Source: an uncultured Bacteroidia bacterium
GTDB lineage: Bacteria > Bacteroidota > Bacteroidia > J057 > CALLMJ01
Direction of reading: 5' to 3'
NCBI GenBank assembly: GCA_938006875.1
Contig: CALLMJ010000100.1
Coordinates: forward strand, 1-36,407
DNA length: 36,407 bases
The notes under the pieces were generated by a model. The model was not told where the DNA came from. It did not search any database and was given only the letters and a program-made list of their open reading frames with translations. The position numbers were made by a program, and so were the translations under genes. Of this stretch, positions 1 to 36,407 are shown piece by piece (position 1 is the first letter of the stretch; every line of letters starts with the position of its first letter).

Positions 1-1
1 A

Positions 2-454
2 CCTTTTATTGAAGGAATAAGCCATGATGCAATTGTCATTCAAATTCCTGCCATCAAGAAAAAGAAAGGTAAAAAAACGGACTTAGAGAAGGTTTTGAGT
101 GTATTTGATGTAGCCATGATGCGTTTTGTAGAATTTGAGGAGAGTGAATTTCCTGTAAGTCATTACAGTATCTTGAAACGTTTGATTTATATATCCAAAG
201 ATGTAGAAACGCAAAAACAAATGGATGTAGAAGATGATTTTTTAGATGAGTTAAGGATAAGAGAGGAAACTCATGAAGAATTACAAATGAAATTAGAAGA
301 GAAAGAAAAATTACTAGAAGAAGAAAAGAAAAGAGCCGAAGAAAATCGTTTGAAACTCATAAAAACTGCAAAATTTCTAAAATCTCAAAATTATGATACT
401 CAAACAATAATTAACATTACAGGCTTGTCTCAACACGAAATTGATAAATTGTAA
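2..454 (+). CDS. Rpn/PD-(D/E)XK nuclease-transposase family protein, C-terminal part
   Basis: The reading frame is open from base 2, so this is the 3' part of a gene that begins outside the window. About 150 residues are visible. The first section (IEGISHDAIVIQIPAIKKKK) and the following VFDVAMMRF resemble the end of the catalytic part of Rpn-like 'recombination-promoting nuclease / putative transposase' proteins. Then comes a strongly charged Glu/Lys coiled coil and a short C-terminal helix-turn-helix-like tail ending in TGLSQHEIDKL, a layout common in this family. The catalytic PD-(D/E)XK residues lie upstream and cannot be checked. The family is usually multicopy in Bacteroidota genomes. 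Family assignment rests on layout and tail similarity and is moderate. Confidence 0.6.
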   Translation, partial: PFIEGISHDAIVIQIPAIKKKKGKKTDLEKVLSVFDVAMMRFVEFEESEFPVSHYSILKRLIYISKDVETQKQMDVEDDFLDELRIREETHEELQMKLEEKEKLLEEEKKRAEENRLKLIKTAKFLKSQNYDTQTIINITGLSQHEIDKL

Positions 455-482
455 TTGGTATAGAATTTCTAAAATTTCTTCC

Positions 483-490
483 TATATTTG
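483..490 (+). promoter_or_regulatory. TAnnTTTG box before the Rpn-like stub
   Basis: The sequence TATATTTG matches the Bacteroidota -7 element and ends 5 nt before the ATG at 496. No clear TTTG lies 19-20 nt upstream, so only the -7 half is supported. It suggests the broken downstream stub once had its own promoter. Confidence 0.35.
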
Positions 491-495
491 CAAAT

Positions 496-653
496 ATGCT
501 CATTCAAATTGCTAATCCCTTATATGATGTGGTTTTTAATTCTTTAGAAGCCAAACTATATGCGCAAATTGTATTTTTTTGAGACATAAAGAAGATGCAA
601 TTCGGAAAGTTCGTAAATTAGATAAATTCTTATTACAATTTCAACCCAAATGA
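496..653 (+). pseudogene. Degenerate stub with an Rpn-family-like N-terminus
   Basis: An ATG at 496 opens MLIQIANPLYDVVF, the start typical of the Rpn-like nuclease/transposase family whose C-terminus lies just upstream. The frame stops at TGA 580-582, immediately after a run of seven T. Adding one T to that run would continue the peptide as LRHKEDAIRKVRKLDK and end at 651-653, overlapping the next gene's ATG. Even with that repair the product is only about 52 residues and has no room for a nuclease domain, so it is best read as a relic of a second family member after deletion plus a homopolymer frameshift. A sequencing error in the T run is possible but would not restore a full-length gene. 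Confidence 0.45.
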
Positions 654-1462
654 AATCATTTTATTTATTGTGGATTTTAATTTTTAATACAGCTATTCAA
701 GCTCAAATACCTTTAAAAAAATACCAAACCATTGTTTTAGAAGGTCATAAATGCGATATTGCTTTGCCAACTGATAGCATTCCTGTTAAAGGAAACTTAA
801 TTTTGTTGCAGGGTTGGAGTTTCTCCAAAGAAGATTGGTGTTTAAGATCTAGTGTTTGTAAAAAAGCATTATCACAAGGTTATCGTTTAATTATGCCTGA
901 AATGGGAAAAAGTACTTATCAATCTCAAAATTATCCTGAAACTCGTAAAGATTGGTTAGTTTATCCAACAAGAAAATGGCTCACAGAAAAATTAATTCCT
1001 CATCTACAAAATGAATATCAAATTTTGACTGAAAAAGAAAATAATTTCGTATTGGGATTATCCACTGGAGCAAGAGGAGTTTTGTTAGTTACTCTGGATT
1101 TACCTCATTTATTTAGAGCTATAGCTGCTCTGTCTGGAGATTATGACCAAACTTTAATCCCCCAAGATGGAGTAATGAATGGTTTTTATGGTAGTTTTAA
1201 AAATTTTCCTGATAGATGGAAAACTCATGATAACGTGATTTATTTAATGAAAAACTTTTTTACTCCAATTTATATTGGTCATGGCAAATTAGATCCAGTA
1301 ATACCCTTTAACCAGTCAGAAATTCTATATCAACATATAAAAAAAGTGTCTCCAAATTTAAAAGTAATTTATCATTTAGACGATAAAGCAAAACATGATT
1401 ATCTATATTGGGAAAGCGAAGTAAAACCAGTGTTAGAATTTTTTGAAAGTTTTGAAAAATAA
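650..1462 (+). CDS. Secreted alpha/beta-hydrolase
   Basis: A 270-residue protein with a Sec signal peptide (residues 1-19, ending AIQAQ) followed by an alpha/beta-hydrolase fold. The nucleophile elbow is GLSTG with Ser138. Asp215 in GHGKLDPVIP and His249 near the C-terminus (KAKHDYLYW) complete a plausible triad in the right order. The region around residues 158-165 (AALSGDYD) resembles esterase-D/dienelactone-type periplasmic esterases. The substrate cannot be told from sequence. The gene stands alone, overlapping the last bases of the degraded stub upstream and converging on the methyltransferase gene. The ATG at 650 is chosen because it begins the signal peptide directly. Confidence 0.8.
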   Translation: MKSFYLLWILIFNTAIQAQIPLKKYQTIVLEGHKCDIALPTDSIPVKGNLILLQGWSFSKEDWCLRSSVCKKALSQGYRLIMPEMGKSTYQSQNYPETRKDWLVYPTRKWLTEKLIPHLQNEYQILTEKENNFVLGLSTGARGVLLVTLDLPHLFRAIAALSGDYDQTLIPQDGVMNGFYGSFKNFPDRWKTHDNVIYLMKNFFTPIYIGHGKLDPVIPFNQSEILYQHIKKVSPNLKVIYHLDDKAKHDYLYWESEVKPVLEFFESFEK

Positions 1463-1511
1463 GAAAATTTCTCTCGTAATTAATAGAGTTGCAAAGTCCC
1501 AATACTTTATA

Positions 1512-2234
1512 TTATACTTTTTGAACCCATAATATTATCCTTGAACTTTCTGAGTTTAATGGCTGAAGTTCATAATCTCCAAATTGATTAATTATTTTAA
1601 AACCTGTTTTTTCTAACATTTCTTGTAAATCTTTAGGTGTAAAAAGGCTAACTTTTTCATAAAATGTATAAAACTGGGTGCCTTCGGTAATGAGTATTTT
1701 TTTTACAATTTTTTGATTTTCAATGTACTTATGAATTTCAAAATGAATATTATTCAATAATTTGGTTTCGTGAGGTACTAAATGCTTTAATACCCAATCG
1801 GAATGCAAAAAGTCTAAAACAAAATATCCATTAGGTAATAGATGTTCATAAACATTTTTTAGAACGAGTAAATTGTCATCTATATTTTCAAAATATCCAA
1901 ATGAAGTAAACAAACTCAAAATGAGTTGAAATTTTTGTGGCAAATAAAAATTTCTCATGTCTTGAACTTCAAATTGAAGGTGAGAATTTTCAAACTTTTT
2001 GGCTTCAATTATAGATTTTTTAGATAAATCAAGCCCATAAACTTTATATCCTAAATGATGAATAAATTTTGCATACCTACCACGCCCACAAGCTAAATCT
2101 AAAATCCATTCCTCTGAATTTAAAGGAATAAATTTTAATAAATTACGAATAAAAAATTGAGCTTCTTCATCATTTCTGTGCTGATAAAGAATTTTGTAGT
2201 AATGAGTATCAAACCAATTTTCAAACCATTGCAT
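1512..2234 (-). CDS. Class I SAM-dependent methyltransferase
   Basis: This 240-residue protein has the Rossmann-like methyltransferase core. Motif I is ILDLACGRGRYAKF at residues 44-57, followed by an acidic strand end (VYGLDLSKKS, 66-74), the motif II/III region DMRNFYLP, and a motif IV-like hydrophobic strand near LILSLFTSFGYF. The later segment LLPNGYFVLDFL matches motif V-VI of small-molecule methyltransferases. There is no membrane segment or nucleic-acid domain. It is a single gene convergent with the hydrolase and divergent from the malic enzyme. A TACTTTTG box on its strand at 2265-2272 lies 30 nt upstream of the ATG. Substrate unknown. Confidence 0.85.
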   Translation of the reverse strand: MQWFENWFDTHYYKILYQHRNDEEAQFFIRNLLKFIPLNSEEWILDLACGRGRYAKFIHHLGYKVYGLDLSKKSIIEAKKFENSHLQFEVQDMRNFYLPQKFQLILSLFTSFGYFENIDDNLLVLKNVYEHLLPNGYFVLDFLHSDWVLKHLVPHETKLLNNIHFEIHKYIENQKIVKKILITEGTQFYTFYEKVSLFTPKDLQEMLEKTGFKIINQFGDYELQPLNSESSRIILWVQKV

Positions 2235-2298
2235 ATCAAAAATTTTTTGAGTTCAAAATTTTATCAAAAGTAGCAATTTTTAGCATGAAAAAAAGCAT

Positions 2299-2306
2299 TA
2301 GCTTTG
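2299..2306 (+). promoter_or_regulatory. TAnnTTTG box upstream of maeB
   Basis: TAGCTTTG fits the Bacteroidota -7 consensus and ends 7 nt before the first in-frame ATG at 2314, leaving little or no untranslated leader. No matching TTTG element is present at the usual distance, so support is partial. Confidence 0.4.
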
Positions 2307-2313
2307 TAAAAAA

Positions 2314-4608
2314 ATGGTAATGAAAATTAAAACTAACAAGAAAGAAGATGCTTTAGAATACCATAGCAGTGGAAGAAAAGGGAAAATTGAAGTTATTTCT
2401 ACGAAATCAGTAGCGACACAAAGGGATTTATCATTAGCTTATTCACCAGGAGTTGCTGAACCATGTAGAGAAATTGCTAAAAATGTAGAAGATGTTTATG
2501 AATATACAGCAAAAGGAAATTTAGTAGCTGTAATTACGAATGGTACAGCAGTTTTAGGATTAGGAAATATAGGTCCAGAAGCAGCAAAGCCTGTGATGGA
2601 GGGAAAAGGAGTTTTGTTTAAAAAATTTGCGGATATAGATGTTTTTGATATTGAAGTAAATGCTCCTGATGTAGAAACATTTATTCAAGTAGTAAAAGCT
2701 TTGGAACCCACTTTTGGTGGTATTAATTTAGAGGATATCAAAAGCCCTGAATGTTTTGAAATTGAAAAAAGATTAAAACAAGAATTAAAAATTCCTATTA
2801 TGCATGATGATCAACATGGAACTGCGATTATCTCGGCTGCTGGTCTTATTAATGCTTTAGAATTGGTGAATAAAAAAATAGAGGATATTCAAGTAGTTGT
2901 AAGTGGCGCGGGTGCTGCTTCTATTGCTTGTTTAAATTTATATTGCAAATTAGGGCTGAAGCCTCAAAATGTACTTTTATTTGATAGTAAAGGAATTATC
3001 CATAAAAATCGTGAAAATATCAAAGAATTTCAAAAAATTTATGCTACCGAACGTACGAATATAAAAACCTTATCAGATGCCATGAAAAATGCAGATGTTT
3101 TTATTGGTTTATCGGTTGCTAATATGATTTCCCAAGAAATGATTCAAAGTATGGCACCTCATCCTATAGTTTTTGCTATGGCAAATCCAGACCCTGAAAT
3201 TTCTTATTCTGATGCAATCGCAGCAAGAGAAGATGTTATTGTAGCCACAGGACGTTCTGATTTCCCTAATCAAGTGAATAATGTTTTAGGATTTCCATAT
3301 ATTTTTAGGGGAGCATTAGATGTTAGAGCAACAGAAATCAATGACGAAATGAAATTAGCGGCTGTAAAAGCATTAGCCAAATTGGCTCATGAACCCGTTC
3401 CAGAAATCGTTATTCAGGCTTATGGCGGAAAAAATATTGTATTTGGAAAAGAATATTTGATACCCAAACCCAATGATCCTCGTTTAATTACAGAAATTTC
3501 TATGGCTGTTGCTAAAACCGCAATTGAAACTGGTGTAGCAAAAAATATAATTACTGACTGGGAAAAATATCGTGAGGAGTTAATGAATAGATTAGGAATC
3601 TCTAATCAATTGATTAGAGGCATCGGAGAAAGAGCTAAAAAAGCTCCTAAAAAAATTGTTTTTGCAGAAGCAGATAACTATAAAATTTTAAAGGCTGCTC
3701 AGATTATTAAAGATGAAGGTATTGGTATTCCTATTTTGTTAGGGAACGTCAATGAAATTCATAATAAAATTCAAGAGTATGAGTTAGAATTACAAGATGT
3801 AGAAATCATTGATCCAAGACAAGAAACTCAAAAACTAAAAGAATTTGGTAATATATACTGGAAAAATCGTTGCAGAAAAGGAGTTAGCCAATTAGATGCT
3901 TTTAAATTGATGAGAGAAAGAAATTATTATGGTGTCATGATGGTAGAATTAGGTTATGCGGATACGATGCTATCCGGTTTAACTACTAATTACGCTAAAA
4001 CAACAATTCCAGCTATTGAAATTATTGGTTTAGCAGAGGGAATTCAGTACTTGGCGGGTATGCACATCATACAAATCAAAAAAGAAACTTTATTTTTTGC
4101 AGATACTACCATCAATCGTGATGAAAACATGCAAGTAGATAAATTGGTGGAAATTACAAGATTAACAGCAGAAGCCGTGCAAAGCCTCGGAATTACACCC
4201 AGAATAGCTCTTTTAAGTTATTCTAATTTTGGAAGTAGTAGAAAAAATATATCCGTTCAAAAAGTGATTCAAGCAGTTGAAATCTTAAAACAAAAATATC
4301 CTCAATGGATTATTGATGGAGAAATTCAAGCTAATTTTGCTTTACGTCCTGATTTGATACAAGAGCGTTTTCCTTTTAGTGATTTAGCTCAACAAGGTGC
4401 AAATGTGTTAATATTTCCTGATTTAAATTCAGGAAATATTGGTTATAAATTAGTACAAGAATTAGCCAACGCTTCAGTAATTGGACCCATTTTGTTAGGA
4501 TTAAATAAGCCTGTTCATATTTTACAATTAGGAAGCAGTGTTGATGAAATTGTGAATATGGCAAGCTATGCTGTCATGGATTGTCAAAAAAGAAATGCAA
4601 ATTATTGA
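2314..4608 (+). CDS. maeB: NADP-dependent malic enzyme with C-terminal phosphotransacetylase-like domain
   Basis: A 764-residue two-domain protein of the MaeB type, converting malate to pyruvate and CO2 with reduction of NAD(P). The malic enzyme half (about 1-425) shows the catalytic Tyr43 in [11 protein letters not shown], Lys98 in [11 protein letters not shown], the metal ligands Glu140-Asp141 ([12 protein letters not shown]) and Asp166 ([10 protein letters not shown]), and the dinucleotide loop GAGAAS at 198-203. The C-terminal half (about 435-760) resembles phosphotransacetylase; in this family it is normally regulatory, sensing acetyl-CoA rather than catalysing. Length matches MaeB (about 760 residues). 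A second ATG lies two codons downstream and either could be the start. The 3' end overlaps truA. Confidence 0.95.
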
Positions 4609-5386
4609 AAATACAATTCAAAAATATCGTTATGTTATCAAAATAGCATACGATGGTATGAAGTACAAAGGTTGGCAAATTCAAGAAAATGCAAGTACGG
4701 TTCAAGAAGAAATCGAAAAAGCATTATCCATTGCTTTAAGAGAGAAAATCACTATTGTAGGTGCAGGAAGAACAGATACTGGGGTTCATGCAACTGGTCA
4801 ATTTGCTCATTTTGATAGCTCAAAAAAGTTAGATTTTAATATTGTTCACTTTATCAATGGAATTTTACCTTACTCCATTTCTGTTTTGAACATTTATAAA
4901 TCTATACCAGAATTTCATGCCCGTTTTGATGCAACTTTTAGAAGGTATTTATATAGAATTTGCCTAAAAAAAAACCCTTTTGAAATAGAAAGAGCTTTGT
5001 TTGTTCCCTACAAATTAGATATGCAAAAAATGCAAGAAGCTTCGCAACAACTATTAAAATTTAAAAATTTTGCTTCCTTTTGTAAGGCAAATTCAGATAA
5101 TAAAACCTATTTTTGTGATATTCACTTTGTTGAATGGAAAAGGAATCATGATATTTTAGAGTTTCATATACAAGCCAACCGTTTTTTAAGAGGAATGGTA
5201 CGTGGAGTTGTAGGTACTTTGTTAGATGTAGGTAAAGGGAAACTATCCATTCCTGAATTTATAGAAATTATTGAAAGTCAAGACAGAAAAAATGCCAAAA
5301 TGAATGTTTTGCCCTATGGACTATATTTAGTGGATGTAGGCTACCCCGCTGGTTTATTGATGGAATTAAATCATGAAGAAAAATAA
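4595..5386 (+). CDS. truA: tRNA pseudouridine synthase A
   Basis: TruA isomerises uridines 38-40 in the tRNA anticodon arm. The catalytic Asp lies in GAGRTDTGVHATGQFAHF (Asp61 counting from this start), and other family signatures are visible: IAYDGMKYKGWQIQ near the N-terminus, FHARFDATFRRYLYRI, and NRFLRGMVRGVVGTLLDVG near the C-terminus. The ATG at 4595 gives 263 residues, close to the family norm. An in-frame ATG at 4568 would add nine residues inside maeB. With the chosen start the overlap with maeB is 14 nt, and the 3' end overlaps the histidine kinase gene by another 14 nt, suggesting coupled translation along the cluster. Confidence 0.93.
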   Translation: MQIIENTIQKYRYVIKIAYDGMKYKGWQIQENASTVQEEIEKALSIALREKITIVGAGRTDTGVHATGQFAHFDSSKKLDFNIVHFINGILPYSISVLNIYKSIPEFHARFDATFRRYLYRICLKKNPFEIERALFVPYKLDMQKMQEASQQLLKFKNFASFCKANSDNKTYFCDIHFVEWKRNHDILEFHIQANRFLRGMVRGVVGTLLDVGKGKLSIPEFIEIIESQDRKNAKMNVLPYGLYLVDVGYPAGLLMELNHEEK

Positions 5387-6713
5387 ATTTTTATCAACCC
5401 AGTATATCATGGTTTTTGCTTTGGTATCCATTACACTCCTCCAAATTTATTGGTTGTATGCAAACTATGAATACAAACAAGAACAATTTGAATTGAATGT
5501 AAAAAAAGCTCTTTATGGTTTTAGAAGTGATTACAAAAAAATTCAAATTAAAAAGATTTCAAAAAAACTACCTATTTATCAATATGATTTAGAACATTGG
5601 CTAAAATCTTCACAAATTCCACAGCATGAACAAATTAGAGATTTATTTTTAGAACTCAAAATGCTTTCTGATGACGTATTGTTAAGTTATATTGAAATTT
5701 ATAATCTCCTTAAATCAAATTTAGAAGATGTAGGAATTAAACAAAATTTTGAATTCACTTTAAAAAGTCAGAATAAAACCTATCATGAAACCAAGAATTT
5801 TCAAAATATAGAAAATGAAAGTGTGATGCTATTTCAAATTCCACTATACCCCGAAAAAAGATTAGGACAAATTCCTGTTTTATATTTATATTTTCCTAAA
5901 ATTCACAATAAATTTATTTTTAGTACCCTATTTGAGGCTTTGCTTACATTAATTATTCTGAGTGTAATCATTTATATTTATTTTCAGACATTAGGAAAAT
6001 ATCAAAAACAAAAAAAAATCACGGAGGTTAAAAATGATTTTATTAATAATATGACCCATGAGTTAAAAACTCCCATAGCATCAATATTTCTGGCAAGTCA
6101 AATGTTAAATGAACCCAAAGTAAACGAAAAATTAGAATTAAGAAAAAAATATTTAGATTTAATACAATCAGAGAATAAGAAACTTCAAAATTTAGTAGAA
6201 AAAATTCTTCAAGCAGCCAAATGGCAAAAAGAATCTTTTGAAGTTCAAAGGGAATATTTTTCTTTAAATGAGTTAATTGAGGAAGTTAGTAAACCCTTTT
6301 ATTTATTAGCAAATGAAAAAAAAATTGATTTTCAAGTTGATACACTCATAAAAGATTTTGAGTATTATGGAGATAAATTTTTGTTAAACCAAGCAATTCA
6401 AAATCTTTTGGATAATGCATTCAAATATGGTATAAAAGGAGAAAAAGACAAAATAATGTTAAAAATCACACAAAATCATCAATTTATTGAAATTTCTGTT
6501 AAAGATTTTGGTGATGGCTTGACATTAGACGAGCAAGTTCATATCTTTGAGCAATTTTACAGAGTGCCAAAAGGAAATGTGCATGATGTAAAAGGATTTG
6601 GTCTTGGACTTTATTTTGTGAAAAATATTATTGAAGCCCATAATGGATTTGTAAAAATTTTTTCCGATAAAGGGAAAGGTTCTGAATTTATATTATATTT
6701 GCCGCTATTATGA
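5373..6713 (+). CDS. Membrane sensor histidine kinase
   Basis: A 446-residue two-component sensor. Two membrane helices (about 11-30 and 184-205) bracket a periplasmic sensing region of about 150 residues with no recognisable named domain. The cytoplasmic kinase core has the H-box NMTHELKTPIASI with phospho-acceptor His229, the N-box NLLDNAFKYG (344-353), the G1 box KDFGDGLT (377-384) and the G2 box GFGLGLYF (408-415). It overlaps truA upstream and overlaps the response regulator by the sequence ATGA, so kinase and regulator are almost certainly co-translated partners. The arrangement recalls the RprX/RprY-type pair of Bacteroides, but the signal sensed is unknown. Confidence 0.93.
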   Translation: MKKNKFLSTQYIMVFALVSITLLQIYWLYANYEYKQEQFELNVKKALYGFRSDYKKIQIKKISKKLPIYQYDLEHWLKSSQIPQHEQIRDLFLELKMLSDDVLLSYIEIYNLLKSNLEDVGIKQNFEFTLKSQNKTYHETKNFQNIENESVMLFQIPLYPEKRLGQIPVLYLYFPKIHNKFIFSTLFEALLTLIILSVIIYIYFQTLGKYQKQKKITEVKNDFINNMTHELKTPIASIFLASQMLNEPKVNEKLELRKKYLDLIQSENKKLQNLVEKILQAAKWQKESFEVQREYFSLNELIEEVSKPFYLLANEKKIDFQVDTLIKDFEYYGDKFLLNQAIQNLLDNAFKYGIKGEKDKIMLKITQNHQFIEISVKDFGDGLTLDEQVHIFEQFYRVPKGNVHDVKGFGLGLYFVKNIIEAHNGFVKIFSDKGKGSEFILYLPLL

Positions 6714-7390
6714 AAGTTTTATTAGTTGAAGATGATTTAACACTGGGGACACTACTAAAAGATTACTTCACCGAAGTAAAAGAATTAGATGTTGAATGGG
6801 CGAAAAATGGAGAAGAAGCTGTTAAAGCATTCCCTAAATTTCACCCAGATATTATCATTTTAGATATCATGATGCCTAAAATGGATGGCTTTGAAACCGC
6901 TAAACATATCCGTAAAATTGATGAACATGTCCCTATTCTATTCTTATCTGCTAAGGATATGAAAGATGACATTATCAAAGGTTTTACTTTAGGTGCTGAT
7001 GATTATATCACTAAACCTTTCGATAAAGATGAGCTTTATATGAGAATGAAGGCAATTCTGAAAAGGACTCATAAAACAGATGATTCTGATGTTTTACATT
7101 TTGGTAAATATTCTTTGGATACTATCCAGGATATACTTAAAACTCCTACTGGTGATTTACATTTAACTACTAAAGAATCTAAGTTACTTGAACTTTTAGC
7201 TAGAAACAAAAACCAAATTGTAAATCGTTCTGATGCTTTGTTAAGAGTTTGGAAGGAAGACACTTACTTCAATGCAAGAAGTATGGATGTTTACATTTCA
7301 AAACTTCGTAAATATTTAAAAGATGACCCCACCCTTCAAATTATTAATGTTCATGGAGTAGGTTATAAACTTACCATTGAAAATCAATAA
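6710..7390 (+). CDS. OmpR/PhoB-family response regulator
   Basis: A 226-residue DNA-binding response regulator and cognate partner of the kinase just upstream (4-nt ATGA overlap). The receiver domain (1-120) carries the acidic pocket Glu7-Asp8-Asp9, phospho-acceptor Asp52 (IILDIMMPKMDG), Ser80 and Lys102 (DDYITKPF). The C-terminal winged-helix domain (about 126-223) shows the typical TTKESKLLELLARN, the recognition region SMDVYISKLRKYL and the wing ending NVHGVGYKL. No target sites could be assigned from sequence. All phosphorylation residues are intact. Confidence 0.95.
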   Translation: MKVLLVEDDLTLGTLLKDYFTEVKELDVEWAKNGEEAVKAFPKFHPDIIILDIMMPKMDGFETAKHIRKIDEHVPILFLSAKDMKDDIIKGFTLGADDYITKPFDKDELYMRMKAILKRTHKTDDSDVLHFGKYSLDTIQDILKTPTGDLHLTTKESKLLELLARNKNQIVNRSDALLRVWKEDTYFNARSMDVYISKLRKYLKDDPTLQIINVHGVGYKLTIENQ

Positions 7391-7396
7391 TTTAGA

Positions 7397-7690
7397 ATGA
7401 GAATTAAGCAGAACGAATTTTCCTTAGAGGAAATTTTAAATTTATGGAAAGAAAAAACTCTTTCAAATATAAAAATTTCCTCTGAGAATATTATGGAAAA
7501 TTGGCGTTTTATAGTTGGTGATTTAATCGCTAACCAAACTCAATCTATTTGTATTTCTAATCAGACTTTACAAATTAAAGTATTTCATTCACTTTGGAGA
7601 AAAGAACTTTCTTATCAGGTGGATACCATCAAAGAAAAAGTAAATCAATTTGCTCAATACGAAATAATTCAAAAAGTGGTAATTTCATAA
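7397..7690 (+). CDS. DUF721 (DciA-like) family protein
   Basis: A small 97-residue protein with the DUF721 pattern: an N-terminal helix, then NWRFIVGDLIANQTQSICISNQTLQIKVFHSLWRKELS, meaning a W..IVG element followed by two beta strands and a W..EL helix. DUF721 is the domain of DciA, the loader of the replicative helicase DnaB in many bacteria; Bacteroidota have short single-domain versions like this one. The helicase-loading role here is inferred from family membership only. It starts 6 nt after the response regulator stop and is the last gene of the maeB-truA-kinase-regulator run. The repeat island follows directly. Confidence 0.75.
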   Translation: MRIKQNEFSLEEILNLWKEKTLSNIKISSENIMENWRFIVGDLIANQTQSICISNQTLQIKVFHSLWRKELSYQVDTIKEKVNQFAQYEIIQKVVIS

Positions 7691-7716
7691 ATGAGTCAGT
7701 ACCTGAAATTTTAACG

Positions 7717-7759
7717 TTAGGTATATATGCGATTGTTGAGTAGTGAGTTATGCGAACGT
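7717..7759 (+). repeat. 43-bp direct repeat, left copy
   Basis: This segment recurs at 8019-8061 with a single mismatch (position 16, A versus G). The pair, 302 bp apart, brackets the 29-bp tandem array. No recombinase gene is adjacent, so the pair may be a dispersed element duplicated around the array rather than an attachment site. Confidence 0.85.
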
Positions 7760-7801
7760 ACCGAAACGACTGCTTTCCCCGAAACATGGTCATTTCGGTA
7801 C
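7758..7801. repeat. Inverted repeat at the edge of the tandem array
   Basis: GTACCGAAA at 7758-7766 is the perfect reverse complement of TTTCGGTAC at 7793-7801, with a 26-nt loop. A second copy of CCGAAA inside the loop could compete for the same arm. This could fold as a hairpin in RNA or single-stranded DNA at the junction between the left direct repeat and the array. No T-run follows, so it is not a standard terminator. Confidence 0.6.
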
Positions 7802-8000
7802 AGCTACGCCTACTCAATGACCTTCGGTACGGCTACGCATACTCAATGACCTTCGGTACGGCTACGCATACTCAATGACCTTCGGTACGGCTACGCATAC
7901 TCAATGACCTTCGGTACGGCTACGCATACTCAATGACCTTCGATACAGCTACGCCTACTCAATGACCTTCGGTACGGCTACGCCTACTCAATGAGCTTAG
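7785..8000 (+). repeat. 29-bp tandem repeat array (about 7 units)
   Basis: The phrase CTCAATGACCTTCGGTACGG recurs with an exact 29-bp period at 7813, 7842, 7871, 7900, 7929 and 7958 (the last four bases vary in the 7929 copy); a partial unit precedes it and a diverged one begins at 7987. The central units are identical and the outer ones differ at a few positions (CGCCTA versus CGCATA, GATACAG versus GGTACGG), as expected for unequal exchange within an array. There is no spacer sequence, no convincing reading frame, and it lies between a plus-strand operon end and the 3' end of a minus-strand gene. Its GC content is clearly above that of the surroundings. Confidence 0.9.
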
Positions 8001-8018
8001 GAACGTCCACTTAAATGT

Positions 8019-8061
8019 TTAGGTATATATGCGGTTGTTGAGTAGTGAGTTATGCGAACGT
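8019..8061 (+). repeat. 43-bp direct repeat, right copy
   Basis: Right-hand partner of the copy at 7717-7759, in the same orientation with one mismatch. It ends 35 nt before the stop codon region of the GH31 gene on the opposite strand. Confidence 0.85.
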
Positions 8062-8096
8062 TGTAATCAAAACAAAAATTTTGTTCAATATCTCTA

Positions 8097-10061
8097 TTAT
8101 GGTTTAAATGCTTTTTTTAATTTTTCAAATTCTTCTGTATTTTTACGAACAAAAATCAATATATTAGGAATTTGAAATTGATAGTAACCATCGGAATAAA
8201 ATTGTTGATTATTGATGCAATACCACGATTCTTTTGGAAGAAATACTTCTGTTTTTTCGTTACCAAAATTTGGATATATCAATAAATCTTGACCGACCAA
8301 AAAACCATGATGGGTTTTCCATGAAGTTTCTAATTCTGGGTATTCTAAAAGTAAATGACGAATTACAGGCAAACCTGTTTCTGTGGCTTCATGTATATAT
8401 TTTTGAAAATAAAATTTTAAATTATAGTGAATTTTTGCCCATAAAGTAAAATGAGCCATTGCGGTGTCATTGGAATAAAATTGATAATTTTTTTGAGGTA
8501 TTAAACCTTCATGAGTTCTAAAAATTGGAAAAAATGCGGACATTTCCGTCCATTTTTGCATAAGAAGAGGAGTTCTTAAATATTTTTTTGTAATCCAAAA
8601 ATTCAAATTGGTATAACCACCAATATCAGCATGATTAACAGAAAAACCTGATAAACCACCGGTTAAAATGCCTGTTAATGCGGAAGGCATTCCATCGTGT
8701 TTTTGAAAGGAGGTCATTTGGTCACCTGCCCACAAACTGTTCATATATTTTGCACTATAGTTGTAAGCAGAACGATTAAAAAATACAATAGAAGTATCTA
8801 AATTGAGTTCTTGTATAGCTTCCCGATTGATTTTTGCCCATTCCATAACATATTGATTATGAAAATTTTTTGAAAATCCATTGGTAATTTTTGAGGAATA
8901 AGGTAACCATTCACCAAAATCTGCCATCCAACCACTTAATCCATTTTGAATCATGTTTGTTTTGATTACAGTTTTTATCCATTCTCGGGTTTGAAAATTA
9001 GATAAATCTATCAAATATGCTTTAAACCCACCCGCTTTAATTTTGTAAGGTTGATTTTTGGAGTTTTTGACTAAGTAGTTTTTTTGAATAGCTTCTTTTG
9101 CTAAACTTCCTTTTATTGCTAGAAATGGATTGATATATCCCAAAACTTTTATATTTAAATTCTGATTTAAGCTATCACAATAATTTTTGAAATTAGGGTA
9201 ATATTTTTCATTAGGTAACCAATTCCAATAAAGTCTTGAACCAAAGAAAGTCTTTCTTTTTCCGACCCAATCTTGAATCCATAGTGCAGAAATGGGGTGT
9301 TCATATTTTTGAAGTTCTTCAATAATTTTATCACATTTTTGTTTACCACCTTGTAAACCAAGCCATGAACCGTAAGCCCAATCCGGTAATTTTTGGAATC
9401 TTCCATTAATTAAAGTAAAATTTTGAATAATTTCTTTAGGATTTTGTCCATAAAAAATATGAAATGTAGCCGAAGAATCCCAAATTTCCCATGTCCATTC
9501 TTTTAGATTTTCAAAATTTAAAATTTGATAGTTTGGTGAAGTACAAAAAATTCCACGATTTTTATTAGAAAAAACAAAGGGAATGGGTGCATAAGTAGTA
9601 AACTCATTACCAGATATACCAAATTTTCTAGTAAACTTTGAAACAGGCTGGTCTCCTCTTCCGATACCTTGTTCTTCTACCCATATTGGAATTTTATGAC
9701 CATTTAGAATAACATGAGAAAATTGTTCTCCACCACCCACAAATTGTTCATCTTTTAACAAACTGATTTTTAATTGGATACGATTAAATTTGGAATTATT
9801 TATTTTAAGTTCGTAACCATAAGTTTTTTCTGTACATTGAATTTGGTAAAATTCACCGATATGTTCATATTTTTTATTTATAGTAATTTTCTGGTAATGA
9901 AAAAACGTAGATAAAGTTTTGTCTTGAAAATGATAAGAAGCCATTTTTTCTTTGACTTTTTCTTTTCCTAAATGAAATTTTATATTTTGAATTTCAAAAG
10001 GTTGTGAAAATACTAAATGAAATTGGACAAAAATTAAGATTATCCCAAGTGCGTTTTTCAT
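8097..10061 (-). CDS. Secreted GH31 glycosidase, probable sulfoquinovosidase
   Basis: A glycoside hydrolase family 31 enzyme of 654 residues. The nucleophile is Asp381 in GWMADFGEWLPY and the acid/base is Asp447 in LWAGDQMTSF. Residues equivalent to the five sulfoquinovose-binding residues of E. coli YihQ (Gln262, Gln288, Arg301, Trp304, Tyr508) are all present at matching spacing: Gln237 (LGLQGG), Gln263 (WIQDW), Arg276 and Trp279 (GSRLYWNW), and Tyr483 (DIGGYT). That favours a sulfoquinovosidase releasing sulfoquinovose from plant or cyanobacterial sulfolipid glycosides. The ATG at 10061 is chosen because it begins a clean signal peptide ending HLVFSQ; an ATG at 10115 would add 18 residues. 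It follows the histidine ammonia-lyase gene by 66 nt. No other sulfosugar genes are in the window. Confidence 0.85.
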   Translation of the reverse strand: MKNALGIILIFVQFHLVFSQPFEIQNIKFHLGKEKVKEKMASYHFQDKTLSTFFHYQKITINKKYEHIGEFYQIQCTEKTYGYELKINNSKFNRIQLKISLLKDEQFVGGGEQFSHVILNGHKIPIWVEEQGIGRGDQPVSKFTRKFGISGNEFTTYAPIPFVFSNKNRGIFCTSPNYQILNFENLKEWTWEIWDSSATFHIFYGQNPKEIIQNFTLINGRFQKLPDWAYGSWLGLQGGKQKCDKIIEELQKYEHPISALWIQDWVGKRKTFFGSRLYWNWLPNEKYYPNFKNYCDSLNQNLNIKVLGYINPFLAIKGSLAKEAIQKNYLVKNSKNQPYKIKAGGFKAYLIDLSNFQTREWIKTVIKTNMIQNGLSGWMADFGEWLPYSSKITNGFSKNFHNQYVMEWAKINREAIQELNLDTSIVFFNRSAYNYSAKYMNSLWAGDQMTSFQKHDGMPSALTGILTGGLSGFSVNHADIGGYTNLNFWITKKYLRTPLLMQKWTEMSAFFPIFRTHEGLIPQKNYQFYSNDTAMAHFTLWAKIHYNLKFYFQKYIHEATETGLPVIRHLLLEYPELETSWKTHHGFLVGQDLLIYPNFGNEKTEVFLPKESWYCINNQQFYSDGYYQFQIPNILIFVRKNTEEFEKLKKAFKP

Positions 10062-10127
10062 ACTAATACAAAAATCGTAATTTTTCAATTCCGTGAAAAA
10101 AATGTTTATTTTCAATGAGGAATATTT

Positions 10128-11630
10128 TCAATGGGTGATTATTGGGGAATCAAAGTTATAACTTTCAAGAAAGCTTTTTACATTGTATATCGCTTCACTC
10201 ATATAAAAATCGGTTTGAGGTAACTTATAATGAGTTTCAAAATCTTGAATAAATTCTTGAAGTATAGGGCTTAATTCCGTTTGAATATTTTTGATTTGAA
10301 TTGCTCTATAAGCATGTAAAAACTCAATAGCAATAACTTTTTTTAAGTTTTCTAAAACTTTTAGGCATTTAGTTGCGGAGTTTGCACCCATGCTTACGTG
10401 GTCTTCTTGTCCATTAGAACTAGGAATGGTATCCACAGAATTAGGATAGCATAATTGTTTATTTTGGTTGATGATAGAAGCCGCCGTATATTGAGCAATC
10501 ATTAAACCAGATTCTAATCCTGGATTAAAAGCTAAAAAGGGATATAGACCTCTCGTCCCTGATAAAAGCCAGTAACTTCTTCTTTCGCTGATGCTTGCAA
10601 TTTCTGATAAAGCAATAGCTAAAAAATCTAAACCTAAAGCTAAAGGTTGTCCATGAAAATTTCCTCCTGATAAAATACAATCTTCTTCCACGAAAATATT
10701 AGGGTTATCACTCACAGAATTCGTTTCAATTTCAAAAGTATTTTCAACAAATTTTATAGTATCCCAAGATGCCCCTAAAACTTGGGGAATACAACGAAAA
10801 GAATAAGGGTCTTGAACTTGATTTTTAGGTTTTAAAATATTTGAAGATTGAGATAAAACCTCATAAAACCACTTTGCTATAATCATTTGACCACGATGTT
10901 TCCGAATTTCATGTAAAGGAGCTTTAAAAGGCGAAATTACACAGTCAAAAGCTTCACAAGAAAGTGCAGCAGTTTTTTTTATATTTTCCCATAGAATATT
11001 GAATTCCATAAGGATATGTAAACCATACGCATTCATAAATTGAGTACCGTTTAACAATGCTAAACCTTCTTTAGGTTGTAGTTGTATGGGTTTCCAACCC
11101 ATTTTGTTTAAAATCTCTTTCCCCGAATACTTATGATTTTGATAAAAAACTTCTCCTTCACCAATAAGAGGTAAACACAAATGAGCTAATGGAGCTAAAT
11201 CTCCACATGCACCCAAGGAACCCTGTTCATAAACAACAGGATATATACCTTGATTATAAAAGTCTATTAATCGTTGAACGGTTTCTAATTGAACACCTGA
11301 ATATCCTTTGGATAAATGTAAAACCTTCAGTAAAATCATCCATTTTACAATGGGTTCAGGCACTATATCGCCAACACCCGCAGCATGAGAACGAATTAAA
11401 TTATATTGTAACTCTGATAAATCTTCATTAGGGATTTTAGTATTACATAAAGCACCAAAACCAGTGTTTATACCATAGATAGGTTGTTCTGAATTCTGAA
11501 TTTTTTGTTTAAGGTAGTTAAATGACTTTTGAATATTCTGATTTGAAACTTCCTCTAAAACTAATTTTTCAGAGTTTCTATAGAATTGGAACAATTCATT
11601 AAGTGTTTGATATTTAGACAAAACAAGCAT
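10128..11630 (-). CDS. hutH: Histidine ammonia-lyase (MIO family) with an Ala-Cys-Gly triad
   Basis: A 500-residue aromatic amino acid ammonia-lyase that would convert histidine to urocanate. Family residues are present: Tyr52 in YGINTGFG, LLNGTQ, QDPYSFRC, FHGQPL and QEDHVSMG. The substrate-selectivity pair reads Ser81-His82 (IRSHAAG), the version found in histidine rather than tyrosine or phenylalanine lyases. The triad that cyclises to the MIO cofactor is Ala141-Cys142-Gly143 (GACGDLAPLAH) rather than Ala-Ser-Gly. The ATG at 11630 is preferred; a TTG at 11663 would add eleven hydrophobic residues atypical of this cytosolic family. A TATTTTTG box lies 18 nt upstream at 11649-11656. No other hut genes are nearby. 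Confidence 0.9.
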   Translation of the reverse strand: MLVLSKYQTLNELFQFYRNSEKLVLEEVSNQNIQKSFNYLKQKIQNSEQPIYGINTGFGALCNTKIPNEDLSELQYNLIRSHAAGVGDIVPEPIVKWMILLKVLHLSKGYSGVQLETVQRLIDFYNQGIYPVVYEQGSLGACGDLAPLAHLCLPLIGEGEVFYQNHKYSGKEILNKMGWKPIQLQPKEGLALLNGTQFMNAYGLHILMEFNILWENIKKTAALSCEAFDCVISPFKAPLHEIRKHRGQMIIAKWFYEVLSQSSNILKPKNQVQDPYSFRCIPQVLGASWDTIKFVENTFEIETNSVSDNPNIFVEEDCILSGGNFHGQPLALGLDFLAIALSEIASISERRSYWLLSGTRGLYPFLAFNPGLESGLMIAQYTAASIINQNKQLCYPNSVDTIPSSNGQEDHVSMGANSATKCLKVLENLKKVIAIEFLHAYRAIQIKNIQTELSPILQEFIQDFETHYKLPQTDFYMSEAIYNVKSFLESYNFDSPIITH

Positions 11631-11730
11631 CGCTATAAAACTTAAAGACAAAAATAGTTTCAATTCACGGGTTTAAAAAATTTTTTTTACAATGTGGAAA
11701 AAAGTGTGAAACTATTGTGAATAAATTACG

Positions 11731-11738
11731 TATATTTG
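11731..11738 (+). promoter_or_regulatory. TAnnTTTG box upstream of the SanA-like gene
   Basis: TATATTTG matches the -7 consensus and ends 11 nt before the ATG at 11750. A good TTTG element 19-20 nt upstream is missing, so this is a half-site call. Confidence 0.4.
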
Positions 11739-11749
11739 CGTAATAATCC

Positions 11750-12406
11750 ATGATATTCATAACCATCCAGAAATTTAGTAAATTATTCATCATAAGCAGC
11801 ATCTTTTTGTTGTTAGGGATATATTTCTGTAATCATTGGATAGAAAAAAATGCAGAGCCTTTTCTTTACGATAGTACTTCTAATTTGCCAACCAAAAAGA
11901 TTGGGTTATTGTTAGGAACAAGCCCTTATTTATCGAATGGAAATAAAAATTTATATTTTCAGTATAGGATTGAAGCTGCTGCAAAATTGTATCATGAGGG
12001 TAAAATTCAATATATTTTAGCGAGTGGTGATAATCGCAAAAAAAATTATAATGAACCACAAAAAATCAAACAAGCGTTGTTAAAATTAGGGGTTCCTAAA
12101 GAACACATTTATTTAGATTTTGCAGGGTTTAGCACTTATGAGTCAATTGTGAGATGTAAAAAAGTTTTTTTAGAAGATGATATTACTATCATTTCTCAAG
12201 AATTTCATAACGAAAGAGCTTTGTATATTGCTAAAGAAATGAATATAAAAGCAATTGCATATAATGCAAAAGACCCGCAATTGGGTGACTATGTTAAGAT
12301 AAGAGAGTTTTTTGCAAGAGCCAAAGCAATTGTAGATGTTCATATGTTAAAAAAACAGCCAAAGTTCTTGGGGCAGCCGATATTAATTGGTGGAATACAT
12401 CAGTAA
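11750..12406 (+). CDS. sanA: SanA/YdcF-like DUF218 membrane protein
   Basis: A 218-residue protein with one N-terminal membrane helix (about 12-28) and a DUF218 domain. Matching features are KKIGLLLGTSPYL (50-62), the YRIEAAAKLYHEGKIQYILASGDN block, AGFSTYESIVRCKKVF and ISQEFHNERALYIAKEM. E. coli SanA is linked to the envelope barrier (vancomycin exclusion at high temperature); biochemical activity of the family is poorly defined. The Bacteroidota version has the same length and topology. It diverges from hutH and stands alone, with a repeat-like element after its stop. Confidence 0.85.
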   Translation: MIFITIQKFSKLFIISSIFLLLGIYFCNHWIEKNAEPFLYDSTSNLPTKKIGLLLGTSPYLSNGNKNLYFQYRIEAAAKLYHEGKIQYILASGDNRKKNYNEPQKIKQALLKLGVPKEHIYLDFAGFSTYESIVRCKKVFLEDDITIISQEFHNERALYIAKEMNIKAIAYNAKDPQLGDYVKIREFFARAKAIVDVHMLKKQPKFLGQPILIGGIHQ

Positions 12407-12449
12407 AATTATTATTATAAAATTTAATCAATGCTTGAGTTTAAGCGTG

Positions 12450-12553
12450 GGGATACGAAGGGCACAATTCAATAATACTCATTGACCACGAAATGGCTCG
12501 GCCTTTGGCTGTGAAATTATGAGCAGATTCGAACGCATTGTGGGAACGCCCAA
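12450..12553. repeat. GC-richer repeat-like intergenic segment
   Basis: Between the convergent SanA-like and VOC genes lies a segment visibly richer in GC than its surroundings, with no reading frame. Its right edge, read on the minus strand, begins GGGCGTTCCC, close to the GGCGTGCCCC edge of the repeat at 28100-28178. It also contains CTCATTGACCACG, similar to CTCAATGACCTTCG of the 29-bp array. It is probably a decayed member of the same dispersed repeat families. Similarity is partial. Confidence 0.35.
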
Positions 12554-12554
12554 A

Positions 12555-12944
12555 TTATTTTTTAATACCCAAAAATTCTGTTCCTTTTTCTACAAAACAA
12601 ATTCTATTTCCAAAGGGGTCTATAAAATAAAAACTATTTTCGCCCCATGGCATTTTTTGAATTTTAGGGCTTAAAGCTAAGGGATTTTGTTGTTGAACTT
12701 TTCGATAGGTTTCTTGAATGTTAGAAGTGGAGATGTAAATATGTTCAGGATTAGGGGGAATTTGATAGAAATCACCGTCTGCAATACTATCATAACAAGC
12801 TAATATTACATTCCCTAAACGAAAATAAAACCTACCGTCGCTTACTTTATAGGCATTAGTTTCAAAAATCGGTTCGTAAAAATCTAAGGCTTTTTGTATA
12901 GGATGAGTAGGTAAATTAATACGAAATAATTCAAAGGAATTCAT
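12555..12944 (-). CDS. VOC (glyoxalase/bleomycin-resistance) family protein
   Basis: A 129-residue single-domain protein with the paired beta-alpha-beta-beta-beta modules of the vicinal oxygen chelate superfamily: LFRINLPTHPIQKALDFYEP at the start of module one, and HIYISTSNIQETYRKV then WGENSFYFIDPFGNRICFVE in module two. The closing phrase FIDPFGNRICF is a strong family marker. Members may be metal-dependent enzymes or binding proteins, and the role here is unknown. It starts 2 nt after the stop of the PgpH-like gene, so the two are co-transcribed. Confidence 0.85.
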   Translation of the reverse strand: MNSFELFRINLPTHPIQKALDFYEPIFETNAYKVSDGRFYFRLGNVILACYDSIADGDFYQIPPNPEHIYISTSNIQETYRKVQQQNPLALSPKIQKMPWGENSFYFIDPFGNRICFVEKGTEFLGIKK

Positions 12945-12946
12945 AA

Positions 12947-15151
12947 TTAATTTTGGTCTGGGTATTTAATACGTTTATGATTGATTGTTAATAAATTTTT
13001 TTGTATATCAGTTTTAATTTTATTGATATCTCTAAAAGTTATGTGGGAGTGAGCAAATTGCCCGTCTTTTATTTTATGTTCAACGATTAAATCAACAAGG
13101 CTATTAATTCTATCTTCTGTAGGATAATCTAGTGAACGGATTGCAGCTTCGCAAGAGTCAGCAATCATAACAACAGCTTGTTCTTTAGAAATAGGAAGAG
13201 GACCTGGATAACGAAAAGTAGAATCTTCTTTAGAATTTTCTTTGATATCAATATGTTTACGGTAAAAAAACTCAACTCTTGAGGTTCCATGATGAGTTTT
13301 AATAAAATCTATGATTTCAGTTGGCAAGTTATATTGTTGAGCCATTTCTACGCCAAGGGTTACATGAGAAATGATTACATCAGCACTTTGTTGAGGAGTT
13401 AATAATTGGTGAGAATCTCTACTTTTTTGATTTTCAATAAAATATTCAGGATTTAGGGTTTTTCCAATATCATGAAACAAAGCTCCTACTCGGCATTGCA
13501 ATCCATTTGCACCAATTTTATTGGCAGCAGATTCTGCTAAGTTGGCAACCTGTAAGCTATGTTGGTAAGTTCCGGGAGCTTGTATGGAAAGTTCTACTAA
13601 CAAAGGGTGTTTCATATCTAAAAGTTCAATATAAGTTAAATCAGAACTTAAACCAAAAATTCTTTCAAACAAATAAATAAGTGGGTATGTAATTAAACTA
13701 AATGCTATGTTGATAGCAAATAAAAATAAATTATTGTAATTAATTTGGCTAATATCTCCAATTAAATAAAAATTGTAACCCAAGTAAGCAAAGGTGTAAG
13801 AAGCAAATAAGATGACATTAGTAATAAAAAACTGAGAACGGCTTCTCATGTAAGATAAACTATAAATAGCTAAAGAACCAGCAGTAAATTGAATAAAGAA
13901 AAATTCAAAACTATTAGGAACTATGGTTGCACCAAGTACCGCTAAAGTATTATTGGTAACATAACCAATTTTATCATCAAAAAAAACCGTAACAATAATG
14001 GCAGCCATGCACATAGGTGCTAAATGATAATAATTTACTGGATAACTGATTAAAAGTTGCTGGCTTATGTTCATTATAAGTACTAATAAACTAATCATAA
14101 TAAAATAAACCATCATCAAAAAAACCAATTGTTGATTTCTATAAAAAATAACTTTATAATTGGTCTTTAAATAGTACATTAAGATGATGGTTAATAAAGT
14201 AACAATAGCTAATTGCCCTATAAAAATTAGAAAATCATGCCAAAAACCATATCTTTCATTTTTTTCTGCTATTAATGAATCAATAATTTCTTTAATTTCT
14301 TTGGTCACTTCCTGCCCTCTTTGAACAATTAATTGCCCTTTATGAACTTGGCTGTAATATTTTGAGATAGATGAAAGAACCAATTTCTTTTCTTGTTCAT
14401 AAAGAACTTTATCAAAATAAAAATTGGGAATACAATATTTGGAAAGTAAAATAAAAGCAATTTGTTTTTCAATAGGGTTATAAAATTTATCAATTTTTTG
14501 TTCTATGAGTTTTAAAACTTTAGTTTTATCACGAGCATTATCTTTTTCTAAAAGAACTTCATGGGAAATATTGGTTCTAAGGGATATTAAAGGAGTTTGA
14601 ATTTCATTTAAGGGTTTATCTACAAAAGGTACGGAATAAATATCATTAAAAATAAGTTTTACTCCGTTAACCAAAAATTCTTCGTTGATATTTACAAATT
14701 GTGTTTTGTTGGTTAAAATTGGAGCTAATTCTAACCATTCCGTTGGTAATTGATTTTCTGTAATTAATTCGTTCCAATTGGATTCTGTTGGTAAAATTTT
14801 CCAATCATTGATTAATTTTTTTATGATTTGAAAATCTCTTTCAATTTTAAATTTATTTTCATGAAGAACACCATGCTTTTCTAGAAAAATTTCGTAAACA
14901 TTTTGAAGAGCAGTATCTTTTTCAATTTGTAATTGTGAATTATTTTTTATAATAGTAAAATCAAAAGGAGCGTATAAATTAGGAGCTTGCCAAGGAATTC
15001 CAATTTCATAATAGTACTCTGTAATTTGATTTCTGGGCAGAATAATAGTCGTAGCAATAATGAAAAGACCTACAAAAGTGTATCTTCCTAAGGTTTTATT
15101 AGATTGAATGTTTCCATAAATCCATGCAAAGAGTTGTTGTAGGTATTTCAT
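12947..15151 (-). CDS. PgpH-like 7TM-HD domain phosphodiesterase
   Basis: A 734-residue membrane protein with an N-terminal helix (about 22-40), a large extracytoplasmic region (about 41-300), a seven-helix block (about 305-495) and a C-terminal HD domain. The HD metal ligands are seen at His531 (GTYQHSLQVA), His560-Asp561 (FHDIGKT), His596 and His620-His621. This is the layout of the 7TMR-HD/PgpH family, whose studied members hydrolyse cyclic di-AMP. Cyclic di-AMP turnover is thus the likely role, inferred from family. It is the first gene of a pair with the VOC gene. A TATATTTG box on its strand at 15162-15169 ends 10 nt before the ATG. Confidence 0.9.
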   Translation of the reverse strand: MKYLQQLFAWIYGNIQSNKTLGRYTFVGLFIIATTIILPRNQITEYYYEIGIPWQAPNLYAPFDFTIIKNNSQLQIEKDTALQNVYEIFLEKHGVLHENKFKIERDFQIIKKLINDWKILPTESNWNELITENQLPTEWLELAPILTNKTQFVNINEEFLVNGVKLIFNDIYSVPFVDKPLNEIQTPLISLRTNISHEVLLEKDNARDKTKVLKLIEQKIDKFYNPIEKQIAFILLSKYCIPNFYFDKVLYEQEKKLVLSSISKYYSQVHKGQLIVQRGQEVTKEIKEIIDSLIAEKNERYGFWHDFLIFIGQLAIVTLLTIILMYYLKTNYKVIFYRNQQLVFLMMVYFIMISLLVLIMNISQQLLISYPVNYYHLAPMCMAAIIVTVFFDDKIGYVTNNTLAVLGATIVPNSFEFFFIQFTAGSLAIYSLSYMRSRSQFFITNVILFASYTFAYLGYNFYLIGDISQINYNNLFLFAINIAFSLITYPLIYLFERIFGLSSDLTYIELLDMKHPLLVELSIQAPGTYQHSLQVANLAESAANKIGANGLQCRVGALFHDIGKTLNPEYFIENQKSRDSHQLLTPQQSADVIISHVTLGVEMAQQYNLPTEIIDFIKTHHGTSRVEFFYRKHIDIKENSKEDSTFRYPGPLPISKEQAVVMIADSCEAAIRSLDYPTEDRINSLVDLIVEHKIKDGQFAHSHITFRDINKIKTDIQKNLLTINHKRIKYPDQN

Positions 15152-15212
15152 AAATTGAATGCAAATATAATTTGAATTTTCATTTTATTATTTTTGGAAT
15201 TAAAAATATTTG

Positions 15213-15220
15213 TAAATTTG
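15213..15220 (+). promoter_or_regulatory. TAnnTTTG box upstream of the lipoprotein gene
   Basis: TAAATTTG at 15213-15220 fits the -7 element and ends 16 nt before the ATG at 15237. A TTTTTG lies upstream, but only 16 nt separate the elements instead of 19-20. Confidence 0.4.
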
Positions 15221-15236
15221 CTTGGAAAATTACCTT

Positions 15237-16277
15237 ATGAAGTCATTATATTTTATTATTATTTTGATAGGAATTTTATCAAGTTGTAAATTTAAACCCG
15301 ATGAAATTACGCTTCCTAAATGGAAATCAGAATGGTTAGGACCATTAGCCAAAATTTCATTAACTCCACAGGATATTAAAAATGTAGATAGTATTCATTT
15401 TGAAAATAATTTTTCTCCTACTGAATTGGGCATGCCTCCTTCTAACTATCCCAGTTTCCCAGCAATTAATAATTTAACGATTTCACAAACTGTTCAAACT
15501 TCTAATATTTACTATGAAATAACCTTTGATAGTGCTTTTTCTACTATAAAAATTCAAAATCAAATGCCTTTTACAATTAAATCTGGTGCAAAAATTAGTA
15601 TTAATAAAAATGGAAATGAGTTATTTAGTTTTACGACCAATAATGATATTACCCCTGGCTCTACATACCAATCACCAGTGTTTGACTTCGCGGGCAAAAA
15701 ACTGTACAACGAACTGGATCTAAAAATTGAGAATTTTAGTACTTACGCAATTAATAATCCATTCACTATTCAAGGAAACGAAAAACTTTCTATACAGTTT
15801 GATATTAAAAATTTTCAGTTAAGAGAATTAGCAGTAGAAACAAATAACCAATTTGAAATTTTAGATACAACAGATTTTACTTTTGCAGGTAATGAAATGA
15901 GTGCAGAAGCAGTCAATGGAAAAATGAAAATATTTATTGAAAATCAATTTCCAATCCAACAAAGTATGCAAGTATATTTTATGGATTCTTTGATGAATAT
16001 TGTAGATTCATTATTTGGACAGCCTTTTATTGTTGCAGCAGCGAATGTAGATGGTCAAGGATATAGTATCAATAAACCTTTAAGTAGCAACGAAATTTTA
16101 TTAAATTCACAAAAGTTTGATAATTTAAAAAATGCAAAGTTTTTAGTTGCTAAAGCAAAATTTCAAAATATTAATAACATAGTTCCTTTAATTAGAATGA
16201 GACGTTCTGACCAATTTGATATTCAAGTAGTTGGAGATTTACAGTTACAATACGATTTAACCCCTAAAAATCAATAA
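15237..16277 (+). CDS. Uncharacterised lipoprotein
   Basis: A 346-residue protein. The ATG at 15237 gives a textbook lipoprotein signal, IGILSSCKF, with the lipidated Cys17; an upstream TTG at 15222 would only lengthen the signal. The mature part begins DEITLPKWKSEWLGPLAK, resembling Bacteroidota envelope proteins of unknown function, and is predicted mostly beta with many Asn/Phe-rich strands. No enzyme motif is seen. It lies 10 nt before a DUF5723 outer-membrane barrel gene and is probably co-transcribed with it, so the two may act together in the outer membrane. Function unknown. Confidence 0.75.
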   Translation: MKSLYFIIILIGILSSCKFKPDEITLPKWKSEWLGPLAKISLTPQDIKNVDSIHFENNFSPTELGMPPSNYPSFPAINNLTISQTVQTSNIYYEITFDSAFSTIKIQNQMPFTIKSGAKISINKNGNELFSFTTNNDITPGSTYQSPVFDFAGKKLYNELDLKIENFSTYAINNPFTIQGNEKLSIQFDIKNFQLRELAVETNNQFEILDTTDFTFAGNEMSAEAVNGKMKIFIENQFPIQQSMQVYFMDSLMNIVDSLFGQPFIVAAANVDGQGYSINKPLSSNEILLNSQKFDNLKNAKFLVAKAKFQNINNIVPLIRMRRSDQFDIQVVGDLQLQYDLTPKNQ

Positions 16278-16287
16278 AATAATAATC

Positions 16288-17604
16288 ATGAAGAAGATAT
16301 TCAGTTTGATATTGTTGTTTAGCCATTTTTGTTTGAAATCGCAATATAATGTTTCTGTAACTTATTGTAATCATAATGACGTGAATGCTTCTCGTTATGA
16401 ACCGTCAGAATTGCACCTTGGAAAAAAACACTTTCAATTATCAGGTAATTATTATTTGTGGGCAGGAAATAATGCTTTTCATTATGGTTTATTTGATAAA
16501 CTTCAAAATAATAAAGAACTTACAGAAACGGATATTAATAATTTACTTTCTGCCATGCACCCCACAAAAAACACATTAGGGATTGGTCAAGATTATCAAA
16601 TATTAGGTTTGGCATTTCAAATTAAGGGTTTTGCTATGGCTTTTTCTGTTGTAGATAAATTTGGATTTGATTTTAATTATACACGAAATTTTTTGAGTTT
16701 GCTATGGAAGGGTAATAAACAATTTGCAGGACAAAACATTGATTTAGGACCCATAAGCATGAACGCTCAATATACCAGAGAGTTTGTGGGAGCAACGGCT
16801 TTCAATATTGTTGGAGATATGGAAAAGGGAGTTAGATTAGGGTTTCGTGCTAAATATATTCAAGGAATAGGAGCATTAAGTATGCCCACTTCTCAATTAA
16901 AAATGTACACCGAGCCTGACGGGCGATACATTGATGTAGGTTTTAATTATCATTTGAATATGTCGGGACTTAATCAATTTGACCCTCTTAAATTTAATGG
17001 GACTGGCTATGGTGCAGATATTGGTGCAACTTTTAATTTTTCTCGTAAATTTTCATTAGATGCTTCTTTATTAGATGTAGGTTTGGTGAATTACAACCAA
17101 AATTTAAAAAGCTATGCAAAAATGGGGACTTATCGTTATGAGGGAATGTTTATCAAAAACTTTTTTGGTAACCCTGAAATTAATACTGATACAATTGCTG
17201 CTGTATTTGAACCCGTAGAAACCGAAGGAAAAAGTTTCTCGGTTGCATTACCTACTAGGCTTTTACTACAAGGAGAATTAAAACTTGGGCATAAAGAGGA
17301 AGAGTCTTTACAGCCTACTCACTCTTTCTTTTTTACTTATATTCAAGGATTTAATCAAAAACCTGGGGGAACTAAACGTCCTTATTTAGGTGTAGCCTAT
17401 AATTATGATTTACATGAATGGGTTGATGTAGGAGTTTCTGGAGCTTTGGGTGGTTACAACAAATATGCATTAGGGGCTTTCTTATCATTAAATTTGTTCC
17501 ATACCGTAAAAGTAGGTATAGGTTCTGATAATTTAATGCCTTTAATTATTAAAAAATTGGGCACTGGTATTGATGTTTCTTTGAATGCTTCTCTTTCTTT
17601 TTAA
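16288..17604 (+). CDS. DUF5723-type outer-membrane beta-barrel protein
   Basis: A 438-residue protein with a signal peptide (1-18, ending FCLKSQ) followed by alternating amphipathic strands and a C-terminal aromatic residue (SLSF), as in outer-membrane barrels. The N-terminal pattern (dense Asn/Tyr, HLGKKHFQLSGNYYLWAGNN) and internal GVRLGFRAKYIQGIG and GADIGATFNF strands match the DUF5723 family common in Bacteroidota. Its function is not established. It sits directly after the lipoprotein gene and before clpS, on the same strand. Confidence 0.75.
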   Translation: MKKIFSLILLFSHFCLKSQYNVSVTYCNHNDVNASRYEPSELHLGKKHFQLSGNYYLWAGNNAFHYGLFDKLQNNKELTETDINNLLSAMHPTKNTLGIGQDYQILGLAFQIKGFAMAFSVVDKFGFDFNYTRNFLSLLWKGNKQFAGQNIDLGPISMNAQYTREFVGATAFNIVGDMEKGVRLGFRAKYIQGIGALSMPTSQLKMYTEPDGRYIDVGFNYHLNMSGLNQFDPLKFNGTGYGADIGATFNFSRKFSLDASLLDVGLVNYNQNLKSYAKMGTYRYEGMFIKNFFGNPEINTDTIAAVFEPVETEGKSFSVALPTRLLLQGELKLGHKEEESLQPTHSFFFTYIQGFNQKPGGTKRPYLGVAYNYDLHEWVDVGVSGALGGYNKYALGAFLSLNLFHTVKVGIGSDNLMPLIIKKLGTGIDVSLNASLSF

Positions 17605-17628
17605 GTTTTATTAGCAAATAAAATTAAT

Positions 17629-17901
17629 ATGGCACAAGTAAAAGAATGGGTAAAACCACAAACTGTAACGGAAGAACAAGAAATTAGAAAACTCATTTTA
17701 TATAATGACCATGTCAATACTTTTGATTGGGTTATAGAGTGTTTGATGGAAATTTGTGAACATACAGAAGAACAAGCCACTCAATGTGCTTATTTAGTAC
17801 ATTATAGAGGCAAGCATCCTGTACTTTCAGGCAGTTATGAATATTTAGTCCCTCGTCATAATGCTTTAGCGGATAGAGGTTTATCCGTAAATATTGAGTA
17901 A
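17629..17901 (+). CDS. clpS: ClpS, adaptor of the Clp protease (N-degron recognition)
   Basis: A 90-residue adaptor that delivers N-degron substrates to ClpAP-type proteases. The core reads LILYNDHVNTFDWVIECL, then EEQATQCAYLVHYRGKHPV. The Asn and Asp of the YND motif and the His of VHYRGK, which contact the substrate alpha-amino group in studied ClpS proteins, are present; the third position of the motif is His where many have Asp. Length fits the compact Bacteroidota form. It is followed after 3 nt by a membrane protein gene. Confidence 0.93.
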   Translation: MAQVKEWVKPQTVTEEQEIRKLILYNDHVNTFDWVIECLMEICEHTEEQATQCAYLVHYRGKHPVLSGSYEYLVPRHNALADRGLSVNIE

Positions 17902-17904
17902 TTT

Positions 17905-18438
17905 ATGGATAACTCTCTTCTCCAAGAACTGGGTTCAAAAGCTAAAATTTCTTTTTCTAAATTTTTACAACTCGGTATTGGTGGTACGGTATTTTCTTTC
18001 TTTTTATTGTTTCTATTGGATTTTTTACATCCTAATTTCTGCTCTGAATCACCCAATATTTATTTTTGGAAATGTCTTCATTCTTTATGGGTTCATGTAG
18101 TTTTTCTTATCATTTTTCCAAGTTTTTATTTGATTTTCGCAATTTTTTATGCTCAAAAGTTTATTTTATATTTGATTGTTGAAGTTATAATCAATAAAGC
18201 GAAATACCAGTCTGTACAATGGGTTTTAGTTCATATTCCCAGTCAACTCCATTATACTTTACAAAAAATTTCTAAAAAATTAGGGAATCATCCATTCAAT
18301 TTAGAAAATTCAATAGAAAATTTAGTAAATATCCCGTATAAAAAAATTAGTCAAATTTTTATGCCTGATTTATTAGGTTTTTACATCATTATTTTTGTTG
18401 AAATTCTAACCTTCATTTATGTATGGGTAAAATTATAG
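17905..18438 (+). CDS. Uncharacterised membrane protein
   Basis: A 177-residue hydrophobic protein with predicted membrane segments at about 24-41, 62-95 (possibly two) and 155-175, and a cytoplasmic-looking stretch rich in Lys/Asn between 98 and 150. No family motif is recognised. It starts 3 nt after clpS and overlaps the following DUF2520 gene by 16 nt, so translation of the three is probably coupled. Codon and base use look like those of neighbours. An overlapping frame inside it (17894-18100) has no better support. Confidence 0.65.
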   Translation: MDNSLLQELGSKAKISFSKFLQLGIGGTVFSFFLLFLLDFLHPNFCSESPNIYFWKCLHSLWVHVVFLIIFPSFYLIFAIFYAQKFILYLIVEVIINKAKYQSVQWVLVHIPSQLHYTLQKISKKLGNHPFNLENSIENLVNIPYKKISQIFMPDLLGFYIIIFVEILTFIYVWVKL

Positions 18439-19205
18439 AACATATTGGTATAATAGGAACAGGAAATTTAGGTACACAAATTGCAATAAAAGCAGATGAA
18501 CTTAATTATGAAGTACAATTTGTTTACAACAGAACAAAAGATAAAGCTCATGAATTAGCGGGATTAGTGGACGCAAAAGCATTATCCATTTTAGAAAATT
18601 TACCCTCTTGTGATATTTTATTTTTAACTGTACCAGATCATCAAATTTCATTAGTCATTCAAGAATTGTTGCCTCTGAAAGAAAAACTTAAAGATACTAT
18701 CATTGTACATTGTAGTGGAGCCACTCCTATGAATGTTCTCAAAGATTTCGAATTATATGGGGTTTTTTATCCGCTTCAAACTTTTACCCAAAACAAAACA
18801 CCAGACTGGTCTCATATCCCTATTTTTTTAGAAGGCTGTAATTTAGAAGTAACCAAAACCTTGGAAATATTTGCTGGTTCGTTTTCAAATAATATATTCG
18901 TTCAAAATTCTGAAGAACGTCTTAAAATTCACTGTGGTGCTGTATTAGTTTCTAATTTTGTTCATGCTTTAGCGCACGCATCGCTTCAAATTTCTGAACA
19001 ACAAAATTTTAAACAAATCTACTTCCCTTTAATTACAGAAACCGTTCAAAAACTTCAAAATTTTCAACCACATGAATGTATCACAGGTCCCGCAAAAAGG
19101 AAAGATTTTACGACCATACAAAAGCATTTAAGTCTAATACAAAATTCTGAAATAAAAAAATTCTACGAAATCATGACAAAGTATATTCAAGAAAATATAA
19201 TTTAG
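18423..19205 (+). CDS. DUF2520 Rossmann-fold dehydrogenase-like protein
   Basis: A 260-residue protein with an N-terminal NAD(P)-binding fold: IGIIGTGNLGTQIA (8-21) has the GxGxxG loop and is followed by a basic stretch YNRTKDKA that would favour NADP. The middle segment (HCSGATPMNVLKDF..GVFYPLQTF) and C-terminal helical DUF2520 part (GAVLVSNFVHALAHASLQISEQ) match the proteins annotated as F420-dependent or short-subunit dehydrogenase-like oxidoreductases. Substrate unknown. It overlaps the membrane protein gene upstream. Confidence 0.85.
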   Translation: MGKIIEHIGIIGTGNLGTQIAIKADELNYEVQFVYNRTKDKAHELAGLVDAKALSILENLPSCDILFLTVPDHQISLVIQELLPLKEKLKDTIIVHCSGATPMNVLKDFELYGVFYPLQTFTQNKTPDWSHIPIFLEGCNLEVTKTLEIFAGSFSNNIFVQNSEERLKIHCGAVLVSNFVHALAHASLQISEQQNFKQIYFPLITETVQKLQNFQPHECITGPAKRKDFTTIQKHLSLIQNSEIKKFYEIMTKYIQENII

Positions 19206-19266
19206 TTTTCTTCTAATATTGGAAAATGAGCATTCCCTTCATTTTAAGCAGATTTAGTCCATGTTA

Positions 19267-20226
19267 TTACCTATTTATAAACTCTAACATAAACGGATTA
19301 AATTTATTTTCATGGGTTTCCATTGGACAATGCCCTGCATTAGGGATTACTTTTAACGGAACAATAGAATATTTTTCATGAAATTTTTGAGCAACTGATA
19401 ATGGTATCCAAGTATCTTTTTCTCCCCAAATTAATAGCATTTTACTTAAAACTTTGGAATAATCCATTTGAAAATCGGATTTTTGGGCAGACGTGGCTAA
19501 AATCCCTTTTGCGGCATCCGTTACCATTAAAGGTTTTAAATAACCCTTCAAAGCTTCTTCATCAGGAGTTTGCCCATAAGCAGAAGTAAGAATTTTCTGA
19601 AATTTATCAGGTTTAGCAAAATATCTTTGTAAAGCGATTTCTCCAATTCTATGAACGTAATGAGAATTTAACAACCAACGAGTCAAAAAATTAGATGGAG
19701 GATTAAAAAATAAACCATCAACACAAATAATAGAAAGGGTTTTTTGGGGATTCATTTGCCCCATAGTCAAAACCACAGAAGCACCCATAGAATGACCGAT
19801 TAAATGCCAATTTTCATAAGGGGTAATTTTCTCAGTAAGTTCCCAAGCCAATTTAGCACGATTTTCAGGAGAATGATTCCAATTGAATTTTCTTTCACTA
19901 AAACCAAAACTTGGTAAATCCATGCAAACAACTTGAAATCCACTTTGTGTTAAAGTATCAATATTTTTTCTCCATGAGAAAGTAGAACCTGAAAAACCAT
20001 GTATCATCAAAACATTTCCTTTTTTAGGTATTGTAGGTTCAAAAACTCTGTAATGAACGTTAACATCTTGAATTTTATCCATCTTTGAATTCGGAAATAA
20101 TAAAGAAGATTCAGAATAATCTAAAGTGGGTTTTAAAGGGATAAAGTAAGGAATTGCCAAAATTAAACAAATTCCACCTACTAAAATTAAACTCAACCAT
20201 TTTAAAATTTTTTTAAAATTCTTCAT
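19267..20226 (-). CDS. Membrane-anchored alpha/beta-hydrolase
   Basis: A 319-residue protein with an N-terminal membrane anchor (about 10-30) and a standard alpha/beta-hydrolase fold. The oxyanion region is MIHGFSGSTFSW, the nucleophile elbow is IGHSMGAS with Ser146, and Asp271 (WGEKDTWIP) and His299 (NAGHCPMETH) complete the triad. Its start overlaps the stop of the acyltransferase gene by 4 nt (ATGA), so the two are translationally coupled. That hints at a lipid-related substrate, but nothing in the sequence defines it. The Asp-Thr-Trp-Ile-Pro context is typical of monoacylglycerol-lipase-like and MhpC-like esterases. Confidence 0.85.
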   Translation of the reverse strand: MKNFKKILKWLSLILVGGICLILAIPYFIPLKPTLDYSESSLLFPNSKMDKIQDVNVHYRVFEPTIPKKGNVLMIHGFSGSTFSWRKNIDTLTQSGFQVVCMDLPSFGFSERKFNWNHSPENRAKLAWELTEKITPYENWHLIGHSMGASVVLTMGQMNPQKTLSIICVDGLFFNPPSNFLTRWLLNSHYVHRIGEIALQRYFAKPDKFQKILTSAYGQTPDEEALKGYLKPLMVTDAAKGILATSAQKSDFQMDYSKVLSKMLLIWGEKDTWIPLSVAQKFHEKYSIVPLKVIPNAGHCPMETHENKFNPFMLEFINR

Positions 20227-22064
20227 GAAGATTTGTTGCTATATTTATTGATAACATCGGTTGGTATGATTTTGTTATGAAAATTCATAAAATTTTTATA
20301 ACCTTCATATCCCATATATTTGATTAAAATATCGGGTTTGGTTTGAGTTAAATCTACTAAAATTAAGCCATCTAAAACATCATTAAAATCTGGGTCGACG
20401 TTAAAAGCGATAATTTTACCACCAAGGTTTAAGTATTGTTTTAATAAAACAGGGACTTTGGCACCAGAATGCTCAATATCGTTCATCAAATCTTGAACGT
20501 CTTTGATGTCTTTGATGGAAAAAGAATGATAAAATTTATCTCCTTTAAGGTACTTGAATTTTTTTCTAGGTTTCACAAAACCTTCTAGGTCTTTTAAGCT
20601 GTTATTTTCTTTTAAAAAATAAACCATTAAGTCTTTAGAAACGGCATTAAAATCATTAGATATAGAAACTGGACCGAATAAATTTTTGTATTGAGGATTT
20701 TGGGCTACATAATGCCCTATACCCATCCAAAGTAACATCAAAGGAGCAAAAGTTTTTTGATAATCTTTAACAATAAATGAACGCCCCATTTCTAATGCAG
20801 GATTAATTTCTTTGAAAAGATACTTTTTCATTTTAAATAAAGAATAAGTGTAAAGCCCTGCAATACCTTTTTCTTTTAAGATTTTATCAGCTTGACCAAT
20901 TCGATAAGCGCCTACCAATTTTTGTTTTTCTTGGTCCCAGATGCATAAATGAAGGTAATGTTCATCATAAATATCTAAATCAATAGATTTACCGCTTCCT
21001 TCTCCTACATCACGAAAAGTAATTTCACGCTGCCTCCCTATTTCACGCATAAGCATAGGTGCTTCATGAAACTCAAAACAATACACTTCAAAATTTTGAT
21101 AAGTTAATAGTTTTGTATGCTGAATATTTTCAATATCTTTTATAATTACCGAATTTTCAATATCTTGTAAAATAGGTTCTTGATTTTCAGAGGATTTGGG
21201 TAAAAAAGATTTAATTACATTGAAACTAAACTTTTGAAATTTGTATCTACCAGAAAGTAAGTAAGTTTTTGCATATAAATATTGAATTAGAGTTTCTGGG
21301 TCTTTATATTCAGCAATTTTATCAGGAGAAATAGGTTTCCCAATTTGGTAATGAATTTTTTTTACGGAAGGTCTTACAAGAGTATTGATTAGCATAGCAG
21401 TTTGTAATTTAGGATGGATGGAAGCGGCTAATTGAAAAATCCAACTATTTTTTCCATGAAAATAAAGAGGTACAACCGTAGGTTTTGTTTTTAAAATTAA
21501 TTTAGCAATGGTTGATGACCAAGGTTTTTCAGCAACTTTTCTCTGTTTCCATTTAAAAGAAGCAACTTCTCCAGAAGGAAATACTCCCAAAATTCCACCA
21601 TTTTTTAACCATAACATTGCTTCTTTAAGAGGGGCTATATTATATAGAGTAGAATCTTCCTTTTCAAAAGGATCTACACCAATTAGCTTATTTGTTACTT
21701 CTGGAATACTTTTTAATAAATAATTAGCCATAATACGATAATCCTCACGAATTTGTGATAAAAAAATTACCATAAATAAAGCATCTAATCCCCCAAACGG
21801 ATGATTACTTACAATCACTAAAGGTCCTTCAATTTTTTTTAAATTTTCAATATCTTTGGGGTTAATATGAAAATCAACACCCATTTGTTCTAATACTTTT
21901 GAAGCAAAAACATGTGCAGGAAAAATATCTTTACATAAACTATAGTGTTTATTAATTTTATCAATACCTAATGCAAATTCTACGAAGGGTTTTATTGGAA
22001 CAAAACTGTATTTCGCCCATTTACTCTTAAAAATTAGGTCAGTATCAACGAGTTTTTGCTTCAT
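20223..22064 (-). CDS. OlsF-like bifunctional acyltransferase (PlsC-like plus GNAT-like)
   Basis: A 613-residue fusion. The N-terminal half (about 60-290) is a lysophospholipid acyltransferase-like domain with VSNHPFGGLDAL (His88, Asp94) and the glycerol-binding-like VFPSGE (161-166). The C-terminal half (about 320-500) resembles the N-acyltransferase OlsB: REIGRQREITFRDVGEG, VGAYRIGQA and ALEMGRSFIV. This order matches OlsF, described as making ornithine lipids in Serratia and Flavobacterium: one half N-acylates the amino acid with a 3-hydroxy fatty acid and the other O-acylates the product. The exact amino acid head group here (ornithine, glycine or other) is unknown. A clear ribosome-binding site (GGAG, 6 nt before ATG) and a consensus promoter precede it. 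Confidence 0.85.
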   Translation of the reverse strand: MKQKLVDTDLIFKSKWAKYSFVPIKPFVEFALGIDKINKHYSLCKDIFPAHVFASKVLEQMGVDFHINPKDIENLKKIEGPLVIVSNHPFGGLDALFMVIFLSQIREDYRIMANYLLKSIPEVTNKLIGVDPFEKEDSTLYNIAPLKEAMLWLKNGGILGVFPSGEVASFKWKQRKVAEKPWSSTIAKLILKTKPTVVPLYFHGKNSWIFQLAASIHPKLQTAMLINTLVRPSVKKIHYQIGKPISPDKIAEYKDPETLIQYLYAKTYLLSGRYKFQKFSFNVIKSFLPKSSENQEPILQDIENSVIIKDIENIQHTKLLTYQNFEVYCFEFHEAPMLMREIGRQREITFRDVGEGSGKSIDLDIYDEHYLHLCIWDQEKQKLVGAYRIGQADKILKEKGIAGLYTYSLFKMKKYLFKEINPALEMGRSFIVKDYQKTFAPLMLLWMGIGHYVAQNPQYKNLFGPVSISNDFNAVSKDLMVYFLKENNSLKDLEGFVKPRKKFKYLKGDKFYHSFSIKDIKDVQDLMNDIEHSGAKVPVLLKQYLNLGGKIIAFNVDPDFNDVLDGLILVDLTQTKPDILIKYMGYEGYKNFMNFHNKIIPTDVINKYSNKSS

Positions 22065-22084
22065 ATTTACTCCTTTGTTATCTG

Positions 22085-22115
22085 CAAAAATAGATTTTTT
22101 TCATTTCATTGCAAA
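22085..22115 (-). promoter_or_regulatory. Consensus Bacteroidota promoter of the OlsF-like operon
   Basis: On the minus strand TTTG (22115-22112) is followed after exactly 19 nt by TATTTTTG (22092-22085), the full TTTG-N19-TAnnTTTG layout of the primary sigma factor in this phylum. The ATG follows about 20 nt later, with a GGAG ribosome-binding sequence between, unusual for a phylum that rarely uses one. Confidence 0.7.
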
Positions 22116-22209
22116 AGTTCATACCAGAATTTTATTTTAATCTATTTTTATTGATGATTTTTTTACTTTTGCATTTAAATTCTTTTGTGAAATAAATAGA
22201 CACCAATCA

Positions 22210-23130
22210 ATGATGAACGATATATCAATCAATGATGAACAACAGGTTTTAAAAAATAAAAAACTCAATGTCTTTACTTCATTAATGATAGTTTTATGCT
22301 CTATTGTTTTAGGAATAGAAACTTATTACTCAGAAAAAATACTATTATTCGTAGTTTTAGACTATATTTTTGCAATTTATTTTTTGGTTGAAATTATTGT
22401 ACGCTTTTTTAGCTATCCATCAAAAATACAATTTTTTAAGTTTTTTTCTGTGCATAAAACAGAAAATACGCGAGAAATAAAATTCATAGAAGAAGGTATT
22501 TGGAATTGGTTTGATTTACTCATTGTTGTAATCAGTAGTATAAGCCTTTTAGAATCGTTTTTTGAACATCCAGAATTTTTGGTGGTCAGTAGATTATTTA
22601 GAGTTTTTAGGATTTTAAGATTACTAGAAGTTAGTAAAGAATTGAAAGAAGTTGAAATGAAAATTATCAGTATCATACCTACTGTGTTTTCTTTTGCTTT
22701 ATTATTAAGTGTTTTAATGTATATTTATGCTATTGTTGGAGTATTTTTATTTGCTCATCAAAAATATAATAATGCAGATTTTTCTAATTTAGAAAATTCT
22801 TTTTTGACGTTATTTCAATGTATGACATTAGAGGGTTGGGTAGATATTTTACATCAAGCCAGCGAACATAATAATAATAGTTGGTTTATAAGAGGATATT
22901 TTATTAGCTTTATTATTTTAACAGTCATTGTAAGCTTTAATGTTTTTGTTGCGGTTTTAACATCACAAGTTCAAGAGAAAATTAGTGCATCTCAACAAAA
23001 AGAAGAAGCATTAATGATGAAACAATTAAATGAAAAAATAGACGAACAACACCATGTTTATCTACAACATATTCAAATGTTAATGAATGAAATAGAAAAT
23101 ATAAAAAATCAAATCCCCAAAAAATCGTAA
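22210..23130 (+). CDS. Voltage-gated cation channel, single-domain, Ca2+-type filter
   Basis: A 306-residue subunit with the six-helix plan of bacterial voltage-gated Na+/Ca2+ channels. S3 contains WNWFDLLIVV. S4 has four arginines at every third position (Arg128, 131, 134, 137 in SRLFRVFRILRLLEV). S5-pore-S6 spans about 150-250, with filter T206-L207-E208-G209-W210-V211-D212. A charged C-terminal coiled coil (about 253-300) would hold the tetramer. NaChBac-type Na+ channels usually read LESW. A Gly at this position is known from Ca2+-selective channels (vertebrate Cav repeats I and III, and the bacterial CavMr), so Ca2+ permeation is plausible. The S2-S3 linker (about 69-98) is long for this family. 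A TACTTTTG box sits at 22164-22171. Confidence 0.9.
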   Translation: MMNDISINDEQQVLKNKKLNVFTSLMIVLCSIVLGIETYYSEKILLFVVLDYIFAIYFLVEIIVRFFSYPSKIQFFKFFSVHKTENTREIKFIEEGIWNWFDLLIVVISSISLLESFFEHPEFLVVSRLFRVFRILRLLEVSKELKEVEMKIISIIPTVFSFALLLSVLMYIYAIVGVFLFAHQKYNNADFSNLENSFLTLFQCMTLEGWVDILHQASEHNNNSWFIRGYFISFIILTVIVSFNVFVAVLTSQVQEKISASQQKEEALMMKQLNEKIDEQHHVYLQHIQMLMNEIENIKNQIPKKS

Positions 23131-23135
23131 TTTTG
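23128..23135 (+). promoter_or_regulatory. TAnnTTTG box overlapping the channel stop codon
   Basis: TAATTTTG includes the channel gene's TAA stop and ends 4 nt before the next ATG (23140). If used, the transcript would begin at or next to the start codon. No -33 element is visible at the right distance. Confidence 0.35.
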
Positions 23136-23139
23136 TTTT

Positions 23140-23436
23140 ATGAATGAAACTATAAACCCTGATTTTTATGAATTAGTATCTCAAAGATGGGAGTTAGAAG
23201 ATAATCCTTCTCAATGGAGTTTATTTATTCAAACTTTAAAAAATAGAGTTATGGATTTATACCAAAATCAATCTGAAAAATTACTACAAATCTTATATCG
23301 TTTAGATGTTCCTGAAGAACAATTTATTTATGCTTCGCAATTAGAAACAATAGAAGAAACAGTTCAATATTTAACCCAAAAAATTGTAGATAGAGAATTG
23401 AAAAGGTATCATTTTAGGAAAAATTATAAGGGCTAA
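23140..23436 (+). CDS. Small uncharacterised protein
   Basis: A 98-residue, mostly helical, acidic protein (MNETINPDFYELVSQRWELE...) with no membrane segment and no motif I recognise. Helices are punctuated by Gln/Glu-rich stretches (QLETIEETVQYLTQKIVDREL). It starts 9 nt after the channel stop codon and may be co-transcribed or use its own box at 23128-23135. A regular amphipathic pattern and ordinary codon use support it as a real gene. Similar short proteins occur in Bacteroidota as unknowns. Function not inferred. Confidence 0.65.
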   Translation: MNETINPDFYELVSQRWELEDNPSQWSLFIQTLKNRVMDLYQNQSEKLLQILYRLDVPEEQFIYASQLETIEETVQYLTQKIVDRELKRYHFRKNYKG

Positions 23437-23470
23437 AAAAGTTTTTCAGTGATTGATTATAAAAAACTTT

Positions 23471-23478
23471 TAAATTTG
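23471..23478 (+). promoter_or_regulatory. TAnnTTTG box upstream of the epimerase gene
   Basis: TAAATTTG ends 12 nt before the ATG at 23491. An out-of-frame ATG lies at 23481 between them. The upstream element is only a TTG at 16 nt, so support is partial. Confidence 0.35.
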
Positions 23479-23490
23479 CAATGACAATTT

Positions 23491-24420
23491 ATGACAAGAT
23501 ATTTAGTAACTGGTGGAGCAGGTTTTATTGGTTCCAATATTGTAGAAGAACTCTTAAAAAGAGGTGATTTTGTACGTGTTTTAGATAATTTTTCTACTGG
23601 AAGACGCTCCAACCTTGACCCATTTAAAAATGATATTGATTTAATTGAAGGCGATATAAGAAGTTATCATGTAGTTCAAAAAGCATGTCAAGGTATTGAT
23701 TTTGTTTTACACCAAGCTGCTTTACCTTCTGTTCCCCGTTCAATTTTTGACCCCATCACTTCCAATGATGTAAACGTAAATGGAACTTTAAATATTCTGC
23801 ATGCAGCAAAAGAATGTAATGTAAAGCGTGTAGTTTATGCTTCTTCTTCTTCCGTTTATGGAGATAATCCTAAATCCCCCAAATCTGAAGATTTTATTCC
23901 TAATCCGAAGTCTCCTTACGCAGTTTCCAAATTAACAGGTGAATATTATTGCAAAGTTTTTCATCAAATTTATGGATTAGAAACCGTTTCATTAAGATAT
24001 TTTAATGTATTTGGTTTGAGACAAGACCCAAATTCTCAGTATGCCGCTGTAATTCCTAAATTTTTAAAAATGATAAAAAACGGGCAACCCCCTACTATCC
24101 ATGGAGATGGTAACCAAAGTAGAGACTTTACTTTTGTAAAAAATAATGTAGAAGCGAACATTATAGCATGCACTGCTCCCAATGCGGCTGGAAAAATTTT
24201 TAATATTGCTTGTGGTGAATCTTTTAGTTTAAACCAGTTAGTAGAAATGTTAAATGGCATTTTAGGAACTAATGTACAACCTATTCATGGTCCTGAAAGA
24301 AGTGGTGATGTTAAACATTCTTTAGCAGATATTCAAAAAGCAAAAGAAGACTTAAATTATCGTCCTTTGGTGATGTTCAAAGAAGGCTTAAAAATTTTAG
24401 TAGATAATTTCAACGAGTAA
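23491..24420 (+). CDS. NAD-dependent UDP-sugar 4-epimerase (WbpP/TviC-like)
   Basis: A 309-residue extended short-chain dehydrogenase/reductase. It shows the NAD loop GGAGFIGS (8-15), the LDNFSTG segment after strand 2, the catalytic Ser in ASSSSVYGD (118-125) and the Tyr143-x3-Lys147 pair in YAVSK. The downstream block [26 protein letters not shown] is typical of UDP-N-acetylglucosamine/galactosamine 4-epimerases such as WbpP and TviC, used for surface polysaccharides. GalE itself is usually longer, so UDP-GlcNAc is the better guess for substrate. No glycosyltransferase cluster adjoins it; sucD follows after 11 nt. Confidence 0.88.
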
Positions 24421-24431
24421 ATATAATTAAC

Positions 24432-25310
24432 ATGAGTATTTTAGTAAACAAAAGTTCCAAAGTAATTGTTCAAGGCTTTACAGGCAGTGAAGGAACCTTG
24501 CATGCAACTCAAATGATTGAGTACGGAACGAATTTAGTAGGAGGCGTTACACCCGGAAAAGGTGGACAAACCCATTTGAATAAACCTGTATTTAATACAG
24601 TTGATGCTGCTGTAAAAGCAACCGGAGCCAATGTATCTATCATTTTTGTACCACCCGCATTCGCTGCTGAAGCTATAATGGAAGCTGCTGATGCTGGTAT
24701 TGAATTAGTAATTTGTATTACAGAAGGTATCCCTGTTCAAGATATGATCTACGCAAAAAAATACATTACTGACAGAGGGGTAAGATTGATTGGTCCTAAC
24801 TGTCCTGGTGTGATTACTCCCGGTGAATGTAAAGTAGGAATTATGCCCGGCTTTATTCACAATCCCGGTAGAATTGGCGTAGTAAGTCGTTCTGGTACTT
24901 TAACTTATGAAACTGTTGACCAAGTAACCAAAATTGGTTTAGGTCAATCTACATGTGTGGGAATTGGTGGGGACCCTATCATTGGTTCTACTCACTTAGA
25001 TATTTTGAAAATTTTTAATGAAGACCCTAACACGGATGCAGTAATCATGATAGGTGAAATTGGTGGTAATAATGAAGAAATTGCAGCTGAATGGGCAAAA
25101 GACCATTTCAAAAAACCTTTAGTTGGATTTATTGCAGGTCAAACTGCACCTTCGGGCAGAAGAATGGGGCATGCAGGTGCTATTATTGCTGGTGGTAAAG
25201 GCGCCGCTAAAGATAAAATGGCTGTTATGCAGGCTTGTGGGATTACGGTTGTTGAATCTCCTGCTGAAATTGGTTCTACTTTAGCAAAAGTTTTGGGCAT
25301 CAAAATTTAA
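24432..25310 (+). CDS. sucD: Succinate-CoA ligase, alpha subunit
   Basis: The alpha subunit (292 residues) of the citric-acid-cycle enzyme interconverting succinyl-CoA and succinate with nucleotide phosphorylation. It shows the CoA-binding start [18 protein letters not shown], the [12 protein letters not shown] segment, SRSGTLTYE and the phosphohistidine loop [16 protein letters not shown] with His247. Length and motifs fit exactly. The beta subunit gene is not in the window, so the two are unlinked here. A hairpin terminator follows the stop codon. Confidence 0.97.
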
Positions 25311-25332
25311 TTATTTTCTATTCATTCATAGC

Positions 25333-25359
25333 AAAGCTGCCTTTTTAGGCAGTTTTTTT
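25333..25359 (+). terminator. Rho-independent terminator after sucD
   Basis: A perfect 6-bp stem CTGCCT/AGGCAG (25337-25342 and 25347-25352) with a 4-nt T loop, extended by A-T pairs at its base, is followed by a run of seven T. It lies 22 nt after the sucD stop. Confidence 0.85.
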
Positions 25360-25413
25360 CATTTTTGACTTTTATACAAGGATTCTTAAATGCTTTTTTT
25401 AAAAAAATTATTT

Positions 25414-25501
25414 GGGTGCCCCTTACACTTCGGCAGGCTCAGTGTTCGGGTCGGGCTGCTACGTTTACGCTGAGCTTGCCAAAGCGGGCTTTGCTGTTCG
25501 C
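25414..25501 (+). repeat. Dispersed repeat, left inverted copy flanking the R-M gene
   Basis: This GC-richer segment aligns with the reverse complement of 28100-28178. Shared blocks include GTGCCCCTT, CTTCGG, GGCTGCTACGTTT, GCTTGCC and GCTGTTCGC. The left copy carries an extra ~16 nt (CAGGCTCAGTGTTCGG) between CTTCGG and GTCGGG. Short frames across it are not credible genes. Confidence 0.7.
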
Positions 25502-25562
25502 TCCAGCATTTCGGTGAACTCAATATATCACAATCCTTTTTCTGTTTCGATAAACTCAGCAT
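25428..25562. repeat. Cluster of TTCG-N5-CTCA motifs
   Basis: Within 135 bp the pattern occurs as CTTCGGCAGGCTCAGTG (25429-25445), inverted as GCTGAGCTTGCCAAAG (25469-25484), as TTCGGTGAACTCA and as TTCGATAAACTCAGCA. These look like diverged copies of one short dispersed motif that recurs in AT-rich Bacteroidota genomes. It occupies the gene-free stretch between the sucD terminator and the R-M gene. Confidence 0.5.
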
Positions 25563-25639
25563 CAAAAGGCAGTGCCACTTCGTCCCCCTTGCATCCCTCA
25601 CGTATATCCTCAAGCTAAACTTGTTATTTATTTAATCTT

Positions 25640-25647
25640 TATCTTTG
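25640..25647 (+). promoter_or_regulatory. TAnnTTTG box of the R-M gene
   Basis: TATCTTTG ends 4 nt before the ATG at 25652, implying a leaderless or near-leaderless message. The nearest TTG upstream is at 16 nt, short of the usual 19-20. Confidence 0.4.
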
Positions 25648-25651
25648 TGAA

Positions 25652-28087
25652 ATGAAATATCCTAACATCAAAGAAGAAGAACTCAAAAATAAAGTTGCCC
25701 AAGATTATTTCTGGTTTTATGATTGTACCAAAATTATTGGTAATATAGATTTTTGCGTTGCTCTTCATCAATCCCATAAAGATATTTTTGAAACCGATTC
25801 TTTACTTTGGGCTGAAGCTAAAAAAGGGGCTTCCGATATTTTTAAATCCCTTGTTCAACTTATTCTTACTATTGGCAAAGCCAGAACCTTCGATAAATTC
25901 ATGCCGCCTTCCTATTTAGGTGCTTTTGATGCTGAAAAAATTGCTTTTATTCCTTATAACGATGTTCAAGAAATTTTTTACCTCAACGATTTTAATTGGA
26001 ATGTAGCTCCCTCCAATCATGAAACCAAAGAATTTCAATTGATTCATGATAAAGTTAAATCAGTAATTGAAAGCAATGCTTTGTTATTCTTCTTTATTCT
26101 TGATGACCTTGAACTCAGAAAGTTCATCAAAATCAATTTGATTGCAGGGAAATTTGGTATATCTAAAACCCAAATTGATAAAAATAACTTTATCATTATT
26201 TACAACAAATGGTTACAAACTGTTAAACCTACTATTGCTGTTAATTGGGAGATTGCAAAACAAAATGGAATTATTGATGGAGATTTCTATTTAGCGGATT
26301 TACTTTCTTCCGAAAATTATACTCTCAAAGAAAAACTATTTGTTTTACTCAAAAAAGACCATTATTTGGTGGATAGAAAAATTACTGAAATGGGTATGTT
26401 TAGCAGTTTAAGAACCGATTTTACAGACAATCAAGTAGCTCATACTCAATTTTGGAATAAATATGAACGTCCACCGAGGGAGGATTACTGGGATTATATT
26501 ATAGAAAGAAGAGATTTATTAGTACCACAAGATATAAGGGAAAGAAAAGGCAGTTTTTTTACTCCACAAATATGGGTAGAACTTTCTCAAAAATATTTAA
26601 AAGATGTTTTGGGAGAAGATTGGCAAAATGAATATTATATTTGGGATTGTGCAGCTGGAACCGGAAATTTATTGGCAGGATTAACGAATAAATATAACAT
26701 TTACGCTTCCACTTTAGATAAACAAGATGTAGATGTTATGCATGACCGCATTCAAAACGGTGCTAATTTGGTTACTGACCATGTATTCCAATTTGATTTT
26801 TTGAATGACGATTTTATACCCGTTTCCAAAGGTGGAAAAATTCCGGATAGTCTTTACAAAATCATTAGCCATCCAGAAAAAAGAAAAAAATTGGTTATTT
26901 ATATTAATCCTCCTTATGCGGAAGTATCTAGTGTAGGAATAAAAAGTAAAGCAGGAGTAAATCAATCCAAAATACATGACCAATATTTAGAAAAAATTGG
27001 AACTGCGGGAAGAGAAGTTTTTACTTTATTTTTTGCACGTATTTATAATGAATTGAACGGCTGTATTTTAGCTGAATTTTCTAAATTAAAAGTTTTTAAT
27101 GGGTCAGCTTTTGCTAAATTTCGTAATTTTTTTAATGCTAAGTTACTTAAATCTTTCATAATTCCTGCTTACACTTTTGATAATGTAAACGGAAAATTTC
27201 CTATTGGATTTAAAATTTGGAATACCTCTGTTCCCATATTTTTAGAGGAAATTGTTACTGATGTTTTTAATGAAAATGGAAGGTTAATTGGACAAAAAAA
27301 CTATACATCGGTTAATAAAAATCATTTTATTAACCGATGGATTTCTAAATTTAATATACATGAAAGTTTAATAGGTTTTTTAGCGGGAACTAATAGCAAT
27401 GATTTTCAGAACAATAGAATTGTTTACATTTTAAACCAAAAGGAGCAAATGGCAAATCCGAGAGGAATTTGGATTAGTCATCATAATTTAATTCCTGTAA
27501 CTATCTATTTTTCGGTACGTCATTGCATTGAAGCAACTTGGCTCAATGACCGAGACCAATTTCTTTTTCCTAATGATGGTTGGAAAACGGATACAGAATT
27601 TCATAATGATTGTTTGGTTTATACTTTGTTTCATCATTCAAATCGTATTACTTCCAAAGAAGGTATAAATCATTGGATACCTTTTTCTGAACAGGAAGTC
27701 AATGCAAAAGAACGCTTTGATAGCAATTTTATGAGTCAATTTATCAAAGGTAAAATAAAACCGAATGATAACCAATTGGATATTTTTAGTGTCAATGAAC
27801 CCAAAAAGCATTATGAAATGCCTTTAAAATTTTCTCAGGAAGCACAATCGGTTTTAGATGCTGGACTTGAACTTTGGAAATATTATCAAAGTAAACCTAA
27901 AATCAATGCAAATGCTTCATTTTACGATATTAAAGAGTATTTTCAAGGAAGAAATGAAAAGGGAAAAATGAATAACAAAAGTTCAGACGAGAAATATAAT
28001 GAGCTAATGGATAAATTACGCTTGAAAATACGAATATTAGGAGCCAAAATAGAACCGAAAGTATATCTATATGGTTTTTTGAAGTAA
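25652..28087 (+). CDS. Single-chain restriction-modification enzyme (type IIG-like), N6-adenine methylase
   Basis: An 811-residue protein. The N-terminus contains FETDSLLWAEAKKG, a PD-(D/E)XK-like nuclease signature (Asp49, Glu55, Lys57, with Gln69 after), similar to nuclease domains of type I HsdR and IIG enzymes. A helical connector follows. The methylase core has motif X RKGSFFTP (298-305), motif I WDCAAGTGNL (331-340) and motif IV INPPY (418-422), marking an N6-adenine methyltransferase of the Eco57I kind. The region after about 560 probably holds target recognition. No separate nuclease, specificity or helicase gene adjoins. Inverted repeats flank it, suggesting acquisition as a cassette. 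The alternative is a solitary methylase with a dead nuclease. Confidence 0.8.
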   Translation: MKYPNIKEEELKNKVAQDYFWFYDCTKIIGNIDFCVALHQSHKDIFETDSLLWAEAKKGASDIFKSLVQLILTIGKARTFDKFMPPSYLGAFDAEKIAFIPYNDVQEIFYLNDFNWNVAPSNHETKEFQLIHDKVKSVIESNALLFFFILDDLELRKFIKINLIAGKFGISKTQIDKNNFIIIYNKWLQTVKPTIAVNWEIAKQNGIIDGDFYLADLLSSENYTLKEKLFVLLKKDHYLVDRKITEMGMFSSLRTDFTDNQVAHTQFWNKYERPPREDYWDYIIERRDLLVPQDIRERKGSFFTPQIWVELSQKYLKDVLGEDWQNEYYIWDCAAGTGNLLAGLTNKYNIYASTLDKQDVDVMHDRIQNGANLVTDHVFQFDFLNDDFIPVSKGGKIPDSLYKIISHPEKRKKLVIYINPPYAEVSSVGIKSKAGVNQSKIHDQYLEKIGTAGREVFTLFFARIYNELNGCILAEFSKLKVFNGSAFAKFRNFFNAKLLKSFIIPAYTFDNVNGKFPIGFKIWNTSVPIFLEEIVTDVFNENGRLIGQKNYTSVNKNHFINRWISKFNIHESLIGFLAGTNSNDFQNNRIVYILNQKEQMANPRGIWISHHNLIPVTIYFSVRHCIEATWLNDRDQFLFPNDGWKTDTEFHNDCLVYTLFHHSNRITSKEGINHWIPFSEQEVNAKERFDSNFMSQFIKGKIKPNDNQLDIFSVNEPKKHYEMPLKFSQEAQSVLDAGLELWKYYQSKPKINANASFYDIKEYFQGRNEKGKMNNKSSDEKYNELMDKLRLKIRILGAKIEPKVYLYGFLK

Positions 28088-28099
28088 TGTACGGTAATT

Positions 28100-28178
28100 G
28101 CGAACAGCGAAGCCCACTTAGGCAAGCCCATTGAAAAACGTAGCAGCCTGACCCGAAGCGTAGCAAGGGGCACGCCCT
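28100..28178 (-). repeat. Dispersed repeat, right inverted copy between the R-M and CHAT genes
   Basis: Read on the minus strand it starts GGGCGTGCCCCTTGCTACGC and ends GCTGTTCGC, matching the element at 25414-25501 in the opposite orientation. It fills nearly the whole 96-bp gap between the convergent R-M and CHAT-TPR genes and may also act as a bidirectional transcription barrier. Confidence 0.7.
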
Positions 28179-28183
28179 AATGG

Positions 28184-31100
28184 TTACTGTCCAATCAAAA
28201 CAAATGCTCCCCAAAAATAGGGACTAAAAAATCGTTCTTGACTTTTTATCTTTTGTTGCGCAAATAAAAAGGCTTTTCTTTTACTCATTTTTTGGTTGAG
28301 CCAAGCATCATAAAAAGCAATCATAAATTCTTGAGTAGCTTCATCATCCACTGACCATAAAGAAATTATTAAAGATTTTGCACCTGCAAGAAAGAATGCT
28401 CTTTGCAAACCGAATATTCCTTCTTCATTTTTTACATTTCCTAAACCCGTTTGACATGCTGATAATACCACCAAATCTGTGTTTTGCAAATTGAGTTGAG
28501 AGGCTTCATAAGCAGTAAGGACACCATCATCTTGATTTTTATAAATTTTACTTTTCAATAAATCATTTTCACAATTGGCTAATAAAAGCCCTGCTCTCAT
28601 TAATGGGTCATCATAAAATACTTTTAATTTGTCTTCATCTACGTGATCAAAAGTTTTTAAATTTTCATCTTCAATGAAATACCCGTGAGTGGCAATATGT
28701 AAAATATTAGGACTTTGTAATTTTTTTATCATTTCTTCAGTGGCTTGTTCAGATTGGAATAGTTGAGTTTGAATTTGTTGTTTTTGAAGCAATTGATGAA
28801 TCGCATCGGTTTCTTTTTTAGTTCCAGGAAGAAGTGAAATACCTTGTTCAGAAAAATTTAACAATCTAAACATTAAATTTCTTTGTTCTGCGGGTAAAGG
28901 TAATTGCTCCTCTGGCAGATTATTAGGTATAACATCTTTTCCTTTGTAATCAGGGTATCCGAACAGTGAAGCTGTTTTAGGAATAGAGTTAGAATCATTG
29001 AGTATATGTTTTAAATTCAATAAATTCACAATTTCTATTTTATCTCCCAAAAATTGATTTTCTTCTGGAATAAAAAGTGTTGATAAAGGAATTTTGTGGT
29101 ACACACCATCACAAGTTAAATATAATTTTTTAAGTTCATAGTTTTTCAAAAGTTGAGACTGCTCCATAATGTTCTTCCATAAAATTTGGTAGGACTTTTT
29201 ATCTACATTTTTTCTATCTACCACTTGTCTAAAATAGTACTGGTAAGCATGATTTTCTAAGTTATTTCCATTGATAGATAAAATTTCAGGGTAAGGACAA
29301 TTCTGAGTTACAATAATAAATGAATATAATGTATCCATTTTAAGGTTTTCATTAATGAACTCTGTTCTTATAATTTCTATTGCAGCTTCATTAGGTTTTA
29401 ACTTTTGTTGAATTTGTTTGAAAGTGATTTTTTGTGGTTTAGAATACTGAATATTGAGTTTTTGTTGTAACTGTTTTTCCAATGAATTTACTTGATTATT
29501 TAAAGCAGAAAGGTCATAAAAACGTTTATCTTCTTCTTTCATGAAAACGACTTTAAGATATTGTTCTTTTGCAGAAATCCATTGTTCATATAAATTTTGA
29601 ATTTCAGGGTTTTTAGCAGCCAAGATTTTAGATTTAAAATTTTGTGTACTTTCAGTAACTAAGCCTCTTAGCATCATTCTATGTTCTAAAACTTCTGATG
29701 CTATATTAGGATTAGTTTTTACAAAGTTTAGAGTAAAATTTAAGTATGATTGAAAAAATTTTCTTTTATCTTTTATAAAAGCTAATTTTTCTTTTTCTGA
29801 TAACAATGGAAACACATTTTGAATTTGCCAGAAAATAGTGGGTAACACTTCTTGATAAATTTTATGAGCCTGAGTAAAATTCTTTTGCCTTGTATAAAGA
29901 TTGGCTAAATTAGTTGAGAAAAGTAAATAATCTGTATGATTTTTACCATATATTTTTTCAGCATTATTCCTTAATTGAATAAGAAGCGGTTCAGCTTGGC
30001 TAAATTTTTTAAATTCCGTATAAATCACAGATAGATTATTTAGAATAGACCAGTAGGTTGGGTGGTTTTTTCCTAAATTTTTTTCTGCGATGGGAAGTAC
30101 TTTTTCATAAATGGTTTGTGCTTGAGTATAATTTTGCTCAATGTAATAGGTAAAAGCTAAATTGTTAAGATTAATTAAGTATTGGGGATGTTCACTATTG
30201 AAATTTTTTTGTAAAACCTCTTGGCTAATGTTGAAATAAGTACGTGCTTGTTCCATTTTACCCATATTTAAATAAGTAGTGCCTATATTGGTAATTGCAA
30301 TAGCGAAATAAATACTATTAGGTTCTAAAAAACTTTTTCCCAGTTCAAAAGCGTTGTTTAATAAGTTTGCTGCTTGTTCATGGTTTCCTAATTTAGCGTA
30401 AAAAATGCTATAATTGTTTAAAATCGATAAGTAATAAAAACTTTTTTTACCTGTTAATTTTTCAGTGAGTTCTAAAGCTTCGGTAAAATATCTTTCAGAT
30501 TTTTTATAGTCCTCTTGTAATGAATAAAGGGTTGCAAAATTTGTTAGGCAAGTAATGTATTGTTTAGAAAGCTTTCCTAAATTTTTTTCAAAATAGTTTA
30601 ATGGTTTGTGTAATTGTTGTAATGCAAAACTGTAATCGCCAATACTATACTTAAATGATGCATAATTCATAACTCCTTCTTGATAATATAAACTATTTTG
30701 TCCATAAACTTTTTCATACACTTTTAAACTTACTTGAAACAAAGAATCTGCTTTTTTAAAAGTATTATTTTTTGAATACAATTCTGCCAAATTTAAAGTT
30801 ATGGTACCATAAATAGAGTAATCTTGATTTTGAAAATCTTTTGCTAATTTTAGTCCTTTATGATAGGTTTCTTCAGCTAGATTTAGATTCCCTTTTTGTT
30901 CATAAAAAGAAGCTAACTGATTATACGTCAAAGCTATATTAACAATATCATTTTGAGTTTGATAAATTTTTAAGGCTTGATTTAAATACTTCTCCGCTAA
31001 ACTTAATTCTCCTAAATCTAATAATACATCTGCAAGATAATTACAAGCTAAAGCATAATCTTTGGATGATGTTTTATTTAGGTTTTCTAGAATTTTTATC

Positions 31101-31870
31101 GTTTCTTGAAGATATTTTCTTGCATCATAAAATTTTTGAATTCGATGACTGGCTTGCCCTAAATTCATTAATTGATTTGCGTAAGTTAAATTATTTTTAC
31201 CAAGTTTTTCTGCGGTTTGTTGAGAAATAGTTAATAATTTTTTTTCAGCTTCATAATATTTTCCTTGTTTAAATTGTATAATGGCTAAACCTTCTTGGCT
31301 TTTAAAGTATAGTTTATCAGAACTTGATACTAAACTTAATACAGTTTGAAAATATTTTTCCGATTGTTCATATTTACCTAATTCTTTATTACAAGCCGCA
31401 ATAGTAAAATGGATTTCCGCAATTATTTCATTAATTTTTTCATTTTTGTTATCTTTTAATAAACTTATAGCCTCTTCAGCTATTTTTAAGCTTTCTGAAT
31501 AATTTCCAAGGAAGTAAAAATTTTTGCTTAAATTGTTGTAAGTAAAGCCTGTTAAAGATTTATCTTTATCCAAATAAGGATTGGATTTTAATACTTGGTA
31601 TGCTTCTAAAAGAAGTTTTTCGGATTCTTGATAAAGTTCCGTTTCTTGGTAACATTGAGCTAAAATATTGACAATATAAAAATAATATGGATTGTTATTA
31701 CCTATTTGGTCTTCTACATCTTGTTTTGCATTTTTCAAAGTTTGAATAGCTTTTTCTAATTTTCCTTCGTCATATTCCTTTGCTCCTTGATTAAGTAAGC
31801 TAACATAAGATTGAGAAAAAATACTCAATGGAAATAAAATACTAATAACAACTATCTGTAAGATTTTCAT
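28184..31870 (-). CDS. Secreted TPR-repeat protein with C-terminal CHAT protease domain
   Basis: A 1228-residue protein with a Sec signal peptide (1-20, IFSQ) and then a long array of tetratricopeptide repeats covering about 22-700 (phrases such as YNQLASFYEQKGNLNLAEETY recur with 40-42 residue spacing). A helical linker leads to a CHAT caspase-like domain (about 890-1228). The catalytic dyad appears intact: His1062 in ILHIATHGYF and Cys1139 in VVLSACQTGLG. CHAT proteins cleave partner proteins in several bacterial defence and signalling systems; this one should act outside the cytoplasm, which differs from those. It follows a second secreted TPR gene by 3 nt. Substrate unknown. Confidence 0.9.
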   Translation of the reverse strand: MKILQIVVISILFPLSIFSQSYVSLLNQGAKEYDEGKLEKAIQTLKNAKQDVEDQIGNNNPYYFYIVNILAQCYQETELYQESEKLLLEAYQVLKSNPYLDKDKSLTGFTYNNLSKNFYFLGNYSESLKIAEEAISLLKDNKNEKINEIIAEIHFTIAACNKELGKYEQSEKYFQTVLSLVSSSDKLYFKSQEGLAIIQFKQGKYYEAEKKLLTISQQTAEKLGKNNLTYANQLMNLGQASHRIQKFYDARKYLQETIKILENLNKTSSKDYALACNYLADVLLDLGELSLAEKYLNQALKIYQTQNDIVNIALTYNQLASFYEQKGNLNLAEETYHKGLKLAKDFQNQDYSIYGTITLNLAELYSKNNTFKKADSLFQVSLKVYEKVYGQNSLYYQEGVMNYASFKYSIGDYSFALQQLHKPLNYFEKNLGKLSKQYITCLTNFATLYSLQEDYKKSERYFTEALELTEKLTGKKSFYYLSILNNYSIFYAKLGNHEQAANLLNNAFELGKSFLEPNSIYFAIAITNIGTTYLNMGKMEQARTYFNISQEVLQKNFNSEHPQYLINLNNLAFTYYIEQNYTQAQTIYEKVLPIAEKNLGKNHPTYWSILNNLSVIYTEFKKFSQAEPLLIQLRNNAEKIYGKNHTDYLLFSTNLANLYTRQKNFTQAHKIYQEVLPTIFWQIQNVFPLLSEKEKLAFIKDKRKFFQSYLNFTLNFVKTNPNIASEVLEHRMMLRGLVTESTQNFKSKILAAKNPEIQNLYEQWISAKEQYLKVVFMKEEDKRFYDLSALNNQVNSLEKQLQQKLNIQYSKPQKITFKQIQQKLKPNEAAIEIIRTEFINENLKMDTLYSFIIVTQNCPYPEILSINGNNLENHAYQYYFRQVVDRKNVDKKSYQILWKNIMEQSQLLKNYELKKLYLTCDGVYHKIPLSTLFIPEENQFLGDKIEIVNLLNLKHILNDSNSIPKTASLFGYPDYKGKDVIPNNLPEEQLPLPAEQRNLMFRLLNFSEQGISLLPGTKKETDAIHQLLQKQQIQTQLFQSEQATEEMIKKLQSPNILHIATHGYFIEDENLKTFDHVDEDKLKVFYDDPLMRAGLLLANCENDLLKSKIYKNQDDGVLTAYEASQLNLQNTDLVVLSACQTGLGNVKNEEGIFGLQRAFFLAGAKSLIISLWSVDDEATQEFMIAFYDAWLNQKMSKRKAFLFAQQKIKSQERFFSPYFWGAFVLIGQ

Positions 31871-31873
31871 GAT

Positions 31874-32968
31874 TTACTTACAATTTTGAATTTTCTGAAT
31901 AGCTCCTTTATAGTTATTGGATGATTGTAAATTTAAACCTTCAAAAAGTTTTTTTGCTTCATTCAAGAATGGCATAGCTTTATTACAATTTTTAAGTTCA
32001 TAGTAACAACAGGCAATATTATAAACCAAAATTGCATAATCTTGACTATTTTTACCCGTTAATTTTTCTTGTAAAGGCATAACTTCCTCCATCATTTTAG
32101 CGGCTTTTTCAAAATCTTGTTTATAATAATAACTAAATGCAGCACTATTCAAAATCGCTATGTATTCTTTAGAATTTTTTCCTTTAGTTTTTTCATAAAA
32201 TTTTTTGAGTTCCTCAATATAAAAATCATATTTAACAATGTTATTGGTAAGTAAAGCTAAATCTCCTAATTGTTCTAAAACAAATCCATACTCTGAATGT
32301 TCTTTTCCATAATATTTTTCGGCTATTTGCAAGGCTTCCTCAAAATATTTAGCGGCTTTCCCGTAAGTTTTTAAATGTTTTGCACAAAGTGCTATTCCAG
32401 AAATTAAATAATAATAATCTGCTCCTCCAAGAATATCTACGTTCAAGGATGGTTTGGCTTCTTCATACAATTTTAAAGCTTCTTGATAATTTTTTTGTTC
32501 ATATAGCTGATTAGCTTGAGTAAATTTATTTATTGCATCTAAAACATCTTGGGAATAAAGTTTTCCATTACGGTCATATTGATGAATAGTTTTTACATTT
32601 CCTTTATCATCAAAATCAATTTCACGCATTTTATTACCATTTTCATAATACCAAACACAAAATCCTTTTAATTTTTCAACCGATTTATCAGTTTCTTCTA
32701 ATACTTCGCCCTCAAAATGTAATTTCCCGTTGCTTATAAAATAATATCGTGTTTTTCCTATGGATTTACCATCTTTGAATTCAGCAATTCGATAATAAAC
32801 CGCATCTTTTTCTGATATAACATTTTTATAATCAGCATCATACAGCAAAGTCCATTTACCTTGCTTACGATTTTGTGCATCTTTTTGATTGGGATTTTGG
32901 GGAATGTTTTGTCCTAAAAGAACGGCATAAAAAAGAATGGTAACGATTAAAAAGAATAACTTTTTCAT
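31874..32968 (-). CDS. Secreted MORN-like/TPR protein
   Basis: A 364-residue protein with a signal peptide (1-20, ending AVLLGQ). Residues about 28-140 resemble the MORN-like repeats of Bacteroidota 'toxin-antitoxin YwqK-like' proteins (GKWTLLYDADYK, FEGEVLEE, FCVWYYENGNKMREIDFDDKG). Then come about five TPR units (150-360), similar in style to those of the CHAT protein (YGKEHSEYGFVLEQLGDLALL). It is the first gene of the operon with the CHAT gene, 3 nt apart, so it probably acts with it, perhaps as partner, regulator or substrate. A TAAATTTG box lies 4 nt before the ATG. Confidence 0.8.
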   Translation of the reverse strand: MKKLFFLIVTILFYAVLLGQNIPQNPNQKDAQNRKQGKWTLLYDADYKNVISEKDAVYYRIAEFKDGKSIGKTRYYFISNGKLHFEGEVLEETDKSVEKLKGFCVWYYENGNKMREIDFDDKGNVKTIHQYDRNGKLYSQDVLDAINKFTQANQLYEQKNYQEALKLYEEAKPSLNVDILGGADYYYLISGIALCAKHLKTYGKAAKYFEEALQIAEKYYGKEHSEYGFVLEQLGDLALLTNNIVKYDFYIEELKKFYEKTKGKNSKEYIAILNSAAFSYYYKQDFEKAAKMMEEVMPLQEKLTGKNSQDYAILVYNIACCYYELKNCNKAMPFLNEAKKLFEGLNLQSSNNYKGAIQKIQNCK

Positions 32969-32972
32969 AAAA

Positions 32973-33003
32973 CAAATTTAGTAGGATTATTATTGGTAAA
33001 CAA
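32973..33003 (-). promoter_or_regulatory. Promoter of the TPR-CHAT operon
   Basis: On the minus strand TTG (33003-33001), 20 nt, then TAAATTTG (32980-32973) matches the Bacteroidota promoter apart from one base in the -33 box. The ATG follows after only 4 nt, so the message would start at or beside the start codon. Confidence 0.55.
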
Positions 33004-33008
33004 TACCC

Positions 33009-33051
33009 AAAATCATGTTTTTCTTACTTAAAAATCATGTTTTTCTTACTT
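33009..33051 (+). repeat. Two tandem 22-bp units
   Basis: AAAATCATGTTTTTCTTACT occurs twice with a 22-bp period upstream of the TPR-CHAT operon promoter. It is AT-rich and has no evident coding role. Confidence 0.7.
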
Positions 33052-33068
33052 TTTTAATTTCATTCATT

Positions 33069-33094
33069 TAGGCGTGTCTTGCTACGCTTCATCT
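33069..33094 (+). repeat. Fragment of the dispersed repeat
   Basis: GGCGTGTCTTGCTACGCTTC at 33071-33090 matches the reverse complement of the end of the 28100-28178 element with a small deletion and a substitution. It has the same orientation as the copy at 25414-25501. The rest of the element is missing. Confidence 0.5.
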
Positions 33095-33162
33095 TGTTTA
33101 TCCATAACATAATAGGTCCATCTAATTTATCGCAATACTTAAACTTTAATTTCATGGTTAAT

Positions 33163-34029
33163 TTATTTAATCAAAACTCCAAGGCTAATTCCTGAAGTCA
33201 GCGTAAGAGGGAAATTTTTGCCTCCAACAATCAAATGACTATGATAAAAACTAGGAGTATCCTCATATAAATTATTGTAGATAGAGTTAGATTTGGTATT
33301 TGCAAACCCGTAACCAGCACCCACAAACATATCTAATAAAACTACATCTGCAATTAACCATTGTTTTCCTATTGTTAAATTAAAAGCTGCGCTTATATGA
33401 GTTTTAGATACCACATAGGATGTAGTTACCCAAGTTAGCGTGTCATAAATATATTCTAATTCTTTATTAGTAAAATAGGAAAAAGAAATTTGAGGTTTAA
33501 AATAAGCTCCTGCTAATGGGTGTACTAATCTAGTTCCTTTACTATAAGTTAATTGCTTGAACATCATTTTATTGCCTATTGTTAGGAATGCACCTTTTTT
33601 TTCATCTTTAAAGTTATCAAAACGATTAGGATTTACTCCAATACCAATAATTCCAGCTTTTGCTTCAAGTATCAATCCCGGCTGAAACCATCTTTGATAT
33701 CCAAAACCAATATGCCTAACAAAAGGAGAAAAAGGGTCAATCATAATAGCATTTTTTTTATGAGCATTGGGAGAAGCAGATACTTCTAAAATATCTTTCT
33801 CGAATTGAATAGTTTCGCCATTTTCAAGTTGTATGCTTGTTACATCACGTCTATAAATTACATAAACAGGTCCTTCTAAATCATTGTAATTTTTGTATTT
33901 TATTTCATCTGGACCTATTTCTATGATTTTTACTTCTAATTTTGCTTTATTCGTTTTTTGTAATATATCTTGAGCAGATAAATTCAAACCCAAAACTATA
34001 ACAAAAATCCATAAGATTAACTTTTTCAT
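33163..34029 (-). CDS. Uncharacterised secreted, probably outer-membrane protein
   Basis: A 288-residue protein. The ATG at 34029 is preferred because it begins the signal peptide MKKLILWIFVIVLGLNLSAQ; an ATG at 34053 adds eight residues before it. The first 70 mature residues form a small beta domain (KLEVKIIEIGPDEIKYKNY..YVIYRRDVTSIQLENG) often seen at the start of Bacteroidota barrel proteins. The rest has alternating strands with many aromatic and Gly residues, suggesting an outer-membrane barrel. Function unknown. It is transcribed divergently from the membrane protein gene at 34120, with a consensus promoter 21 nt before its ATG. Confidence 0.7.
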   Translation of the reverse strand: MKKLILWIFVIVLGLNLSAQDILQKTNKAKLEVKIIEIGPDEIKYKNYNDLEGPVYVIYRRDVTSIQLENGETIQFEKDILEVSASPNAHKKNAIMIDPFSPFVRHIGFGYQRWFQPGLILEAKAGIIGIGVNPNRFDNFKDEKKGAFLTIGNKMMFKQLTYSKGTRLVHPLAGAYFKPQISFSYFTNKELEYIYDTLTWVTTSYVVSKTHISAAFNLTIGKQWLIADVVLLDMFVGAGYGFANTKSNSIYNNLYEDTPSFYHSHLIVGGKNFPLTLTSGISLGVLIK

Positions 34030-34050
34030 AAGACAATAATTTAAGTTTAG

Positions 34051-34081
34051 CAAAAGTAATAATATTAAAAGTTAAAACAAA
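34051..34081 (-). promoter_or_regulatory. Consensus promoter of the outer-membrane protein gene
   Basis: On the minus strand TTTG (34081-34078), exactly 19 nt, then TACTTTTG (34058-34051): a full match to the Bacteroidota promoter layout. The ATG at 34029 follows after 21 nt, which supports that start over the upstream ATG at 34053, where the box would overlap the coding region. Confidence 0.7.
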
Positions 34082-34084
34082 TTT

Positions 34085-34115
34085 TTTGCCAAAAAAGAAA
34101 TAAATCATAAATTTG
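34085..34115 (+). promoter_or_regulatory. Consensus promoter of the 34.1-35.4 kb gene cluster
   Basis: TTTG (34085-34088), exactly 19 nt, then TAAATTTG (34108-34115) matches the Bacteroidota consensus completely. The ATG at 34120 begins 4 nt after the box, so the transcript probably starts at or beside the start codon. It lies back to back with the promoter at 34051-34081, 3 nt apart. Confidence 0.7.
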
Positions 34116-34119
34116 CATT

Positions 34120-34884
34120 ATGAGTGATTGGTCGGAATATTGGAATAATCGTAAATTGATTGAAGCCATTGCATTACATAAAAAAATTGATCGTAAAATG
34201 TCATTACAAGATTGGGAAGTCTTTCTTAATTCTCTCAATCATTATGGATATTTAGCTCAAAGAATTAAAAATTGGTATAGTTTTTTAATGTGGCTTTTGA
34301 TTGCTGTTGTATTTTTTAGTGCAGTTTTGTTGAGTTGGGTAATACTTATTTTTTCAGTTATTTTACTCATTTTGGTTATTTTCCAAAGAAGAAAAATACA
34401 TACTTTCACTTCAAACAAAAATATTCAAACATTTGTATTGCCTTTTATTTATTACTTAAAAAATGATGTTTGGGAAGAAAATCTTTTACATCTAGAAATT
34501 GATTTAAATCCAAGTTTTGCCGCTGGTAAATATAATCCGCAAGATAAATCTTATACTTTTGAATGGCTCAAAGGCAAAACTCGATTAATGGATGGTAGTG
34601 AAATTCAATTTAAAGTTACTGATATAAGAAAAAAGTGGAGTGTAACTAAACGTTCATTATCAGGGAAATACAAAACCAAAATTAAATATAAAATTGTAAC
34701 AAGTTACAAAATATTTTTATCATGGGATAAAAAACGTTATCCAAGAGAAATTGGCGAAGTGCCTCCTAAATTCAAATTAAAGTCTAAACAAAAGAGTAAA
34801 GTAATGAATACGGTCTTTGACCCTGTTGCTTATTCGGCAGCATTTAAAGATGCTTATAATGTTTTATCGAAAAAAGTCGCTTAG
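34120..34884 (+). CDS. Uncharacterised membrane protein
   Basis: A 254-residue protein with a soluble N-terminus (1-52), one long or two closely spaced membrane helices (about 53-88), and a basic soluble C-terminal domain (about 105-254) with beta-rich character (LEIDLNPSFAAGKYNPQDKSYTFEWLKG, then TRLMDGSEIQFKVTDIRKKW) and many Lys. No family is recognised. It is preceded by a full consensus promoter and followed after 5 nt by a Cys-rich small protein gene, so the two likely form an operon. The basic domain could bind an acidic partner, but that is speculation. Confidence 0.75.
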   Translation: MSDWSEYWNNRKLIEAIALHKKIDRKMSLQDWEVFLNSLNHYGYLAQRIKNWYSFLMWLLIAVVFFSAVLLSWVILIFSVILLILVIFQRRKIHTFTSNKNIQTFVLPFIYYLKNDVWEENLLHLEIDLNPSFAAGKYNPQDKSYTFEWLKGKTRLMDGSEIQFKVTDIRKKWSVTKRSLSGKYKTKIKYKIVTSYKIFLSWDKKRYPREIGEVPPKFKLKSKQKSKVMNTVFDPVAYSAAFKDAYNVLSKKVA

Positions 34885-34889
34885 GAATT

Positions 34890-35288
34890 ATGTCAAGATG
34901 TAGTAAAAAAAGAGGAATTTGGGTAAGTAAACAGTGCGAAAATGCCGCTTTTACATTATGTACAAAGTGCCAACAGCCTGCCTGTACAGAGCATTTATCC
35001 ATCAGTAATACTAAACAATTTGTTTGTGTTGATTGTTTACCTTCAGTTCTTCCCAGTTATGCCATTGAGGATTTCAAAGAAGGAGATATTGAAAATTTTG
35101 TTTATTATATGGCAAGTTTATCTCAAAAACTTAAAAATTTACAACTCCAAGGTGTTGGATTAGACTCTAAAATTATACCCATAGAAAAACTTTATAATTT
35201 TGATAAATACGATGCTCTGGGGTTTCGTCAAGAATATGTTCAATATTATGATGATAATGACACTTCTGCCAATTTGTATGATAGTTAA
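34890..35288 (+). CDS. Small Cys-rich (zinc-binding-like) protein
   Basis: A 132-residue protein. The first 50 residues hold eight potential metal ligands: Cys4, Cys16, Cys24, Cys27, Cys32, His35, Cys46 and Cys49. The CxxC..C..H..CxxC spacing (LCTKCQQPACTEHL, then FVCVDCL) recalls B-box or AN1-like treble zinc fingers. The remainder (51-132) is acidic with no motif, ending EYVQYYDDNDTSANLYDS. No signal peptide is present, so it is cytoplasmic. It starts 5 nt after the membrane protein gene and overlaps the lipoprotein gene downstream by 11 nt. Function unknown; a protein-protein interaction role would fit the finger type. Confidence 0.7.
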   Translation: MSRCSKKRGIWVSKQCENAAFTLCTKCQQPACTEHLSISNTKQFVCVDCLPSVLPSYAIEDFKEGDIENFVYYMASLSQKLKNLQLQGVGLDSKIIPIEKLYNFDKYDALGFRQEYVQYYDDNDTSANLYDS

Positions 35289-35400
35289 TAATCTTTATCA
35301 AATAGCATTTATTACACTTTTTCTTACACTTATTGGCTGTAACCCAAATCCCTGCGGGGATATTCAATCAGGATATGGAATTAAAAGTTTTGCAGATTAA
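35278..35400 (+). CDS. Very small lipoprotein (40 residues)
   Basis: An ATG at 35278, overlapping the end of the Cys-rich gene, starts a hydrophobic signal ending LTLIGC with the lipidated Cys at residue 21, then a tail of only 20 residues (CNPNPCGDIQSGYGIKSFAD). Longer starts upstream (35200) lie inside the preceding gene and are less plausible. It could be a genuine mini-lipoprotein, or the front end of a lipoprotein truncated by a stop. In another frame a short continuation runs to about 35454 without clear meaning. Confidence 0.5.
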   Translation: MIVNNLYQIAFITLFLTLIGCNPNPCGDIQSGYGIKSFAD

Positions 35401-35667
35401 TGAAGAAATAGGAAGACGTTCGGAACGTAAGTTAAGGTCATTGGTATTTTATTGAGAAATATAGTTTAGCATTTCTATAAATAAAAAACTAAAAGGCAAT
35501 ACTATCAAACCAGTTACAAAAGACATCATTTAATAACTTTGTATGCAAGAAAAATTTTTTTAAGGTTTTGCTATCAATCAATAAAAAATCAAGTGAGTGA
35601 GTTTAATAAAACAACTAAATAGTTTTTTTCTAATCCAATTTTTTCCTAAACTTGCAAAAAAGAGAAT
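35401..35667. other. Intergenic stretch without a supported gene
   Basis: These 267 bases carry no credible reading frame. The left part (35416-35445) has CGTTCGGAACGTAAG and GGTCATTGG, faintly like the 29-bp array at 7.8 kb. The right end has TAAACTTG (35647-35654), one mismatch from a -7 box, 13 nt before the phosphorylase ATG. Confidence 0.4.
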
Positions 35668-36407
35668 ATGTTTGAAGCAAGTGAATTAATCTTAAATGAA
35701 GAGCAATCTGTTTACCATTTAGGTTTGAAACCCAAGGATATTACCGAAAAAATCATTTTAGTAGGGGACCCTGAAAGAGTTAAAAAAATAGCAAAGAAAT
35801 TCAAAAAAATTCATTTTGAAAAAGAAAATCGTGAGTTTCATACCATTACAGGGACCTATAAAAATCAAAAAATTACTGTTCTTTCTACGGGAATTGGTAC
35901 AGATAACATTGATATTGTTTTGAATGAATTAGAGGTTTTAGCGAATTTTGATTTTAAAAAGAAAAAATGGACATCTAAACATAATTCACTGAAAATTTTA
36001 CGTTTAGGAACTACTGGAGGAGTTCAAACAAATTTTCCCGTAGGAACTATTATTGCCAGTGCTTATGCTTTAGATTTAGGAGCTTTACATTTATTTTATG
36101 AATTTGAACGTTCTGAAAAAGAAAAAAAATTAACATTAGAATTTCATAAGGAGTTACATCAAAAATTTCCCAAAGCCGAAGCTCAGTTCGTTTGGGCTTT
36201 TGAAGCAAACTCAAACTTTGTGGAATTAGCTCAAAACATGAAAATTCCTTTGGGTATAACTTGCACAGCTTGTGGATTTTATGGTCCTCAAGGTAGAAAT
36301 TTAGGACGTATTCCTTTAAAATACCCCAATTTACCCTTAGAACTCCAAAACTTTCAGTATGAAGATTTAAAAATTACCAATTTTGAGATGGAAACAGCAG
36401 GAATTTA
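35668..36407 (+). CDS. Nucleoside phosphorylase (uridine phosphorylase-like), 5' part
   Basis: The frame starts at ATG 35668 and is open to the window edge, giving 246 residues of a gene that continues beyond it. It belongs to the PNP/UDP phosphorylase family, which cleaves nucleosides with phosphate. Visible signatures are IILVGDPERVKKIAKKF near the N-terminus, VLSTGIGTDNIDIVLNEL, LRLGTTGGVQTNFPVGTII and NFEMETAG at the very end; the FEMET phrase is the ribose/base-binding part. Uridine phosphorylase is the likeliest specificity, as the approximate 290-residue family length would suggest, but purine or other nucleosides cannot be excluded without the C-terminus. Confidence 0.85.
   Translation, partial: MFEASELILNEEQSVYHLGLKPKDITEKIILVGDPERVKKIAKKFKKIHFEKENREFHTITGTYKNQKITVLSTGIGTDNIDIVLNELEVLANFDFKKKKWTSKHNSLKILRLGTTGGVQTNFPVGTIIASAYALDLGALHLFYEFERSEKEKKLTLEFHKELHQKFPKAEAQFVWAFEANSNFVELAQNMKIPLGITCTACGFYGPQGRNLGRIPLKYPNLPLELQNFQYEDLKITNFEMETAGI

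Follow-up and report, generated by a model that had tools for sequence, protein, structure and literature searches.

CavMr of Meiothermus ruber (ZP_04038264) is, according to a 2026 paper, the only prokaryotic Cav to have been identified (PMC12919392). Its selectivity filter reads 183-TLEGWVD-189, and its PCa/PNa is above 200 (Shimomura et al. 2020, PMC7041947). High Ca2+ selectivity requires Gly4 and Val6 of this filter—the mutants G4D, G4S and V6T all select Ca2+ less well—and D7M remains Ca2+-selective, so Asp7 is dispensable (PMC7041947). The outer loop of CavMr is an extension that carries a disulfide (PMC10120453). When the CavMr filter is grafted into NavPp of Plesiocystis pacifica—a channel of the AnclNav type with Asp4 and Thr6 in its native filter, Na+-permeable and Ca2+-blocked—the product is Ca2+-selective, with a PCa/PNa of ~215 (PMC7041947). 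In NavAb, the same complete filter leaves no detectable current (PMC7041947), and S178G, which gives TLEGW, keeps PCa/PNa below 0.01 and makes Li+ the preferred ion (PMC12919392). The effect of the filter thus depends on the scaffold in which it sits: Gly4 alone is decisive in CavMr and NavPp, but does not select Ca2+ in NavAb.

The window analyzed here is a stretch of 36,407 nucleotides from an uncultured Bacteroidia bacterium. One of its genes encodes a voltage-gated channel subunit (Table 1), and the start, stop and length of this ORF agree with those of an earlier, sequence-only reading of the same DNA. The protein matches the Pfam family Ion_trans with E = 6e-42 (143.9 bits; cut-off 25). 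Its AlphaFold model (mean pLDDT 89.7, from an alignment of 70 sequences) has six helices in the membrane together with a pore helix, and its long S6 runs on into a C-terminal helix; the solved structures that match this model best are Nav1.7/NavAb chimeras, NavMs, NavAb, NavRh and NaChBac. The residues of the voltage sensor are all present: the S4 arginines, F58 and E61 in S2, and D102 in S3. Judged by its predicted fold and its sensor residues, the channel belongs to the prokaryotic voltage-gated Nav/Cav superfamily, BacNav sensu lato. Closer kinship to the eukaryotic four-domain channels was considered, since T-type Cav channels top the PDB list, and rejected: T-type scores sum several repeats, and the best single repeat reaches ~48 bits versus 98 for NaChBac alone.

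Table 1. Features of the channel gene, with coordinates in the window
Feature	Coordinates	Strand	Basis
Single-repeat six-helix voltage-gated cation channel subunit, 306 aa	22210..23130	+	Sequence, Pfam, AlphaFold, structure match
S2–S3 insertion (~residues 72–93), genus-only; modeled beta hairpin 79–84 / 87–92	22423..22488	+	Length vs 174 other channels; AlphaFold
S4 gating arginines R128, R131, R134, R137	22591..22620	+	Alignment
Selectivity filter T206-L-E-G-W-V-D212	22825..22845	+	Sequence; CavMr filter in PMC7041947; same in congener
Gly209 codon, filter position 4	22834..22836	+	Alignment
Outer P2–S6 segment (~residues 224–234), short, cysteine-free, replaces long loop of CavMr-like channels	22879..22911	+	Alignment
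Ala248, position of NaChBac G229 / CavMr G240	22951..22953	+	Alignment; G240A described in PMC7041947
C-terminal helix (~residues 256–301), unbroken from S6	22975..23112	+	AlphaFold helix 224–301

At filter position 4, where channels of the NaChBac/NavAb type have Ser and those of the TFEDWTD/TLEDWTD type have Asp, the window channel has Gly209, and TLEGWVD takes the place of the LESW filter of canonical Na+-selective BacNav channels. The sequence-only reading had located this filter correctly at residues 206–212 and had called it calcium-type; as a prediction that holds, for the seven residues equal 183-TLEGWVD-189 of CavMr. The filter is identical to one already published as a Ca2+ filter, and so is not new; domain I of Cav3.1 and of Cav3.2 has it, too. 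Two of the reasons first given for a calcium filter fare less well. Glycine as a determinant of Ca2+ selectivity is right for CavMr, where Gly4 is needed together with Val6, but not for NavAb S178G, which excludes Ca2+ and prefers Li+; and the aspartate at the last position loses its standing as a calcium feature, given the behavior of CavMr D7M.

Some 176 relatives were collected. They come from Bacteroidota taken broadly, from Campylobacterota, Gammaproteobacteria and Bdellovibrionota, and from a scan of named genomes that returned no Deinococcota. Of 174 collected channels, 84 carry Asp at position 4, 44 carry Gly, 42 Ser and 4 Asn; relatives were picked by similarity, so these counts are no unbiased census. 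Gly4 requires at least 11 changes on the first of two trees. The sequence-only reading had called native prokaryotic Ca2+ channels rare; Gly at position 4 is common. The exact string TLEGWVD, in contrast, requires only two changes on that tree, one in the window genus and one in a Bdellovibrionota genome; within this similarity-drawn set, therefore, Gly4 is not rare but the complete CavMr string is. The Bdellovibrionota channel (L193:976-2157, + strand) has a short outer loop and ~100 residues ahead of S1. Further filters turned up among the Bacteroidota. A separate group of single-repeat Ion_trans proteins (L005, L006, L007, L039 and L041) combines Gly4 with Glu7, in TIEGWFE, TVEGWYE and TLEGWIE, and forms a well-supported branch of its own on the first tree. 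In two other cases (L027:1330-3693, + strand, and L038:1-2238, – strand), with filters TFDDWSE and SFEGWSW, a voltage-gated Ion_trans channel is fused to Castor/Pollux and RCK-like domains, an arrangement that can be likened to plant nuclear channels plus a voltage sensor.

Outside the filter, the channel departs from CavMr, which was compared through its published residue numbering. From the filter Glu to the position of NaChBac G229/CavMr G240 there are 40 residues in the window channel versus 55 in CavMr (E185–G240). From the same Glu to the S6 Asn there are 36, versus ~51 in CavMr as computed from the published numbering, mostly 52–54 in the TLEDWTD/TLEGWID relatives of CavMr, and 33 in the TFEDWTD clade. 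The only cysteines are at 30 and 204, and the outer loop has none. A structural feature of CavMr, the long disulfide loop, is thus missing, and the scaffold, as read from sequence, is distinct. Ala248 was considered as a special no-inactivation trait and rejected, because Ala is common at this position in Campylobacterota and in NavAb-like channels.

The S2–S3 linker (residues 69–98) had been described as unusually long and charged, and as a possible modulator of gating. Long it is: 30–31 residues in the window genus and 10–21 in the other rows of a 176-row alignment, with a single exception (L091, 92 residues). The charge is less impressive, at 5 K/R and 4 D/E in 30. A hairpin of two strands is modeled by AlphaFold in both species of the genus, at a block pLDDT of ~83–90 for the window channel and 67–86 for its congener. 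The linker is also the fastest-evolving core segment (pN 0.39, 44% identity between the two species), and this poor conservation argues against a precise binding role; the hairpin might be a spacer, or a contact that evolves quickly.

The channel is present as a single copy per genome and, among 22 genomes of the order, is confined to the window genus. The only congener found (L002) is 80% identical and retains TLEGWVD exactly. Comparison of the two species gives a pN/pS of 0.19 overall, with pN as low as 0.033 in P1–filter–P2 and 0.014 in S6. Strong purifying selection, close to absolute in the pore and S6, marks the gene as functional and not a chance ORF. In the congener, the frame stops early in an A-rich stretch (L002:2290-2410, + strand) and the coiled tail at the C-terminus is read in a different frame; the cause is an error in the draft assembly or else a frameshift of recent date. 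Viral contigs yielded no close relatives, and only three distant ones with a profile; two IMG/VR contigs labeled viral (L211 and L212) encode TFEDWTD channels. Matches on plasmids reach only 22–33%.

None of the neighboring genes points to Ca2+. Nine bases 3′ of the channel lies an ORF of 98 aa (23140–23436, + strand) that has no Pfam or NCBIfam match. Gene order from here on is the same in the congener: channel, 98-aa ORF, NAD-epimerase, SucD. Of the 22 genomes of the order, 12 have a relative of the 98-aa ORF, and ten of these 12 have no channel; the ORF is order-wide whereas the channel is restricted to one genus, and we reject it as a partner on this account. Upstream, on the opposite strand (20223–22064, – strand), is a fused acyltransferase-GNAT protein that scores 396 bits against the ornithine-lipid synthase OlsF, under the curated cut-off of 620, and also matches the glycine-lipid enzymes GlsB/GlsA.

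From what did the channel descend? Its nearest relatives outside the genus by sequence are Campylobacterota TFEDWTD channels, at up to 36% identity; mean identity to the long-loop group that includes the relatives of CavMr is ~29–30%. TFEDWTD channels, Campylobacterota and gammaproteobacterial alike (e.g. that of Candidatus Thiovulum imperiosus, L044), are AnclNav-like, and share with the window channel a short outer loop and a similar S6; the Thiovulum channel even has the same Thr at 238 and Ala at 248. They differ in Phe2, Asp4 and Thr6, where the window channel has Leu2, Gly4 and Val6, and in having no S2–S3 insert. The phylogeny that the sequence-only reading had proposed answers the question in part. 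On the first tree, from which filter and insert columns were excluded, the window channel and its congener share a stem ~2.7 changes per site long, which the tree does not place with confidence. On the second, to which more Thiovulum-type rows were added and from which the most distant groups were removed, the pair joins the Thiovulum-type rows with support of 98/99, but AU tests reject no alternative placement in either data set.

We favor, and on these grounds only favor, descent from a gained TFEDWTD-type channel in which F2L, D4G and T6V then arose, perhaps an independent route to the filter. Placement on the Campylobacterota side would make the CavMr filter convergent in the window genus. 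The full proposition—that a filter identical to the Ca2+ filter of CavMr arose independently in a Bacteroidia genus, on a short-loop scaffold, from a TFEDWTD channel probably gained from Campylobacterota—is tentative, and we put it at less than even odds. Were it true, nature would have made changes at exactly positions 4 and 6, those swapped by experiment. The channel could instead be a true CavMr orthologue within the AnclNav long-loop clade, its filter inherited and its loop secondarily lost, a history also compatible with Ca2+ selectivity. A clade of the window pair and the long-loop group is not rejected by the AU tests (p 0.19 and 0.38), and the Bdellovibrionota channel L193, which lies inside the long-loop group on both trees, shows TLEGWVD together with a short loop. 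This history is nevertheless unlikely, given the lower identity to the long-loop group, a likelihood 3.4 to 4.2 units worse, and the loss of the outer loop that it requires.

As to function, we judge it about two-thirds probable that the protein forms a depolarization-opened, probably Ca2+-selective channel on a scaffold distinct from that of CavMr. Four subunits would assemble as a homotetramer, and depolarization would move S4 and so open S6. Gly4 would widen the outer mouth of the filter, with support from Val6, and expose the ring of Glu3 to hydrated divalent ions; Ca2+ would enter through the widened mouth. The outcome would be a depolarization-triggered influx of Ca2+ in this Bacteroidia genus, and the ion might plausibly be cleared, at least in part, by a protein of the Na+/Ca2+-exchanger family, for one ORF of the same genome has Na_Ca_ex repeats. 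The case for Ca2+ rests on the identity of the filter with that of CavMr and on the transfer of selectivity to NavPp by that filter; it is weakened by the NavAb results, which show that scaffold matters, and by a scaffold here that is not CavMr's.

On a scaffold with a short outer loop the filter might work differently, so that the voltage-gated channel does not select for Ca2+ but prefers a monovalent ion, Na+ or Li+, or is only weakly selective. The Li+ preference and Ca2+ exclusion of NavAb S178G, the failed swaps between CavMr and NavAb, and the want of CavMr's long loop all lean this way. NavAb S178G, however, has Ser6 and Met7, whereas the window channel holds the whole CavMr filter, Val6 and Asp7 included, and the identical filter worked in NavPp; we consider this reading, too, rather improbable. 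We regard it as very improbable that this small genus carries only a degenerate channel-like protein, or one that does not conduct. A very long stem branch and the broken congener frame might suggest as much; against it stand the purifying selection, the intact sensor and filter, and the location of the congener break, an A-rich part of a draft assembly.

The depolarization-opened Ca2+ channel that we prefer would likely be, by filter identity, the second native one known from bacteria. New here is the CavMr filter on a different scaffold, along with a genus-only insert. Here the whole CavMr filter occurs natively in other surroundings, so filter and scaffold can be told apart with no need for mutagenesis. 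Should the channel prove Ca2+-selective, seven filter residues would be enough outside the CavMr/NavPp group as well; otherwise, the scaffold decides the choice of ion. To the canonical BacNav channels NaChBac, NavAb and NavMs, its closest structural matches, the window channel is linked by the residues of the voltage sensor and by a C-terminal helix arranged much like the coiled tail of BacNav, and set apart by the filter—TLESWAS or TLESWSM, Na+-selective, in theirs. With CavMr it shares a single-repeat, six-helix, voltage-gated architecture and all seven residues of the filter, but it has neither the long outer loop nor the cysteine pair, is natively Ala where CavMr has Gly240, and adds a hairpin between S2 and S3.
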